Of a stretch of DNA of 64,000 nucleotides, positions 1 through 64,000 are shown piece by piece. Made by a program: the position numbers and the translations under genes. The notes beneath the pieces were generated by a model. The model saw only the letters and a program-made list of their open reading frames with translations. It had not been told where the DNA came from and did not search any database. The DNA is from Thermocaproicibacter melissae (lineage in GTDB: Bacteria; Bacillota; Clostridia; Oscillospirales; Acutalibacteraceae). The stretch spans positions 872,001 through 936,000 of the forward strand of contig NZ_CP101827.1 in NCBI RefSeq assembly GCF_024498295.1, in the 5' to 3' direction. How positions within the stretch are numbered: the first letter of the stretch is position 1; every line of letters starts with the position of its first letter.

Positions 1-159
1 GTCCCGGGCATTGCCATAACCGACTTCATGCGAGACATTATTGCAGGCGACATGATCGCCGGTATTCTCCGGTTTGTGGAAAGTATTCTAGTTGCGGCAG
101 CCATTGCAATCGGCGCAGGCATTGCGCTGATAGCGATTCGCACGTTCATGGGGGTGTGA
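1..159 (+). CDS. Threonine/serine exporter, ThrE N-terminal-domain subunit (3' end only)
   Basis: The frame is open from base 1 to a TGA at 157-159 and gives about 52 residues, ending in a hydrophobic segment rich in Ala, Ile and Gly and a short basic tail. This fits the last membrane helix of the ThrE N-terminal-domain family (the YjjP-like half of a split exporter). The main support is its partner: the downstream gene is the matching C-terminal half and overlaps this stop codon. Most of the protein lies outside the window, so the call rests on the tail and the gene order. Confidence 0.6.
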   Translation, partial: VPGIAITDFMRDIIAGDMIAGILRFVESILVAAAIAIGAGIALIAIRTFMGV

Positions 160-638
160 ATTTGAGCTACATGGCTTGCCTTTGGTCTTTTTTCGCCTGC
201 GTTGCATTCGGGCTGGTTTATAATATGCGCGGCAAGACATTACTGCTTGCCTCCCTCGGCGGTTCGCTCGGCTGGTTTGTTTATCTGCTGCTGAATTTCA
301 CAAACAACGATATTTTTCAGTTTTTTGTTGCAACCATCGCAACAGCCGTCTATTCCGAGGTTATGGCGCGTGTCATGAAAAAGCCCGCCATTGAATTTCA
401 AATCGTTGCGTTGCTTCCGATGGTTCCCGGCGGCGGAATTTTCTACACGATGGAATACTGCGTCATCGGAAACAATGAAATGTTTCTTAAAACGGGGCTG
501 CACACTCTCGGCATTGCCGGTGCTCTCGCCATGGGGATACTGCTTGTTTCTTCACTGTTCCGAATCGGCAGCCACCCGCAAGGAATCAAAACCGAGGCTT
601 GTTCCTGTACGGAACGTAAAAAGGACATATGGCACTAA
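156..638 (+). CDS. Threonine/serine exporter, ThrE C-terminal-domain subunit (YjjB-like)
   Basis: A 160-residue integral membrane protein with four to five hydrophobic segments, including one early glycine-rich helix and a VPGGGIFYTME-type loop near residue 90. That motif pattern is typical of the small ThrE C-terminal half (COG3610/YjjB type). In this family two separate proteins form an exporter of threonine, serine or other small acids. The GTG start at 156 overlaps the upstream stop, which indicates translational coupling and a two-subunit transporter. The substrate cannot be read from the sequence. Confidence 0.8.
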   Translation: MNLSYMACLWSFFACVAFGLVYNMRGKTLLLASLGGSLGWFVYLLLNFTNNDIFQFFVATIATAVYSEVMARVMKKPAIEFQIVALLPMVPGGGIFYTMEYCVIGNNEMFLKTGLHTLGIAGALAMGILLVSSLFRIGSHPQGIKTEACSCTERKKDIWH

Positions 639-667
639 TAACCGCTTAGCTCTAAAAAAGGTAGCAG

Positions 668-695
668 TTCAAGATAGATTTCTTGATCCTAAAAT
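668..695 (+). promoter_or_regulatory. Possible sigma-A promoter of the MFS gene
   Basis: TTCAAG (668-673) and TAAAAT (690-695) are separated by 16 bases in the 88-base gap before the MFS gene. The -35 is weak, so this is a candidate only. Confidence 0.25.
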
Positions 696-726
696 ATCTT
701 CGTTAAAATAATTTGAGGTATATTTT

Positions 727-1908
727 ATGGTTTCACTTTTACTTGTAATTATCTACCTTGCATTTATCAGTTTAGGTCTGCCGGATTCCCTCCTTGGCTC
801 TGCCTGGCCGGTTATGTACCGGCAATTTGATGTTCCGCTTTCTTATGCGGGAATTGTATCAATGATTATCGCCGGCGGCACGATTATTTCGAGCCTTCTG
901 TCAGATCGACTGACAAGAAAGTTCGGTGCAGGGCTGGTAACCGCAATCAGTGTATTCCTCACAGCCGTGGCACTTTTTGGTTTTTCCCTTTCCAATTCGT
1001 TTCTTCTGCTCTGCATTTGGTCCGTGCCATACGGTTTGGGTGCAGGAGCGATAGACGCTGCACTGAACAATTATGTTGCTCTTCACTACGCAGCAAGACA
1101 CATGAGTTGGCTTCATTGTTGCTGGGGAATCGGTGCGTCAATCAGCCCAAATATCATGGGCTACTGCCTTGTGAACGGCTTCGGCTGGAATAATGGCTAT
1201 CGTTCGGTCGCCATCATTCAAATTGTCCTTTCGGCATTTCTTTTTCTTAGCCTGCCGCTTTGGAAAAGAAACAGCAGCGAGCCATCCGGCAGCGAAAAAA
1301 AATCTGCCAGTCTCGGTTTTGTGCAGACTTTAAGCATCACCGGAGTAAAATTCATTTTGCCCGCGTTTCTGGCGTATGGCGCTTTGGAAAGCACCGCCGG
1401 TTTATGGGCAAGCAGTTACTTAGTCAATGCGCGGGGAATCGACACAGACACTGCTGCGGAATTTGCCTCGCTTTTCTACTTTGGCATCACTTTCGGGCGG
1501 TTTCTGTGCGGGTTTGTTTCCGGGAAAATCGGAGACAAGCGCTTGATTCGCATTGGCAGCATCATCATTCTGGTTGGGATTGCCTTGCTTGGGTTGCCTT
1601 CCGGTGCCGATGGATTAGTTACAACCGGGCTTGTTGTTATCGGTTTTGGTTGTGCGCCAATCTACCCTTCTATCATCCACGCAACACCTGCCTTCTTCGG
1701 GGAAGAAAATTCTCAAGCAATCATCGGAATTCAAATGGCAAGTGCTTACATCGGCAGTACTTTTATGCCGCCGCTCTTTGGAGCGATTGCCAGTTACAGC
1801 AACATCCGGGTTTACCCGCTTTATCTGCTGTTCTTCTTGGTTCTTATGCTTGTAATGTCAGAACTTCTAAACAGAACGGTAGCAAAGAATCCAGTGACTG
1901 AGAATTAA
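727..1908 (+). CDS. Major facilitator superfamily transporter
   Basis: A 393-residue protein with about twelve hydrophobic segments and the MFS loop 2-3 signature, seen here as SDRLTRKFG near residue 60. A second, related loop (SGKIGDKRLIR) lies near residue 265, at the start of the C-terminal half. A TTGAGG Shine-Dalgarno lies just upstream of the ATG. The length and the two six-helix halves are normal for the family. The closest general type is a drug or sugar-like MFS permease of Firmicutes. No substrate can be assigned. It is followed by a strong hairpin, so it is probably a single-gene unit. Confidence 0.85.
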   Translation: MVSLLLVIIYLAFISLGLPDSLLGSAWPVMYRQFDVPLSYAGIVSMIIAGGTIISSLLSDRLTRKFGAGLVTAISVFLTAVALFGFSLSNSFLLLCIWSVPYGLGAGAIDAALNNYVALHYAARHMSWLHCCWGIGASISPNIMGYCLVNGFGWNNGYRSVAIIQIVLSAFLFLSLPLWKRNSSEPSGSEKKSASLGFVQTLSITGVKFILPAFLAYGALESTAGLWASSYLVNARGIDTDTAAEFASLFYFGITFGRFLCGFVSGKIGDKRLIRIGSIIILVGIALLGLPSGADGLVTTGLVVIGFGCAPIYPSIIHATPAFFGEENSQAIIGIQMASAYIGSTFMPPLFGAIASYSNIRVYPLYLLFFLVLMLVMSELLNRTVAKNPVTEN

Positions 1909-1920
1909 TTTGGAAAGACG

Positions 1921-1950
1921 AAAGCGCAGCACGTTTGTGCTGCGCTTTTA
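1921..1950 (+). terminator. Intrinsic terminator after the MFS gene (probably bidirectional)
   Basis: A perfect 12-bp stem (1921-1932 with 1937-1948) around a GTTT loop, rich in GC at its centre and flanked by A and T runs. It lies between convergent genes and can serve both the MFS gene and the rhodanese gene on the other strand. Confidence 0.85.
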
Positions 1951-1963
1951 TGCGTTTATGGTT

Positions 1964-2347
1964 TTACCTTTCGAGACTTCCTTTCCATTTTGTAATTCCG
2001 CCAATATCTACGACGTTTTCATACCCAAGGCGCTGAAACAAATCCGCGGCCTTAGCGCTTCTCACTCCGCTCCGGCAGTAAACGTATATCTTGGTCTTTT
2101 TATCTGGAACGAGCTGCACAATGTTCTGTGCATGGTCAAGAGGCAGCAAGGCGCTGCCCGGAATATGCCCGGTCTGATACTCCTCCGGAGTTCGGACATC
2201 AATCAGGCGGGCATTCGGATCGTTTTTCATCTCTTTTACTGCTTCATTAATTTCCATCGTTTCTTTTCCTGCACGAAACATTTCCATCATCTCCATGACT
2301 TTAAAATTTATGCTCTCCACAATAACGTTATCTCCCAGCCGATTCAT
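1964..2347 (-). CDS. Single-domain rhodanese-like sulfurtransferase
   Basis: A 127-residue protein with one rhodanese domain from about residue 30. It shows the substrate-loop signature LIDVRTPEEY and the active-site loop YCRSGVRS with catalytic Cys91. Rhodaneses carry persulfide sulfur on this Cys. The start codon overlaps the stop of the upstream flavoprotein gene as ATGA, so the two are translationally coupled. The first 30 residues are Met-rich and look unlike a domain; an internal ATG at 2257, behind an AGGAAA, is an alternative start. The partner enzyme suggests a role in CoA, polysulfide or persulfide metabolism. Confidence 0.88.
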   Translation of the reverse strand: MNRLGDNVIVESINFKVMEMMEMFRAGKETMEINEAVKEMKNDPNARLIDVRTPEEYQTGHIPGSALLPLDHAQNIVQLVPDKKTKIYVYCRSGVRSAKAADLFQRLGYENVVDIGGITKWKGSLER

Positions 2348-4023
2348 TCACATTCCGTGCAGATATAATCACGAACGGATTTTTCATGAACAGCGGTTTC
2401 ATACAGCCGATAACCGCCGGCAAGATTTCTGCAGTCATAACCGTATCCGGTCAGAATCCGGCAGGCGATGTAGCTGCGCAGACCGCTGTGGCAGTGGACA
2501 TAAACCGGTTTATCCCGTGGAATCTCATTCAGGCGCTCACGCAGATTGTTCAGCGGGATATTGACAAAACCCTCAATTTTACCACGGGCAACCTCCGTTT
2601 TAGTACGCACATCCAGAAGAAACACACTGCCGTCACGAGGCAGGCTGTCAACTTCATCCCAGAAAAATTGTTTGACCTTCCCCGTGATTACATTTTCGGC
2701 TACAAATCCTATCATATTGACCGGATCCTTTGCGCTTCCAAACGGCGGCGCATAGCAGAGTTCCAAATCCTTCAGGTCGGTTACTTTTGCTCCAAAACGA
2801 ATCGCCGTGGCCAAAACATCCATACGCTTGTCAACTCCGTCATAGCCGACAATCTGCGCGCCAAGCAATTTGTGCGTCGTTTTCTCCCACAACACCTTAA
2901 TGGACATGTGTGTTGCGCCGGGGTAATAGTCCGCGTGGGACACAGAATATAGGTAGGTTTTGTCATAATCAATCGCTGCTGCTTTTGCCGCCAACTCATT
3001 TAGGCCGGTCGAAGCAACCGTCATGTCAAAAATCTTTAGAATTGCTGAACCCTGTGTGCCGGTGTACCTGCTGTTTATTCCGCAGATGTTGTCGGCAGCG
3101 ATTCTCCCCTGCTTATTTGCAGGGCCGGCAAGCGGAATGAAAGCTGGTGCATTTGTAATAAAGTTTTTCACCTGCACCGCATCGCCGACCGCGTAAATGT
3201 CTGGGATACTCGTCTGCATGTTTTCATTGACTAGAATCGCACCGCGCTGGTCTGTTTCAATTCCGCAGTCTTTTGCCAGTCCGGTATCCGGCCTCACGCC
3301 GACTGCCAAAATCACCATGTCGGTTTTGATTTCACCGTTCTGGAGCTTGACAACGAGGGACCCGTCTTCGGCGATTTCACGCAGTCCGTTTCCAAGAATC
3401 AGGCAGATTCCCTTTTTCCGAAGATATTGGTGCACATCTGCGGCCATGTCATAGTCCAGCGATGTAATCAAATGGTCGGCAAGTTCGACTATCGTCACCT
3501 TGATTCCTGCATTAGCAAGATTCTCGGCCATTTCAACGCCGATATATCCCCCGCCGATAATGACGGCGTTTTTCGGGTTGTTCTTAGCGATAAAGTCCTT
3601 GATCTTTTCGGTATCCGGAATATTTCTCAGGGTAAACACCCGCTCATTTTCAATTCCCTTCACCGGTGGCCGAACGGGTTCTGCACCGGGAGAAAGAATG
3701 AGCTTATCATAATTTTCTTCGTAGACCTTACCCGTTTCCACAGCGCGCACCGTTACCGTTTTTCGTGCAGGATTGATTTTCACTGCCTCATGCTTGACCC
3801 GAACATCTATGTTGAAACGTGCCCGTAGGCTTTCCGGCGATTGCAGCGTCAGGTCGCTTTTTTCTGTAATGGTACCGCCGATATAATACGGAAGGCCGCA
3901 GTTTGCAAACGATACAAACGGCCCGCGTTCCAAAATGACAATCTCTGCTTTTTCATCTAAACGGCGTAATCTCGCCGCTGCAGATGCTCCGCCTGCTACC
4001 CCGCCGATGATAACTGTTTTCAT
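2344..4023 (-). CDS. CoA-disulfide reductase-like flavoprotein with C-terminal rhodanese domain
   Basis: A 559-residue pyridine-nucleotide-disulfide oxidoreductase. It has an N-terminal FAD Rossmann motif (IIGGVAGGASAA), a single active-site Cys42 in SFANCGLPYY as in CoA-disulfide reductases, a second NAD(P)H-binding motif (IIGGGYIGVEMAE) near residue 155 and a second FAD motif (DIYAVGDA) near 280. A dimerisation domain follows, then a rhodanese domain from about residue 450 with active-site loop CHSGLRSY. Such fusions (CoADR-RHD) reduce CoA disulfide, CoA persulfide or polysulfide with NAD(P)H. Which substrate is used here is not decidable from sequence. It is transcribed first of two genes, with the free rhodanese downstream. 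Confidence 0.9.
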   Translation of the reverse strand: MKTVIIGGVAGGASAAARLRRLDEKAEIVILERGPFVSFANCGLPYYIGGTITEKSDLTLQSPESLRARFNIDVRVKHEAVKINPARKTVTVRAVETGKVYEENYDKLILSPGAEPVRPPVKGIENERVFTLRNIPDTEKIKDFIAKNNPKNAVIIGGGYIGVEMAENLANAGIKVTIVELADHLITSLDYDMAADVHQYLRKKGICLILGNGLREIAEDGSLVVKLQNGEIKTDMVILAVGVRPDTGLAKDCGIETDQRGAILVNENMQTSIPDIYAVGDAVQVKNFITNAPAFIPLAGPANKQGRIAADNICGINSRYTGTQGSAILKIFDMTVASTGLNELAAKAAAIDYDKTYLYSVSHADYYPGATHMSIKVLWEKTTHKLLGAQIVGYDGVDKRMDVLATAIRFGAKVTDLKDLELCYAPPFGSAKDPVNMIGFVAENVITGKVKQFFWDEVDSLPRDGSVFLLDVRTKTEVARGKIEGFVNIPLNNLRERLNEIPRDKPVYVHCHSGLRSYIACRILTGYGYDCRNLAGGYRLYETAVHEKSVRDYICTECE

Positions 4024-4443
4024 ACAGATTCCTCCTCATTCGGATTCATGATACTGATTCATTCCGGTGTAAAAACCTTGAATTTATGATTTGAGTATAC
4101 TGCAAGGGTCTTTTTTTGTCTTTGACTTTGTCACAAATCACACTAGTACAGTATTTTGCGATTTGAAAACTCAAAAAGATAGCCATGAAGGCCGAAACTG
4201 GATTTCCGGCTGTGGGTAAATGTTTTATATTTTATTTATGAAAATTATCCATCTTTTTACAAATTAGCCATTTACATTACCTTGTTTTTATGCACTTTAT
4301 TCTATTTTTATTTTGTGTTAATATGTCTATAAATTAATTTAAATCAAATGCAAATCAAAATGATAGGAAATCAATTCACGGAAGAGGTTCTATAAATCAC
4401 ATCGACCAACGAGAATTTCGTTGTGCAAGGGAATGTTGCTGAT
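4024..4443. other. Intergenic region between divergent operons
   Basis: 420 AT-rich bases between the CoADR operon and the histidine kinase gene. It holds the candidate minus-strand promoter and a small hairpin at 4191-4210 (GCCGAAA pairing with TTTCCGGC, one base bulged). A very AT-rich tract at 4225-4370 contains TATAAA at 4328-4333, a plausible -10 for the kinase gene, without a convincing -35. No open frame here looks coding. Confidence 0.6.
4094..4122 (-). promoter_or_regulatory. Candidate promoter of the CoADR-rhodanese operon
   Basis: On the minus strand, TATACT (4099-4094) stands 17 bases downstream of AAGACA (4122-4117), about 70 bases upstream of the start codon. The -35 matches the consensus only in its second half. 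Confidence 0.4.
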
Positions 4444-6252
4444 ATGAAAAAAGTACTGGTTCGCCTCAAAAAAACATATATGAATTTCCGAATCTCAACG
4501 AAGCTGTCCGTTTTATATCTTTTTGTATTTTTACTTTCCATGTTCCTTTCATGGATTGTCTATTACAATTTGAACTACCGCTTTTCGATTCAGAAAAGTG
4601 GCGAACTCTCTATGCAAACTTTGTACTCCCTGAAATCAAACATCACGAATCTTCTGCAAAACGTCGATTACAACTCGCGTGTCATCCTATCGAACAATGA
4701 CGTGCAAACAATTCTGAGTAACGGACAAGAGGAAGATACTTTTGTAGCAGAGAAAAAGATGAAAACCATCCTAACCCTGCTAATTAATACCATGCCGTCG
4801 ATTGAATCCATCTATGTTTTCGACAACTATGGGCACTTCTATGGAGCTGGCAGAGGAATGAACTACAGCCTTAAACTTTCAAGTATTACGGGAGCACCGT
4901 GGTATAAGCAGGTTGTAAATCTTCGTGGCGCTAGTCTGTTCCAGTTGCATGCCAACAATATTTTTTCTGCAGAAAACAAAGATAGCAGCGTTTCAATGGT
5001 CCGGCTAATCAACGGCACCGTTTCACAGCGCCCAATCGGAATTCTTCTCATGAATATTTCCAACTCGGCATTGGAAGAAAGTTACCACGAAATTGTTAAG
5101 AAATATGGAAGCAACGTAATTCTTTTGAACGAATCCAATGAATATATCATTAGCAACGAATCCATTCCCAAAGAAAATGTAGCGATGATTCTTAAAAATA
5201 GCGAAGAAAATCGCGATGCTCCAATCATTCTGAAATCCGGCGGCAAGCGGTTCATTTACTCTTCCATTACACTCGACTCCCCTGCATGGAAAATTATCAT
5301 GGGAATCCCGATGGAAGAAATTGATAAGGAGCTTGCCCTTTACCAGCGTATTACGTTCATCATTATTTTTCTCAACATCATACTTCTGTTGGGAGGAATC
5401 ATGATCTCCTCACGCCTAATCACTGTTCCGATACACAAACTGCTCGAGTCGATGAGAGGCGTACAAAAAGGCAACTTCGTTACCGTGAACATGAACACCG
5501 GCGCAGATGAAATCGGGCAATTAAAAGACGGCTACAACTTGATGATTACCAAGATTCAAGAACTCCTGAATAAAACCATTAATGACCAAAGAGCCAAGCG
5601 GAAACTTGAACTGAACATCCTTCAGGCACAAATCAAGCCTCATTTTCTTTATAACACACTTGACGCAATGGCATATCTCTCCCTCGCAGGAAAGAACGCG
5701 GAGCTATATGACGCTCTCGAAGCTTTGGGAGAATTTTACCGAAAAAGCCTGAGCAAAGGCGAAGAAATCATCTCGATTAAAGACGAAGTTGACATTACCC
5801 GAGATTACCTATTTTTGCAGCGGCTTCGCTACGGCGATATATTCACAGCAAAATTCGACATTGATGACGACGTTCTGAAGTATAAGACGCTAAAACTTGT
5901 TTTACAGCCGTTAGTTGAAAATTCTATCTACCACGGTATTCGGCCGAAAGGTGAACCGGGAGAAATTCTGGTTCGTGTAAAAGGCGACGGCGACCGAATC
6001 ATCCTCTCCGTAGAGGATAACGGAATTGGCATGTCCGACGATGTCATCAAAGCCATTCAAAACGGCGACATTAAAGGCAGCGGTTTCGGACTGTGCGAAA
6101 CGCTCGAACGTCTACGAATTTATTATGAAAGCGATAGTTCATATACAATAAAAAGCTCGAAGAACGAAGGTACAATCATTACGATTTCAATTCCAAAAGA
6201 GACTTCAGAAAGGGAAAGGACAAAAAATGACGGAATTCAACCGAGACATTAA
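4444..6252 (+). CDS. Sensor histidine kinase, YesM type
   Basis: A 602-residue membrane kinase. There is a transmembrane helix near residues 19-41, an extracytoplasmic sensor region of about 250 residues, a second helix near 295-315 and then a HAMP segment. The His_kinase domain carries PHFLYNT with phospho-acceptor His400. The ATPase domain has N-box QPLVENSIYHG, VEDNGIGM and GSGFGLCETL. This is the LytS/YesM class, which usually senses sugars or oligosaccharides directly or through a binding protein. I place the start at the ATG at 4444, behind AAGGGAA, rather than at the GTG at 4423. It overlaps the response-regulator gene by 26 bases. Confidence 0.9.
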   Translation: MKKVLVRLKKTYMNFRISTKLSVLYLFVFLLSMFLSWIVYYNLNYRFSIQKSGELSMQTLYSLKSNITNLLQNVDYNSRVILSNNDVQTILSNGQEEDTFVAEKKMKTILTLLINTMPSIESIYVFDNYGHFYGAGRGMNYSLKLSSITGAPWYKQVVNLRGASLFQLHANNIFSAENKDSSVSMVRLINGTVSQRPIGILLMNISNSALEESYHEIVKKYGSNVILLNESNEYIISNESIPKENVAMILKNSEENRDAPIILKSGGKRFIYSSITLDSPAWKIIMGIPMEEIDKELALYQRITFIIIFLNIILLLGGIMISSRLITVPIHKLLESMRGVQKGNFVTVNMNTGADEIGQLKDGYNLMITKIQELLNKTINDQRAKRKLELNILQAQIKPHFLYNTLDAMAYLSLAGKNAELYDALEALGEFYRKSLSKGEEIISIKDEVDITRDYLFLQRLRYGDIFTAKFDIDDDVLKYKTLKLVLQPLVENSIYHGIRPKGEPGEILVRVKGDGDRIILSVEDNGIGMSDDVIKAIQNGDIKGSGFGLCETLERLRIYYESDSSYTIKSSKNEGTIITISIPKETSERERTKNDGIQPRH

Positions 6253-7843
6253 AGTAATGCTTGTAGACGATGAAGAAAAAACTCGAAAGCTGCTGAAGCT
6301 TTTAGTCAATTGGGAAGAACTTGGCTTTACAATCTGCGGTGAAGCGTCAAGCGGTCAGGAGGCCCTCCATATGTTGGATGAGGTGCGGCCAGACCTCATC
6401 ATAACCGACGTTCGCATGCCATATATGGATGGTCTTGAATTTTCAAAGCTTGCTCTTCAAGCGTACCCGAACCTGAAAATTATCGTGCTGACTGCTTACG
6501 AAGATTTTTCGAGTGCCCAGCAGAGCGTACAGATGGGTGTTTCTGCATTTCTGCTCAAACCTGTAAAGCGAGAGAGCTTGACATCTACTTTAAACTCAAT
6601 TGCGAAAAAGATTGAGGAAGAACTGGATATGCAGCAGGAATATGCGCGAATTCAGGAGCAGCTTGGTCAAATGCGTGAAACCCTGCAGAAAGAATTTTTG
6701 AGTGAACTGCTGATTGCCGACTTACCGGATGATGAGATAAAGCAAAAAATCCAGTATTTTTCGCTGGAAGCGATTGAAAAGCAAGTACAGGCTGCTGTTA
6801 TTACCCTGCGCGGCGAACCAGAAAACATGGATGGCGAAAAGCGGATTCTTTACAGCATGGCTGCATTGGACCTTGTAAAACAGTTTTTCAGCAATGATCC
6901 AAAGTCCTATGTTTTTTCGGATCATCTAAGCAATATCGTAGTTGCGTACACCGGCAACACCAGTACTTTTGAATCCGCAATGGAAAGATTGAAGGACATG
7001 CTTTCTTCAAAACTTCAGGGACGGGTAAGCGCGGGCATCGGCACGCTTCGCTCAGGTCTGCATGGGCTTTCCAAATCCTATCAGGAAGCCTGCATGGCGC
7101 TGAAATACTGCATTTTTTACGGGGACAGAATCGTCCTTTCCTACAAAGACGTCAGTATGGTGGATTCAGACGAAAAAGAACAAAACAAAGGATTGGATGA
7201 AATTGAATTTTTTGTACGAGCCGGTTTCCAGAAAGAGGCGGTGGAAGCAATTCACCGCTTACTAGTTCAACAGTCTTTGGCGGAAATTGAAGACATCAAT
7301 GCTGTTCGCGTAAAAGGTATTAATATCATGACCCTGCTCTTTAACATTGCAGCGGAGCTGCATGTTGCATTTCCTACGCAGGAATTCGGAAAAGCCTACA
7401 TGGAAATGATTAATCTAAAAGATATTTCAGAAATTGAAAAGCGGTTGATCCAAACCGCCAACGAACTCACCGATACGACACGGAAGATTCGGAAGAAAAA
7501 AAGCGGCCAGCAGATTGCCATGGTGATGGAATATATTAACGAGCACCTTTCTGACCCAACACTTGGCCTTGCGTCTCTCTCCGCGCATTTTTACCTAAAT
7601 CCAAGCTACCTGAGCCGCACTTTCAAGCATCAAGTAGGTTCTTCTATCGTTGAATACCTGACTGACCTTAGGATTCAAAAAGCGAAGGAACTGCTTCAAA
7701 ACAGTGATAAAATGGCCTATGAAATCGGCGCCGAAGTCGGCATTCCTGACCCGAACTACTTCGGAAAGTGCTTTAAGAAATATGCCGGATGCTCCATTCA
7801 GGAATTTAGAAAACGCGTAAAAGGATCCTCCTCAACAGATTAA
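6227..7843 (+). CDS. Response regulator, YesN type (REC + AraC-type DNA-binding domain)
   Basis: A 538-residue regulator. The N-terminal receiver domain has acidic residues Asp14 and Asp15, phospho-acceptor Asp61 in IITDVRMPYMDG, and the conserved Lys in LLKPVK. A long middle region follows, and the C-terminal 100 residues form an AraC-type double helix-turn-helix (LASLSAHFYLNPSYLSRTFK and a second motif with DPNYFGKCFKKYAG). The reading frame starts inside the kinase gene, as usual for cognate pairs. By family and position it is expected to activate the sugar ABC transporter genes immediately downstream in response to the YesM-type kinase. Confidence 0.92.
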   Translation: MTEFNRDIKVMLVDDEEKTRKLLKLLVNWEELGFTICGEASSGQEALHMLDEVRPDLIITDVRMPYMDGLEFSKLALQAYPNLKIIVLTAYEDFSSAQQSVQMGVSAFLLKPVKRESLTSTLNSIAKKIEEELDMQQEYARIQEQLGQMRETLQKEFLSELLIADLPDDEIKQKIQYFSLEAIEKQVQAAVITLRGEPENMDGEKRILYSMAALDLVKQFFSNDPKSYVFSDHLSNIVVAYTGNTSTFESAMERLKDMLSSKLQGRVSAGIGTLRSGLHGLSKSYQEACMALKYCIFYGDRIVLSYKDVSMVDSDEKEQNKGLDEIEFFVRAGFQKEAVEAIHRLLVQQSLAEIEDINAVRVKGINIMTLLFNIAAELHVAFPTQEFGKAYMEMINLKDISEIEKRLIQTANELTDTTRKIRKKKSGQQIAMVMEYINEHLSDPTLGLASLSAHFYLNPSYLSRTFKHQVGSSIVEYLTDLRIQKAKELLQNSDKMAYEIGAEVGIPDPNYFGKCFKKYAGCSIQEFRKRVKGSSSTD

Positions 7844-7939
7844 CACACAAGAATTAAATTCCGTCAAAATATTATTAATTTTGCTGCTATAATCTGTGCA
7901 ATAAGTAAAAATACTACCATCTAGAGTAAAAATCTTGCC

Positions 7940-7968
7940 TTCTAACTGTAGCTTTCTTTGGTTATAAT
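7940..7968 (+). promoter_or_regulatory. Candidate promoter of the ABC transporter operon
   Basis: A consensus TATAAT at 7963-7968 lies about 50 bases before the binding-protein gene. Seventeen bases upstream is only TTCTAA (7940-7945). A weak -35 with a perfect -10 fits a promoter that needs an activator such as the YesN-type regulator, but no operator was identified. Confidence 0.45.
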
Positions 7969-8016
7969 GAACGCAAGAGGAGAAATTCTCAAATCTGTTA
8001 AGGAGGAGAAAGCACT

Positions 8017-9309
8017 ATGAACAAAGTCCTGAAAAATGTCATTGCAGGAGCTCTTTCCGCAAGTATGCTTTTCAGTATGGCTGGTTGCTCGAACAGCGGC
8101 TCCGACACGACATCAGGTGCACAGTCCGGTGACCAGCAGGTTACTCTGAAACTGTGGCACATCTGGGCAGCAGATTCCGAATCCAGCAAAGTCCCGTTCT
8201 TGAAAACACTTGACAATTTCCAAAAGGAACATCCGAACATCAAACTCGATGTTGACGCAACGGAAAACGAGACATTCAAGACCAAAATCCGCACCGCCGT
8301 TGCAGCAAACGAAGCTCCGGACATCTTTACCTACTGGGCCGGCGGCTACATGAAAAACTTTGTAACGGCCGGTAAGCTTCTCGCGTTGGATGATTATTTG
8401 AACGACGGAACAAAGGACAAACTGCTTGACGGAACGCTCGACAACATGACATTTGACGGCAAGGTCTATGGACTGCCTCACACCATGGACGTCGGCACAT
8501 TCTTTGTCAATCAGGAACTGTTCGACAAGTACAACATCAAGGTTCCGACCACATACGATGAACTGGTCGACGCTTGCAAGAAGTTCCGTGCAGCCGGCGT
8601 GAAGACCCCGATGGCAGTCGGCGGCAAAGAAGCATGGTGCATTGATATGTACCTTGATATTCTTCAGGTAAGATCCGCCGGTTATGAAGCCTGCATCAAT
8701 GCTCTTTCCGGCAAAGGTTCCTACGAAGACGCTGGCATTATCGACGGTGCCAAGAGGCTCCAGGAACTCGTAAAACTCGGTGCATTTGGCGACAGCCCGA
8801 TGAGTATTTCCAGAGACGAATCGGAAGTTCCGTTCTACAATGGTGAAGTCCCAATGTATTTCAACGGCAGCTGGACCATCGGCAATGTCAACAAGAGTAA
8901 GGTAAAAGACAAGATTAAGATTGTTCCGTTCCCGAAAGTCGGCGACAAGAGCGATTCAACCGACCTGACTGGCGGCGTGGCTGGAACCTTTGTTGTCAGC
9001 GCTAACACGCAGTATAAAGACCAGGCGGTTACTTGCCTCAAGTATATCGCTCAGGGCTTTGCAAAAGAAGCATTCGAGGCGGGCGTAAGTCTCCCGGCTT
9101 GGAAGCTTGACATCGATGAATCTAAGGTTGATACACTGACGAAGCAACTGATGGATTTGACGAATTCGGCAAAGACCTATACGCTTTGGTGGAACACCTA
9201 TCTTGATGGATCTAAGTCTGAACTCTATATGAACAAATCCTCTGAACTTTTCGCACTGAAGATTACTCCGGAACAGTACGCAAAAGATCTACAGACTATG
9301 AACTCCTAA
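8017..9309 (+). CDS. Sugar ABC transporter substrate-binding lipoprotein
   Basis: A 430-residue extracellular solute-binding protein family 1 member. The signal peptide ends in a lipobox (FSMAGC) that places the lipidated residue at Cys24, followed by a Ser/Thr/Gly-rich linker. The mature protein begins with a typical strand (VTLKLWHIWAA) and contains the family features NEAPDIFTYWAGG and PMYFNGSWTIGNV. It captures a carbohydrate outside the membrane for the two permeases downstream. A strong AAGGAGGAG Shine-Dalgarno precedes the ATG, in keeping with high expression. The sugar cannot be named from sequence; YesMN-linked systems often take up oligosaccharides. Confidence 0.93.
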   Translation: MNKVLKNVIAGALSASMLFSMAGCSNSGSDTTSGAQSGDQQVTLKLWHIWAADSESSKVPFLKTLDNFQKEHPNIKLDVDATENETFKTKIRTAVAANEAPDIFTYWAGGYMKNFVTAGKLLALDDYLNDGTKDKLLDGTLDNMTFDGKVYGLPHTMDVGTFFVNQELFDKYNIKVPTTYDELVDACKKFRAAGVKTPMAVGGKEAWCIDMYLDILQVRSAGYEACINALSGKGSYEDAGIIDGAKRLQELVKLGAFGDSPMSISRDESEVPFYNGEVPMYFNGSWTIGNVNKSKVKDKIKIVPFPKVGDKSDSTDLTGGVAGTFVVSANTQYKDQAVTCLKYIAQGFAKEAFEAGVSLPAWKLDIDESKVDTLTKQLMDLTNSAKTYTLWWNTYLDGSKSELYMNKSSELFALKITPEQYAKDLQTMNS

Positions 9310-9317
9310 TTATTTCG

Positions 9318-9356
9318 GGGACCCCGGGACCTTTACCGGTCTCGGGTCCCATTTTT
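9318..9356 (+). terminator. Intercistronic hairpin between binding protein and permease genes
   Basis: A GC-rich stem of 13 bp with one bulged C (9318-9331 with 9338-9350, loop TTTACC) is followed by ATTTTT. It has the form of an intrinsic terminator or an mRNA-stabilising hairpin. In this position it would make the binding protein more abundant than the permeases. Confidence 0.8.
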
Positions 9357-9422
9357 CGCTGACAATCCCGAATGCAAGCCAAATCTTCGGCTTCCGTTCA
9401 TTACCTGTTGAGGGGAAGACCT

Positions 9423-10307
9423 ATGAACAAAGTACTATCAAACAAAAAAGCCATTGTTTTCTTTATGCTTCCGGCTGTGCTGTTTTTTCTCTTGGTAATT
9501 TTGATGCCTGTCCTTATGTCCTTCTACTACAGCACATTGAACTGGGACGGTATGGGAAGCGGAACGTTTATTGGCTTTCAAAACTATAAAAAGCTATTCG
9601 TCGGCAATGTTGATAATTTCCCGCTATCTGTTAGAAACTCATTTCTCTTTTTACTTGCTTCTGTATTCATTCAAATACCGATTTCCCTGTTGCTGGCAAT
9701 CATCTTGTCCAACGGCGTGAAGGGTGAAAACTTCTTCCGCAATGTTTATTTCGTTCCTGTCGTTTTGTCTACTGTGGTAATCGGCCAGCTGTGGATGAAA
9801 ATTTATCATCCGGATTACGGCCTTCTGAACACTTTTCTTCGGAGCATCGGTCTCTCAAGCTGGGCGCATGGCTGGCTGGGTGACCAGAACACCGCATTAA
9901 TCGCTACGTTTATTCCCACACTATGGCAATATACTGGGTATCATATGCTTTTGCTTTACGCCGCAATTAAGTCAATCAACCCTGAGATTTTCGAGGCAGC
10001 CAAGATTGATGGCGCAAACAGAACAAAAATTGCTTTTCGTGTTACAATTCCGATGATTCTGCCGATGCTGGAAGTCAGCTTGATTTTCTCAGTCATCGGT
10101 TCGTTAAAGGTATTTGACCTTGTATATGTTTTGACAAATGGTGGACCGGCGCAGGCAAGCGAGGTTCCAAGTACATTAATGGTTCGCACGATTTTCATGG
10201 GATATCAGTACGGCTACGGCAGCGCAATGGCTGTGTTTATCATCGCGGAATGTGTTCTGTTCACATTCGTAGTCCGCAAGATATTCAGAGCATTGCAAAG
10301 AGATTAG
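9423..10307 (+). CDS. Sugar ABC transporter permease, MalF/UgpA type
   Basis: A 294-residue inner-membrane subunit with six hydrophobic segments. The cytoplasmic EAA loop near residue 200 (EIFEAAKIDGANR...IPMILP) contacts the ATPase. I choose the ATG at 9423 because GAGGGGAAG stands directly upstream; an in-frame ATG at 9372 lacks a ribosome site. It forms a heterodimer with the next gene product. No ATP-binding subunit is encoded nearby, so a shared MsmX-type ATPase from elsewhere in the genome is expected. Confidence 0.93.
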   Translation: MNKVLSNKKAIVFFMLPAVLFFLLVILMPVLMSFYYSTLNWDGMGSGTFIGFQNYKKLFVGNVDNFPLSVRNSFLFLLASVFIQIPISLLLAIILSNGVKGENFFRNVYFVPVVLSTVVIGQLWMKIYHPDYGLLNTFLRSIGLSSWAHGWLGDQNTALIATFIPTLWQYTGYHMLLLYAAIKSINPEIFEAAKIDGANRTKIAFRVTIPMILPMLEVSLIFSVIGSLKVFDLVYVLTNGGPAQASEVPSTLMVRTIFMGYQYGYGSAMAVFIIAECVLFTFVVRKIFRALQRD

Positions 10308-10320
10308 AGGTGTCGCAGCT

Positions 10321-11163
10321 ATGAAAAAGAAAAGTATTCCTGCCTACTTTGGGAAAGCCATACTCTATATCTGTCTGATAATTTGGGCTATTCTATGCTT
10401 ATTCCCCATCTACTGGCTATTTACATTCTCACTGAAAAACAACACGGAAATCTTCGGCGGTAACATTGTCGGCCTACCTCAAGTTTATCGCTGGAGCAAC
10501 TATTCCAATGCTTTGCTGAACGGAAAAGTGGGCATCTACCTGTTAAACAGTATTATCGTTACAGCAATGACCATTCTGTTTACCGTGCTTGCTTCCACTA
10601 TGGCAACGTTCGCTATGCAGCGGATGCGTTGGAAACTGAGCAAGGTTGCCATGTCCATTTTGCTTGTGGGCATGATGATTCCGATTCACGCCGCGTTGCT
10701 GCCCGTATTCGTTGTCATGCGCAACCTGAAACTGATCAACACCATTTGGTCTCTGATCATTCCTTACACTGGCTTTGCAATTCCGATGGGAATTATGATT
10801 ATCTCCGGTATTTTGGACGGAATCCCAAGGGAACTCGATGAATCCGCATGCATCGACGGATGCAGTATCTACCGTCTCTTCTTCAGCATTATCCTTCCCC
10901 TGCTCCGCCCTGCTATTGCGACCTGCGCAATCTTCACGTTCCTGCAGTCGTGGAACGAACTGATGATGGCAGTTACCTTTATCAGTAAAGACGAAGCAAA
11001 GACACTCACGGTCGGTATTCAGTCCATGGCCGGTCAGTACCTCACGGAATGGGGCCCCATTGGTGCAGCTCTGATGGTTGCAACAATTCCGACATTACTC
11101 TTGTACTTCATGCTGAGCAGTCAGGTTCAAAAGAGCCTCGTTGCCGGTGCGGTAAAGGGTTAA
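10321..11163 (+). CDS. Sugar ABC transporter permease, MalG/UgpE type
   Basis: A 280-residue membrane protein with six hydrophobic segments and the EAA loop ELDESACIDGCSIYR...ILPLLRP around residues 178-205. It is the second half of the permease heterodimer for the importer encoded just upstream, 13 bases after the first permease gene. AGAGGTG precedes the start. The family (binding-protein-dependent transport inner-membrane component, carbohydrate class CUT1) is clear; the substrate is not. Confidence 0.93.
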   Translation: MKKKSIPAYFGKAILYICLIIWAILCLFPIYWLFTFSLKNNTEIFGGNIVGLPQVYRWSNYSNALLNGKVGIYLLNSIIVTAMTILFTVLASTMATFAMQRMRWKLSKVAMSILLVGMMIPIHAALLPVFVVMRNLKLINTIWSLIIPYTGFAIPMGIMIISGILDGIPRELDESACIDGCSIYRLFFSIILPLLRPAIATCAIFTFLQSWNELMMAVTFISKDEAKTLTVGIQSMAGQYLTEWGPIGAALMVATIPTLLLYFMLSSQVQKSLVAGAVKG

Positions 11164-11173
11164 ATAAATCAAC

Positions 11174-11209
11174 AAAAAGCCATGAGCGGAAAACGCTCAT
11201 GGCTTTTTT
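11174..11209 (+). terminator. Bidirectional intrinsic terminator
   Basis: A perfect 15-bp stem (11174-11188 with 11194-11208) around GAAAA, with an A run on one side and a T run on the other. It ends the ABC transporter operon on the plus strand and the mgsA/HPr-like unit on the minus strand. Confidence 0.9.
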
Positions 11210-11233
11210 GTTTGTTCAGATTATGCTGCAGCG

Positions 11234-11458
11234 TCAGACGATGAACTTCCGAATGGATTCCACAAGATTCGCATTGTCGGAATGAATGCGAAGCTCGAGT
11301 GGTTTTGAAAGATTCAGACTGAAAATGCCCATAATCGACTTTGCGTCAAGAATTCTTGGCCCATCAACCAGTTCGCACTCAACGTTCCATCTTGCAATGA
11401 TGGATGAAAATTCCTTGACTTTCTGGATACTGTCGATCAAAACTTTTACGGTAGTCAT
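11234..11458 (-). CDS. HPr-like protein lacking the active-site histidine (Crh-like)
   Basis: A 74-residue protein with the size and fold pattern of PTS phosphocarrier HPr. The second half is clearly HPr-like: DAKSIMGIFSL aligns with the HPr region holding the regulatory Ser46, here Ser41. The first half lacks the catalytic GLHARPA motif: DSIQKVKEF stands there, so the His15 position is probably Lys13. It therefore cannot carry phosphate for sugar uptake but keeps the site used by HPr kinase. Bacillus Crh has the same logic, although this protein is more diverged. The gene starts 12 bases after mgsA, behind its own GGGGAG site. In B. subtilis, Crh is known to bind and inhibit methylglyoxal synthase, so the pairing is suggestive. 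Confidence 0.75.
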   Translation of the reverse strand: MTTVKVLIDSIQKVKEFSSIIARWNVECELVDGPRILDAKSIMGIFSLNLSKPLELRIHSDNANLVESIRKFIV

Positions 11459-11470
11459 GCTATTTCTCCC

Positions 11471-11953
11471 CTACATTTGCCGGCTTTGCTCGCTGACACG
11501 GTCGGCCACATTCTGCCGGAAGTTAATGACCTTATGTTCATATTCTTCACTCATCAGCGAAGAATGAACCATAAAATCTGCGGTAGCTTTGTTGTTCGCA
11601 ATCGGAATATCGTAGACCTGAGCAATTCTCAAAAGTGCCTTCACATCCGGGTCGTGCGGCTGCGCCTCCAGAGGATCGGAGAAGAACACGACGAAATTGA
11701 TCAATCCTTCCACGATTTTGGCACCAATCTGCTGGTCACCGCCGAGCGGTCCGCTGTTATAAGCCTTTACGGGCAGCCCGGTTTTTTCTGCCACAAGCCT
11801 TGCGGTAGTTCCTGTTCCGCAGAGAAAATGATGTCTCAGAATATCCTTATTTGCTTCGCACCAGTCGATGAGTTCTTTCTTTTTGCCGTCGTGCGCAATC
11901 AGCGCTATTGTTTTTTGCTTCGGGATTGTGAATGTAATAAAGGAATTATCCAA
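11471..11953 (-). CDS. mgsA: Methylglyoxal synthase
   Basis: Converts dihydroxyacetone phosphate to methylglyoxal and phosphate, a bypass of lower glycolysis that relieves sugar-phosphate stress. The protein shows the family core: IALIAHDGKK at the N terminus, CGTGTTARL, the catalytic GPLGGDQQIGA with Asp73, and DPLEAQPHDPDV with the conserved His. I choose a TTG start at 11953, behind GAGGA, giving 160 residues (the E. coli enzyme has 152). A longer frame to 12010 has no ribosome site. The C-terminal 20 residues extend past the usual core. It lies downstream of a split transketolase and directly upstream of the HPr-like gene. Confidence 0.92.
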   Translation of the reverse strand: MDNSFITFTIPKQKTIALIAHDGKKKELIDWCEANKDILRHHFLCGTGTTARLVAEKTGLPVKAYNSGPLGGDQQIGAKIVEGLINFVVFFSDPLEAQPHDPDVKALLRIAQVYDIPIANNKATADFMVHSSLMSEEYEHKVINFRQNVADRVSEQSRQM

Positions 11954-12001
11954 TTTATTTTCCTCATTCCCTGTGTAAATTGTTTTTGACCTTATGCAAA
12001 G

Positions 12002-12033
12002 GGCCGCCACAGGACGAAAATCCCGCAGCGGCC
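12002..12033 (-). terminator. Hairpin after the transketolase genes
   Basis: On the minus strand a stem of about 13 pairs, including several G-U pairs, encloses a TTTTCG loop and is followed by CCCTTT. The U tract is poor, so partial read-through into mgsA is likely. Confidence 0.5.
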
Positions 12034-12044
12034 GATGCCAGTCC

Positions 12045-12989
12045 TTATTTGGAAAGAACTTTCTTGGTCACGTCCACAATGTGAGAAGCGCAAAGGCCGT
12101 AGACCTCGAGCAACTCAGCAGCCGGGCCAGAATGACCGAACTCGTCGTTGACGCCGATCTTTGTAACCGGAGTCGGATATTCCTCACAGAGGACACTGCA
12201 GACAGCGTCGCCGAGTCCGCCAATGACGTTGTGCTCTTCAACGGTGACGATTCTGCCTGTTTCTTTCGCAGCTTTCACGATGATCTCACGATCAATCGGT
12301 TTAATGGTGTGAATGTTGATGAGACGTGCATCAATGCCGTCTTTCTCAAGCTCTTTCACAGCCTCAAGTGCACGGGAAACCATCAGGCCCGTTGCAATGA
12401 TGGTAATGTCTTTACCGTCACGGAGCGTGATGCCCTTGCCAAGTTCAAATTTGTAATCATCGGAGTTATTGAAACTCTCTACCGCAAGGCGGCCAAGGCG
12501 CAGATAAACCGGGCCTTGATACTCAACCGCCGCTTTTACAGCAGCGCGCATCTCATAATGGTCCGCAGGATTAAGAACAACCATTCCCGGAAGAGAACGC
12601 ATCAGAGCGATATCTTCCAAGCACTGATGGGTTGCACCGTCTTCGCCGACGGAAATACCGGCGTGAGAACCAACAATCTTTACATTCAAATGCGGGTAGC
12701 AAACGGAATTGCGGACCTGCTCAAACGCACGGCCTGCCGAAAACATAGCAAATGAATTTGCAAACGGAATTTTTCCGCAGGTTGCAAGACCTGCAGCAAC
12801 GCCAACCATGTTGCACTCTGAAATACCGCAGTCGATAAAACGATCTGGGAATTTCTTCTTGAAGAACACAGACTTTGTTGCTTCAGCAAGGTCTGCATCC
12901 AGCACAACAATGTTGGGGTATTGATCGCCGATTTCTGCAAGTGTGAGGCCGTAGCTCTCACGAGTTGCCTTTTTTACCATTTCTGCCAT
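12045..12989 (-). CDS. Transketolase, C-terminal subunit
   Basis: A 314-residue protein matching the pyrimidine-binding and C-terminal domains of transketolase. It shows GLTLAEIGDQYPNIVVLDADL at the start (split here as a thiamine-diphosphate pyrimidine-binding domain), FIDCGISECNMVGVAAGLA, and a C-terminal domain with the TVEEHNVIGGLG motif. With the upstream gene product it forms a two-subunit enzyme that transfers two-carbon units between sugar phosphates in the pentose phosphate pathway. The ATG directly follows the stop codon of the N-terminal subunit gene, so translation is coupled. Confidence 0.93.
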   Translation of the reverse strand: MAEMVKKATRESYGLTLAEIGDQYPNIVVLDADLAEATKSVFFKKKFPDRFIDCGISECNMVGVAAGLATCGKIPFANSFAMFSAGRAFEQVRNSVCYPHLNVKIVGSHAGISVGEDGATHQCLEDIALMRSLPGMVVLNPADHYEMRAAVKAAVEYQGPVYLRLGRLAVESFNNSDDYKFELGKGITLRDGKDITIIATGLMVSRALEAVKELEKDGIDARLINIHTIKPIDREIIVKAAKETGRIVTVEEHNVIGGLGDAVCSVLCEEYPTPVTKIGVNDEFGHSGPAAELLEVYGLCASHIVDVTKKVLSK

Positions 12990-13835
12990 TTATTCTGCCT
13001 CCAGTCCGGACAGTACCGCTTTAAGTTCTTGCATGGCTGTCTGATACTGTTCGTCGTTCGGGGCCTTTCCATGCCAGCCCACCTGATTTTCCATGAAGGA
13101 TACGCCTTTGCCTTTGATCGTTTTCGCGATGATGGCACAGGGCTTCCCTTTTACTGTTTTTGCGTGATTCAATGCTGCCTCAATTGCATCAAAATCATGT
13201 CCGTCGATGGTCTGAACATCAAAACCGAATGATTCAAATTTTTTATCAATCGGTTCCGGACCAGCGACCTCTTCAACCGGCCCATCAATCTGGAGGCCGT
13301 TATTGTCGATGATAAGGCAGAGATTATCAAGCTTCTGATGAGCTGCAAACATGCAAGCTTCCCATACCTGGCCTTCATCGAGTTCACCGTCGCCAAGCAG
13401 GCAGTAGACGCGGTATGAGCTGCCGTCCATCTTTCCCGCAACTGCCATGCCGCAAGCAGCGGAAATGCCTTGGCCAAGAGATCCGGTGCTCATGTCAACG
13501 CCCGGAATACTCTTCATATCAGGATGTCCCTGAAGAAGTGCACCCGTGTGGCGAAGCTTTTTCAGCTCTTCCAGCGGGAAATAGCCCTTCAGTGCCAAGG
13601 TTGCATACAGACCTGGGCAGGTATGTCCCTTGGAAAGTACAAAGCGGTCGCGATCCTTTTTCTTCGGATCCTTCGGATCAACGTTCATCTCATGGAAATA
13701 GAGGTAGGTAAAAATTTCAGCTGCAGAGAGCGACCCACCCGGATGTCCTGATTTTGCATGATAGACACCATCGATGATGCCCATGCGGACCTTGCACGCG
13801 GTAATCTCGAGTGCCCTTTTCTCAGACTGTTTCAT
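12990..13835 (-). CDS. Transketolase, N-terminal subunit
   Basis: A 281-residue protein holding the thiamine-diphosphate-binding domain of transketolase. GHPGGSLSAAEI and SKGHTCPGLYA lie near the start, STGSLGQGIS in the middle, and the cofactor motif GDGELDEGQVWEA...NN near residues 150-180. Split transketolases are common in Clostridia and archaea. The gene has an AGGAGG ribosome site and a good promoter about 50 bases upstream. It probably leads a unit with the C-terminal subunit gene and, by read-through, mgsA. Confidence 0.93.
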   Translation of the reverse strand: MKQSEKRALEITACKVRMGIIDGVYHAKSGHPGGSLSAAEIFTYLYFHEMNVDPKDPKKKDRDRFVLSKGHTCPGLYATLALKGYFPLEELKKLRHTGALLQGHPDMKSIPGVDMSTGSLGQGISAACGMAVAGKMDGSSYRVYCLLGDGELDEGQVWEACMFAAHQKLDNLCLIIDNNGLQIDGPVEEVAGPEPIDKKFESFGFDVQTIDGHDFDAIEAALNHAKTVKGKPCAIIAKTIKGKGVSFMENQVGWHGKAPNDEQYQTAMQELKAVLSGLEAE

Positions 13836-13886
13836 TCATAGCCTCCTAAAAAACGCATTTTTGCCATATTGGTTATTGTCCATTAC

Positions 13887-13915
13887 AGTATATCGAATTT
13901 CCGAAAATTTTTCAA
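13887..13915 (-). promoter_or_regulatory. Promoter of the transketolase operon
   Basis: On the minus strand TTGAAA (13915-13910) and TATACT (13892-13887) are spaced by 17 bases, about 50 bases from the start codon. Confidence 0.7.
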
Positions 13916-14178
13916 TACTCGCATGGAATCCTTAAACTGCTTGTGTAAAAATTTCGCTTTTCTTCCCGGTGTTGGGCATTTGTTCATGGGATTCATGAAA
14001 CGCGGTGTTTCCTTGAAAAATACATTTAGATTTTGGTTTTGCCGCGCTGATTTTTGTTCTGACATTTTTCTCAGTCTGCATGGACGTCGCTCAGATGGCC
14101 CTTAAAGCCGATGATTAAATTGTTCATTTAATTCCCATAGACGAAGTAAAATTTTCCCATGTATTTTCAAATAAGGTC

Positions 14179-14207
14179 TTGACAAATGAAATTATTTCCA
14201 GTATAAT
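14179..14207 (+). promoter_or_regulatory. Promoter of the trp operon
   Basis: Exact consensus TTGACA (14179-14184) and TATAAT (14202-14207) with a 17-base spacer, just upstream of the T-box leader. The strong promoter implies that control is exerted in the leader. Confidence 0.92.
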
Positions 14208-14213
14208 TGCACC

Positions 14214-14533
14214 AATTGAACAAGTTAATAGGCAAAATCCGATGAACAAAGGCAAGTAGCAGGCACGACGGTGACACAGAGAGCACGGTATTGGTGAAAG
14301 CCGGCACATACGATGTCTGTGAATGGATTTGTGAGGAGCACAGAGAAAGGTTTTCCGAGTACCTGTCGCCGCGTCCGCGCGTTACAGCGGAAGGGTATTC
14401 ATGCGAACTGCAGCGTACCTGAATTAGACGATGAAGTTCACAGCGTACCCGTTTGAGGGGAACATTGTGTTCCTGAATTAGGGTGGCACCACGAGTCCAT
14501 CGTCCCTAGGAATTAGGGACGATGGACTTTTTT
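14214..14533 (+). promoter_or_regulatory. Tryptophan-specific T-box leader
   Basis: A leader of about 320 bases before trpE with the T-box signature TTAGGGTGGCACCACG at 14478-14493. Within the stem I region the candidate specifier codon is TGG at 14324-14326, after GAA, which reads as Trp. The T-box bulge reads UGGC, which pairs with a tRNA 3' end GCCA; tRNA-Trp usually carries the matching G discriminator. Uncharged tRNA-Trp is expected to stabilise the antiterminator and switch on the operon. The leader ends in an intrinsic terminator. Confidence 0.93.
14494..14533 (+). terminator. T-box leader terminator
   Basis: A perfect 15-bp stem (14494-14508 with 14514-14528) around GGAAT, followed by a T run. 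Its 5' arm adjoins the T-box, so forming the antiterminator precludes it. Confidence 0.95.
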
Positions 14534-14564
14534 ATTTTCCGAATACGAAAGGGTGATTAAAACC

Positions 14565-16037
14565 ATGTTGTATCCGTCAATTGATACGGTAAAAAAACTG
14601 CTGAAATCCTACCCCACCGTACCTGTTTTCGCCACGGCCCTGACGGACTGCGCCACTCCCGTCGGTATTTTTTCTCTGCTGAAAGGCCGTTCCGAAAACT
14701 GCTTTCTCCTCGAAAGTGTCGAACAATCGGAACGATGGGGTCGTTATTCCTTTATCGGCATAAACCCGAAAGCGCAAATCGTGATTCAAAACGGCAAGGC
14801 AACCATCGCAAGCGGAGAATGTTGCCGAACAGAGCAAATCAATGACCCTGCGGAATTTTTAAACTGCCTTCTTGCCGACTTCCGCTCCCCGCATTTTCCG
14901 GGATACCCGAGATTTACAGGCGGCTTTGCGGGATATTTCGGTTACGATATGCTGCGCTATCTGGAGCCTTCCCTCGGCAATCCTCCGCCGGACGACCTTG
15001 GAATGCCGGACTGCATTCTCCATCGCTATGACGAGATGATTGCCTTTGACCATCTGAACGGAAAATCTTACGCAATTCTCCACATCGACAACAAATCCGA
15101 CGCTGAGGAGCAATACAGGCGTTGTGATGCGAGGGCCGAAGAATTACTGAGACTCATTTCATCCGCACCTCCTGCTGACGAACCGACGCACAAAAGCAGG
15201 ATTAGTCCGACTATAAGCGTCAATGTGACAAAGGAAGAATTCATAGCACGCGTTGAAAAAGCCAAGAACCTAATTCGTGCGGGGGAAATCTTTCAGGTCG
15301 TTCCGTCCCGGCGCTTTGAAGTACAAAATCCTCCCGACGCCTTTTTCGTTTACCGGGTATTGCGCTCCACGAATCCTTCTCCGTACCTCTACTATTTTCA
15401 GGCACCGGATTACCAAATCTGCGGTGCGTCGCCGGAAATGCTCGTCCGCGTGGAGGACAGTATCGTGACGAACAAACCGATTGCAGGCACATCTGCTCGC
15501 GGTTCTGACGAAGCCGAGGACAAAAAGCTGGAACAAGAGCTTCTCCATGACGAAAAAGAACGAGCGGAACACACCATGCTGGTGGACCTCGGGCGGAATG
15601 ACGTTGGGCGCGTCTGTCAATACGGTTCCGTTGAAGTGCGGGATTTCATGCATGTAGAACACGCGTCCAAAGTCATGCACCTTGTCAGCGAAGTCCGTGG
15701 AACGCTGCAATCCGGAAAAACCGCCGTTGACGCTCTTTTTTCGCTTCTTCCGGCAGGTACGCTTTCCGGCGCCCCGAAAATCCGCGCCATGCAGATTATC
15801 GACGAGCTGGAAACCGTAAAGCGCGGCGTTTACGGAGGTGCCATCGGCTACCTGGGATTTGACGGTACCATTGATACCTGTATCGCCATTCGCACGGCAT
15901 TGTTCCGAGGTGGAAAAGCGTATGTTCAGGCTGGCATGGGAGTTGTTGCTGACAGCGACCCCGAAAAAGAATACCAAGAATCCAGCGACAAGGCGAAAGC
16001 CGTGCTTGACGCGATTATGGAGGCGGCAAAATTATGA
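14565..16037 (+). CDS. trpE: Anthranilate synthase component I
   Basis: Makes anthranilate from chorismate, using ammonia from the TrpG glutaminase; first step of tryptophan synthesis. A 490-residue protein with the N-terminal feedback-site pattern LLESVEQ...GRYSFIG. The C-terminal chorismate-binding domain has IFQVVPSRRFE, PIAGTSARG, LVDLGRNDVGRVC and AGTLSGAPKIRAM. I choose the ATG at 14565 because AGGGTGAT lies seven bases upstream; the in-frame GTG at 14553 sits inside that site. Its stop overlaps the start of the next gene as ATGA. Confidence 0.95.
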   Translation: MLYPSIDTVKKLLKSYPTVPVFATALTDCATPVGIFSLLKGRSENCFLLESVEQSERWGRYSFIGINPKAQIVIQNGKATIASGECCRTEQINDPAEFLNCLLADFRSPHFPGYPRFTGGFAGYFGYDMLRYLEPSLGNPPPDDLGMPDCILHRYDEMIAFDHLNGKSYAILHIDNKSDAEEQYRRCDARAEELLRLISSAPPADEPTHKSRISPTISVNVTKEEFIARVEKAKNLIRAGEIFQVVPSRRFEVQNPPDAFFVYRVLRSTNPSPYLYYFQAPDYQICGASPEMLVRVEDSIVTNKPIAGTSARGSDEAEDKKLEQELLHDEKERAEHTMLVDLGRNDVGRVCQYGSVEVRDFMHVEHASKVMHLVSEVRGTLQSGKTAVDALFSLLPAGTLSGAPKIRAMQIIDELETVKRGVYGGAIGYLGFDGTIDTCIAIRTALFRGGKAYVQAGMGVVADSDPEKEYQESSDKAKAVLDAIMEAAKL

Positions 16038-17680
16038 TTCTTTTACTTGATAACTATGACAGTTTTACCTATAACCTGCGCGATAGGCTCGGTGTCTTTT
16101 ACCCGGACATTCTTGTTATGCGCAGCGACAAAATCACAATCAGCGAAATCGAACGGAGAAATCCACAAGCAATTGTCATCTCACCCGGCCCCGGGTACCC
16201 CAAAAACGCAGGGATTTCGATTGAAGCAATTCAACACCTCAGCGGGAAAATTCCGATTCTCGGCGTTTGCCTCGGGCATCAGGCAATTGGCGAGGCTTTC
16301 GGCGGAAGAACCGTTTCCTCTTGCCGGCTGATGCACGGAAAGGCAGGTGCCATACAAATTGACCCAGCCTGTCCGCTGTTTCACGGCCTTCCGGACGAAA
16401 TACAGGCTGCGAGGTATCACTCCCTGATTCTTGACCCCGATACCCTGCCGAAGTGCCTCAAAATCACAGCCCGTGACGCGGACGGTCACATCATGGGCAT
16501 ACAGCACTGCGCGCACCCCACATTCGGCGTGCAGTTTCACCCAGAATCCATTTTAACGGCGGCCGGAGACCGCATTATCTATAACTTTTTGAAAGAGGTG
16601 TGTCACATGGAATTAACAGTTCCTGCCCCATCCATCCCGATGGAGAAACGAATTGGTTTGAAACCGTTCCTTGCAAAAGTCGTAGACGGAAAAAGCCTGA
16701 CTGAGGACGAAGCTCGGGAGGCAATGAATTACATCATGAGCGATGAAGCGACGGATTCACAGATTGCGTCATTTATCACCGCCCTGCGCATGAAGGGAGA
16801 AACGATTGAAGAAATCACGGGTTTTGCAAAAGTCATGCGTCAAAAGGCAAAGAAGATTCCGATATCGCCCGCAGCGGTCGATATCGTTGGAACCGGCGGA
16901 GACCTTTCAAACAGCTTCAACATCTCAACGACTTCCGCTTTTGTTGCAGCAGGTGCCGGCCTTCGTGTTGCAAAGCACGGAAACCGTAGTGTGTCCAGCA
17001 AAAGCGGCGCCGCCGACGTGTTGGAAGCGCTTGGTGTAAATATCAACATCACTGCAGAACAGGCTGCGGAATGTATGGATCGCTGCGGCATCGCATTCCT
17101 TTTTGCTCAGTATTACCACGGCTCCATGCGTTTTGCCGCAAGGCCTAGGCGTGAAACGGGGCTCCGCACGGTTTTCAATATTCTCGGGCCTCTCGCCAAC
17201 CCGGCTCACGCAGAAGGCATGCTGCTCGGCGTTTATGATGAGGCGCTGCTGGAGCCTCTCGCAGAAGTCCTTGCAAACCTCGGTGTGAAAACTGCCATGC
17301 TGGTTCACGGGGACGACGGCTTTGATGAAGTCAGCATTTCCGACCGGACTTCTGTCTGCGAGCTTCGCGGAAACAAGCGGATTCGTTACGAAATAGACCC
17401 GCGGGATTATGGCCTCCCGCTCGCGCGGAAAGCGGACGTTGTGGGGGGTTCCGCAGCGGAAAATGCAGAAATCACCCTGCAGATTTTAAACGGGAAAAAG
17501 GGGCCGCAGCGTGATATTGTACTGCTCAACGCCGGATGCGCGCTGTATGTCGGCGGAATTGCCGAAACAATCCAACGCGGCATCAACCGAGCAGAATATT
17601 CCATTGACAGCGGGGCGGCTCTGGAAAAGCTCAACGAACTGAGAAGGCTGACAAACGCCTTTCGCGGTGAACCTGCATGA
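16034..17680 (+). CDS. trpGD: Fused anthranilate synthase glutaminase / anthranilate phosphoribosyltransferase
   Basis: A 548-residue two-domain protein. Residues 1-190 are the TrpG glutaminase, with catalytic Cys79 in GVCLGHQ and the His169/Glu171 pair in FHPES. Residues from about 205 are TrpD, with the phosphoribosyl-pyrophosphate loop VGTGGDLSNSFNIST, HGNRSVSSKSGAADVLEALG and RRETGLRTVFNILGPLANP. The glutaminase supplies ammonia to TrpE; the second domain adds a phosphoribosyl group to anthranilate. The reading frame is continuous and the junction has a Pro-rich linker, so this is a true fusion, as in E. coli TrpGD. ATGA overlaps exist on both sides. Confidence 0.95.
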   Translation: MILLLDNYDSFTYNLRDRLGVFYPDILVMRSDKITISEIERRNPQAIVISPGPGYPKNAGISIEAIQHLSGKIPILGVCLGHQAIGEAFGGRTVSSCRLMHGKAGAIQIDPACPLFHGLPDEIQAARYHSLILDPDTLPKCLKITARDADGHIMGIQHCAHPTFGVQFHPESILTAAGDRIIYNFLKEVCHMELTVPAPSIPMEKRIGLKPFLAKVVDGKSLTEDEAREAMNYIMSDEATDSQIASFITALRMKGETIEEITGFAKVMRQKAKKIPISPAAVDIVGTGGDLSNSFNISTTSAFVAAGAGLRVAKHGNRSVSSKSGAADVLEALGVNINITAEQAAECMDRCGIAFLFAQYYHGSMRFAARPRRETGLRTVFNILGPLANPAHAEGMLLGVYDEALLEPLAEVLANLGVKTAMLVHGDDGFDEVSISDRTSVCELRGNKRIRYEIDPRDYGLPLARKADVVGGSAAENAEITLQILNGKKGPQRDIVLLNAGCALYVGGIAETIQRGINRAEYSIDSGAALEKLNELRRLTNAFRGEPA

Positions 17681-18453
17681 TACTCGAAGAAATTGTCGCA
17701 AAGCGGAAGGAGCAGCTTCAACGGGAGATGAGTGCCCACCCGCTTGATGTAATCAAACAGGAAATCAAGCGGGCCTCGCCTCCGCTGGATTTTAAGAAAG
17801 CCCTGCAAAAGGAAAGAATCACAATCATTGCGGAAGTGAAGAAGGCCTCCCCCTCCAAAGGGCTTATCTGCCCGGATTTCCGCCCCACGCAGATAGCTCT
17901 ACAATATGAGCGTGGCGGCGCCGATGCCGTTTCCGTTCTTACGGAGGAAGCGTTTTTCCAAGGTTCCTCCGAAAATCTGCGCAAAGTGCGAGCATCTGTA
18001 AAACTCCCCGTGCTGCGTAAGGATTTTATCATTGACCCTTACCAGATTTATGAATCAAGGACAATGGGCGCGGACGCCATTCTGCTGATTGCATCGCTTC
18101 TGGATGCGGGAAAACTGGCGGAATACAAGAAGATAGCAGATAGTCTCGGATTAGCCTGCTTGATGGAAGCGCACAATGAAGCGGAGCTTGAGAAGGTACT
18201 GAAAGCGGGAGCGGAGATTGTGGGCATCAACAACCGGGACCTCACAATTTTCCGCGTTGACCTCGGAACCACCACGCGTCTTGCGCAGCTTGTTCCGAAG
18301 CAATGTGTGCTCGTTTCGGAAAGCGGATTTCAGGAGCGGGCGGATGTTCTCCTTGCGGAACGAGCGGGAGCGGATGCCGTGTTAATCGGTGAAACACTCA
18401 TGCGAAGCGGAGACCCCTCTGCGAAACTGCGGGAATTGCGAGGTGTGCCATGA
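17677..18453 (+). CDS. trpC: Indole-3-glycerol phosphate synthase
   Basis: Closes the ring of carboxyphenylamino-deoxyribulose phosphate to indole-3-glycerol phosphate. A 258-residue TIM barrel with the signature IIAEVKKASPSKG at residues 50-60, VLRKDFIIDPYQIYE, GINNRDLTIF and VSESGF. It is a separate protein here and is not fused to TrpF. ATGA overlaps couple it to both neighbours. Confidence 0.96.
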   Translation: MILEEIVAKRKEQLQREMSAHPLDVIKQEIKRASPPLDFKKALQKERITIIAEVKKASPSKGLICPDFRPTQIALQYERGGADAVSVLTEEAFFQGSSENLRKVRASVKLPVLRKDFIIDPYQIYESRTMGADAILLIASLLDAGKLAEYKKIADSLGLACLMEAHNEAELEKVLKAGAEIVGINNRDLTIFRVDLGTTTRLAQLVPKQCVLVSESGFQERADVLLAERAGADAVLIGETLMRSGDPSAKLRELRGVP

Positions 18454-19082
18454 AAGTTAAATTCTGCGGTATGAAATGCGAACACGACATTGAGCTGATG
18501 AATGAATTTTTGCCGGATTACGTCGGTTTTGTTTTTGCGGGCACCAAGCACAGAATCACGCCGGAAATTGCATCTTTCCTTGCAGGAAAACTGACAGGGG
18601 ACATCGCAAAAGTGGGCGTTTTCGTCAATGAAACGCCGGAGCATATTGCAAACACAGCAAAGCTGGTCGGGCTTGACGTAATTCAGCTCCACGGTGATGA
18701 AACCCCGCAGGATATTGCAAAACTCGGAAAGCTGCTGCCCGACGTTGAAATCTGGAAAGGCGTGCGGGTAAAAAACGCTCAAAGCATTCAACATGCTCTT
18801 GGACTCGGTGCAGATTTGCTTCTGCTCGACAACTTTTCCGAAAAAGAATTCGGCGGCACTGGCAAGACAGCAAATTTTGAGCTGATACGCAAAGCGAACC
18901 TGACGGTGCCTTTCTTCCTTGCAGGAGGACTGTGCAGCGAAAATCTTGAGAACGCCATCAGGGAGCTTTCTCCGTTCGGAGTGGATATTTCCAGTGGCAT
19001 CGAAACATGCGGTACAAAAGACCGCAAAAAGATTGAGCGGGTCATGCAGATTCTCGGTAGACCCGGTAAAGGAGGAAATTGA
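18450..19082 (+). CDS. trpF: Phosphoribosylanthranilate isomerase
   Basis: Isomerises phosphoribosylanthranilate. A 210-residue TIM barrel with KFCGMK at the start (catalytic Cys6), [31 protein letters not shown] and LLLDNF with the catalytic Asp. The end has the phosphate-binding pattern AGGL...[10 protein letters not shown]. The gene overlaps trpC by four bases and ends one base before trpB. Confidence 0.95.
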
Positions 19083-19083
19083 C

Positions 19084-20271
19084 ATGAAAAAAGTCGGAAG
19101 GTACGGAGAATTCGGTGGTCAATATGTACCTGAAACTCTGATGAACGCCGTACATGAATTGGAAGCGGCGTATGAGAAGTACAGCAAGGACGCAGAGTTC
19201 AATGCGGAGCTCAAGCGGCTTTACCATGAATACGCAAACAGGCCGTCTATGCTGTATTTTGCAAAGCGCATGACTGAGGACCTTGGCGGGGCCAAAATAT
19301 ACTTGAAGCGAGAAGACCTAAACCACACCGGTGCTCACAAAATCAACAACGTATTGGGTCAGATTCTTCTCGCTCAACGGATGGGAAAGAAGCGTATTAT
19401 TGCCGAAACCGGCGCCGGTCAGCACGGCGTTGCAACCGCCACTGCTGCCGCCCTGTTCAACATGAAATGTGAGATTTACATGGGCGTCAAAGACATGGAG
19501 CGGCAGGCTCTAAATGTATTCCGCATGCGCCTGCTCGGAGCTGAAGTAACGGGCGTGGACTCCGGAACCGGCACACTCAAAGACGCCGTCAACGAGGCGA
19601 TGCGAGACTGGTGCACCAACGTGAAGGACACCTATTACCTCATCGGCTCGACAATGGGCCCGCACCCCTACCCCATGATGGTAAGGAACTTCCAGAAAGT
19701 TATCGGGCAGGAAATCCGCAGACAGCTCCAAGAACGCGAAGGAAAACTGCCGGATTGCATTGTAGCCTGCGTGGGAGGCGGCTCCAACGCAATGGGCGCA
19801 TTCTACGAGTTTATCCCTGAGAAAACCGTGCGCCTCGTAGGGGCTGAGGCTGCCGGAAAAGGCGTTGACACTGCCCTACACGCCGCGACCATTACGAAAG
19901 GCACCCCCGGAATTTTTCATGGCATGAAATCGCTCTTTCTTCAAAATGAAGAAGGACAGATTATGCCGGTTTATTCCATTTCCGCAGGGTTGGATTATCC
20001 GGGGGTCGGGCCGGAACACGCTGAGCTTGCCAGAAGCGGCCGCGCTCAATATGTAGCAATTACCGATGATGAGGCAGTCTCAGCATTTGAGTATCTTTCT
20101 AAAATGGAAGGCATTATCCCCGCGATTGAATCTTCGCACGCGGTTGCCGCGGCAATGCGGATTGCTCCGACAATGAAAAAAGACCAGATTCTCGTCATTA
20201 ACCTCTCCGGGCGCGGCGACAAAGATGTTGCTTCAATTGCGAAATATCAGGGGGTGCAGATCAATGAATAG
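19084..20271 (+). CDS. trpB: Tryptophan synthase beta chain
   Basis: Condenses indole with serine to form tryptophan, using pyridoxal phosphate. A 395-residue protein of the canonical TrpB1 class: [11 protein letters not shown] at the start, the cofactor lysine Lys86 in [21 protein letters not shown], and the phosphate-binding loop [12 protein letters not shown]. The ATG at 19084 has GGAGGAA upstream, inside the end of trpF. A longer in-frame extension upstream is antisense-like noise within trpF and was discarded. Confidence 0.97.
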
Positions 20272-21061
20272 GATTGAACAGAAATTTGCCGAATTGAAGT
20301 CCAAGAACGAAAAAGCGGTTATCCCATTTGTTACAGCGGGCGACCCAAATTTAGAGACAACCGAGAGACTTGTCCTTGCTATGCTTGAGTCGGGGGCCGA
20401 TTTGGTGGAAATCGGCGTGCCGTTCTCCGACCCAATTGCGGAAGGGCCTGTCATTCAGCGAGCCAGCCAGCGGTCGCTGGACGCCGGAACAACGTTGCTT
20501 GATATCTTTAAAACGGTAAAACGGCTCCGCAGTCAAACGGAGGAGCCTCTGCTGCTGATGCTTTACCTTAACAGCATCTTTCGTTTCGGGAAGGACCGAT
20601 TTTTTGAACTGTGTGCAGATTGCGGAGTAGACGGTGTCATTGTGCCTGATATGCCGTATGAGGAGCGCGATGAAATTCTAACAGAAGCTGAAAAAAATGG
20701 TGTTCTTGTCATCAGCATGGTCGCACCGACCTCCAATGAGCGCATCGCCATGATTACCGCAGAAGCAAAAGGTTTTCTTTATTGCGTTTCCTCCACCGGG
20801 GTGACGGGTATGCGCACGGAATTTGAAACCGATTTTCAAAAGTTTTTCGGTGCAATAAAAAAATGTACCGATATTCCCTGCGCCGTCGGGTTCGGCATTT
20901 CAAACCCGGAACAAGCGAAGCAGGCAGCGCGTTACTGTGACGGAGTGATTGTGGGAAGCGCTATTGTGGACCTTGTAGAAAAATACGGAAGCAATGCTGT
21001 ACCAAAGGTGGCAGATTTTGTACGCAGTCTAAAAGAGGCTGTTTTTCCCGAGGAAAAGTAA
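20264..21061 (+). CDS. trpA: Tryptophan synthase alpha chain
   Basis: Cleaves indole-3-glycerol phosphate to indole and glyceraldehyde 3-phosphate and channels indole to TrpB. A 265-residue TIM barrel with [20 protein letters not shown] with catalytic Glu49, and CVSSTGVTG and VGFGIS phosphate-binding loops. The second catalytic acid (Asp60 in the Salmonella enzyme, in ADGP) is Glu60 here (AEGP). The start overlaps trpB by eight bases and has a GGGGTG ribosome site. It is the last gene of the operon. Confidence 0.96.
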
Positions 21062-21088
21062 ACGCATAAAGAAACATTTCTGCAGAAC

Positions 21089-21124
21089 AAAAAGGAAGAG
21101 GCACAAGCGTGTCTCTTCCTTTTT
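21089..21124 (+). terminator. Terminator of the trp operon (bidirectional)
   Basis: A 12-bp stem (21089-21100 with 21113-21124), A-rich on the left and T-rich on the right, extended inside by partial pairs. It also serves the convergent SGNH hydrolase gene. Confidence 0.88.
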
Positions 21125-21130
21125 CTAATC

Positions 21131-22027
21131 TCATTGATGCAAAACCGCATGGGTCATCAGGTAATTTGCCCAAATCGGATAGTACTTTGCTTTGATGTGA
21201 ACACCATCGCCGGAATACTGCTTGGGTAAGCATCCATCTTTATCCGCAAACGCAGAGGAAACATTCAAAAAGAAGATGTGTTCTCCGTCTGCGAGTTTTT
21301 CCAGTTTTAAATTTCGCTCATGAATACGTTTGTTGCTGAAAACGCCGCCGCTGGATTTCTCGGCTGTCACAGGGAGAATGGATTGGATATAGATGATTGC
21401 ATTCGGCTGCAAAGTACGGACTTTTTGAAGAACGGAGGCATAGTGGTGAACAAAATAATCGTCTGTTCCCGTACCAATCTCATTGATGCCGAGCAAAAAG
21501 TATATTTTCCCGTATTTGTGCCGCTTTAACATCTCCTCTAATGTCAAGCCGCTTTGCGCATCCCTTTTTGGATGCTCAAAAACCTGGTAAATGCTGAGGC
21601 CGACTCGGTAAAAATAGGAAGCAGAGTCCAAATGTCCGTACTCTTTTAGACCTTCTGTTAAGCTGTCTCCAACAAAAAGCGCATCGCTAAAATAATCCGG
21701 ATTCACAGCACCTAGGGACTTTTTCTGTGAAAAAGCGTTCGGCAGCTGCCCCATTTTCGCCGCAGGTTCGTTTCCGGAGGGAGTTTGCTGTGTGGCATTA
21801 CTTGCAGCTGAGCTCGGGCTTGAAGAAGCAGATGAGCCGCCATCCGGCAATGAACTGACCGTGTTGGCAGCAACTGTAACCGAAGCGCTCGGAACAAGTT
21901 CATCTGTTAGTGATGCACTTGTAGTCATTACTTTTCCTGTGCCGATGAATGCTCCGACAAATAAAGAGATCAGCAAGGTAAGAATGATGAGCGGGCACTT
22001 CCGAAGTATCCTTTTCAATTCAATCAA
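21131..22027 (-). CDS. Membrane-anchored SGNH/GDSL-type hydrolase
   Basis: A 298-residue protein. It has an N-terminal membrane anchor (about residues 12-32), a low-complexity Ser/Ala/Pro linker to about residue 95, and an extracellular SGNH domain. The nucleophile block is ALFVGDSLTEG, a LGINEIG block lies near residue 180, and the C-terminal catalytic Asp/His are in GDGVHIKAKYY. Its neighbour, 46 bases upstream, encodes an MBOAT acyltransferase. Such pairs acetylate cell-surface polysaccharides: the MBOAT protein moves acyl groups across the membrane and the SGNH protein transfers them (or removes them). The target polymer is unknown. Confidence 0.85.
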   Translation of the reverse strand: MIELKRILRKCPLIILTLLISLFVGAFIGTGKVMTTSASLTDELVPSASVTVAANTVSSLPDGGSSASSSPSSAASNATQQTPSGNEPAAKMGQLPNAFSQKKSLGAVNPDYFSDALFVGDSLTEGLKEYGHLDSASYFYRVGLSIYQVFEHPKRDAQSGLTLEEMLKRHKYGKIYFLLGINEIGTGTDDYFVHHYASVLQKVRTLQPNAIIYIQSILPVTAEKSSGGVFSNKRIHERNLKLEKLADGEHIFFLNVSSAFADKDGCLPKQYSGDGVHIKAKYYPIWANYLMTHAVLHQ

Positions 22028-22073
22028 TCCTTATAGATGTAATAGCATCAGCTGAGCCTGCCGAAACAGTAGG

Positions 22074-23414
22074 TTAAAACTGAAGATACATGAAGGGATC
22101 AGTTGCACTGTGATAAATGGAATATATGCTCATCCAAAACAGAACTGTAAGAATAGCCGTGGTAAAAACACGATTTTTCTTTTTTTGTGAAAGCAGGAAT
22201 CGTTCGATGGACGGAATCAGAAACAGGCATCCGGCAAGGAGGTAGGGTGCATATCTTCTGCCGTATTCCAGCCAATCCAGAGCATAAACGTGAATGCTGT
22301 TCTCCCCAAAAGCGAAAAGGCGGGTAAAATACATACAAAGGTCCGAAAAATTCTGATTGGCGAACAACATCCATGTCAGAGGGATGATAAGCAAAACATA
22401 AATATGGCCAACGATTCGATATTTCTCAAGCAACTTTCTCAAGCCGAGTTTCTCCATCGCAATCAGGACAAACAACGAAAGTCCCCAGAGGACAAAGTTC
22501 CAGTGAAGGCCGTGCCACAATCCCGTAAGAAACCAGACGATCAAAAGATTTCGGATGGTGCAGGGCATTCCTTTCCTGCTGCCGCCAAGCGGGATATAAA
22601 CATAATCGCGGAACCAGCTGCCGAGTGTGGCATGCCAGCGGCGATAAAATTCTGACACCGATACAGAACTATAAGGGAACAGAAAATTCTGCGGTAAAGT
22701 AAATCCGAACATCTTCCCGATTCCGACTGCCATGAGGGAGTAGCCGTTAAAGTCGAAATAAAGCTCGAGGGTAAAGGCAAACATCCCCATCCAAGCGAGC
22801 GGGGTCGACATGGCGTCATAACCAATGATCGAAAGCTGTTTCCATAAGCCGCCGAGCTTGTTGGCAATGAGGATTTTATATGCAAGGCCCACTACAAAGA
22901 TACGAAAACCTTCCTCAAGATTTTCAACGCGACAGAGCGGTTTGCAAAGGCGAGTGCTTAGTTCATCATAGCGTGTAATCGGCCCTTCCTGCAATTTTGG
23001 GAAGAAAAACAAATATGTCATAAACCGCTTCAGCGATTGCTCACGCGGACATGTGCCTTTGTAAACATCAACCTGATACGCTATAATTTGAAATGTATAA
23101 AAACTAATTCCAATTGGAATGGAGCCAGAGCATTTAAACAGCACAAGTAGTGCTATATTCAGCAAAATAGTAAGCCAAAACAAGCATTGTCTTCTATGTT
23201 GATTGCTGCGATTTGCATCAAATGACCACGCCAACGTATAATTTACTATGACGTCCGCCGCAAGAAGCCCTACCTGCCACCATGCACCCAATCCACAAAA
23301 CAACACACTTGCGAACAAAAGGACATAATTTTTTAGCTTTTTCGGTACGGAGTAATAAAGGATTAATGTAATCGGGAGAAAAGCGAAAATAAACGTCAAA
23401 TCAGAAAAAGCCAA
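22074..23414 (-). CDS. MBOAT family O-acyltransferase (AlgI/DltB-like)
   Basis: A 446-residue membrane-bound O-acyltransferase with about ten hydrophobic segments. It shows the family start FSDLTFIFAFLPI, the motif RRWHATLGSWFRDYVYIPLGGSR near residue 270, and GLWHGLHWNFVLWG, which holds the catalytic His. I choose the TTG at 23414, behind GAGAGAGGA; the longer frame to 23459 also begins with TTG but has no ribosome site. With the downstream SGNH gene it forms a probable polysaccharide O-acetylation system. DltB is less likely, since no dltA, dltC or dltD is present. Confidence 0.9.
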   Translation of the reverse strand: MAFSDLTFIFAFLPITLILYYSVPKKLKNYVLLFASVLFCGLGAWWQVGLLAADVIVNYTLAWSFDANRSNQHRRQCLFWLTILLNIALLVLFKCSGSIPIGISFYTFQIIAYQVDVYKGTCPREQSLKRFMTYLFFFPKLQEGPITRYDELSTRLCKPLCRVENLEEGFRIFVVGLAYKILIANKLGGLWKQLSIIGYDAMSTPLAWMGMFAFTLELYFDFNGYSLMAVGIGKMFGFTLPQNFLFPYSSVSVSEFYRRWHATLGSWFRDYVYIPLGGSRKGMPCTIRNLLIVWFLTGLWHGLHWNFVLWGLSLFVLIAMEKLGLRKLLEKYRIVGHIYVLLIIPLTWMLFANQNFSDLCMYFTRLFAFGENSIHVYALDWLEYGRRYAPYLLAGCLFLIPSIERFLLSQKKKNRVFTTAILTVLFWMSIYSIYHSATDPFMYLQF

Positions 23415-23822
23415 TCGGGCGCATCCTCTCTCAAACGCCGTATGGCGCTGATATTTCAAATCAGTGTCGTAAAATTGGCATCAACTGGTTGCTAAATTTG
23501 AATAATCTACATAATAGTGTACTCCAAACTTCTTCCTCCAACAAGTCAATTTTCAACATATTTTTCGATTTTTCCAAATATTTCGACTCTTAAAACGCGC
23601 ATTTCTCCCTCATAGTTCGTATATGCCGATTAAGCTGCATAACTGATACTGCTTGACATTCACAACCCATTTGCATATCTTTACTATTGTAACGCTGTTC
23701 GTACAAACAGTGGACTAAGGAATTCTCCTCTAAAATAGGAACGATATCATCACTGTGCCGGTTTAGCGGATGCAGGGAACAAACCCTTTGAACGTTAGTT
23801 TAGATTGCGAAGGAAGTTAGCA
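23415..23822. other. Intergenic region between divergent MBOAT and PAP2 genes
   Basis: About 400 bases. On the minus strand TTGTTG and TACACT are spaced by 17 bases (around 23524-23552) and could drive the MBOAT gene. On the plus strand a better promoter for the PAP2 gene lies at 23653-23681. No open frame looks coding. Confidence 0.5.
23653..23681 (+). promoter_or_regulatory. Promoter of the PAP2 gene
   Basis: Exact TTGACA (23653-23658) and TATCTT (23676-23681) with a 17-base spacer, giving a leader of about 135 bases. Confidence 0.6.
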
Positions 23823-24455
23823 ATGAATAAGCGAAATGTGTGGTTCGCGATTGTCCCCATCATGCTGTTTATCGTCCTTGCAGTCTGCATTGAAGCAGAT
23901 ATTGCAACGAACTTTGAAGGCTGGGTTTATCATGAAGCTGTTGAGCATATGTCTCCATCCCTGACCGCGTTTCTGAAAGGAATAACACATCTCGGCGATC
24001 CAGCTTCCATAACAATCCTGTGTTTGATTACTTTTCTCGTTCCAAAATTGAGAAAAGCAATTGCATTGCCGACTTCCACGGCTGTCATTGTGTCGGCTGT
24101 AATCAACATTATTCTGAAACAGATATTCGCCAGAAACCGCCCGAACATTCTTCAACTAATCAGCGAAACGGGCTACAGCTTCCCAAGCGGTCACGCGATG
24201 GTTACCGCCACATTTTATTCCATGCTGATTTTCATGTTGTTCCGATATGTGAAAAGCGATACAAAGAAAATTATCTTTTCGATTCTTTGTATCCTCATGG
24301 TGGTTACGATTGGCATAAGCCGTGTTTACCTCGGTGTTCATTACGCTGGTGACGTGCTGGGAGGTTGGCTGTTTGGCTTTGCGGTTTCATACACTGTCTA
24401 TCTGATATGGAGCAGCCGAAAGCAGAAAAACGATTCCTCGATTGATTCAAAATGA
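23823..24455 (+). CDS. PAP2-family membrane phosphatase
   Basis: A 210-residue membrane protein with six hydrophobic segments and the three phosphatase motifs: KQIFARNRPN, SFPSGHA, and SRVYLGVHYAGDVLGGW with the catalytic His residues. The family removes phosphate from lipid substrates such as phosphatidic acid, phosphatidylglycerol phosphate or undecaprenyl pyrophosphate (BcrC-like). Which one is acted on here is open. The ATG at 23823 follows a GAAGGAAG site; an in-frame ATG 18 bases earlier overlaps that site. Confidence 0.9.
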   Translation: MNKRNVWFAIVPIMLFIVLAVCIEADIATNFEGWVYHEAVEHMSPSLTAFLKGITHLGDPASITILCLITFLVPKLRKAIALPTSTAVIVSAVINIILKQIFARNRPNILQLISETGYSFPSGHAMVTATFYSMLIFMLFRYVKSDTKKIIFSILCILMVVTIGISRVYLGVHYAGDVLGGWLFGFAVSYTVYLIWSSRKQKNDSSIDSK

Positions 24456-24505
24456 TGTTTTTTTGCTTCAAAAGATGGAAGGGCATTTCTAACAGCACAA
24501 AAAGA

Positions 24506-24540
24506 GGGTGAGTATTGTCTTGTTCAATACTCACCCTTTC
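24506..24540 (+). terminator. Terminator after the PAP2 gene
   Basis: A perfect 12-bp GC-containing stem (24506-24517 with 24525-24536), loop TCTTGTT, followed by a short T run. Confidence 0.75.
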
Positions 24541-24630
24541 GATTGTGTTTTTGCATTTTACTAATTAGCATGTTTTTTCTTCCGTTTCAATCTCTTAAAA
24601 CCTAGCTTTCGCTAAGTCAACATAGAAACT

Positions 24631-24675
24631 GCCGCATGAGATAATCAAGGATTCTGATTATCTTATGCGGCTTTT
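24631..24675. terminator. Second strong hairpin between PAP2 and CotF-type genes
   Basis: A 17-bp stem with one G-U pair (24631-24647 with 24655-24671). On the plus strand it is followed by TTTTG. On the minus strand, where it would end the CotF-type gene, there is no clean T run. It may be bidirectional. Confidence 0.65.
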
Positions 24676-24719
24676 GAAAAGCAATATCATGCAGGTCAGT
24701 TCCGTAAAACATCAAGGCG

Positions 24720-25181
24720 TTACATCATCTGGTTTACGGTTTTGTATTTATAGATTCTTTCGGCATGATTTTGTTCTTCCGTTTCAATGTCGTTCAAAAG
24801 TCTTCTCACATCTGAGTTGCCAAACTGGAACAGGTTGAAGTTATAGGCCGATGACACATATTTTTCTACGGAGATGGAATCCGTACAGAGGAATGAATCG
24901 TTATCCTTATCGGCCTGATTAAAATTCCCCGTATAGGTTGCCTTTGGGTTGTAGTCTTTGCCGGCGGTGTCGTTCGTATTTACCGAGGGAACCGTACCAT
25001 TAAGTACCTGTCCCAATGAATCATAATGTCTCTGTTCATCCTTCTTCAATTCGCCAAAAAGGTCTTTGAGGACAGTATCCTTTGCTGCCGTCTGGTTCTT
25101 TTCATATTTTTCAATGCACAGCTTCTCTTGGTCCTGTAAATCCTGAATCAGGAATCGTTCCTTCTGTGAAAGCGTAACCAT
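24720..25181 (-). CDS. CotF-type spore coat protein / ferritin-like domain protein
   Basis: A 153-residue, highly charged, helical protein. The first helices (TLSQKERFLIQDLQDQEKLCIEKY, seen in two parts) and the later block FGNSDVRRLLNDIETEEQNHAERIY match the CotF family, which has a ferritin-like four-helix fold. Members are spore coat or inner-spore proteins in Bacillus and Clostridia. No signal peptide is seen. The start ATG has no ribosome site next to it; an AGGAGAAGG lies about 45 bases upstream beyond a strong hairpin. Confidence 0.75.
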   Translation of the reverse strand: MVTLSQKERFLIQDLQDQEKLCIEKYEKNQTAAKDTVLKDLFGELKKDEQRHYDSLGQVLNGTVPSVNTNDTAGKDYNPKATYTGNFNQADKDNDSFLCTDSISVEKYVSSAYNFNLFQFGNSDVRRLLNDIETEEQNHAERIYKYKTVNQMM

Positions 25182-25198
25182 GTTGTTCGACGTTGATA

Positions 25199-25226
25199 GG
25201 CAGTTCCGGCATAAACCGGAGCTGCC
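25199..25226 (-). promoter_or_regulatory. Hairpin in the leader of the CotF-type gene
   Basis: An 11-bp GC-rich stem (one G-U pair) with a six-base loop. It lies between the only purine-rich ribosome site (AGGAGAAGG, 25233-25225) and the ATG at 25181. It could bring the two closer or control translation. Confidence 0.5.
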
Positions 25227-25376
25227 TTCTCCTATCTAACCTCCTCTTTGCTTTTTCGTTTTTGGCAGTTTCGCAAGTTTCTCCGGCAAGTGAGAACGCA
25301 AACTGCCTGAATCCTAATTTAGTATGGTTTGCTTTTTGAGGAATATTCAGACGGAACAAGGATATCGTACAAAAGC

Positions 25377-25405
25377 AAAATGCTGACCATAATGGTCAGC
25401 ATTTT
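25377..25405 (-). terminator. Second downstream hairpin of hppA
   Basis: A perfect 12-bp stem (25377-25388 with 25394-25405), T-rich on both outer sides. On the minus strand it lies behind the first hppA terminator and may be a back-up. Confidence 0.6.
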
Positions 25406-25465
25406 GCCATCAAAGTCTTTCAGCATGGAAGAAAGGCTGTATAATTGAGATTGTGCGTATAACGC

Positions 25466-25504
25466 AAAACTGCGGTGTGGCTTTCTGTGCCACACAGCAG
25501 TTTT
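25466..25504 (-). terminator. Terminator of hppA
   Basis: A stem of about 15 bp with one mismatch (25466-25481 with 25489-25504) and a T run on the minus strand, directly after the hppA stop codon. Confidence 0.8.
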
Positions 25505-25514
25505 TCCTTGTTAA

Positions 25515-27806
25515 TCAGGCAACATCATTCGATTCGGCTTTCTTCTTGAATCCGCCATTCTTAGAATAGAGGATCGAGAAAGCAACACCGGCCAAGAAGA
25601 TGATGCCGAGAATGACATTCAGAGTGGTTGAACCCTCATAACGAATCAAAATCGGAGCCGCAAGAAGCGAAACCATGTTGATAACCTTAATCATCGGGTT
25701 CAGTGCCGGTCCGGAAGTATCCTTCAGCGGGTCTCCGACGGTATCACCGACAACGGCAGCCTTATGCGCTTCGGAGCCTTTTCCGCCGTAAGCGCCATCT
25801 TCAATGGTCTTCTTTGCGTTATCCCATGCACCGCCTGAAGTTGCCATGAACACAGCCAAAAGCTGGCCGGAAAGGATGACGCCTGCAAGAGCACCGCCCA
25901 AAGCTTCCACGCCGAGGAACAATCCAACAACCAGCGGAGTCAGAACGGAAATGGTTGTGAGCGTAATGAGCTCTTTCTGCGCGGAAACGGTGCAAATGCC
26001 GACCGCATGTGAATAATCCGGCTTTACCTTGCCTTCCATCAGTCCGGGAATATGGAACTGACGGCGAACTTCTTCAACAATCTGCGATGCGGCACGGGCC
26101 ACAGCATTGATAATCAAAGAAGAGAACAGCCACGGAATCGAGGCACCAATCAACGCGCCAATGAAAACTGTGGGCTGAGAAATGCGGATACCACTTTGCA
26201 GAATGGTCTTAGCGCTGTCTACACCCATCTGGACCTGAACATTTGAAACGTCCGTAAGGAACGAACCGAACAGCGAAACTGCGGCAATGACTGCGGAACC
26301 GATGGCGACACCTTTCGTAATTGCTTTTGTCGTGTTGCCGACGGAGTCAAGGTCGCCCATAATCTTACGCTGATCTTCATCAAGGCCGGCCATTTCGCCA
26401 ATGCCGTTCGCGTTATCCGAGATCGGTCCGAACGAGTCCATAGCAACGTTGTTGCCCGTCAGTGTCAGCATACCGATACCGGTCATGGCAACACCGTAAA
26501 GGATAAAGGTAACGTCCTGTCCCCAGTAAATCAGGACCGAAATAAGAATGGTTACTGCAATAATAAGTGTCTGCCAAACGGAGACTTCAAAGCCAGTGGA
26601 AAGTCCACGTAGAATCAATGTTGCCGCGCCGCCGGACTTTGCTGCGCCGGCAATGCTCTTAACCGGTTTGTAGCGGGTATCGGTAAAGTATTTTGTGACT
26701 TCATCCAAGAGAATGGCCAAAACGATACCGACTGCCACAGACAGGAATGCACGCCACTCGTGCATGTAGAAAATCGCAAGCAGGAGGAACGAAACAAGGC
26801 AAATCACAGCGGAAGTATAGAACCCCTTATTAATCGAGGCCATCGCGTTGGAGTCTTCTGCCTTTTTCCTTCCTCTGACCGAATATGTACCGATGATTGA
26901 CGAGAATACACCGATGCCGCGAACCAGCAACGGGAATACAATCCATTTAATATCGTGTGTAATACCGACAAGCGCACATCCAAGAATCAAACCGGAAACA
27001 ATCGTTACTTCGTATGATTCAAAGATGTCGGCAGCCATACCGGCACAGTCGCCCACGTTATCGCCGACAAGGTCAGCAATAACAGCTGCGTTTCTCGGGT
27101 CATCTTCCGGAATTCCCTCTTCAACTTTACCGACGAGGTCTGCACCGACATCGGCAGCCTTTGTATAAATACCGCCGCCGACTCTCATAAACAAAGCCAA
27201 CAGCGTTCCACCGAAGCCAAAGCCGAGCAATACGTCAGGAGAAGCAATCCCGAAGATAATGAAGATCACTGTGCCGCCCAAAAGGCCAAGACCGTCTGTC
27301 AGCATACCTGTGATGGTTCCGGAACGGTAGGCAAGTTTCAGAGCTTCATTGAAGCTGTGTTTGGAAGCAGCAGCAACTCTGACATTTCCCTGCACAGCCA
27401 TTCGCATACCGAACTGCCCAACGGCAAGTGAGAAGCATGCACCCATAACAAACGCTACAGCACGGCCAATTCCGACAATAATCTGAATCGTTCCGGTGTC
27501 ATAACCTTGGAACCTCTCAGCTGCTTCAGCCGATGGGGGTATAACATAGACAGAGAAAAATAATACTATGGTCAGGACAACAATGAAAGGAACAATTGTT
27601 TTGAGCTGGCGGTTCAGGTAGGCATTTGCACCTTCCCGAATAGCATTCCATACCTCTTGCATCTTATCGGTGCCTTTATCTGCCTTCAAAATCTGCGACC
27701 GCAGCAGAAGTGCATACAGCAAACCGATAATTGCGATTGCAAGTACGACCCAGATCGCCACCGTTTCAAACACGGTGGCATTTTGTAGCCCCGGCATGTT
27801 CATCAT
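25515..27806 (-). CDS. hppA: Membrane-bound ion-pumping pyrophosphatase
   Basis: A 763-residue protein with about sixteen hydrophobic segments. It hydrolyses pyrophosphate and pumps H+ or Na+ across the membrane. The signatures are the substrate motif DVGADLVGKVEEGIPEDDPRN, GDNVGDCAGMAADIFE, and the C-terminal GDTVGDPLKDTSGPALN. The segment GNTTKAITKG has Lys where K+-dependent enzymes have Ala, which points to the K+-independent, H+-pumping class. GGAAGGTGG overlaps the region before two adjacent ATG codons, so 27806 or 27803 may be used. It is a single-gene unit with its own promoter and terminator. Confidence 0.95.
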   Translation of the reverse strand: MMNMPGLQNATVFETVAIWVVLAIAIIGLLYALLLRSQILKADKGTDKMQEVWNAIREGANAYLNRQLKTIVPFIVVLTIVLFFSVYVIPPSAEAAERFQGYDTGTIQIIVGIGRAVAFVMGACFSLAVGQFGMRMAVQGNVRVAAASKHSFNEALKLAYRSGTITGMLTDGLGLLGGTVIFIIFGIASPDVLLGFGFGGTLLALFMRVGGGIYTKAADVGADLVGKVEEGIPEDDPRNAAVIADLVGDNVGDCAGMAADIFESYEVTIVSGLILGCALVGITHDIKWIVFPLLVRGIGVFSSIIGTYSVRGRKKAEDSNAMASINKGFYTSAVICLVSFLLLAIFYMHEWRAFLSVAVGIVLAILLDEVTKYFTDTRYKPVKSIAGAAKSGGAATLILRGLSTGFEVSVWQTLIIAVTILISVLIYWGQDVTFILYGVAMTGIGMLTLTGNNVAMDSFGPISDNANGIGEMAGLDEDQRKIMGDLDSVGNTTKAITKGVAIGSAVIAAVSLFGSFLTDVSNVQVQMGVDSAKTILQSGIRISQPTVFIGALIGASIPWLFSSLIINAVARAASQIVEEVRRQFHIPGLMEGKVKPDYSHAVGICTVSAQKELITLTTISVLTPLVVGLFLGVEALGGALAGVILSGQLLAVFMATSGGAWDNAKKTIEDGAYGGKGSEAHKAAVVGDTVGDPLKDTSGPALNPMIKVINMVSLLAAPILIRYEGSTTLNVILGIIFLAGVAFSILYSKNGGFKKKAESNDVA

Positions 27807-27895
27807 CCACCTTCCGTTTTTTATGCAGTTTGCTTATATAGTAAATATAATAACTGCCTTAACCGGATTCATATGATTTGGACGATCCTAAGGTT

Positions 27896-27904
27896 ATTAT
27901 AGCA
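27896..27904 (-). promoter_or_regulatory. Extended -10 promoter of hppA
   Basis: On the minus strand TGCTATAAT forms an extended -10 element about 90 bases before the start codon. The -35 region is AT-rich without a clear match. Confidence 0.6.
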
Positions 27905-28098
27905 AATTCTATTGTTCGATAAATATATATTTTATACAATTATCATATAATTTATTGTAAAATTTGCACATCAACTTTTTCCCTATGCCTAAATTATTCC
28001 ATTCTGTTTATTTATATAATTCTTTGTTGCAAATTATGAAGGCTTGTGAGATACTATAATGAGAAAACGTTAAAAATCGAAATTCGGAGGAGCACTCA

Positions 28099-29127
28099 AT
28101 GCCCACTAGCCAAAGGAAAAAAATCAGCGCAAAGACCTTCTTTAACATCTTCTCGATCGTTCTCACGGTTGGCTGCCTGAGCTACTTTGCGTTTTCTGAG
28201 AATGGTCTAACGACATTGGCGGAACACGTCCATCAGTTTAAAATTGAATGGCTGATTTTCGCTGTTCTCTGCATGCTGTCTGACTTATTTCTGGATACTT
28301 GTCTGATTTACCTGTTCACAAAGGGTATCAGTAACAGTTATACGTTCCGCCGCGCTTTTAAGGTTTGCATGGTTGGGCATCTTTACAGTGCGATTACTCC
28401 GTTTCAATCCGGCGGACAGCCTATGCAAATTTATGTGATGACAAAACAGAAGATAGACGCAGGAAATGCAGCTTCCACACTTGTTCAGAAGTTTTTTGTT
28501 TATCAGACCAGCATTACCGCTTACAGTATGTTTGCCCTGATTTTTCAGTACGGAAAGGAAATAAACCTGCTGAGTCCCATTATGGTTGCCCTTACGATTT
28601 TCGGATTTATTGTTCAAGGCACTGCGGCCGGTTTTCTTCTTGTTGTTTCCTTTAATCAAAAAATCACGAACAAGCTCCTTGTTTGGGCCACCAAGTTTCT
28701 TTCCAAAATCCACCTTGTAAAGAATTACGAAAAGACTTTAGAATCTTGGCAAGTTCAGCTTGACTCCTTCCATGAGAGCAACCAATACCTTTACCGGAAC
28801 AAATCTCTGCTGATTAAAACTTACATTTTGACCTTCTTTCAGCTTACTTCTCTTTTTGCGGTTTTCTACTGCATTTACCGTTCTTTCGGGTTTAACAAAG
28901 CATCGCCAGTCAGCATGATTTTCTCACAGGCCTTTGTAACCATGGTATCTTCGCTGATTCCTCTTCCCGGAGCGGCTGGTGCTTCCGAGTTAAGTTCTTA
29001 TGTATTTATGAACCCATTCTTCACACCGGAAACCGTAAAACCCGCTGTTCTATTGTGGCGCATCATTACGTACCCGGCAGTAATCCTTATTAGTGCACCG
29101 TTTTCTAAAATTAAATCCGAAATGTAA
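28099..29127 (+). CDS. LPG-synthase-TM (UPF0104/AglD2) family membrane protein
   Basis: A 342-residue protein with about eight hydrophobic segments. The conserved blocks are the GHLYSAITPFQSGGQPMQ region near residue 95, and LIPLPGAAGASELSSY near residue 290. Both are hallmarks of the lysylphosphatidylglycerol-synthase transmembrane (flippase-like) family. The cytoplasmic aminoacyl-transferase domain of MprF is absent, so it does not make aminoacyl lipids by itself. Stand-alone members are thought to handle lipids or lipid-linked sugars. A GGAGGAG site precedes the ATG. Confidence 0.85.
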   Translation: MPTSQRKKISAKTFFNIFSIVLTVGCLSYFAFSENGLTTLAEHVHQFKIEWLIFAVLCMLSDLFLDTCLIYLFTKGISNSYTFRRAFKVCMVGHLYSAITPFQSGGQPMQIYVMTKQKIDAGNAASTLVQKFFVYQTSITAYSMFALIFQYGKEINLLSPIMVALTIFGFIVQGTAAGFLLVVSFNQKITNKLLVWATKFLSKIHLVKNYEKTLESWQVQLDSFHESNQYLYRNKSLLIKTYILTFFQLTSLFAVFYCIYRSFGFNKASPVSMIFSQAFVTMVSSLIPLPGAAGASELSSYVFMNPFFTPETVKPAVLLWRIITYPAVILISAPFSKIKSEM

Positions 29128-29142
29128 TCTTCAAAATATAAA

Positions 29143-29190
29143 AAGGACTCCCTTTCCACTGAGATGGATCAACGGGAGTCCTTCTTTTTA
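29143..29190. terminator. Bidirectional terminator
   Basis: A 10-bp outer stem (29143-29152 with 29174-29183) with A runs on the left and a T run on the right. It lies between the convergent UPF0104 and addA genes and overlaps the addA stop region. Confidence 0.8.
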
Positions 29191-32100
29191 TAACTTTCCT
29201 GTCACTTGGCGCCCGAGATGGAATGAATAAAGCAAACATTGCTTAATCCGTTTTCCGAAACTTCTCTCAAAAGCCTCGGAATAAAGCTTCAGCTGCATGC
29301 GGTAGCGTTCCCAAAGAGCATCCGCGTCCTCGGTATGGTCTGTTTTGAAGTCAACGAGCACCAATTCGCCGTCTTCCTCAAAAAGCAAATCGGCGGCGCC
29401 CTGAACGACCACCAATTCATTTTCTAAAGCAGGCGGAAGCTCCGGGTTGATTGCTCCGGCGGGGATTTCCTCGGTAAAACGCACTTCTCGCTCGAAATGC
29501 GGAGACGCGGCAATGCGTTTCATTAGGCTGCTGTTTAGGAAAGTTTTGACGCAACTAAGGTCGACTGCGTCTGCTTGTTCCTGTGTAATGAATTTTTCCG
29601 CTACCAGACGTTCCAGTTCCTTTTGCGGGTCCTGAGCGGCGGCTTCATAATCCGCAAACTGCATGAAAGCGTGAAGTGCCGTTCCCCGTTCCGCCGGAGT
29701 AAGTCCCTTTTCGCTGAGAAAAGCCGGACGCGACGAGGCGGCGAAACGCGCCTCAAACTGTTCTCCGGCAATCTGTGAAACGGCTTCCTTTGCGGACACG
29801 CTACTCAAAGCCGCATACGGATAACGATAAGAAAGATTTTCTTCAATCTTTTTTACAAGTTCCGGATTTGGCTTTGCCTCCGGTATCTCCTCTATGTCTT
29901 GCGTTTCCTCGAAAGATTTCTCCGGCATTATGTATTTAATTTCCCACTTTTCTTGGGCCGGCACCGTGATTTCCTCGGAAACGCCTGCAATGGAACGAAG
30001 CTCCCTTCCGTCAGGATGCCGAAGTGCGCACAACAGGAGCCAATCGGCTATGCTGGCAGCCGAGCGGACTACATAAGGCTGGATGCGCCTTCCCGGAATG
30101 ATTTTCATGGACAGATTGCGGAGCGTTTTTTCAGCATCCTTGAGCGTTGCGAGGAGAATGAGTTTCTCCCGGGCACGGGTCATGGCAACATATAGCACGC
30201 GCAGCTCCTCACTCATATCGTCCCGCAAAAGCTCAAGGCTGACCGCCTCGCGCGGCATGGTGTTATAACGCACGCCGATTTCGTCTTTTAAGTATGCGCC
30301 CAGGCCAAGCTCCGGATGAAGCAGGACGGACGATCTTTCGCGGTTAAATTTATGTGCACACCCTGCCACAATGCAAACTGGAAATTCCAAGCCTTTGGAG
30401 TGATGGATGCTCATAACCCGCACAACATTCGCGGATTCCGTCAGCGATGTGGCTGCCGAAAGGTCGCCGTTGCTTCTGCGCAAGCGGGATAGAAAACGCA
30501 GAAACCCTGAAAGGCCGTTGTAGCCCGATGCTTCATAGTTTTTGGCATACTGCAGAAGCAGCCGCAGATTCGCAAGGCGCAAATCTCCGTTCGGCATGGC
30601 TTGAACCATTTCAAAGAGGCCGGTTCTTTCAAAAATTTCACGAATCAGCCTATCCGACGGCATGGAAGCCGCCAGCGTGCGGAATGTTTCGATTTGACTG
30701 AGAAAATCAGACGCCTTTTTGTTTCCGCTTTCTGCCGCGGCTACAACCGCCGGATAAAGCCTGCTGAAACGGTCATTCTGCCTGATTTTCGCCATATCAT
30801 CGGCGGTAAAGCCATAGAGCGGACTCATCATGACCGCGAGCAACGGAATATCCTGAATCGGATTATCGACCGTCTGGAGGAGCGAAAGCGCGATTCCCGC
30901 TTCATAGGTGTCAAAGAAGCCACCGGAAGTATCTGCCCACGCCGGAATTCCAAGCGCAGTCAGTTCCTTCACATATTCATGCGCTGGGCGGTTCGCACTT
31001 CGCAGAAGGACACAGAAATCACGGTAGCAGGCAGGGCGCAGTTTTCCGTGGTCCGTAATTCTCGGAGTGCCATCCATCATGCCGTAAATCAACTCCGCAA
31101 TGCGGCGGCTCTCCGCCTGAATTGCAGTCTTATCGTCCTCCGACGCGGAAAGATCAATCACATCTAGCTCGGCAGCCGGTTCCTCTGTGGGCGGATACTC
31201 TGCCTGCGGAACGAGCTTTTCTTCGTCTGTGTATTCCATCTCCCCAGCCTGACGACTCATCAGTTGCGAAAAGACAAAGTTTACCGCGTCCGTTACTCCG
31301 GCACGGCTGCGGAAATTCCGGTCAAGCACAATACATGCCGGATAATTGTCTTTTATTCTATTGTAAAGCGGAAACTCCTCGCGCTTGCGGAGAAAAATCT
31401 GCGGCATGGCCTGACGGAACCGGTAGATGCTCTGCTTCACATCGCCAACCATGAACAGGTTGCTCCCGTTTCGGGAAACAGCGGTGAAGATCATATCCTG
31501 TGTTTCATTGGTGTCCTGATATTCGTCAATCATAATCTCGTCGAACTGAGAAGACAGTTCTTCGGCTTCCGCTGTTCGCTCATACCCATCTTCCGTTTCC
31601 CGCACGAGAAGATTCAAAGCCCAGTGTTCGATGTCGCTGTAATCGGCTGCCCTATGTTCTTTTTTCTTCTTGTCGAAAATCTCGGAAAACCTCTCCGTCA
31701 CTTCAAACAATTTCTTGACGATAGGGCACAGCCGAGCGATGTCTTCCCGGCACTGCTCGTCGGAAGCGGAAAACTTTTCCGCAATTTTTTTCATTGTGCT
31801 TTTTACATTATCTCGTAAATCGCGAACACGTTTTTTTAAAGTTTCATCTGCACAGCTGTTACAACGTTTCAAACTTTGCCAGTCAAAATTTCCGGAAATA
31901 CGTCTTACGTCATCCCAATTACCGGCGGAAATCGCTTCTCTCAGCACTTTAAGCTGGGCAAGATCGGAGCGGAGGGCATCGCCGTAGGCTTTTAAGATGT
32001 CCTCATCCTCTGCCGCCAGAGACAGCGCATCGCGAATAAGCGCCTCGCAGTATTCCGCCGCATCCGCAGCAAAAGCGAGGAGGGTTTTGCCCCATACTGT

Positions 32101-32721
32101 TTCTGCTGCAGCGGCGTTGTTCTCATAGAGTGCAGCTTTCTGGGCCAGCCAGCGCTTTGGGAACGGATGCGAGCGCACGAAATCGTAAAGCCGCTCCACT
32201 ATTTCTGCAACTTGAGCGTCGTCACGTCCGGAAGAAAAAGATTCCACAAAATCGAAGAATTCCGCATCGCCGCTCTCATAGAATTCTTCCAGCGTTTCCG
32301 CTGACGCCTCGGCGCGAAGAATGGAGATTTCGCTGTCGTCGAGGATTCGGATATCCGGTGGGAGATTGAGCTTGTAGAAATTCCGGCGCACGAGGTCCAA
32401 GCAAAAGCTATCAACTGTGCTGATGTGTGCATGCGAAAGCAACAGCTGCTGCCGCTGTAGATATGGGTTATAGGGATCCTTTTCCAGAAGGCGGGAAAGC
32501 TCCTCATCAATTCTCCCCCGCATCTCGGCCGCCGCCGCTTTTGTGAAGGTTACTACAAGGAGCCTGTCGGCATCTGTCGGATGGACCTTGTCCGTAATGC
32601 GCTCAATGGCGCGCTGCACAAGGACGGCAGTCTTTCCGGAACCTGCCGCTGCGGAAACGAGAAGCGTTCCGCCGCGCGCTTGAATGGCATCCTGCTGATC
32701 CGGTGTCCAGTTTCTGCTCAT
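29188..32721 (-). CDS. addA: ATP-dependent helicase/nuclease subunit A
   Basis: A 1177-residue UvrD-type helicase with a C-terminal RecB-family nuclease domain. Motifs seen: Walker A VSAAAGSGKTAVL at residue 20, DEYQDTNETQ (motif II), VGDVKQSIYRFR (motif III), VMSIHHSKGLEFPV (motif V), VAMTRAREKL (motif VI), and the nuclease site VDFKTD near residue 1130. With AddB it resects double-strand breaks for recombination, the Gram-positive counterpart of RecBCD. The start overlaps the addB stop as ATGA. Confidence 0.96.
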   Translation of the reverse strand: MSRNWTPDQQDAIQARGGTLLVSAAAGSGKTAVLVQRAIERITDKVHPTDADRLLVVTFTKAAAAEMRGRIDEELSRLLEKDPYNPYLQRQQLLLSHAHISTVDSFCLDLVRRNFYKLNLPPDIRILDDSEISILRAEASAETLEEFYESGDAEFFDFVESFSSGRDDAQVAEIVERLYDFVRSHPFPKRWLAQKAALYENNAAAAETVWGKTLLAFAADAAEYCEALIRDALSLAAEDEDILKAYGDALRSDLAQLKVLREAISAGNWDDVRRISGNFDWQSLKRCNSCADETLKKRVRDLRDNVKSTMKKIAEKFSASDEQCREDIARLCPIVKKLFEVTERFSEIFDKKKKEHRAADYSDIEHWALNLLVRETEDGYERTAEAEELSSQFDEIMIDEYQDTNETQDMIFTAVSRNGSNLFMVGDVKQSIYRFRQAMPQIFLRKREEFPLYNRIKDNYPACIVLDRNFRSRAGVTDAVNFVFSQLMSRQAGEMEYTDEEKLVPQAEYPPTEEPAAELDVIDLSASEDDKTAIQAESRRIAELIYGMMDGTPRITDHGKLRPACYRDFCVLLRSANRPAHEYVKELTALGIPAWADTSGGFFDTYEAGIALSLLQTVDNPIQDIPLLAVMMSPLYGFTADDMAKIRQNDRFSRLYPAVVAAAESGNKKASDFLSQIETFRTLAASMPSDRLIREIFERTGLFEMVQAMPNGDLRLANLRLLLQYAKNYEASGYNGLSGFLRFLSRLRRSNGDLSAATSLTESANVVRVMSIHHSKGLEFPVCIVAGCAHKFNRERSSVLLHPELGLGAYLKDEIGVRYNTMPREAVSLELLRDDMSEELRVLYVAMTRAREKLILLATLKDAEKTLRNLSMKIIPGRRIQPYVVRSAASIADWLLLCALRHPDGRELRSIAGVSEEITVPAQEKWEIKYIMPEKSFEETQDIEEIPEAKPNPELVKKIEENLSYRYPYAALSSVSAKEAVSQIAGEQFEARFAASSRPAFLSEKGLTPAERGTALHAFMQFADYEAAAQDPQKELERLVAEKFITQEQADAVDLSCVKTFLNSSLMKRIAASPHFEREVRFTEEIPAGAINPELPPALENELVVVQGAADLLFEEDGELVLVDFKTDHTEDADALWERYRMQLKLYSEAFERSFGKRIKQCLLYSFHLGRQVTGKL

Positions 32722-35700
32722 TTGTTTCCGCCTCCTTGTATTTCCTTCATCGCTTCATCTCTGCTGAAATCTTGCATCAGCCGAACCTCGTCGTCCTTCT
32801 CATGCCCGCACACCGGCCGGTACGGGCACTGCTTGCAGGCATCCAACTTGCTGCCGTTCAGCGGTAAAGCGGCGACATTGCCCTTTTGCAGTTCCACCGA
32901 CATTTCGGCAATCGTTTGTTTCAAATATTCCAGAATCGCTTGAAGCTCCTGCGGAGAAGCAACGTGGTCGAGCTTATCCGGAACGCCGTCTTTCAGTTTT
33001 ACCGGAATGTACTTTCCTTTTTCCGATGAATCCATGCCGCTGATGACTTCGGGGATGTCCAGTACCAAACCGTCCATGCGCAGCTTTTCGTCATACTTAC
33101 TTTCCAGTTTGTCGGCAGCTGTTCCGCGGGCTACCGAAAGCGACGGCCGGTTTGCCGGCATGTAGAGAACACCGGCCGGCTGAAACTCTCCATACCTCTT
33201 TTTGCCGTTTTCACAAAGCGCCGCAAGGTAAATCAACATCTGCATATTCTGGCCGTACAAAAGGTCTGAAAGACGAAATTCTTTTTCTCCGGTCTTGTAG
33301 TCAAGAATTCGGAGATACTTGACACCGTCTTTCTCCATGATATCCACACGGTCAATTTTTCCGTCAATCCGAACGCTGCTTCCATCCGGCAGCGAAATGA
33401 CTAGTTCTCCTACCGACGAACCGATTTCCAATTCAAAATCTGTCGGGACAAAACCGCTCTGAGAAAGCTCTTTGGCAATATGTAGCGCAACGATTTGCGC
33501 AGAATCGGCGATTCGGGAAACGAGATAGACAAATCTCGGGGTTTTCGCCTGCATATCCCCGAAGTTGTTTTTGACGTAATCGTCAAGGAAGCCGAGAATC
33601 TCGGCATGAAGTTCCTTTTCCGAGAGAGTGAGAATTTTTTCACTGCCAAGCTCCTGAAAAAGCCTTTGCAGCAAGTAATGCATCAGGCTGCCGTACTCCA
33701 GCGCATTTAGTTCCGCAGGCCGCTGTTCCTGAACATTCAGCCCATAGCGGCAGAAATATTGAAACCGGCACTTTTCAAATGTTTCAATCTGGGTTGCAGA
33801 AAGCCGGATGTCCTTTCCAAAGAACGACCGCGCAAGGGTTTTGTCTTGAAAAGAAACCGGCTGTTTTCCGGCGGCTCTGCCCGCTGCAGCTAGTCTGCTT
33901 CCGGATTCTCTGCGGGCAAAGACTTCCTTTAAAGAAGCAGAAAGCTCATCGTTTGAATTCCACTTCTGCGCTGCAAGCTCCAGTGCAGGCTTTTCTGCAC
34001 ACGCAAACCAAAGAGGCAAAAAATCCTCTGCATCCACCACAGGAATCTGCGGAAGTGCTTTTTTCGTCTCTTCGGGAATGGTAGACGGCAATAAAGCTTT
34101 ACCGGCCCCGTCGGATTCGGGGTACGTTATGTAGAGTTTCTCCGATGCGGCTGTCAGCGCCGAATAGGCAAGGAAGCGCTCTTGAAGCACCACGCCGACC
34201 ATCGTATCATTCAGCGGCAGACCGAGGCGAATCAATTCCCGACGTTCCCTGTCGCTGAAAACACAGTCGCCGCCCGGCGCCATTGGGAATTCTCCTTGAA
34301 CCGCGCCTACGACAAACACCACTTTGGGGCCTTCCGCCCGGATTCGGTTCGCGTCTCCCACCAGCACTTCGTCAAGCCTTTGCGGAATGCTTGCCATTCG
34401 GCTGGAGCAAATAATCAAATTCAGAAGCTCTGCATATCGCTCACACGAAAGTTTAGTCTTGCCGATGACAAGCGCTGTCTGGTCAAGAATACTCATCAGA
34501 AGGTCCCATGTGCGGAGCTCTCGCTCGGCCAGCACAGGGTCTCCGTCTTGTTCGAGCTTTTCCGCATATTTTCGCAGATGTTCCGCCGCATGAACATCAC
34601 AGAGAAGCTGATAAGCAGCTGCTGCGATTTGGATTCCTTCCGCATTTCCCACTCGCTTTGCGAACCGCTGAAGCGGTTCTACTACTATGCGGCGGCTTTC
34701 GTTGATTTCTTTCAGCCGCTGCGCCTGCTTTTCATCCATCGGGCCGGAAAATCCTTCGGGATTCTCCGTCCATTCCTCACACCACTTTTTGCCGGAAATG
34801 TTCCAGACGAATGTATAATTCTCAAGTTCTGAAATTTGAGCTGTCGTCAGGCCGGCAAGTCCCGTTTTTAAGTAAAGGAACATATCGTCCGACCGGAAAC
34901 CGTAGATTACAATGCGAAACGCGCTGAGAAGCAGCCGCATCAGCGGCTCCGCATCCACTCGTTCCGGGCGATCCATAAAATACGGGATTTCCCAATGCTC
35001 CAGCGCCGCGTCAAGGATGCCGTCATACGGTTCCGTGGAGCGGATAATGATTGCAAAGTCACGGTACCGATAGCCTTCCTCACGCACAAGGTGGCTGATG
35101 GAAGCACTCACAAAATTTGCTTCGTCATAACGGTCCTTTGCCTGATAAATCATCACCCCGCTGCAAGCCTCATTCCAAGGTGCAAAGCCGGGGCGGTAAA
35201 CCCGTTTTTCCAGCTCAGCAAGTGCGGGGTTGGCAAAGCGTGCTCCGCCCTGCAGAAACACGGGTTTTTTCACTTGTACGCCGTTTTCAGCAGCCAAGCG
35301 CAAAAGCGCTTTTGCTGTATTTCGCCCGATGGCGAACAAGTCCCCTTCCGGACCATCCAGGCTGTCTGTGCACAGCGTAACGGAAACCATGTCTGCCTGG
35401 CGGAGTATGATTTCAAGTATTTCATATTCCTGAACGGTAAAGCTCTGAAAAGCATCTACCATGACTGTGTATCCTGTGAAGAAATCGTGTTTGGAAAGAA
35501 TGTCCTTCAGCCTCGTCAAATCATCTAGGGGGTCTATAAAGCTTTGAGCGACAAGTGCATCATAAGCGGAGAGAATCAGCGCGATTTCCTCCGTCTTTTG
35601 GCGAAGCGTGCTCTGCACAATGCCGTGGGATGCTTTTTCCAGTTTTTCGGGCAGAATGCCGCACATTTTCATTTCAGCCGAAATCTGCAGAAGCAGGCCG

Positions 35701-36050
35701 ACAAGTTCCGTACTTTCCGAATTCTTTCGGAAAACCTTCAGTTGGTCGCGCACCTGCTCGAGGGCAAGGCTCATAAAGATGCTTCGTCCCCCGTCATCGA
35801 GGCGTCTTCCGGCAAAACCGCCGTATTTTCGCTGCACAGCGTCTACCATCCGTGTAAAGCTCGTGACGGTTACTTTTCTCGCGCCGCGGTCTCCTAAAAG
35901 GTGAAGCATGGCACGTTCGTTTTCAAAAGATGCCTGCTCAGGGACAATGAGCATCAAGCGCTCGGCGCCGTTCTCCGCAAGTGTTTTCAGCGTGGAACGA
36001 ACCGTATAGGTCTTGCCGCTCCCGGAGCGGCCCAAGATCAGCTGCAGCAT
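32718..36050 (-). CDS. addB: ATP-dependent helicase/nuclease subunit B
   Basis: A 1110-residue partner of AddA. It has an intact Walker A (LGRSGSGKTYTV) at residue 6, an inactivated helicase core, and a C-terminal nuclease domain with LDYKTGEKEF. Four cysteines form the known iron-sulfur pattern: one in EKCRFQYF and three in CKQCPYRPVC (C-x2-C-x5-C). I start at the ATG at 36050, behind GGGGGAA; a longer frame to 36107 lacks a site. It lies 53 bases after spoIIR and overlaps addA by four bases. Confidence 0.95.
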   Translation of the reverse strand: MLQLILGRSGSGKTYTVRSTLKTLAENGAERLMLIVPEQASFENERAMLHLLGDRGARKVTVTSFTRMVDAVQRKYGGFAGRRLDDGGRSIFMSLALEQVRDQLKVFRKNSESTELVGLLLQISAEMKMCGILPEKLEKASHGIVQSTLRQKTEEIALILSAYDALVAQSFIDPLDDLTRLKDILSKHDFFTGYTVMVDAFQSFTVQEYEILEIILRQADMVSVTLCTDSLDGPEGDLFAIGRNTAKALLRLAAENGVQVKKPVFLQGGARFANPALAELEKRVYRPGFAPWNEACSGVMIYQAKDRYDEANFVSASISHLVREEGYRYRDFAIIIRSTEPYDGILDAALEHWEIPYFMDRPERVDAEPLMRLLLSAFRIVIYGFRSDDMFLYLKTGLAGLTTAQISELENYTFVWNISGKKWCEEWTENPEGFSGPMDEKQAQRLKEINESRRIVVEPLQRFAKRVGNAEGIQIAAAAYQLLCDVHAAEHLRKYAEKLEQDGDPVLAERELRTWDLLMSILDQTALVIGKTKLSCERYAELLNLIICSSRMASIPQRLDEVLVGDANRIRAEGPKVVFVVGAVQGEFPMAPGGDCVFSDRERRELIRLGLPLNDTMVGVVLQERFLAYSALTAASEKLYITYPESDGAGKALLPSTIPEETKKALPQIPVVDAEDFLPLWFACAEKPALELAAQKWNSNDELSASLKEVFARRESGSRLAAAGRAAGKQPVSFQDKTLARSFFGKDIRLSATQIETFEKCRFQYFCRYGLNVQEQRPAELNALEYGSLMHYLLQRLFQELGSEKILTLSEKELHAEILGFLDDYVKNNFGDMQAKTPRFVYLVSRIADSAQIVALHIAKELSQSGFVPTDFELEIGSSVGELVISLPDGSSVRIDGKIDRVDIMEKDGVKYLRILDYKTGEKEFRLSDLLYGQNMQMLIYLAALCENGKKRYGEFQPAGVLYMPANRPSLSVARGTAADKLESKYDEKLRMDGLVLDIPEVISGMDSSEKGKYIPVKLKDGVPDKLDHVASPQELQAILEYLKQTIAEMSVELQKGNVAALPLNGSKLDACKQCPYRPVCGHEKDDEVRLMQDFSRDEAMKEIQGGGNK

Positions 36051-36103
36051 CGGAATTCCCCCTATCCCGGTTATTATAACATAAACGGGAAGGGAACGAA
36101 AAC

Positions 36104-36778
36104 TCAATTCACGCTGCTCTCTACGGCTGAACTGACCGATTCTGTGGACTGCTGTTCATTGCTGTTTCGGAAAATAGGCTGATCCTGAATCCAGTTGCGG
36201 AATTGTTCGTATAACTCCACCACTTTGAATTTCACAACATACTGATCTTCATTGCAGACCATTTCTGTCTCGTTTTGGTCTAGCACATCGCTGATTTTCG
36301 AGGGAGCCTCGGCAGCGGGGAGGCAAAGCGCCGGAAAGATTACGCACCACCAGTTATGGCCGCTGCCTGAGCCGATGGTAATTCTCAGCGCATTATACAT
36401 TCCCGCGGGCAAAGTAACATTCCCATACTGGCGGGTTGGGAAATACATATTTGTAAGCTCAGCCTTCACTGGGTAGCGGTAACCTTGATGGTAAACTTCC
36501 TGCTGTGCAATCGCGCGGATTTTCTCAAGGTTCTGTGAGACAACCTTTTCCGCGTCTTCTCTGCTTTTCACGCCGTCAAGCATTCCGGCACTTTCCTGCA
36601 AGATGCGGTCGCGCACCTTCAGCTTCAAGGCCTGGTCGGCATTAGAATCTGAATTTGCAAGAATATGCAGACGAAGGACATGATTCGGAATATTCTCACA
36701 CCGAGCGGTAAATCCCGTAAAACTGACAAGAATCGTAAACACCAAAGCAAGGCATATAGATTTTTCCCATATTTTCAT
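36104..36778 (-). CDS. spoIIR: Stage II sporulation protein R
   Basis: In B. subtilis this forespore-made secreted protein activates the SpoIIGA protease, which turns on sigma-E in the mother cell. The 224-residue product has an N-terminal signal or anchor segment (about residues 5-25), then the family core: VLRLHILANSDS...DQALKLKVRD, and GMYNALRITIGSGSGHNWWCVIFP. The ATG at 36778 has a GGAGG site; the TTG 18 bases earlier overlaps it. This gene is good evidence for endospore formation. It shares a divergent control region with the VanZ-like gene. Confidence 0.94.
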   Translation of the reverse strand: MKIWEKSICLALVFTILVSFTGFTARCENIPNHVLRLHILANSDSNADQALKLKVRDRILQESAGMLDGVKSREDAEKVVSQNLEKIRAIAQQEVYHQGYRYPVKAELTNMYFPTRQYGNVTLPAGMYNALRITIGSGSGHNWWCVIFPALCLPAAEAPSKISDVLDQNETEMVCNEDQYVVKFKVVELYEQFRNWIQDQPIFRNSNEQQSTESVSSAVESSVN

Positions 36779-36809
36779 GTAAAATCGCCTCCGCAATTTG
36801 TTGCAAAGG

Positions 36810-36839
36810 AATTATTGGCGCGATTTTACAGCTTTATAC
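36810..36839 (-). promoter_or_regulatory. Candidate sigma-F promoter of spoIIR
   Basis: On the minus strand GTATA (36839-36835) is followed after exactly 15 bases by GCCAATAATT (36819-36810). This fits most of the B. subtilis sigma-F pattern GYWTA-15-GGNNANAHTR, with a C for the second G and a final T. spoIIR is a sigma-F gene in Bacillus. Confidence 0.5.
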
Positions 36840-36840
36840 G

Positions 36841-36869
36841 TTGAATTCACGGGAAATGCGGGATATAAT
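36841..36869 (+). promoter_or_regulatory. Promoter of the VanZ-like gene
   Basis: TTGAAT (36841-36846) and TATAAT (36864-36869) with a 17-base spacer. It lies next to the divergent spoIIR candidate promoter. Confidence 0.75.
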
Positions 36870-36906
36870 GAATTAAATATCATGTATGATGGGAGGTTGT
36901 CCCGCC

Positions 36907-37545
36907 TTGAATGTAACGGAATTGCTCCGCACAGTTTGGAAAAGCTTTTTTTCCGGCGGAAGCAACGGGTCGCTGCTCTCATTGCCGGAAGCAATTGTCT
37001 TTTCGCTGATTCTTTTCCTGGTCTGCCTTGCGCTGTTCTTCCGCAGGCTAAGCGCCGGAAAGAAATTTGCCGTTGCCCTGCTTTTTCTGTATGCCGGTGC
37101 TTTATTTGCGCTGACAGTTCCGATTCTACCGAAAGAGCGCTGGCACATGCTTCCCGCTGCAACCGAATGGGTTCTTCATTCCATCGTTTGGGTTCCGTTC
37201 CTTTCGGCACCTGACCTCATTAACAGCGCCTTTGTGGGCGGAAAATGGTCGGAGCTTCTCTGGATTCTCGTCGGGAATGTATTGATTTTTATGCCGTTCG
37301 GGATTCTGATTCCGATTATCAAGCCAAAAATCCGAGGTTGGCACATGATTTTTATTTCGCTTCTGATTCCACTTCTCATAGAATCGCTTCAGCTTGTGGA
37401 CAACATTCTCTGTGGTTCGGAAATCTGTGCTGTCAGAACCGAAGATGTGATTTTGAACGCGGTAGGATGTTTACTCGGCTTTCTTGTATTTAAACTCTTT
37501 GCCGTCATATTCAGGCCAAGATATCGTCCAAGACATTCCATATAA
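36907..37545 (+). CDS. VanZ-like family membrane protein
   Basis: A 212-residue protein with four to five hydrophobic segments and the VanZ pattern: an N-terminal helix pair, WILVGNVLIFMPFGILIP in the middle, then IPLLIESLQLVDN and TEDVILNAVGCLLGFLVF. The family includes the teicoplanin-resistance accessory VanZ, but most members are of unknown role and do not imply resistance. I choose the TTG at 36907, nine bases after GGGAGG. It is a single-gene unit. Confidence 0.82.
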   Translation: MNVTELLRTVWKSFFSGGSNGSLLSLPEAIVFSLILFLVCLALFFRRLSAGKKFAVALLFLYAGALFALTVPILPKERWHMLPAATEWVLHSIVWVPFLSAPDLINSAFVGGKWSELLWILVGNVLIFMPFGILIPIIKPKIRGWHMIFISLLIPLLIESLQLVDNILCGSEICAVRTEDVILNAVGCLLGFLVFKLFAVIFRPRYRPRHSI

Positions 37546-37546
37546 C

Positions 37547-37584
37547 AAGAAAAGGTGCAGTCCTCATGGGCTGCACCTTTTCTT
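37547..37584 (+). terminator. Bidirectional terminator after the VanZ-like gene
   Basis: A 14-bp stem (37547-37560 with 37571-37584), with further pairs inside the loop. It lies between convergent genes. Confidence 0.85.
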
Positions 37585-37590
37585 TATCTC

Positions 37591-38082
37591 TCAGAGTATC
37601 TTTTCGCAGGCATAATATTCGTTGCCGTAACGAGAACACTCGCCGCAGAACGCAAAGCCTAACGAACGATATAGTTTAACAGCGTAAGTATTGGATTTTG
37701 CCGCCAGAATGTGTACGGCATGACAGCCGTCTTTTTTGAACTCTAAAAGCACACGATTGACCAGTTCCCTTGCATATCCCTTGCCCTGATGTTGCGGAGT
37801 AACAACAAGCCTTGCAAACTCCCGCTGTGTACCGTCGCGGATTTTCCAGCAATCCAGCCCGTCAAGCTCATTTTTCGTCACAAGAGAGACAGCGCCAATC
37901 AAATCATCGTTCTCTTTGAACACATAAAGGGCGCCGGTCTGAAAATCGTTCTGCAAGTTTTCCATGCTTGGATAATTTTTATTCCAAGTACTTCCGCCCG
38001 TACCGATAACCGAACGATACAGAGCAAGCACAGCAGGCAAATCCGACTCTTTCGCTTTGATAAAATCCATTTTACACTTCAT
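37591..38082 (-). CDS. GNAT-family N-acetyltransferase
   Basis: A 163-residue acetyltransferase. The acetyl-CoA-binding motif is VTPQHQGKGYARELV near residue 100, and a C-terminal block YRSLGFAFCGE follows. The N terminus begins with the usual FIKAKESDLPAVLALYR pattern. The substrate is unknown. It starts just after a terminator that ends the purine operon, so it probably has its own promoter or uses read-through. Two in-frame ATGs (38082, 38070) compete for the same AGGATAGG site. Confidence 0.85.
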   Translation of the reverse strand: MKCKMDFIKAKESDLPAVLALYRSVIGTGGSTWNKNYPSMENLQNDFQTGALYVFKENDDLIGAVSLVTKNELDGLDCWKIRDGTQREFARLVVTPQHQGKGYARELVNRVLLEFKKDGCHAVHILAAKSNTYAVKLYRSLGFAFCGECSRYGNEYYACEKIL

Positions 38083-38110
38083 CCTATCCTACCGTCGATG
38101 TGCGAATAAA

Positions 38111-38149
38111 GAAATCCAAGAAGAAGCATGACGCTTCCTCTTGGATTTC
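38111..38149 (-). terminator. Terminator of the purine operon
   Basis: An 11-bp stem (38111-38121 with 38139-38149) extended inside by five more pairs after a mismatch. On the minus strand it is followed by TTTATTC. Confidence 0.85.
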
Positions 38150-38170
38150 AAGCCATGCTGAAGTTAGAAA

Positions 38171-39430
38171 TCACTTACCGATATCGTGTCTGTAATGTGC
38201 GCCGTCGAAATGGATTTTATCCACTCCGCTGTACGCACGGGCAAGGGCTTCGTCCAGTGTTTTCCCGAGGGCGGTAACACCGAGGACGCGACCGCCATTC
38301 GTGTAAAACTTTCCATCCTTCCACACGGTCCCGGCATGGAAAACGGTAACACCGTCGACCTGCCCGTCAGCATTCAGGCCATGAATTTCAATACCCTTTT
38401 TATATGCCTCTGGGTACCCGCCAGAAGCCATGACGACGCAGGCACATGCCTCGTTGCTCCATTCGATGTCCTGCTGTTCCAGGCGCTCGTCAATGACAGC
38501 CTCCAAAATATCGACAAGATCGGTTTTCAGGCGCGGAAGCACGACCTGCGTTTCCGGGTCACCGAAGCGAGAGTTGTACTCAATAACCTTTGGACCGTCC
38601 TTCGTCAGCATCAGGCCAAAATACAGGCATCCCTTGAATGGCCGGCCCTCCTGATTCATTGCGTGAATCGTCGGGAGAAAAATTGTTTTCATACATTCTT
38701 CAGCAATTTCCGGGGTGTAGAACGGATTCGGGCTGATGGTACCCATACCGCCGGTATTTAGGCCTCGATTGCCGTCTAATGCGCGCTTGTGGTCTTTGGA
38801 AGACACCATCGGTTTGACGCATTTGCCGTCTGTGAAAGCAAGCACAGAAACCTCCGGCCCGGTCAGGAATTCTTCGACGACTACCCGGTTGCCAGATGCA
38901 CCGAATTTTTTGTCTTCCATGATGGTCTTTACGGCGTCTTGTGCCTCTTCGTAATTTTCCGCGATGATAACACCTTTGCCAAGAGCAAGGCCGTCTGCTT
39001 TAATGACCGTCGGATAGGTATTCCGCGAAGCAATATAATTCAGCACCTTGGAGGGGTCATCGAATACCTCGTACGCAGCCGTCGGAATATGGTATTTTTT
39101 CATCAGGTTCTTAGAAAACACCTTGCTGCTTTCGATTTCCGCCGCTTTTGCCGTCGGGCCGAAGGCGCGGATTCCAGCTTTCTGAAGTTCGTCTACCATT
39201 CCTGCTGCAAGCGGGTCATCCGGTGCAACAAAAACGAGGTCAATCTCATTCTCTTTGGCAAACTTCACAACGCCCGGAATATCCATAGCAGAGATTGGGA
39301 CACATTCGGCATCTTTGGAAATACCGCCGTTACCGGGCGCGCAGTAAAGCTTAGAAACGCGGGGACTTTCCAGCAGTTTGCGGACGATTGCATGCTCACG
39401 GCCGCCGCCGCCGATTACAAGGATTTTCAT
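38171..39430 (-). CDS. purD: Phosphoribosylamine-glycine ligase
   Basis: Joins phosphoribosylamine and glycine with ATP, step 2 of purine synthesis. A 419-residue ATP-grasp enzyme with IGGGGREHAIV at the start, KADGLALGKGVI in the ATP-grasp domain, NTGGMGTISP, and the signature EYNSRFGDPETQVVLPR. Last gene of the operon, 21 bases after the AICAR transformylase gene. Confidence 0.97.
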   Translation of the reverse strand: MKILVIGGGGREHAIVRKLLESPRVSKLYCAPGNGGISKDAECVPISAMDIPGVVKFAKENEIDLVFVAPDDPLAAGMVDELQKAGIRAFGPTAKAAEIESSKVFSKNLMKKYHIPTAAYEVFDDPSKVLNYIASRNTYPTVIKADGLALGKGVIIAENYEEAQDAVKTIMEDKKFGASGNRVVVEEFLTGPEVSVLAFTDGKCVKPMVSSKDHKRALDGNRGLNTGGMGTISPNPFYTPEIAEECMKTIFLPTIHAMNQEGRPFKGCLYFGLMLTKDGPKVIEYNSRFGDPETQVVLPRLKTDLVDILEAVIDERLEQQDIEWSNEACACVVMASGGYPEAYKKGIEIHGLNADGQVDGVTVFHAGTVWKDGKFYTNGGRVLGVTALGKTLDEALARAYSGVDKIHFDGAHYRHDIGK

Positions 39431-39451
39431 ATCAGCTCCGTCCTTTCCCCA

Positions 39452-40630
39452 TTAATGATGGAACAGACGAAGGCCCGTAAAGGCCATTACCATACCGTAC
39501 TTATCGCAGGTTTCAATCACGTTGTCGTCCCGGATGGAACCGCCGGGCTGCGCAATATAGCACACGCCAGAACGATGCGCCCGCTCAATGTTGTCGCCGA
39601 ACGGGAAAAATGCGTCTGAGCCGAGTGCAACGCCGGTCTGCTTGGCAAGCCACGCTTTTTTCTCTTCACGGGTAAGCGGTTCCGGCTTTTTCGTAAAGAA
39701 TTGCTCCCAGATTCCGTCCGCGAGCACATCCATATAATCGTCGGAAATATAAACATCAATGGTGTTGTCCCGATCCGGACGGCGGATGTTCTCTTTGAAC
39801 GGAAGGCCCATGACCTTCGGGTGCTGGCGGAGGAACCACACATCTGCCTTGTTGCCCGCAAGGCGAGTGCAGTGAATTCGCGACTGCTGGCCCGCACCGA
39901 CGCCGATGGTCTTGCCGTCCTTGACATAGCAAACGGAATTGGACTGAGTATATTTGAGGGTGATGAGCGAAATCAAAAGGTCGCGCTTGGCTGCTTCCGG
40001 CAACTCCTTGTTCTTCGTCACAATATTTTTCAGCAGGTCTTCGTTAATGATTGACTCATTGCGTCCCTGCTCAAACGTAATGCCGAAAACATCTTTATGT
40101 TCGACCGGTTCCGGTTTGTAAGACGGGTCAATCTCAATAATATTGTAGGTTCCCTTGCGTTTCTGCTTCAAAATCTCAAGTGCCTCATCGGTGTAACCGG
40201 GTGCAATAACGCCGTCGGAAACCTCACGCTTTAAAAGCAGCGCTGTTTCTTTGTCGCACACGTCGGAAAGGGCGGCAAAATCTCCGTAGGAAGACATGCG
40301 GTCTGCTCCTCTGGCCATCGCGTAGGCGCTTGCAAGAGGGGTAAGATCCAGGTCATCCACAAAGCAGATTCTCTTCATCGTTTCCGAAAGTTCAACGCCG
40401 ACTGCCGCACCCGCTGGGCTTACATGCTTGAAGGAAGCAGCGGATGGAAGTCCGGTAGCCTGCTTCAGCTCCTTGACAAGCTGCCAGCTGTTGAGTGCAT
40501 CGAGAAAATTGATATAACCCGGGCGGCCGTTCAGTACCTTAAGGGGCAGTTCGGCGCCGTTTTTCATAAAGATACGGGCGGGTGTCTGATTCGGGTTGCA
40601 GCCATACTTGAGCATGATTTCTTTTGCCAT
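39452..40630 (-). CDS. Stand-alone AICAR transformylase (PurH without its IMP cyclohydrolase domain)
   Basis: A 392-residue protein equal to the C-terminal part of PurH only. It transfers a formyl group from 10-formyltetrahydrofolate to AICAR. The start ELMLKYGCNPNQTPAR-like pattern (here EIMLKYGCNPNQ) is followed by the catalytic Lys68-His69 pair in ASFKHVSPAGAA. GQQSRIHCTRLAGNK and SDAFFPFGDNIERA mark the substrate site. The N-terminal cyclohydrolase domain of about 200 residues is absent; the gene begins cleanly with an ATG behind GGAGG, so this is not a truncation. The missing activity is supplied by the PurO-like gene upstream. Confidence 0.93.
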   Translation of the reverse strand: MAKEIMLKYGCNPNQTPARIFMKNGAELPLKVLNGRPGYINFLDALNSWQLVKELKQATGLPSAASFKHVSPAGAAVGVELSETMKRICFVDDLDLTPLASAYAMARGADRMSSYGDFAALSDVCDKETALLLKREVSDGVIAPGYTDEALEILKQKRKGTYNIIEIDPSYKPEPVEHKDVFGITFEQGRNESIINEDLLKNIVTKNKELPEAAKRDLLISLITLKYTQSNSVCYVKDGKTIGVGAGQQSRIHCTRLAGNKADVWFLRQHPKVMGLPFKENIRRPDRDNTIDVYISDDYMDVLADGIWEQFFTKKPEPLTREEKKAWLAKQTGVALGSDAFFPFGDNIERAHRSGVCYIAQPGGSIRDDNVIETCDKYGMVMAFTGLRLFHH

Positions 40631-40684
40631 GAATCAAATCCTCCTGTTCAGCAATCCGCCCGGGCAGAGCCGGACGGTTATTTT

Positions 40685-41407
40685 TTACGCGTTCCGGCTA
40701 AGATTCTTGTTAAAGATGCGTGTATCTACCAGTTTTGTATTCAAGTTGATGTAACGCACAAACAGTGATATTTTATTGTCTTCGTTTAGGTTCGACCAAA
40801 GATGTTCGGCAAACTCGTCGATGGTTCCTTTCAAAGAAATATGGGTAGGTTCTCCCTCAAACGACAGAAGCGGTTGTCCATCACCGACATAGGTATGAAT
40901 CAGCCAGCCTTCCCCATCTTTAGGATCGTTGTACTCGAAGAAAAAACGCTGCGTTGTTGTGCCTGCCGCATCTCCGCTTTTTAGAATCGACAGGCGCAGG
41001 CGGAGCGTCTCATTCAGCTCCACAAGGCCGGAGATGCGCGGAGTGAAATTGGGGCTATCCGGCTCAAAGGTGCGAGTCCGAAGCGCATCTTCAAACGTTC
41101 TGCCGTTGGAGAGGAAGTCATAAATCGTGTCTGTCTGGTCTCCGTTCGTCACAATGGTGGTGTCACCCAAAACTCGAACCGGAGAATAGATGATGAGAGA
41201 CGGGTCCGTCAGCTTCGAGGGATCATAAGCCTCTGTGCGGATTCCTTTGCCGTCTTCAACAAAGATTCTGTTGCGGCTGTTCTCGCTGCGCCCCATGATA
41301 AAATACGCAATGACAGCATTCTGCCCATCTTCACTTTTTCCGAGCAGGATTCCGCGGCCCGGGTAAGAATTGGAACCGAGAGTTTCTTCGATTGTTTTGA
41401 GATTCAT
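40685..41407 (-). CDS. purO: IMP cyclohydrolase, archaeal PurO type
   Basis: A 240-residue protein of the IMP cyclohydrolase family first described in archaea (PurO). It closes the inosine ring, the last step of purine synthesis. The family start is clear: NSYPGRGILLGKSEDG...VIAYFIMGRSENSRNR. ITNGDQTDTI-like (here VTNGDQTDTIYD) and PNFTPRISG follow. It is unrelated in sequence to the PurH cyclohydrolase domain. The gene overlaps purN by four bases and precedes the stand-alone AICAR transformylase, which together replace PurH. Confidence 0.9.
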   Translation of the reverse strand: MNLKTIEETLGSNSYPGRGILLGKSEDGQNAVIAYFIMGRSENSRNRIFVEDGKGIRTEAYDPSKLTDPSLIIYSPVRVLGDTTIVTNGDQTDTIYDFLSNGRTFEDALRTRTFEPDSPNFTPRISGLVELNETLRLRLSILKSGDAAGTTTQRFFFEYNDPKDGEGWLIHTYVGDGQPLLSFEGEPTHISLKGTIDEFAEHLWSNLNEDNKISLFVRYINLNTKLVDTRIFNKNLSRNA

Positions 41408-42039
41408 TGTTCTTCCCCCTTGATTGTTACAATTCCGTTTTCAACCGTAAGCCTGCCTTCACAGAAAAGCGAGACGGCGCGCGGAAGGAGTTCCCATTCC
41501 GCCTGCTCCATGACACGCCTTTGCAGTGTCTGCGGTGTGTCGCCCTGCTGCACCGCTACTGCCTTTTGAAGAATAATCGGGCCGCCGTCACACACTTCAT
41601 TGACAAAATGAACGGTTGCACCTGTCACCTTTACCCCGCGTTTGAGCGCTTCTTCATGCACGCGAAGCCCATAATATCCCTCGCCGCAGAATGACGGGAT
41701 GAGAGAAGGATGGATATTCATGATGCGGTTTGGATAATGGGAAACCACGTTTTCGCTGATTATCGTGAGGAATCCCGCAAGAACAACAAGCGAAATCTGG
41801 TAGGACTCCAGAAGTCCGAGAAGAGCGCTGTCGTAATCTTCCTGCGTTTTGAAATCTTTCCGCCGAAGCACTTTCGTCGGAATATTTGCTTTTTTTGCCC
41901 GCTCCAGTGCATAGGCAGAAGGATTGCTTGAAACGACGAGTACAATTTGGCCGCCTTTGATCTTTCCGCTAGATTGCGCATCAATCAATGCCTGCAGGTT
42001 TGTACCGCCGCCGGAAACGAGGACAGCAATGTTCAGCAT
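41404..42039 (-). CDS. purN: Phosphoribosylglycinamide formyltransferase
   Basis: Formylates GAR with 10-formyltetrahydrofolate, step 3. A 211-residue protein with [16 protein letters not shown] at the start, LAGFLTIIS, and the catalytic block [10 protein letters not shown] with Asn and His. The catalytic Asp follows in [10 protein letters not shown]. It overlaps purM by seven bases and purO by four. Confidence 0.96.
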
Positions 42040-43067
42040 ATCACAACACCCTCGTCACCTGCTGCAATCTCACCAATCACAAAAGCAGACTGGCCGGCAG
42101 CTTTCAGCTCGTCCACGGCGCGGTTGGCATCCTCTTTCGCAACAGCAATGCACATACCGATTCCCATGTTGAACGTATTGTACATATCGTGCTCCGGAAT
42201 ATTTCCCTGACGCTGAAGCAGAGAAAAAATCGGCATCTGCGGCAGAGCTTTCTTCTCAATCTTTGCACACACTCCGGGTTTGAGCATTCTCGGAACATTC
42301 TCATAAAATCCGCCGCCGGTAATATGAGAAATTGCCTTTACGCCGACCTTTTCCATCAGACGCAAAACCGGCTTTACATAGATTTTTGTAGGTGTTAAGA
42401 GGGCTTCGCCGAGGGTGCAGCCCAGCTCATCAATATACATGCCGATGTTCTGTTCATTTACCCGGAAAACCTTACGGACAAGGGAAAAACCGTTGGAATG
42501 AAGGCCCGAGGACTGCAGACCGATAATCGCGTCGCCCGGCTGAATCTTAGACCCGTCAATGATTTTTTCACGGTCGACCAATCCAACAGAAAAACCCGCC
42601 AGATCATATTCATCAGGCGGGTAAAATCCCGGCATTTCTGCCGTTTCTCCGCCGACAAGAGCGCACCCGGCCTGCACACAGCCTTCCGCAACTCCGCCGA
42701 CAATTTCAGCAACCGTTTCCGGATGATTCTTTCCGGTTGCTACATAATCAAGAAAAAACAGCGGTTTTGCCCCACAGCATACCACATCGTTTACGCACAT
42801 GGCAACGCAGTCGATTCCCACTGTATCATGCTTGTTCATGAGAAATGCAATTTTCAGTTTTGTGCCGACGCCATCGGTTCCGCTCACGAGGACAGGTTCT
42901 TTCATCCCTGTTAAATTCGGCTGAAAAAGGCCGCCGAAACCGCCGATACCCGAGACAACGCCCGGAATTTTCGTGCGTTCCACATGGCTTTTCATGAGCT
43001 CAACTGCGCGATATCCGGCTGTTACGTCTACGCCTGCCGCTTTGTAACTCTCGCTGAAACTTTTCAT
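42033..43067 (-). CDS. purM: Phosphoribosylformylglycinamidine cyclo-ligase
   Basis: Closes the imidazole ring (AIR synthetase) with ATP, step 5. A 344-residue AIRS-family enzyme: [19 protein letters not shown] at the start, [37 protein letters not shown], and [13 protein letters not shown] in the second half. It follows purE by 14 bases. Confidence 0.97.
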
Positions 43068-43081
43068 GTTTTTCCTCCGTC

Positions 43082-43588
43082 TCAGAGTTTCGCTGCTTCT
43101 TCCTGAATGGCCTTATCTTTTGCGGCCACTTTCTCCTTCATCTGTTTTTTCATTTCTTTCAGTTTTGCTGCAAGGGTTGGGTCGCTCAATGCAAGAATCT
43201 CCGCCGCAAGAACTGCCGCGTTTTCCGCTCCGCCAACCGCAACCGTTGCCACAGGAATTCCGCTCGGCATCTGCACGGTCGCAAGCAAAGCATCAAGGCC
43301 CTCCAGTGCGGCCGACTTCATCGGTATACCGATGACGGGCAGGGTTGTGTAAGCTGCAAGAACACCGGCCAAATGTGCAGCCATTCCTGCGGCCGCTATG
43401 ATTACGCCAAACCCGTTTTCTTCTGCTGAAGACGCAAATTCTGCCGCCGCCTGTGGGGTCCTGTGAGCGGAAATAACATGAGTTTCCGTAGGGATTCCGA
43501 AAGACTTCAGCTTTTTTACGGCTGCCGAAACAACGGGGAAATCACTGTCGCTTCCCATGATGACAGCAACTTTCTTCTGCTCTGACAT
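43082..43588 (-). CDS. purE: N5-carboxyaminoimidazole ribonucleotide mutase
   Basis: Moves the carboxyl group of N5-CAIR to give CAIR, step 6b. A 168-residue class I PurE with [12 protein letters not shown] at the start, VISAHRTP with the catalytic His, and GMAAHLAGV and [11 protein letters not shown] later. The C-terminal tail is Lys- and Glu-rich. The ATG at 43588 has AGGAGTGG upstream. A longer open frame to 43807 is leader RNA and is not coding. It is the first gene of the operon. Confidence 0.96.
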
Positions 43589-43772
43589 TGAACCACTCCT
43601 TTGCATTTGCATCGATACGTAATACGGACCAAGGCGGAAACTGCACCAACCGAAAAAAGAACAGACCGCGCCTTCCATGACGCGGTCTAATGCAAAACGG
43701 TATTCGGTTTCCCACGATCCAGAGTATCCTGTCGCGGGAACTGTCCGCGGGGGTCCGTTTCCGCAATCATCT
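43589..43772 (-). promoter_or_regulatory. Structured leader of the purine operon (candidate riboswitch, unassigned)
   Basis: About 180 bases between the promoter and purE. The first 85 bases can fold as a long P1-like stem (TGCGGAAACGG with CCGTTTTGCA, one bulge) enclosing a hairpin of 8 outer and 3 inner pairs (TTCCCGCGA...TCGTGGGAA). A terminator follows. I do not recognise the conserved cores of the guanine, ZTP, ykkC/PRPP, THF or TPP classes. The arrangement implies transcriptional control by an unknown ligand or factor. Confidence 0.6.
43652..43688 (-). terminator. Intrinsic terminator inside the purE leader
   Basis: On the minus strand AGACCGCG pairs with CGCGGTCT around a 10-base loop, followed by TGTTCTTTTTT. 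It lies upstream of purE, so it must act as an attenuator. Confidence 0.85.
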
Positions 43773-43778
43773 GCTTCT

Positions 43779-43807
43779 ATTTTAGGAGATTTGTGTATAA
43801 AATGCAA
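43779..43807 (-). promoter_or_regulatory. Promoter of the purine operon
   Basis: On the minus strand TTGCAT (43807-43802) and TAAAAT (43784-43779) with a 17-base spacer, upstream of the structured leader. Confidence 0.75.
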
Positions 43808-43878
43808 GTGATTTGAATTTATTATGCAAAAAATAAAAGCCCACTTCTCGCGAATAATTTGTGAACCGTGCTGAATTT

Positions 43879-44799
43879 TTACTTCTTATCTTCTTCGGCA
43901 GAAGGAACATCATTGCGGATTAATTCCGTAAGGGAAGTTGCAAGGCCTGCAAGCGACTGAATCTGTGAAGGGATAATAATCTTAGTTGCTTTGCCATCTG
44001 CAAGCTTCTCGAACGCCTCAAGGCTCTTAAGGGCAATAACCGCTTGTGTAGGATTGGCTTCGTTCAGCATTTTGATTCCGGAAGCCAAAGCCTGCTGTAC
44101 CAGTCGGATGGCTTCTGCTTCGCCCTGCGCTTCGCGGATTTTTGTTTCCTTAATTGCATCCGCACGGAGAATCGCAGATTCTTTTTCGCCTTCCGCAACC
44201 AGAATTGCGCTGCTCTTTTCGCCTTCTGCAGCCAGAATCTGGGCACGGCGTTCACGTTCTGCTTTCATCTGCTTCTCCATGGACTCCTGAATCTCGCGAG
44301 GCGGTATGATATTCTTGAGTTCTACGCGATTGACCTTAATGCCCCACGCATCGGTTGCTTCATCGAGCACAGTGCGGATTTTTGCATTAATGACATCGCG
44401 GGATGTAAGAGTATGGTCGAGTTCCAGCTCACCGATAATGTTCCTCAGGGTTGTTGCGGAAAGGTTTTCAATAGCAGATAGCGGGCGCTCCACACCATAA
44501 GCGTACAGCTTCGGGTCCGTAATTTGGAAGTAAACAACCGTGTCAATCTGCATCGTTACGTTATCTTTCGTGATAACAGGCTGCGGCGGGAAATCAATGA
44601 CCTGTTCCTTCAAAGAGACCTTCTTTGCAACTCTGTCGAAAAAAGGCACCAAGAAATGAAGGCCGGTGTCCCACGTAACGCGGTAAGCTCCGAGACGTTC
44701 CACGACATAGGCATGGGCTTGCGGAACTACTTTGACGTTGGTGACCAAGATGAGAATGACAATAACAAGCAGAATCAGGAAAATCAAAAACGGATCCAT
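43879..44799 (-). CDS. SPFH/stomatin-like membrane protein (slipin, QmcA-like)
   Basis: A 306-residue protein with one N-terminal membrane helix (residues 3-22), a PHB/SPFH domain (VPQAHAYVVERLGAY...VPFFDRVAKKV, then VITKDNVTMQIDTVVYFQITDP) and a long Ala/Glu-rich coiled coil (residues 190-250). Such proteins form oligomeric membrane scaffolds and often guard membrane proteases. The gene lies 15 bases after an nfeD gene, the usual partner. Confidence 0.92.
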   Translation of the reverse strand: MDPFLIFLILLVIVILILVTNVKVVPQAHAYVVERLGAYRVTWDTGLHFLVPFFDRVAKKVSLKEQVIDFPPQPVITKDNVTMQIDTVVYFQITDPKLYAYGVERPLSAIENLSATTLRNIIGELELDHTLTSRDVINAKIRTVLDEATDAWGIKVNRVELKNIIPPREIQESMEKQMKAERERRAQILAAEGEKSSAILVAEGEKESAILRADAIKETKIREAQGEAEAIRLVQQALASGIKMLNEANPTQAVIALKSLEAFEKLADGKATKIIIPSQIQSLAGLATSLTELIRNDVPSAEEDKK

Positions 44800-44814
44800 T
44801 TTACTCGCCCTTTC

Positions 44815-45243
44815 TCAGTCGTTTATTTTGCGAACGATCAACTTGACACCGTCGATCGATTCCACCACAGCATGCGCACCAACGGGGATTACCGAACCAT
44901 CTGAAGATCTCGCCGTCCAAATACTGCCAAGCACATTCACCTGGCCTGTTCCGAGCGTATTGTTGATTTCCACCGTAACAACCGCAACTTTTCCGATATA
45001 GCGGTCAGCATTTGTACTCGTTTTCTTAACGCCAAGCGCCCTTTGGGCGAATGGCCGCGTAAATGCAAGTGTAATACCTGTTATGAGAACAAAAACACAA
45101 ATCTGAACCAAGGTCGATGCGCCGACTAAATATGCAATCAAAGCGCCTACGCTACCGGCCGCAAACCAGATTGAGATGAGTTGTGTAGTTCCCATTTCCA
45201 GCAAAACAGCAAGTACGATAATGGCAAGCCAAATATAAGGCAT
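44815..45243 (-). CDS. NfeD-like membrane protein
   Basis: A 142-residue protein with four hydrophobic segments in the first 75 residues and a C-terminal OB-fold domain (YIGKVAVVTVEI...VNVLGSIWTARS, then VPVGAHAVVESIDGVKL-like). It is the short NfeD form without the ClpP-like protease domain. Partner of the SPFH protein downstream; the pair is linked with membrane quality control. I use the ATG at 45243; the GTG just before it is also possible behind GGGAGGTGG. Confidence 0.85.
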   Translation of the reverse strand: MPYIWLAIIVLAVLLEMGTTQLISIWFAAGSVGALIAYLVGASTLVQICVFVLITGITLAFTRPFAQRALGVKKTSTNADRYIGKVAVVTVEINNTLGTGQVNVLGSIWTARSSDGSVIPVGAHAVVESIDGVKLIVRKIND

Positions 45244-45325
45244 CACGGCAACAACCACCTCCCGACTTATAGTACTATGTTCTTCATTTTTTGGCAATAT
45301 TTTTCTTCGCGCTTCATTAAGTAAA

Positions 45326-45742
45326 CTACGACGTTGTTATAAAAGAGGATATTTTTGCGTATTTCTTCTCCCCAATGCCGGGGACATTCTTCAAATCTTC
45401 GGGATTTCGGAATGGGCCGTGCTGCTCACGATAGGAAACAATTCTCTGGGCAAGGGTATCCCCGATTCCGTCCAGCTTTTCGCTGAGTTCCGCGGCTGTG
45501 GCCGTGTTGATGTTAACTTTTGCCGACGCTGTTTTCGGCGCCGATGACCCTTTTGTGCTTGACGCCGCCGCGGAGGACGTTGGCACAGCCGCAGATGATG
45601 TGGAAGAAGTCAAGTCCACCTTTACGGTCGGCTCAGAAAGCGGCGCGTCGGGAACATAAAAAGCGTTATAACCGATGAGAAGTGCGCAGATTACTGCCGC
45701 AATCACGACCAAAAAACGAACCTGCCGAGTTTGTTCGTCCAT
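45326..45742 (-). CDS. ComEA-like helix-hairpin-helix protein
   Basis: A 138-residue protein: one N-terminal membrane helix (residues 8-28), a Ser/Ala/Lys-rich linker, and a C-terminal ComEA-type helix-hairpin-helix DNA-binding domain (VNINTATAAELSEKLDGIGDTLA...FRNPEDLKNVPGIGEKKYAKI). ComEA binds incoming DNA at the surface during transformation. The SLBB domain of full ComEA proteins is absent. comEB and comEC are not in the window, so competence is only a suggestion. Confidence 0.85.
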   Translation of the reverse strand: MDEQTRQVRFLVVIAAVICALLIGYNAFYVPDAPLSEPTVKVDLTSSTSSAAVPTSSAAASSTKGSSAPKTASAKVNINTATAAELSEKLDGIGDTLAQRIVSYREQHGPFRNPEDLKNVPGIGEKKYAKISSFITTS

Positions 45743-45788
45743 ATATTCGGTTACTCCCTATCAGAATATATTCTCGCTTAGAGTTCTG

Positions 45789-46706
45789 TTAGAACGGTTT
45801 CAGGCGTTTCAAGAAATCCGTAAAATATGGAGGAAGTTCGCTCGAAAATTCGAGATAGCGGCCATCACGCGGATGGCGGAAACCGATCACCCTTGCATGA
45901 AGGCACTGCCCTTCCAGACCAGCCAAAGGTTTTTTGGAGCCATAGACCGTATCCCCTGCAACCGGATGGCCTATGTAGGCCATATGGACTCGAATCTGGT
46001 GGGTGCGGCCGGTCTCAAGTTTAAGCCTTACATGTGTGTAGCCTTGGTAGCGTGAAATGACCTGGTAGTGTGTTACCGCATTCCGCGAATGCTGTTGCAC
46101 AACAGCCATCTTTTTCCGGTCGTTGGGGCTTCTGCCGATCGGCGCGTCAACCGTTCCTTCATCGTTCTTCAAATTCCCGACAACCACTGCCTCGTAAATT
46201 CGGGTGAAGCTGTGCTCCTTAATCTGTGCGGCAAGATTACGGTGGGCAAAATCATTTTTCGCAACAATCAGCAGTCCGCTTGTGTCTTTGTCGATGCGAT
46301 GAACAATGCCCGGGCGCATGACTCCGTTGATTCCAGACAGTGAATCTCCGCAGTGCGCCAAAAGGGCATTCACAAGCGTTCCGTCATCATGGCCGACGGC
46401 CGGGTGCACCACCATGCCCTTTGGTTTATTGACGACCAGCAGGTCGTCATCTTCATAAACAATATCAAGCGGAATATCCTGCGGCTCTACCGAAAGAGGT
46501 TTTGGAGCGGGAAGCTGCGCTTCTATCTTGTCGCCGACTTCACAGCGACAACTTTTGTTCTGCTTTTTGCCGTTGACGAAAACAAGGCCTGCTTCAATGA
46601 GTTTTTCCGCCGCGGAACGGGAAAGGCCTTCGACTTTTTCTCCCAGATATTTGTCGAGCCGGGCTCCAGCGTCCGGCTCTGAAACGATTAATTCAATTCT
46701 GCACAT
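45789..46706 (-). CDS. Ribosomal large subunit pseudouridine synthase, RluD family
   Basis: A 305-residue RNA-modifying enzyme with an N-terminal S4 domain (RLDKYLGEKVEGLSRSAAEKLI) and a catalytic domain with GIVHRIDKDTSGLL (catalytic Asp in HRID). GRTHQIRVHMAYIGHPVAGD follows near residue 230. The position just after lspA matches the classic Firmicute order lspA-ylyB; ylyB encodes an RluD-like synthase. It starts one base after the lspA stop. Confidence 0.93.
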   Translation of the reverse strand: MCRIELIVSEPDAGARLDKYLGEKVEGLSRSAAEKLIEAGLVFVNGKKQNKSCRCEVGDKIEAQLPAPKPLSVEPQDIPLDIVYEDDDLLVVNKPKGMVVHPAVGHDDGTLVNALLAHCGDSLSGINGVMRPGIVHRIDKDTSGLLIVAKNDFAHRNLAAQIKEHSFTRIYEAVVVGNLKNDEGTVDAPIGRSPNDRKKMAVVQQHSRNAVTHYQVISRYQGYTHVRLKLETGRTHQIRVHMAYIGHPVAGDTVYGSKKPLAGLEGQCLHARVIGFRHPRDGRYLEFSSELPPYFTDFLKRLKPF

Positions 46707-46707
46707 A

Positions 46708-47184
46708 TTATTTCGTCCGTATCACTTTTTCCGCTTTGCCGTGCTCAGTAAAGAAAAGCAAATGTATTGCAAGGAAAATTGCCCCGACAACGATGCAGCA
46801 GTCCGCGAAATTAAAGATTGCCGGGAAAAAGGAAATCGAGATGTAGTCTACCACATAAGAATTAACCAACCGGTCAATCGCGTTTCCGATTCCGCCGCCT
46901 ACAATAAGCACACAAGCCGCCCGCGAAAAAAATTCATGGTTGTTGTAGCAGAACATGGCAAAGATAAAGAAGGCACAAAGCACAACCGTAATTGCGAGGA
47001 AACCCCAGCGGCCGCCCTCCATCATGCTGAAAGCGGCACCGGTGTTTTCGGAGTATTCCAATTTCAGAAGCCCGTTCACAATGTCAATGGAGCCGACGGG
47101 TTTTACGTCGCGAATCACTATCATTTTCAGCAGCTGGTCTGTCGCCGCGAGCAAGAGAGCCAACAGAAGTGTAATGACCGCCAC
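46708..47184 (-). CDS. lspA: Lipoprotein signal peptidase
   Basis: Cleaves signal peptides before the lipidated Cys of prolipoproteins. A 158-residue protein with four hydrophobic segments and both catalytic blocks: GGGIGNAIDRL and FNFADCCIVVG, each with an essential Asp. I choose the GTG at 47184, behind AGAAGGTG. A longer frame to 47337 runs into ileS and was discarded. Substrates in this window include the ABC binding lipoprotein. Confidence 0.93.
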   Translation of the reverse strand: MAVITLLLALLLAATDQLLKMIVIRDVKPVGSIDIVNGLLKLEYSENTGAAFSMMEGGRWGFLAITVVLCAFFIFAMFCYNNHEFFSRAACVLIVGGGIGNAIDRLVNSYVVDYISISFFPAIFNFADCCIVVGAIFLAIHLLFFTEHGKAEKVIRTK

Positions 47185-47246
47185 AAGACACACCTTCTCA
47201 TTTTTGTAATGAAAGGAAGGGAGAGCCGAAAAGCTCTCCCACAGAT

Positions 47247-50039
47247 TTACTTTAATACGGCTGCACAGCGTGCACAGATATCCGGATGCTCCGGATCGCT
47301 TCCGACTGTGTGGCTGTAGCTCCAGCAACGGCTGCATTTTTCACCGTCCGCATGAGCAACGGAAACAGACAAACCGGGCAGTTCCTCGCCCTTGAATGTT
47401 CCTTCCCCGCCTTCCAAAACTTCAAGCTGAGAAACAATCAAAACAGCCGGGAGCACCTGCTCTACGGATTTCACGAATGGATACAAGTCAGAAGAACAGT
47501 AAAGCGTCACTTTCGCATCGAGCGAAGCATGAATGACATCATCTTTGCGGGCGATTTCAAGCGCTTTCTTCACATCTTCACGAATCTGATGAATCTTATC
47601 CCAACGGGCAACAAACTCATCATCCGCGTTGACATCAATCGGCTCCGGCATATCGTTGTAAAGGACATGCTCGGCATTTTCCTCGCTGCGATGCTTCATG
47701 CTGCGCCAGATTTCATCCGAGGTAAAGGCAAGAATCGGAGAAACGAGGCGAGTCATACCGTCGAGAATCAGGTACATAGCAGACTGCGCCGCACGCCGCG
47801 TTGCACTGTCTGCTTTTTCAACATACAGCCTGTCTTTCAGGACATCGAGGTAGAAGTTCGACATATCCACCACGCAGAAATTATGAATCGCATGGTAAGC
47901 TTCGTGGAACTCGTAAGACTCGTATCCCTTTTTCACCTGCTCGATGAGGCCGTTGAAGCGGTGAAGTGCCCAGCGATCAATCGGCTCCATGTTATCCGGC
48001 GAAACAAGGTCTTTGTTCGGATCAAAATCATACAGATTTCCGAGAATGAAGCGCGCCGTATTGCGAATTTTACGGTATGCGTCGGAAAGCTGTTTCAGGA
48101 TTTCATGGGAAATGCGGATATCCGCGTGGTAGTCGGAAGACGCAACCCAGAGGCGCAGAATATCTGCACCGTACTTTTCAACGATTTCAGACGGGGAGAT
48201 TCCGTTGCCGAGCGACTTGGACATCTTGCGGCCTTCGCCGTCTACGACCCAGCCGTGAGTTACAACAGTGCGGTATGGTGCCTGCCCTCTCCAAGCGACG
48301 GAGGTCAGCAGGGATGACTGGAACCAGCCGCGGTACTGATCGGCACCTTCGAGGTACATATCAGCCGGCCAGCGAAGCTCCGGACGCTGGTCAACCACAG
48401 CGGCATGGCTGCAGCCGGAATCAAACCACACATCCATAATGTCGCGTTCTTGTGTGAATTCCGTGCAGCCGCATTTTGCGCATTTGGTGCCTTCCGGCAG
48501 AATTTCCTTCGCGGTCTTAATGTACCAAGCATCCGAGCCTTCCTTCGCAAACAGCTTGGATACTGCATCCATGGCTTCCTTTGAAATGAGCGGCTCGCCG
48601 CAATCTTTGCAGTAGAAAATCGGAATCGGCACACCCCAGCGGCGCTGGCGGGAAATGCACCAGTCGTTGCGCTCACGCACCATGGAAGTGATGCGGTCGC
48701 GGCCCCATGCCGGAACCCACTGAACTTTATTGATTTCTTCCACGGCCTTGTCCTTAATGGCATCGACCGAACAGAACCACTGCTCCGTTGCACGGAACAG
48801 CACCGGATTCTTGCAGCGCCAGCAATGCGGATACTGGTGAATGATGTGCTTGACGGCAAAGAGGGCGCCGATATCATCCAGATGTTTCAGGATAGCCTTG
48901 TTCGCCTCTGCCGTTGTAAGGCCGCAGAACATTTCGCCGGCCTCGGCTGTCATCTTGCCGTCTGCATCGACCGGAACAATGACGGGCAGTTCCGGATAAT
49001 GGTTGTGGCAAACATCATAGTCTTCTACACCGTGTCCAGGTGCCGTATGAACGCATCCGGTACCACTTTCCAGCGTTACATGGTCGCCGAGAATAACAAG
49101 CGAACTGCGGTCAAGGAATGGATGTGCTGTTTTGATATATTCCAGGTCAGAACCCTTGAAGGTTGCGACGACCTCATAATCGGTTTTTCCTGCCGCTTTC
49201 ATCGCTTCCTCATAAAGTGCGGTAGCCATGACGTAATACTCATCACCACATTTTACGAGGGAATACTCAAACTCCGGTCCGAGGCAAATTGCCACGTTGG
49301 CAGGGATGGTCCAGGTTGTGGTCGTCCAAATTACGAAGAAGACCTTATTCGGGTCGATACCCTTTCCGGAAAACACACCTTTGTCATCGGTAACGCGGAA
49401 TTTTACATAGATGGAATCGCAGGGATCCTCGCTGTACTCAATTTCAGCCTCAGCGAGTGCCGTTTTACAGCTTGGGCACCAATAGACTGGCTTTAGTCCC
49501 TTATAAATCAGGCCCTTCTGAGCCATGTTCGCAAAGACTTCAACCTGCTTGGCTTCAAAGTCATGCGTCAGGGTGATATAGGGGTTCTGCCAGTCGCCAA
49601 TTCCGCCGAGGCGCATAAATTGATTTCTCTGGTCGTCCAGATAATGCAGCGCAAACTCGCGGCAGATTTTGCGAAGCTCCACGTCGGAAATCGTTGTGGA
49701 ATTTCCGACACCTGCTTTTTTGCGGGCTTTGAGCTCCGTCGGGAGGCCGTGCGTATCCCAGCCGGGAACATACGGCGCCTTGTAGCCGCTCATGTTGCGG
49801 TAACGGACGATGATGTCCTTCAAGACTTTATTGAGAGCTGTCCCCAGATGGATATCTCCGTTTGCATACGGAGGGCCGTCGTGCAAGACGTAAAGCGGTC
49901 TTCCCTCGTTCTTTTTCATAACATTTTCGTAAAGCTTGCTTTCCTGCCATTCCTTCAGCATTTCCGGTTCGCGCTTCGGCAGACCGGCCTGCATCGGGAA
50001 ATCGGTTTTGGGAAGATTTAGGGTGCTTTTGTAATCCAT
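47247..50039 (-). CDS. ileS: Isoleucyl-tRNA synthetase
   Basis: A 930-residue class I synthetase. It shows the HIGH-type motif [13 protein letters not shown] near residue 60, the editing domain with [13 protein letters not shown], the KMSKS loop [12 protein letters not shown], and a C-terminal zinc finger with CSRCW and CARC. It is of the bacterial (zinc-containing) type. No T-box leader precedes it: the gap to divIVA is 41 bases. The order divIVA-ileS-lspA-rluD is typical for Firmicutes. Confidence 0.97.
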
Positions 50040-50080
50040 TGGTTCATTCTCTCCTTAAAGATGTGTCTTCCGGAAAAATA

Positions 50081-50731
50081 TCAATCGTCAAAATTCATTA
50101 CAACAGGCTGAGATTCCATTTCTGCTTCTGCCTCTTCACCCGCTTTTGGCTCTTCTGCAGCGGGAGCAGATACCTTTTCAGCATGTTCTTCCGGAGCCTT
50201 CTGCGCCGGAGCCGATTCCTGAGGTGCTGCCGTTTCCGGTTTTGTGCCCGGCAGCGCATCAATCAGCGTTAAATGCTCTTTATAGATGCTGAGAAGCTTG
50301 GAGCGGAAATCTGAAACCGTTCTCTGCATCCGTTCAAATTCTTTCTTTTGCTCAACAATTTTACGGTCTGCATCTTGAATGATGCGCTCCGCTTTCAGTT
50401 CGGCATCCTTCAGAATTATTTCCGCCTTATGGCGTGCTTCACGAACCGATGCTTCGCTGAGCTTCTGAGCACTGATAAGAGCATTCTTAATATCATCTTC
50501 TTGGTTCCGGTATTCTTCGATTTTGTTTGCCAGGACTTTGAGTTTTTCGATATTCTGCCGATTTTCCTCTTTCAGCTTCACGACTTCTGCTTCGGCAGTT
50601 TCACAGCGTTTCAGAAGTTCTTCGTAGCTCTCACGGACGCTATCGACAAAGCTGTCAACATCGTCGGCACGGTAACCTGAAAAGCCGGACTTGCGGAACC
50701 CTACGTTGATGATATCATTTAATGACAACAT
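50081..50731 (-). CDS. divIVA: DivIVA-domain protein
   Basis: A 216-residue protein with the DivIVA N-terminal domain (LNDIINVGFRKSGFSGYRADDVDSFVD-like, including the membrane-binding turn with Phe/Arg residues), then a long coiled coil to about residue 165 and an acidic, Ala/Glu/Pro-rich tail. DivIVA binds curved membrane at septa and poles and organises division. Its place after sepF and ylmH is the standard one. Confidence 0.92.
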   Translation of the reverse strand: MLSLNDIINVGFRKSGFSGYRADDVDSFVDSVRESYEELLKRCETAEAEVVKLKEENRQNIEKLKVLANKIEEYRNQEDDIKNALISAQKLSEASVREARHKAEIILKDAELKAERIIQDADRKIVEQKKEFERMQRTVSDFRSKLLSIYKEHLTLIDALPGTKPETAAPQESAPAQKAPEEHAEKVSAPAAEEPKAGEEAEAEMESQPVVMNFDD

Positions 50732-50756
50732 CTATTTTTCACTCCCCGTACAAACG

Positions 50757-51518
50757 TTAAACATATTTTCTGCCCGCTATGCCAAGTCTGCCTTTTTTGG
50801 TGAGCGGGCCAAGCCGATCAATCACATAACGCCCTTCCCCGCGGACGGAAAGGATATCCCCTTCGTGAACGTCTGCGGAGGGAGAGGCCTCTTCCTCGTG
50901 ATTCAGTTCGACAAGCCGTGCGCGTATCATCGCAGCCGCCTTCTCTCTGCTGGTACCTACCGCCGCAGCCGTAACGCAGTCAAGCCTCGCGGAAGCAATG
51001 ACAGCTGAAAAATCGGCGAAGCGATGCGCCGCCGGAAGAGGTTCTTGTGCCCCCTCCGTAATTCTGACGCCCACTCCGCCAATCTTTTCCACTTGAGAAC
51101 ATAGAAACCCGGAGACTTCGCGCCTGCAAAATATTACTGCACGCCCTTCCTCCGTCAAGATATCGCCCAGCGAAGAGCGCTCAAGTCCGGTATGAAGCAG
51201 CGCGCCGAGAAAATCACGGTGAGTCAGGCGGTCTTGCTTACGGAACTCAACCGTAAGCGCTGTAACCGGAAAAACAGTCGCATCGGGTGCCATAAATTCT
51301 GGAAAAGCCCCAAAAACGACCCGTTCCGCTTCGGAAAAACCGCCCCAGAACTGGGCATTCACGAATGATTCCCGCCGCAGCAAATTCTTGGTGCGCACAG
51401 TCTCTCTTTCATCGAGAAAGCCGACAAAATGAGGTTTCCTGCGTATCTCAGCCAGACGAATCGCATCCAGAATCCGCGCAGCCAGAAGATCATTCTGCTC
51501 AGAGGATTTATTCTGCAT
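50757..51518 (-). CDS. ylmH: YlmH-like RNA-binding protein with S4 domain
   Basis: A 253-residue protein. The first 170 residues are the YlmH core (PHFVGFLDERE, LHTGLERSSLGDI), and the last 75 an S4 RNA-binding domain (VGTSREKAAAMIRARLVELN). In B. subtilis the homologue was first linked to division and later to ribosome rescue. It starts within the sepF stop codon (TAATG). Confidence 0.92.
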   Translation of the reverse strand: MQNKSSEQNDLLAARILDAIRLAEIRRKPHFVGFLDERETVRTKNLLRRESFVNAQFWGGFSEAERVVFGAFPEFMAPDATVFPVTALTVEFRKQDRLTHRDFLGALLHTGLERSSLGDILTEEGRAVIFCRREVSGFLCSQVEKIGGVGVRITEGAQEPLPAAHRFADFSAVIASARLDCVTAAAVGTSREKAAAMIRARLVELNHEEEASPSADVHEGDILSVRGEGRYVIDRLGPLTKKGRLGIAGRKYV

Positions 51519-51997
51519 TAAAAATAAACACCGTTGTTTTCAAGCTCGTCCATCACGTCTTCACCGGTGAGGTCGACATTGTATGGAGTGATGATGAAGG
51601 TACTTGTGGCAACGCGCTTAATCTTGCCGCCGTTCGCATAAGCGACGCCGCTCAGGAAATCAATAATTCTTCGGGAAACATCCTTGGCAGTGTTTTCAAG
51701 ATTGAGCACTACGGTATGCATTTTCAGCAATTCATCTGCAATGTTGCAGGTTTCTTCACCAAAATGCTCCGGTTTGAAGAGGACGACCTGAAGCTGTGCT
51801 GTTGCATGGATGTTGACGACTTTGTTGCCGGAATTTACATTGGCGACATGACGGTTTGAATCGCGCTGTACTTCCGGCTCATTATTTTGACCGGCCATAG
51901 CCATCTCCTGCCCTTCTTCTTCCGGGTAATCGTAATCTTCATATTCATCTTCAGGAGCATCCCACATGTTCTTGAATTTTTCAACAAGTCCTGCCAT
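51518..51997 (-). CDS. sepF: Cell division protein SepF
   Basis: A 159-residue protein with an N-terminal amphipathic membrane anchor (AGLVEKFKNMWD), an acidic linker and the SepF domain (VVNIHATAQLQVVLFKPEHF...ICNIADELLK-like, ending FLSGVAYANGGKIKRV). SepF tethers FtsZ to the membrane and shapes the septum. It lies between yggS and ylmH in the conserved order. Confidence 0.95.
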   Translation of the reverse strand: MAGLVEKFKNMWDAPEDEYEDYDYPEEEGQEMAMAGQNNEPEVQRDSNRHVANVNSGNKVVNIHATAQLQVVLFKPEHFGEETCNIADELLKMHTVVLNLENTAKDVSRRIIDFLSGVAYANGGKIKRVATSTFIITPYNVDLTGEDVMDELENNGVYF

Positions 51998-52012
51998 CTG
52001 TATTCCTCCCAG

Positions 52013-52759
52013 TCAGTGTTTTTTCACATAAATTCGCGGGCCATACAGTGCCGTTCCCACACGCACTAAATTTGCCCCCGCAAGAATTGCCTGTGTATAA
52101 TCTGCTGACATTCCCATTGACAGCCAGTCCATAGATACATTATCGGTTTTTTTGTGCTTTATGTCAACAAAATATTGATTCATTCTCAAAAAAAAGTTCA
52201 TTGTTTCCGTCTCGGAGGCGTTTGCAGGAGGAATTGCCATCAATCCGCGCACCCGAATATTCGGCAAAAGGGACACTTTTTCAACCAGTTCAGGCAAAAG
52301 CTCCGGCATGACACCGGATTTGTTCGGTTCTTTACCGATGTTCACTTCCAGCAGGACATCGGTGGTAACGCCCTTTTTCGCACTAAGGCGGGAAATCTCG
52401 GCGGCCAGTTTTTCACTGTCGACCGACTGAATCATCGCGACACGGCCGATGAGGTACTTGACCTTGTTGAGCTGCAGGTGGCCGATAAAATGCAGCTCAC
52501 ACCGCTCGAGGTTATAACTTTCGTATTTCTCATTCAATTCTTGAACACGGTTTTCGCCGATGTGGTCGACGCCAAGCTCGATGCTGTGGTTGATGACCTC
52601 TACGGGAACGGTTTTCGTTGCCGCCAGAAGCGTAATGTCGCTGGCACTTTTTCCGGCGCGTGCGGCTGCTTCAGCGATATTTTCACGAATCACCTTCAGA
52701 TTTTCTTCCACATCATGAAAGCGGCGCTGCAAGTCTTCATTTGATAACTTTTCCATCAT
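52013..52759 (-). CDS. YggS-family pyridoxal phosphate homeostasis protein
   Basis: A 248-residue TIM-barrel protein with the PLP-binding lysine in LLAATKTV, IGENRVQELNEKY, HFIGHLQLNKVKYL, and LSMGMSADYTQAI at the end. YggS/YlmE proteins bind PLP and keep its free pool in balance. I start at the first of two ATGs (52759), behind GAGGGG. It overlaps the HlyD-like gene by 23 bases. The position equals ylmE upstream of sepF in Bacillus. Confidence 0.94.
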   Translation of the reverse strand: MMEKLSNEDLQRRFHDVEENLKVIRENIAEAAARAGKSASDITLLAATKTVPVEVINHSIELGVDHIGENRVQELNEKYESYNLERCELHFIGHLQLNKVKYLIGRVAMIQSVDSEKLAAEISRLSAKKGVTTDVLLEVNIGKEPNKSGVMPELLPELVEKVSLLPNIRVRGLMAIPPANASETETMNFFLRMNQYFVDIKHKKTDNVSMDWLSMGMSADYTQAILAGANLVRVGTALYGPRIYVKKH

Positions 52760-54035
52760 ACAGATTCGTCCCCTCCACAACAACTTCGTCGTTATATCTT
52801 ACTGTATCGGACGTCAGAATTTCGTCGTCATTGGGGTTCGCTTTGCAGATTACATAACTCTCTGTGCTAAACTCCGGGACAATCTGGCGGAATACAATCT
52901 GATTGCCATGGAGCACATATACTCCCATTACTTTCTTTTCGACCGTTGTCTTTTTTCCGTTAGCGTCTTTTGTGGTAGATTTCACATTTGCATAATGTAC
53001 GGCTTTCTGACTGACGCGGAGGCCGGTATATTCACCAAAGGAGATATTTGCCGTCTCACGCCTGATTCCGACAAGTTCCGAATTGATTTCCTTGCACTGC
53101 AAAACAACAGCGCCTGCCGAATTGTCGGAATTCATATTGATTGTCTCGAGTGTAGCGGAAATGGACATATTGGAAACGAAAGGGAATTGAATCGACAAGT
53201 TCCCCCCCGTGTCCATTTGGTGGCGGAACGGGACAAGTTCGTCCGCCGGAACAATACAGACAAGGTACCAGTTGAAATCGCGGTCGATTTTTCCGATACT
53301 GCCGGAAACCGGAACGGCTTTCATCGTTTGAAGTTTCTGAATGTCGCTGCAGGTAATTGTGGAGATTTTGGAAATGTCGTACGCGCTTTCCATTCCGTCC
53401 GTTGAGTCGATGAAGTAACCTGAAACCGGAGACACAATAGTTCCGGTAGGCTTGCCGGCTTTTGCAGCAATCGTTTTTCGCTGCGACTGCAGTTCACTGA
53501 TGCGCGATTTGAAATCTTTGACCTTTCCAGTACCGATTTCCTTCTCGCTCAAAAGGTTCAGAAGCGATGATTTCTCGGAATACACTTTCGGCAGTTCACC
53601 GGAACTGACGTAGTTCAGCATCTCCGATAATTTCATGCAGATTCGCTCGTTGGCAGTTTCAGCGCTTAAAGAATAGGCGCTGGCAGACTGCTGCAGATTT
53701 TGCAGCTGCTGAATCTCTCTGTCAATATCCGCCAGCTGATGCTTTACGGAAATCTGCTCGGAATTGGCGTAGATTTCCGCAATCGTTCCGCCTTTTGCAA
53801 CACGGCTGCCCGAATTGATTGCGAAGTCCACCGCACCGCCGGCGGGTGAAGTAAGAAGCACTTCGTTGCGAAGCGCCACAACCGACACCTTAACCGTCCG
53901 GGAAGCGGTAAAGTAAGACACGTTTTCCGTCCGAATTGAGGAGTAATTCGCTTTGAAAATCTGATAGCCTACATAAAAGAGGAGAAGAAGCGCAAGGATG
54001 CGGGAACCTACTTTTCGCAGCCTTGAATTGTTCAT
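52737..54035 (-). CDS. HlyD/membrane-fusion-like protein of unknown role
   Basis: A 432-residue protein: one N-terminal membrane helix (residues 10-27), then a biotinyl-lipoyl-like half (ALRNEVLLTSPAGGAVDFAI...GSRVAKGGTIAEIYA), a coiled coil (about residues 95-195), the second lipoyl half (GTIVSPVSGYFID) and a beta-rich C-terminal region. This is the layout of HlyD-type adaptors, but no transporter is nearby. It is coupled to miaA by ATGA and overlaps yggS. The link to the division cluster suggests an envelope role; this is inference. Confidence 0.78.
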   Translation of the reverse strand: MNNSRLRKVGSRILALLLLFYVGYQIFKANYSSIRTENVSYFTASRTVKVSVVALRNEVLLTSPAGGAVDFAINSGSRVAKGGTIAEIYANSEQISVKHQLADIDREIQQLQNLQQSASAYSLSAETANERICMKLSEMLNYVSSGELPKVYSEKSSLLNLLSEKEIGTGKVKDFKSRISELQSQRKTIAAKAGKPTGTIVSPVSGYFIDSTDGMESAYDISKISTITCSDIQKLQTMKAVPVSGSIGKIDRDFNWYLVCIVPADELVPFRHQMDTGGNLSIQFPFVSNMSISATLETINMNSDNSAGAVVLQCKEINSELVGIRRETANISFGEYTGLRVSQKAVHYANVKSTTKDANGKKTTVEKKVMGVYVLHGNQIVFRQIVPEFSTESYVICKANPNDDEILTSDTVRYNDEVVVEGTNLYDGKVIK

Positions 54036-54976
54036 CGCTTCCACCCCTTTTGCAGAATCAAACTAGCCGCTTTCGCAAGCAGCTCATCAGGATTTGCAAA
54101 TTCATCGACATAGAGCCATTGAACGGATTCATCACGGCGGAACCAAGTGAGCTGACGCTTTGCGTATCTTCGGCTTTCACGTTTTACCTGCTCCACAGAC
54201 TCCTCAACGGAACACTCCCCTCGGAAATACGGGAAGAATTCTTTGTAGCCGATTGCCTGTGAAGCTGTCGCCGCGTGCTCCATCTTGAAAACCGTTTCGG
54301 CTTCCTTCAGAAGGCCCCTTTGCATCATAATATCAACGCGCCTATTGATGGCATCATAAAGCTTTGAGCGGTCACGGTACGTAAGGCCGATGACGAGAGG
54401 ATCATACGGAGAAGGCTTTTCGCGGGAACGGCGGATTTGCTCCGTCATCGTGATGCCGGTCACGCGGTAAACCTCAATGGCGCGTATGACGCGACCCACA
54501 TTGTTCGGATGAATACGCTCGGCTGACTCCGGGTCGATTTCACGGAGCATCTTCCAGACTTTCTCGGTGCCCTCCTGCTCTGCCATGTGCTTTAATTTTG
54601 CACGGAGTTCTTCATCTTTTTCCTGCGGCAAAAAGTTCAGGCCGTTGAGTAAAGACCAGATATAGAGTCCTGTGCCCCCGGCGACAATCGGAAGTTTTCC
54701 TCTTGCGTTGATATCGGCAATGCTTTTCGACGCCAGTTCGACAAAATCTGCGACGCTGAACGACTGTGAGGGGTCGAGAAAATCAATCAGATGGTGCGGA
54801 ACACCGCGCATTTCCTCAATCGTCGGTTTGGCTGTCCCGATATCCAGCCCGCGGTAAATCTGCATGGAATCGGCGGAAACGACTTCACCGCCGAAGCGCA
54901 GGGAAAGTCCGACCGCAAGCCTCGTTTTCCCCGTCGCCGTAGGGCCGACAACAGCAACAACCGGAATTCCTGCCAT
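54032..54976 (-). CDS. miaA: tRNA dimethylallyltransferase
   Basis: Adds a dimethylallyl group to A37 of tRNAs that read UNN codons. A 314-residue enzyme with the P-loop VVGPTATGKTRLAV, DSMQIYRGLDIGTAKP, GGTGLY and the C-terminal YAKRQLTWFRRDE. The ATG at 54976 overlaps the mutL stop (TAATG); a longer frame runs into mutL and was discarded. MiaB, which continues this modification, is in the same cluster. Confidence 0.96.
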   Translation of the reverse strand: MAGIPVVAVVGPTATGKTRLAVGLSLRFGGEVVSADSMQIYRGLDIGTAKPTIEEMRGVPHHLIDFLDPSQSFSVADFVELASKSIADINARGKLPIVAGGTGLYIWSLLNGLNFLPQEKDEELRAKLKHMAEQEGTEKVWKMLREIDPESAERIHPNNVGRVIRAIEVYRVTGITMTEQIRRSREKPSPYDPLVIGLTYRDRSKLYDAINRRVDIMMQRGLLKEAETVFKMEHAATASQAIGYKEFFPYFRGECSVEESVEQVKRESRRYAKRQLTWFRRDESVQWLYVDEFANPDELLAKAASLILQKGWKR

Positions 54977-56883
54977 TACTGTATCCTCCCAAACTGGCGC
55001 TCCAGTTCTTTTCTGGTCAGTATGAAAAATACCGGGCGGCCGTGGGGGCAATAACGAACTCCTTCACGCTCTGCACGGTGCACAAGGTCAATCAGTTCGC
55101 GCGAAGAGGCAGGGTCTCCTGCTTTTACCGCGGCACGGCAAGCTATGTTGTGATACAGCCAGTCCACTTTTTCCGTTGTAAGATCCGTTTTATTGGAAGC
55201 AAGGTAGCCGGCAATCTCCATGACAGCCTCCGCTACACCGTTTCCGCCGAGAATCATCGGCGCTGTGCGCACTAGGACTGTTCCCATGCCGAAATCTTCA
55301 ATCTCAAACCCTGCTTTTGCACAGATGTCAAGAGACTCGAGCACTGCGGAGTACTCATCTTTTGAAAGCGTAACCGAAACCGGCTCCAGTAAAAGCTGAC
55401 GGTCGCTTTCCCCGCTCTGCGCCTTCAGCTTTTCATAAAGAAGCCGCTCGTGCGCCGCGTGCTTATCCACAAATATGATATCATCGCCGCGCTCAAGAAG
55501 GATGTAGGTACCGAACGCCTCCCCAATCAGCCGCTCCGGCTTTTCTTCCGGAACAGCCGGTTCTGGCTCGGCGGTGTATTGCGGTTCCGGCTCAGGCACT
55601 TTTTCGCTTTTTTCCGATACAGGCGGTTGCGATGGTTTTAGCGGCTTTGCAGCAGGCTCTTCTTCGCTGAATTCAATATCCGGTGCTTTTACTGCCGCAT
55701 GAAAGGACATCGCCGGAACGGCCTTCGGTACGGTTGGAATTGGCTGTTCCCTGACCGTAGGTACAATGTGGACCGGTTTTTCCGGCTCTGTCTTTTGCTT
55801 TGGGAGCGGCGCCGAAAAACGCATCTGCATTGGCGGTGTTTCGCGTTTTTTCGGCTGCACGGCGGAATCAGCAAGCTTTAGAATATGAGGCTTGTCCCCC
55901 ACGTTCAACGCGGCTTTCACTCCGTGGTAGACAGCGTCAAAAATCGGGCGCTCATTGAGAAAGCGGACTTCGATTTTGGACGGATGCACATTGACATCCA
56001 CCGCTTCAAGCGGAACGGTAAGGTGCAGCACACAGGCAGGAACCTTTCCCACCATCAGCGAACCCTTAAAGGCTTCTTCGAGGGCCACCATGGCGGTGCG
56101 GGTTTTTACATAACGCCCGTTGATAAAAAAGTTTTGCATACTGCGGTTCGGGCGAGCAGCCGCAGGGCTGCTGATGAATCCGAAAGCCTTTACACCGTTT
56201 AACTCGTAATCAAGCGGGATGAGACTTTCGGTAAACTCTCTGCCAAAGACAGCATAAACAGCAGATTTCAGATTTCCGTCACCGGGGGTACGCAATGTTT
56301 CACGCCCGTCGCGCAGGAATCGGAATGAAACCTCCGGATGGGCAAGGGCCTCTTTGTCCACAACGGCGGCTACCGCGTTGCCCTCCGTGATGTCCTTTTT
56401 CAGGAACTTCATTCGGGCGGGCGTATTGTAGAACAGGTCACGCACTACGATAGTTGTTCCTTCGGCGCAGCCAGCGTCTTCACAGTATTGTTCTCTCCCG
56501 CCCTCGATTCCGTACCTTGTTCCGGCAAGCTCATCCGCCGTGCGCGTCAGCATTTCGACGCGGGCAACCGCGGCAATCGAGGCGAGTGCCTCTCCGCGGA
56601 AGCCAAGTGTACCGATTGCCCGCAAATCATCTTTTCCGGCAATCTTGCTGGTTGCATGGCTTAAAAAAGCGACAGGCACATCTTCGCGCGCGATGCCGCA
56701 GCCGTTGTCCGTCACGCGCAGGTAAGTAACCCCTCCATTGCGTATCTCGACTGTAACGGCGGTTGCACCGGCATCAATGGAGTTTTCAATCAATTCCTTG
56801 ATGGCGGACGCCGGACGCTCCACCACCTCGCCGGCCGCAATCAGGTCGGCAATATGCTTATCAAGGACATTGATTTTTCCCAT
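54976..56883 (-). CDS. mutL: DNA mismatch repair protein MutL
   Basis: A 635-residue GHKL ATPase: IAAGEVVERPASAIKELIENSIDAG (in two blocks), DNGCGI, ATSKI and LGFRGEAL. A Pro/Glu-rich linker spans about residues 330-435, then the C-terminal endonuclease domain. The metal-site motif DKHAAHERLLYE fits D(Q/M)HA-x2-E-x4-E with Lys for Gln, and CPHGRPVFF ends the protein. So it is of the nicking type found in organisms without MutH. It follows mutS by 28 bases. Confidence 0.96.
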   Translation of the reverse strand: MGKINVLDKHIADLIAAGEVVERPASAIKELIENSIDAGATAVTVEIRNGGVTYLRVTDNGCGIAREDVPVAFLSHATSKIAGKDDLRAIGTLGFRGEALASIAAVARVEMLTRTADELAGTRYGIEGGREQYCEDAGCAEGTTIVVRDLFYNTPARMKFLKKDITEGNAVAAVVDKEALAHPEVSFRFLRDGRETLRTPGDGNLKSAVYAVFGREFTESLIPLDYELNGVKAFGFISSPAAARPNRSMQNFFINGRYVKTRTAMVALEEAFKGSLMVGKVPACVLHLTVPLEAVDVNVHPSKIEVRFLNERPIFDAVYHGVKAALNVGDKPHILKLADSAVQPKKRETPPMQMRFSAPLPKQKTEPEKPVHIVPTVREQPIPTVPKAVPAMSFHAAVKAPDIEFSEEEPAAKPLKPSQPPVSEKSEKVPEPEPQYTAEPEPAVPEEKPERLIGEAFGTYILLERGDDIIFVDKHAAHERLLYEKLKAQSGESDRQLLLEPVSVTLSKDEYSAVLESLDICAKAGFEIEDFGMGTVLVRTAPMILGGNGVAEAVMEIAGYLASNKTDLTTEKVDWLYHNIACRAAVKAGDPASSRELIDLVHRAEREGVRYCPHGRPVFFILTRKELERQFGRIQ

Positions 56884-56911
56884 AACGCACCTCCCTGCCG
56901 CTTACAAAAAT

Positions 56912-59530
56912 TCACTGTGCCAGCTTGGACAGTTCAAACAGCGTGTTCATACATTCAATCGGCGTCAGTGTATTGACGTCTAAGGTTTTGAGTCGTTCCA
57001 TAATCTCCACTTCATTCGGCGGAGTCAGAGCAATCTGCCCGTTTTCTTCCTCTGTGTTTCGCTGTGCCGCAAGGCGCACCGGCATGGAAACATCTTTGCC
57101 TTCGTTGATTTCTTTCAAAATCTGCTTTGCTCTTTCGATGATGACATTCGGCACTCCAGCGAGCTTTGCAACTTCGATGCCGTAGCTATCATCGGCACCG
57201 CCGCGCACAATGCGGCGAAGGAATGTAATATCGTCGCCGCGCTTTTTCACGGCGATGTTGTAGTTTTTTACGCCGGGAATTAAGCCTTCCAGCGCGGTGA
57301 GTTCATGGTAATGCGTCGCAAACAGCGTCTTTGCGCCGAGGCGCTTTTTGTCCGCTACATATTCGAGGACGGCGCGTGCAATGCTCATTCCGTCAAAAGT
57401 CGATGTGCCGCGGCCGATCTCGTCGAGAATCAAAAGGCTGTCTGACGTTGCATTTTTTACAATATCAGCCACCTCGGCCATTTCCACCATGAAGGTGGAC
57501 TGCCCCGCCGCCAAATCGTCGGAAGCGCCGACACGGGTGAAGATTGCGTCCGTAATCCCGATTTCCGCACTGGAAGCGGGCACAAAGCAGCCAATCTGCG
57601 CCATAATCACGATCAGCGCGATTTGACGCATATAAGTCGATTTTCCCGCCATGTTCGGGCCGGTAATGATTGCAACGCGGTTTTCGTCCTTGTCGAGCAA
57701 TACATCGTTCGGAACAAAAGGCTCCTCGAGGAGTGCTTCGACAACCGGATGACGGCTTTCTTTCAAAACGATTCTGCCGCTGAGGTTCACAACGGGTCTG
57801 ACATAGTTCCGATCAACAGAAACCTGCGCCAGAGAAAGCAACACGTCTAGCCTTGCAACAGCCTGCGCCGTGCGCTGCACGCGTTCCATCTGCGCCGCGA
57901 CCTGCTTTCGCACAGAGGTAAACAATTCATATTCCAGCTGAACGGATTTGTCGTGTGCGCCGAGAATTCGGCCTTCCAGTTCCTTCAGCTCCGGTGTGAT
58001 GAAGCGTTCGCAGTTGGTCAAGGTCTGTTTTCTGATGTATTCCGGAGGCACTTGGTCCTTGTATGCGTTTGTGACTTCTATGTAATAGCCAAATACCCGG
58101 TTGTAGCCGACTTTGAGCTTTGGGATTCCCGTGCGCTCGCGTTCCTTCGCTTCAATCTTCGCAATGATGCCGCGCCCGTCCGTCATATCGCCCTTGAGCT
58201 GGTCCAGTTCTTCGCTGAACCCGGGCTTGATAATTCCGCCTTCACGAACGGAAAACGGCGGTTCTTCCACAATGGCGCTTTCAATCAGTTCATGAACATC
58301 TTCAAGGCCGTCGATTTCCTCGTATATCTTGCAAAGCAAATCCGATTTACAGTCTTTCAGCAAATGTTTCAAAGTCGGAAGCTTTGCCGCGGCATCCGAG
58401 AGGCTACGCAGCTCCCTGCCGTTTGCGGAACCATAAACAATGCGGGACATCAGGCGCTCAAGGTCATGAATCCCGTAGAGTTGCTCCGAAAGGCTGTCGC
58501 GGAGAATGCTGTCGCGCGTCAATTCCTCCACAGCGTTTAAGCGCCGGGTGATGGCCGCAGGATTTAGCAGAGGACGTTCCACCCAGCTGCGGATAAGGCG
58601 TTTGCCCATCGGAGTGCGTGTGCGGTCAAGCACCCACAGAAGTGAACCGCGCTTTTCCTTGCTTCGCATGGTTTCCAGCAGTTCAAGGTTGCGGCGTGTC
58701 GTCAGATTCAGACGCATGAACTGCTCGCCGCTGTAAAGGTCAATGGAATCCATGCTTTCAAGGCCTGTGCGTTCCGTCTCTTTCAGGTAGCCGAGCAAAG
58801 CGCCAAGCGCACCCTCAATTTCGGGCTTGTCCGCAAGGTCCAGCTCCTCCGGCGACTTATGGAATTGCTCCGTAAGAACTGGAACAGCAGACTGGGAATC
58901 AAACTTTTCGCTGTCAAGCAGTTCAAGGCTCGCGTTCAGGCGGTTCTTGATAAATTCGGGAAGGGCGGATAAATCGAGTGCGCCCTGATTGATGAGAATT
59001 TCCCTCGGGGAAAAGCGAGACAGTTCATTGCAAAGCTGTTCTGTCAGTGCTGCGGCGTCCTTTGCAGAAAGTTTCGTCGCATGAAGCTCGCCCGTTGAAA
59101 CATCGGCAAAACAGACACCGGCTCGGTTTCCCTGCACATTCAGCGAGCAAATAAAATTATTCCGCGCTTCGTCGAGCATGCTGCTTTCCAGCACCGTGCC
59201 CGGCGTAATCACGCGGATGATGTCTCTTTTCACAAGTCCTTTTGCGAGAGCGGGGTCTTCCAGCTGCTCGCAGATGGCGACCTTGTAACCCTTTGCAATC
59301 AGCTTTGCAACATAAGTTTCGTAGCTGTGAAACGGTACACCGCACATCGGCGCGCGCTCCGGCTGACCGCAGTCTCTCCCAGTAAGGGTAAGATCCAGTT
59401 CCCGGGACGCAAGCTTCGCGTCATCATAGAACATTTCATAGAAGTCGCCGAGGCGGAAAAACAGGATCGTGTCCGGGTTTTTCTTTTTGATTTCAAAGTA
59501 CTGCTGCATCATGGGAGAAAGTGATGCCAT
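56912..59530 (-). CDS. mutS: DNA mismatch repair protein MutS
   Basis: An 872-residue mismatch-recognition ATPase. The start SPMMQQYFEIKK...FRLGDFYEMFYDDA contains the mismatch-reading Phe-x-Glu (FYEMF). The ATPase domain has Walker A GPNMAGKSTYMRQ, Walker B LLILDEIGRGTSTFDG and the FATHYHEL loop. The C-terminal helix-turn-helix aids dimer formation. A GGGAGGCGG site precedes the ATG. Confidence 0.97.
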   Translation of the reverse strand: MASLSPMMQQYFEIKKKNPDTILFFRLGDFYEMFYDDAKLASRELDLTLTGRDCGQPERAPMCGVPFHSYETYVAKLIAKGYKVAICEQLEDPALAKGLVKRDIIRVITPGTVLESSMLDEARNNFICSLNVQGNRAGVCFADVSTGELHATKLSAKDAAALTEQLCNELSRFSPREILINQGALDLSALPEFIKNRLNASLELLDSEKFDSQSAVPVLTEQFHKSPEELDLADKPEIEGALGALLGYLKETERTGLESMDSIDLYSGEQFMRLNLTTRRNLELLETMRSKEKRGSLLWVLDRTRTPMGKRLIRSWVERPLLNPAAITRRLNAVEELTRDSILRDSLSEQLYGIHDLERLMSRIVYGSANGRELRSLSDAAAKLPTLKHLLKDCKSDLLCKIYEEIDGLEDVHELIESAIVEEPPFSVREGGIIKPGFSEELDQLKGDMTDGRGIIAKIEAKERERTGIPKLKVGYNRVFGYYIEVTNAYKDQVPPEYIRKQTLTNCERFITPELKELEGRILGAHDKSVQLEYELFTSVRKQVAAQMERVQRTAQAVARLDVLLSLAQVSVDRNYVRPVVNLSGRIVLKESRHPVVEALLEEPFVPNDVLLDKDENRVAIITGPNMAGKSTYMRQIALIVIMAQIGCFVPASSAEIGITDAIFTRVGASDDLAAGQSTFMVEMAEVADIVKNATSDSLLILDEIGRGTSTFDGMSIARAVLEYVADKKRLGAKTLFATHYHELTALEGLIPGVKNYNIAVKKRGDDITFLRRIVRGGADDSYGIEVAKLAGVPNVIIERAKQILKEINEGKDVSMPVRLAAQRNTEEENGQIALTPPNEVEIMERLKTLDVNTLTPIECMNTLFELSKLAQ

Positions 59531-59560
59531 GCTTACCGCCTCCCTTCAAACAAGTATTTC

Positions 59561-59971
59561 TCAGTGGCATCCACTGCAGGAACCGCAGTTGCCGCTGCAG
59601 GAAGATTCCTGATAATCCGCAGTATCGGGGTCCACGCCGTTGGCGCTCTGGGAAATAATGGCGTCAACGCGGCGCAGAAGAAGGTCAAAATCTTTCCTCG
59701 CCTCGTTATAGGCAATCATACGCGGATTTTTCATAATGGTTTCATAAAGGCCGTTAAGCTCCGTTTGGTATGCTCTGAGTTTTTCCTCGTCGCGTTCCGG
59801 CTTCTGCATCTCATTTTGAATGGACATGCGCTTGAGATTATACTGACCGATAAGGTCCTGCAGTTCTTTGTCTTCGTCTGCAGCCTGCAGTGCCAACTGC
59901 GTTTTCAGATAGCGCTCATCCTTCTGGATAGCCTTGCCGATTGCTCTTGCCTGTTCGATAATATTATCCAT
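59561..59971 (-). CDS. YlbF/YmcA-family protein with Cys-rich tail (RicA/RicF-like)
   Basis: A 136-residue helical protein of the YlbF/YmcA family (IIEQARAIGKAIQKDERYL, NLKRMSIQNEMQ). In B. subtilis the family members RicA and RicF join RicT in an Fe-S-bearing complex that adjusts RNase Y processing. The tail CSGNCGSCSGCH has four Cys in a row of spaced pairs and could hold metal or a cluster. Gene order miaB - this gene - mutS - mutL mirrors B. subtilis miaB-ymcA-cotE-mutS-mutL, so it is probably the positional equivalent of ymcA (ricA). Confidence 0.85.
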   Translation of the reverse strand: MDNIIEQARAIGKAIQKDERYLKTQLALQAADEDKELQDLIGQYNLKRMSIQNEMQKPERDEEKLRAYQTELNGLYETIMKNPRMIAYNEARKDFDLLLRRVDAIISQSANGVDPDTADYQESSCSGNCGSCSGCH

Positions 59972-59995
59972 TTATATACTCCTTAATTTCTGGAT

Positions 59996-61420
59996 TTATT
60001 GGATTAACTCGCCGCGCAGAATCCAGTTGCGTGCGGCGGTGATTTTTACCTCTGCAAAATTGCCGATGAGTTCTTTGCTGCCCTCGAACAAAACGATGAC
60101 GTTACCGTCCGTGCGGCCGCATAAAAGGCCGTCTTTCTCGTTTTGCTTTTCAACGAGCACCCGATAAGTCTTTCCGACTTCCTTCGCACAACGCTCCGCG
60201 GAAATCTTCTCCTGCTCGGCACAAAGCTCCTGAAGCCATCTGGCTTTTTCCTCATAGGGCACTGGGTCGGGCAGGCGTGCAGCCCGTGTTCCTTCGCGCG
60301 GCGAATAGATAAAGGTAAACAGAGAAGTGAACCCAACCTCGCGGACAAGGCTTACGGTTTCACGGAACTCTTCATAAGTTTCCCCGGGAAAACCGACAAT
60401 AATGTCTGTTGTAAGAGAAAGATCCGGAATTTTCTTGCGGGCGTACTCTACCAGCGCGAGATACTTCTCTCGCGTATATCCGCGGTTCATCTCTTTCAGA
60501 ATTCTGTTGCTGCCGGCCTGCACCGGAAGGTGAAGATGATGGCAGATGTGTCTGCCTTCCGCCATGGTGTCAATCAGCTCATGGGTCGCATCTTTCGGGT
60601 GGGACGTCATGAACCTGAGACGGTAATCTCCGTCCACAGCGTCAAGCATCCGCAAAAGCTGCGAAAAGTTGATTGGACGTTCCAGCTTTTTGCCGTAAGA
60701 ATTTACATTCTGCCCCAAAAGGGTAATGTCTTTATAACCATCTGCCACAATGGAACGAAATTCGTCAAGAATTGCCTCAGGTTCGCGGCTTCTTTCCCTT
60801 CCACGGACATACGGCACAATGCAGTAGGAGCAGAAATTGTCGCACCCATACATGACGGTGAGCCAAGCACGCGTTGTACCGTCACGGTGGATTGGAAGGC
60901 CTTCCACGATGCGGGCATCTTCCTGCTCGTCTCCGCGTTCAAAAACACGGCGGCTTGCCGTCAACGCCGTCCAAAGCAGTTCCGGAAAGCGATGAAGAAC
61001 GTGGGTTCCGAATACAAGGTTGACAAATGGAAATTTTTGCTTGATATGCTCTGAGGCCTGCTTTTCTTCCATCATGCAGCCGCACAATGAAATAATCAGC
61101 GACGGATGACGGCGTTTCAGATCCTTAAGCGCACCAACATTTCCGAACACACGATTCTCCGCATGCCCCCGAACCGCACAAGTGTTGAACAGAATGAAAT
61201 CGGCTTCTTCTTCATCCTCGGTGAAAGAGAAACCCATCTGGGCCAGAAAGCCCTTTATTTTTTCACTGTCAGCTACATTCTGCTGACAGCCGTATGTGTG
61301 AACAAGGGCCATCGGCACCTTGCCACGCTTGCGGACCTGCATGATTTTTCGGACTTCAGAAATATAAAACTCCTTCGGATGCTGTGGCTCCGGCAGACGC
61401 TCCGACAAATTGTTTTTCAA
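59996..61420 (-). CDS. miaB: tRNA-2-methylthio-N6-dimethylallyladenosine synthase
   Basis: A 474-residue radical-SAM methylthiotransferase that adds the methylthio group to i6A37 of tRNA. The N-terminal domain holds three cluster cysteines (Cys45 in TYGCQQN, Cys81 in NTCAVRGHAEN, and one in SLCGCMM). The radical-SAM motif is CDNFCSYCIVPYVRGRE, and a TRAM domain ends the protein. The start is TTG, nine bases after GGAGGAA. It opens the long minus-strand cluster behind a good promoter. Confidence 0.96.
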   Translation of the reverse strand: MKNNLSERLPEPQHPKEFYISEVRKIMQVRKRGKVPMALVHTYGCQQNVADSEKIKGFLAQMGFSFTEDEEEADFILFNTCAVRGHAENRVFGNVGALKDLKRRHPSLIISLCGCMMEEKQASEHIKQKFPFVNLVFGTHVLHRFPELLWTALTASRRVFERGDEQEDARIVEGLPIHRDGTTRAWLTVMYGCDNFCSYCIVPYVRGRERSREPEAILDEFRSIVADGYKDITLLGQNVNSYGKKLERPINFSQLLRMLDAVDGDYRLRFMTSHPKDATHELIDTMAEGRHICHHLHLPVQAGSNRILKEMNRGYTREKYLALVEYARKKIPDLSLTTDIIVGFPGETYEEFRETVSLVREVGFTSLFTFIYSPREGTRAARLPDPVPYEEKARWLQELCAEQEKISAERCAKEVGKTYRVLVEKQNEKDGLLCGRTDGNVIVLFEGSKELIGNFAEVKITAARNWILRGELIQ

Positions 61421-61471
61421 ACAGAAATTCCTCCGTTTAACTCAGTTTGCAACAAATTTGCATTATTGTTC

Positions 61472-61500
61472 ATTATATCATAGCCCGCTGGGCACTGCAA
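61472..61500 (-). promoter_or_regulatory. Promoter of the miaB cluster
   Basis: On the minus strand TTGCAG (61500-61495) and a perfect TATAAT (61477-61472), spaced by 17 bases, about 50 bases before the miaB start. Confidence 0.8.
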
Positions 61501-61557
61501 GAAGGATGCCCTGCCATCTACGGTGCAGAAAAGAGGAAAAGCGCTGGAATCCTGTGA

Positions 61558-61589
61558 GTTGATACATCCGCTTTTCCGGATATATCAAC
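61558..61589. repeat. Imperfect inverted repeat
   Basis: A 13-base arm pair (61558-61570 with 61577-61589), 12 of 13 paired, with loop CTTTTC. No T run follows, so it does not look like a terminator. Confidence 0.6.
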
Positions 61590-61614
61590 AAGAATCTCTA
61601 GCAAGAATCTCTAG
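61589..61614. repeat. Tandem 13-base direct repeat
   Basis: CAAGAATCTCTAG occurs twice without a gap (61589-61601, 61602-61614), beginning at the last bases of the inverted repeat. Confidence 0.85.
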
Positions 61615-61906
61615 AAATGAATTTTGAAAAGCTGTTTTTGTTGAACCACACTGCATTTTGTGATATTATCGTATAATGTTATGGAAAAACACGCCCAGGT
61701 TACTATTAGCGTTCGTTACATTTTATGTGGCAAGCAAGCATCCCAATTCTTTTCAGAACTAAAGCGCATTGAGAGTTATGACGACATCACAAAGTGGTTT
61801 ATAGTTTTAATAAAATTTGGTTGCAAATGTTGCTGCAGACAAAGGGGGCACATTTTCTATTCTGATAGATTTTATAAATTTTTTGTGATGAATATGATTT
61901 AACTAC

Positions 61907-61941
61907 TTCGATACATGTTGCAGCTAGTACCATGTATCGAA
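61907..61941 (+). terminator. Terminator-like hairpin in the leader of the Stealth gene
   Basis: A perfect 11-bp stem (61907-61917 with 61931-61941), 13-base loop, followed by AAATTTTTC. The AGGGAGG ribosome site follows within ten bases. It may end upstream transcription or attenuate the locus. Confidence 0.55.
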
Positions 61942-61963
61942 AAATTTTTCAGGGAGGCTCACA

Positions 61964-62950
61964 ATGCCAGACATAGATTTTGTGATTACCTGGGTTGATG
62001 GGAATGATCCCAATTGGCGTGCAGAGAAGCAACGATTCCAATTGACGCAGGATAGCGATGACAGAGACATTCGCTACCGTGACTGGAACACTTTGCGCTA
62101 CTGGTTCCGTGCTGTCGAAAATTACGCTCCGTGGGTAAACCGCGTCCATTTTGTAACATGGGGGCATATTCCTGCTTGGCTAAATGTTAATAATCCAAAG
62201 CTCCACATTGTTCGGCATAGTGATTATATACCATCCGAGTATCTTCCCACATTTAACTCCCACCCTATTGAACTGAATTTACATCGTATTCCGGGATTAA
62301 CCGAACAATTTGTTTACTTTAATGATGATACGTTTTTAAATGCCCCTGTGAAGCCGACCGATTTCTTTCGGAACGGGATTCCTGTCGACCAGCTTATCTT
62401 TGATGTAGGATATCCGTCGGATAATCAAATCTCCGAAATTACCTACAACAATTACCGGCTCATCAGCAAATACGTAGATAAGCGAAAAATGCTGTGCCGT
62501 GATGCCAGAAAAATATTTTATCCATTGTATGGATTACCGGGACTGAAAAATCTATTCGTCCTGCCTTTTCCATATTTCACAGGTTTTTATAATCATCATC
62601 TCCCTATCAGCTTTACAAAAACAGCCTTTGAGCAGATGTGGGCACAGGAATATTCTGCTTTTGATGAAACCTGCCGGCATCGCTTTCGTACCAGTTCCGA
62701 TATCAGCCCTTGGGTAATTCGTTATTGGAACCTAGCACAAGGAAATGTGATTCCTTGTTCCTATCGTCACGGGAAAATTTTTGAAATTTCCAGCCATAAT
62801 AAAAAGATGTATCATGCGCTTTTACATTCCCGCTACAAAATGATTTGTTGCAATGACGGTGCTTCAGATTTTGATTTTGATGAAGTACGTTCCCAATTAA
62901 TAACTGTATTTGAAACAAAGCTTCCAAAGAAAAGCAGTTTTGAAATTTAA
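61964..62950 (+). CDS. Stealth-family capsular polysaccharide phosphotransferase
   Basis: A 328-residue protein with the conserved Stealth regions in order: DIDFVITWVDGNDPNW (CR1), RDWNTLRYWFRAVENYAPWVNRVHFVT and LNLHRIPGLTEQFVYFNDDTFL (CR2), a CR3-like NHHLPISFTKTAFEQMW, and a short CR4-like end. Stealth proteins are hexose-1-phosphate transferases that build phosphate-linked capsule or wall polymers. No membrane segment is seen. AGGGAGG precedes the ATG. The next gene encodes a polymerase- or ligase-like membrane protein, so a surface-glycan locus begins here. Confidence 0.92.
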   Translation: MPDIDFVITWVDGNDPNWRAEKQRFQLTQDSDDRDIRYRDWNTLRYWFRAVENYAPWVNRVHFVTWGHIPAWLNVNNPKLHIVRHSDYIPSEYLPTFNSHPIELNLHRIPGLTEQFVYFNDDTFLNAPVKPTDFFRNGIPVDQLIFDVGYPSDNQISEITYNNYRLISKYVDKRKMLCRDARKIFYPLYGLPGLKNLFVLPFPYFTGFYNHHLPISFTKTAFEQMWAQEYSAFDETCRHRFRTSSDISPWVIRYWNLAQGNVIPCSYRHGKIFEISSHNKKMYHALLHSRYKMICCNDGASDFDFDEVRSQLITVFETKLPKKSSFEI

Positions 62951-62974
62951 AAACAACGCCAGGAGGATACTTTC

Positions 62975-64000
62975 ATGTTCTTTTCCACAGTCGGTGGGCT
63001 AATCACCTGTCTGTTTTGGACGGTACTTTCTTTGATTGCCGCCTACACTGCAAAACCGAAAGAGTTCACAACCCCATTTGAAAAAACTCTTTTTTTGCTC
63101 TTTCAACTTGTAATCGCATCTTCGGTATGGGGTTTAGCTGAGCCGCGCATTGGTAGTGCCATTACTACATTTCGTGTTTCCTTGTTGCTTTTCACAGTAC
63201 TGTATCTTTTTTGGATTTTCCGCAACCACATCAACCCTTTTCACGGTTTTTCTGCTTGCCGGTGGGCTCTGTTGGCGATAATGGCCTTTATGGCTGGATA
63301 CGGTGCCGTTACCTTGCTATTCCTTACTTCTGACCGCAGTTATACTTTTTCACGCCTTGCCAATCTTGGCTTTGACATTTTGTTTTGCATGGTCATCCTT
63401 GTTTATCTACGCAGCCGTCAACTTTGGACAAGCGTGGTCCGCAATCTTGCCATGATTCTGGCTGGCCAGATGGCTGTTGGTTTTTATGAATGTTTCGCCG
63501 GACCGATGTATACGGATACTCATCTCAAGAACTACGGTGTTGACTTTTTCGGCTTTATTGTATTCCGTCTTCCCTCCGGTACTTTTTACAATACCAACGA
63601 TTATTGCGCTACGGTATTTTTTCTTGCCATGCCGGTTCTTCTCCAATTGCTGCATGATCTGTTTAACGGCAAAAGAAAAGGTCTCACTCTTACTGCCATC
63701 ACGCTCATTTTTTGCATGGAATGGTTCCTATGCACCTGTGGCGGGGCGATTTTGGTACAGATCGGCGTTCTCTTGTTTTTCGCCGTCTTTGCGGTAGCCT
63801 TGGTTGTGTGGATGAAGCAGCAAAGGCATTTTGGCGCATTTGCGGCTCTGGTTATACCCATTTTGTTTGCTGTAATCATTTACTTTGCTCCCAGTATAAG
63901 GCTTTCCGATTACACCACATTACAATCTCCTGTTGGTTCTCTCGTTGACCCCACAAACCGAGATGATTTTTCCGGTCTTGGCGTGGGCAGTGATGAGGTA
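62975..64000 (+). CDS. O-antigen ligase/polymerase-like membrane protein (3' end beyond window)
   Basis: From the ATG at 62975, behind AGGAGG, the frame stays open to the last base and gives 342 codons. There are about nine hydrophobic segments and, in the second half, FRLPSGTFYNTNDYCATVFF. That loop, with a Gly-x-Phe-x-Asn-x-Asn pattern, recalls the family of Wzy polymerases and WaaL-type ligases (O-antigen ligase domain). The usual large periplasmic loop probably starts near residue 315 (LSDYTTLQSPVGSLVD). With the Stealth gene it fits assembly of a surface polysaccharide. The stop lies outside the window. Confidence 0.75.
   Translation, partial: MFFSTVGGLITCLFWTVLSLIAAYTAKPKEFTTPFEKTLFLLFQLVIASSVWGLAEPRIGSAITTFRVSLLLFTVLYLFWIFRNHINPFHGFSACRWALLAIMAFMAGYGAVTLLFLTSDRSYTFSRLANLGFDILFCMVILVYLRSRQLWTSVVRNLAMILAGQMAVGFYECFAGPMYTDTHLKNYGVDFFGFIVFRLPSGTFYNTNDYCATVFFLAMPVLLQLLHDLFNGKRKGLTLTAITLIFCMEWFLCTCGGAILVQIGVLLFFAVFAVALVVWMKQQRHFGAFAALVIPILFAVIIYFAPSIRLSDYTTLQSPVGSLVDPTNRDDFSGLGVGSDEV

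Follow-up and report, generated by a model that had tools for sequence, protein, structure and literature searches.

What decides whether transcription reaches purE, the first gene of a purine operon in Thermocaproicibacter melissae? The leader in front of this gene lies on the minus strand of the window (the whole stretch of 64,000 nucleotides that was analysed), between an SPFH-type gene (43879-44799) and purE (43588-43082). The best NCBIfam matches of the SPFH-type gene are HflK and HflC, both below the cut-off. The operon has the gene order purE-purM-purN-IMP cyclohydrolase-like-AICAR formyltransferase, and then comes a purD-like ORF at 38171-39430, a name that was assigned by eye. The IMP cyclohydrolase-like (PurO-type) protein, encoded at 40685-41407 on the minus strand, reaches 55.6 bits in NCBIfam, far below the cut-off of 150. 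Its ORF adjoins a stand-alone AICAR formyltransferase, and the pair replaces the bifunctional PurH. The elements that frame the leader are the following:

43802-43807, minus strand: -35 element TTGCAT, matching 3 of 6 consensus positions; same site in four related genomes
43779-43784, minus strand: -10 element TAAAAT, matching 5 of 6 consensus positions, 17-nt spacer; same site in four related genomes
43662-43689, minus strand: hairpin of the intrinsic terminator, TAGACCGCGTC/GGCGCGGTCTG, with 7 GC pairs among its 11
43655-43661, minus strand: T-rich tail TTCTTTTTT of the terminator, starting at 43661
43082-43588, minus strand: purE, first gene of the operon (NCBIfam TIGR01162)

The first-pass annotation, made from the sequence alone, had described a promoter with a 17-base spacer and an intrinsic terminator before purE. 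Both were confirmed. The hexamers of the promoter were found, and a promoter of identical spacing also precedes purE in the relatives G001, G009, G008 and G006. The 11-pair terminator hairpin is kept in the sister species G001, G009 and G008; in the alignment of the four species its positions are 100% paired, and one pair is changed on both sides. The transcript start was placed at about 43772 from the position of the -10 element. Transcription would thus begin approximately 180 nt before purE and meet the intrinsic terminator after approximately 83 nt. As the terminator is located between the start and purE, the gene is reached by read-through. A simple promoter scan gave no promoter between the terminator and purE. 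This result is weak, because the leader promoter, with hexamers matching the consensus at 3/6 and 5/6 positions, is absent from the list of the same scan. The succession of promoter, leader, conserved terminator and purE supports the earlier reading of the leader as an attenuator. We propose, with a probability of about 0.5, that the leader of the window is an attenuator of the pur operon and that it is related to an order-wide class of leaders resembling the pyrBI attenuator, the ribosome-dependent step in the window itself being a guess.

The order-wide class was delineated by comparison of the purE leaders of relatives. The discovery set consisted of 170 leaders (30 + 80 + 60), from which six duplicates (L032, L034, L055, L087, L098 and L103) and three leaders that were too short or contained N were dropped, leaving 161. 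A total of 134 genomes contained purE; the analysis drew on 90 of them, 30 as loci and 60 as fetched sequences. The held-out set comprised 80 of the matches listed and was analysed with rules fixed beforehand; four duplicates and one leader that was too short were dropped, so that 75 were usable. These leaders originate from the window's family, and some of the genera are also represented in the discovery set. Five of them (L198, L202, L214, L223 and L233) are nearly identical to discovery leaders; none of the five belongs to the 28 held-out leaders with an ORF described below. A terminator was counted when a terminator-like hairpin ended 10-115 nt before purE. A leader ORF was required to have 8-60 codons, an ATG, GTG or TTG start, a Shine-Dalgarno match of at least 5 and a stop codon within -4 to +8 nt of the stem.

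Terminator-like hairpins were found before purE in 79 of the 161 discovery leaders and in 49 of the 75 held-out leaders, 128 in total. Many of the relatives' leaders consist of a promoter, a GGAGG-type Shine-Dalgarno sequence, a short ORF and a terminator located a few bases from the stop codon. An ORF led by a Shine-Dalgarno sequence and stopping at the stem is present in 34/79 discovery leaders, compared with 0-2 at ten shifted positions. With ATG starts only, the count is 26/79 against 0-1 at eight shifted positions. The held-out set yielded 28/49 (28/46 without the near-identical leaders) against 0-2 at shifted positions. In both sets together, 62 of the 128 terminator leaders carry a leader ORF, with a length of 13-52 codons and, in 49/62, a gap of -2 or 3 to 6 nt between stop and stem. 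These 62 leaders come from 33 numbered genera and 12 named loci, and the numbered genera span six families. The composition of the ORF frame was determined for 37 leaders: glycine accounts for 9.7% (4.0 and 5.5% in the other frames) and serine for 10.2% (5.8 and 7.5%). Inspection by eye of the leader ORFs listed showed no common runs of regulatory codons of the kind expected for an amino-acid attenuator of the trp/his type. A helix competing with the 5′ arm of the terminator was not detected in the upstream 110 nt of 34 leaders (mean z 0.0, s.e. 0.16).

The same leaders contain a second shared element, which resembles the consensus pause of RNA polymerase. This pause includes G at -11, T at -3 and G at -2, and its positions -10G, -1Y and +1G are given in the available text of PMC10268239. 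The pattern was first noticed in the discovery leaders and was tested afterwards. A looser score requiring 5 of the 6 positions gave a much weaker signal, with 23 of 37 leaders compared with 16.5 in shuffles, 13 of the 500 being as high; all six positions matched in 10 of 37 (1.8 in shuffles, 0 of 500 as high). The motif GG-N6-TGYR occurs in 17/34 discovery leaders, against 2.9 ± 1.6 in dinucleotide shuffles (0/1000 as high) and 2/34 in control stretches farther upstream, and in 13/28 held-out leaders, against 2.0 ± 1.4 in shuffles (0/1000 as high). When the spacing was varied across the 62 leaders, N6 was found 30 times and N5 20 times, compared with 3-8 times for nine other spacings. The N5 or N6 form is present in 32 of the 62 ORF leaders and absent from 30. 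After weighting by genus, the motif lies 10-32 nt ahead of the stem in 15.8 of 45 groups, compared with 1.2 in shuffles. At +1, 37 of 39 sites have a purine (19 G and 18 A), compared with 55% for other TGY sites of the same stretches. The motif sites fall into all three frames of the ORF (19, 12 and 6 of 37), and it is therefore more likely to be a nucleic-acid signal than a peptide motif. Of 12 ZTP-riboswitch leaders one carries the motif, as do 13 of the 54 remaining terminator leaders, which have no ZTP riboswitch; in some of these 13 (L017, L022, L025, L039, L072 and L109) a leader ORF narrowly fails the ORF rule. The enrichment and the specific spacing of the motif suggest that the order-wide leaders carry a candidate polymerase pause before the terminator.

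For the order-wide class we infer pausing, coupling and nucleotide sensing. What the sequences themselves show is the anatomy of its leaders, in this order a promoter, a Shine-Dalgarno sequence, a leader ORF of 13-52 codons, the motif of a consensus pause (32 of 62 leaders) and a stop codon lying on the terminator. When GTP or ATP is scarce, the polymerase would wait longer at the TGY|purine pause, and this longer pause would allow the ribosome on the leader ORF to catch up. A ribosome at the stop codon would cover the 5′ arm of the terminator, so that the terminator could not fold and purE would be expressed. With plentiful purine NTPs, the polymerase would outrun the ribosome and transcription would terminate. 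Coupling of the pyrBI type is the most likely mechanism for the order-wide class. Transcription and translation may be only loosely coupled in Firmicutes, which speaks against this mechanism.

In the pyrBI attenuator of E. coli, nucleotide-sensitive pausing is combined with a leader polypeptide, and the frame of the leader ORF runs through the terminator and ends shortly before the gene start. Common to pyrBI and the order-wide class are an ORF that reaches the terminator and an operon for nucleotide synthesis; a pause located before the terminator and an antiterminating ribosome would be shared as well. Unlike pyrBI, the class belongs to the purE operon of Clostridia, its ORF ends at the stem and does not continue through it, and its candidate consensus pause has a purine as the next base. 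The excerpts of published studies that we consulted provide precedents for single steps. The text of PMC4824070, in which the pyrBI attenuator is mentioned, describes that in E. coli termination fell from about 90% to less than 10% when the stop codon was placed 5 bp instead of 28 bp ahead of the terminator. In a reconstituted system, a trailing ribosome cut termination from 21.5% to 9.9% (PMC10135430). Bypass of the consensus pause decreased from about 22% to 7% when GTP was lowered from 100 to 10 µM (PMC6336406). In the leader-peptide attenuator of tlrB (yxjB) from the Gram-positive Bacillus subtilis, pausing synchronises polymerase and ribosome (PMC6851288). As proposed for the order-wide class, this system uses a leader peptide and a pause to time the ribosome so that the terminator is blocked. 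It differs in that the ribosome is stalled by a drug, the pause is NusG-dependent and located after the leader ORF, and the regulated gene is a resistance gene (PMC6851288).

The comparison across the order speaks for an attenuator dependent on a ribosome and a pause as the design to which the leader of the window is related. The window's own copy is less complete. Two further elements have to be considered here:

43755-43772, minus strand: conserved 5′ block AGATGATTGCGGAAACGG, near-identical in four species, at the predicted transcript start
43687-43770, minus strand: leaderless 27-codon ORF, candidate coding, with the ATG at 43770 and the TAG at 43689-43687, where the terminator stem begins

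No ORF led by a Shine-Dalgarno sequence ends at the stem in the window's leader, and no GG-N5/6-TGYR motif is found in the 110 nt before the stem; in both respects the window's copy differs from pyrBI. Among the five leaders of its clade, only that of G001 has the pause, in the N5 form at the edge of the stem. The ATG of the leaderless ORF is two bases from the predicted transcript start. In the sister species, the ATG frame stops after 8 codons (G008) or passes through the terminator (G009), and one-base indels directly after the conserved 5′ block disrupt any frame common to the clade. By eye, a TTG frame is open to or near the terminator in all five clade leaders; the one in the window has no Shine-Dalgarno sequence. 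Because the clade lacks both the Shine-Dalgarno-led ORF and the pause (except for the N5 form of G001), and because the ATG frame is not conserved, the leader of the window is regarded as a related, diverged attenuator and is not assigned to the order-wide class. Only the promoter, the terminator and the leaderless AUG-ORF remain in the window, and the ribosome step there is therefore a guess. The switch of the window might, as a guess, involve leaderless translation from the 5′ AUG, decay or replacement of the original elements, or a protein acting at the 5′ block.

The distribution of the leader within the genus bears on whether it still acts as a switch. A search against 10 genomes of the genus at E ≤ 0.001 gave matches in three other genomes (G009, 1.5e-14; G001, 2.1e-14; G008, 3.0e-7) and none in six of the ten. 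G006 contains a shorter, diverged version that was recognised by eye; in the remaining five genomes no unit of promoter, block and terminator was seen by eye before purE. One genome, G005, has a terminator-like hairpin before purE. In L005, L006 and L009, open frames cross the terminator and stop 2-4 nt short of the purE start, like the frame of the pyrBI leader; the GC-rich sequence makes this resemblance weak. The neighbouring genus g158, whose purE is 78-80% identical, has canonical leaders (L187, L188 and L191) which by eye resemble that of the window in the terminator and the promoter (ATC.CCTAMAATA in L188 and L191). The canonical leaders of g158, the lack of a Shine-Dalgarno sequence and a pause in the window's clade and the six genomes without a match would fit a vestigial attenuator: its ORF and pause would have decayed, leaving a partly leaky terminator that keeps purE at a constant level. 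We consider this possible, though on the unlikely side, because the strong conservation of the 5′ block and terminator in four species, around a sequence that cannot be aligned, suggests selection.

For the order-wide class, the leader ORFs could also encode ligand-sensing arrest peptides, or they could be small genes with ordinary terminators, in both cases without a purine-NTP sensor. Ruminococcus-type leader ORFs (L037, L040, L045, L049, L051, L063, L090 and L096) have an AHS/HSN-like stretch in common, which could reflect either peptide or nucleotide conservation and which speaks for arrest peptides. The leader peptides are otherwise dissimilar, with no general peptide motif, and the signal that they have in common occurs in all three frames. 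As to small genes, the distance from the terminator to the purE match is at least 50 nt in 33/62 leaders, which provides space for another promoter; in the other 29/62 it is below 50 nt, so that little space is left for one. We regard an order-wide class without such a sensor as unlikely, and pyrBI-like attenuation is retained for it.

The conserved 5′ block could alternatively be the target of a protein that binds it as RNA or DNA and either governs whether transcription terminates or reads through, or blocks it. When the four species are aligned, the 5′ end of the transcript (AGATGATTGCGRAAACGG) and the terminator are conserved and the stretch between them is not. Besides the promoter and the terminator, the AGATGATTGCGRAAACGG block is the only conserved element, and the spacing beside it varies by single bases, as would be expected of a binding site. 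A second regulatory copy was not found: the genome has nine further near-matches, and the two that were inspected both lie in coding sequence. Control by a protein at the block appears distinctly improbable to us. The block was also considered as a regulon element, and this was rejected, as the further partial matches that were inspected all lie in coding sequence (L122 and L267 according to ORF lists, L123 and L124 by eye). A near-copy of 22 nt with 95% identity lies in the same genome (L122, 1585-1606) inside a coding sequence containing ITKQMIAETG, which we take to be that of a DHH-type phosphoesterase. A diverged near-copy is found in the same coding sequence of G001 (L123, 1476-1497, minus strand). 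The near-copies in this coding sequence are probably a coincidence. The sequence GTTTCCGC after the terminator (43633-43640, minus strand) is complementary to GCGGAAAC of the block, and similar complements exist in G001, G009 and G008. The resulting long-range helix was rejected: it is striking by eye, but its pairing is not significant against shuffles (p values of 0.13, 0.22, 0.07, 0.78 and 0.23 in the five clade leaders).

In addition, the first-pass annotation had pointed to a fold with a long closing stem and one hairpin, to two exclusive folds formed by CGCGG and the CCGCG of the terminator arm, and from there to a new or highly diverged riboswitch or a protein-binding attenuator. The closing stem and the hairpin are indeed the minimum-energy fold. 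This fold does not stand out when the terminator is excluded (z -3.08 with the terminator and -1.75 without it, 12/200 shuffles being at least as good), and the closing stem is not retained in the other three aligned leaders. For the stretch before the terminator, the z values are -1.7 in the window, -3.9 in G001, -0.5 in G009, +1.5 in G008 and +1.0 in G006. The pairing of five bases with the terminator arm is at the level of chance: a complement of this length arises in 55% of dinucleotide shuffles of the window's leader. It is present in G001 and G009 (62% and 82% of shuffles, respectively) and absent from G008 and G006; in the latter it never arises in shuffles either, which makes that comparison uninformative. 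Three of the four species retain a stem CCCGCGG/CCGYGGG, in which wobble changes affect one side only; in G008 it is broken. In the four clade sequences, pair changes on both sides are confined to the terminator helix or its extension, and no conserved core lies between the 5′ block and the terminator. As the annotation had noted, the leader contains no core of a known guanine, PRPP or ZTP riboswitch: Rfam gave no match at the gathering threshold in the whole window, the ZTP, purine and PRPP families included, and no match to the T-box RF00230. The region 43400-44000 produced one spurious lncRNA match (E 9.6).

Covariation in homologous leaders was the annotation's own test of its riboswitch. 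No covariation was found outside the terminator helix or its extension in the four clade sequences, in which one stem is kept in three, and on this test the riboswitch reading fails. Rfam searches of the window and 120 related loci, the clade alignment, the pair counts and the consensus fold were considered in this judgement. The position before purE, the wobble-tolerant stem in three of four species and the strong fold of G001 speak for a clade-limited riboswitch sensing a purine metabolite, but with no Rfam match, a stem broken in G008, folds that in three of the five leaders do not surpass those of shuffles and an unconserved sequence from block to terminator, it is very improbable.

Riboswitches do occupy the same slot in related genomes. 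Among the 60 leaders L127-L186, the ZMP/ZTP riboswitch RF01750 lies directly before purE in 16 (L140, L141, L149, L152, L154, L158, L161, L167, L172, L179-L181 and L183-L186) and the purine riboswitch RF00167 in one (L147). RF01750 differs from the leaders described here in having an aptamer with a conserved core, and RF00167 has no counterpart in the window. Rfam detected no riboswitch at purE in any of the 34 ORF leaders of the discovery set. In L074, a T-box lies more than 700 nt upstream on the other strand.

Related genomes thus put different sensors before purE: a ZTP riboswitch, a purine riboswitch, or a leader ORF with a pause. Among the matches listed from the open-access literature, as far as their text was available, none was found to describe a leader-peptide attenuator before purE, and in the accessible text of Naville and Gautheret 2010 (PMC2965389) neither purE nor purine is mentioned. 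Our tentative proposal is that many Clostridia of the order may control purine synthesis without an aptamer or a dedicated regulator. The polymerase would sense GTP and ATP at a pause located mostly 10-32 nt before the terminator, and the wait would be read by the ribosome that translates the leader ORF; the leader of the window would be a leaderless derivative. If this is true, the leaders would be a purine counterpart of pyrBI attenuation, in the slot held by ZTP and purine riboswitches in sister lineages. The consensus polymerase pause would gain a defined job, namely reporting the supply of purine NTPs to the ribosome. The proposal would also account for the regulation of purine synthesis in a large group of gut Clostridia, in which a known riboswitch is found at purE in only 17 of 60 leaders (L127-L186).
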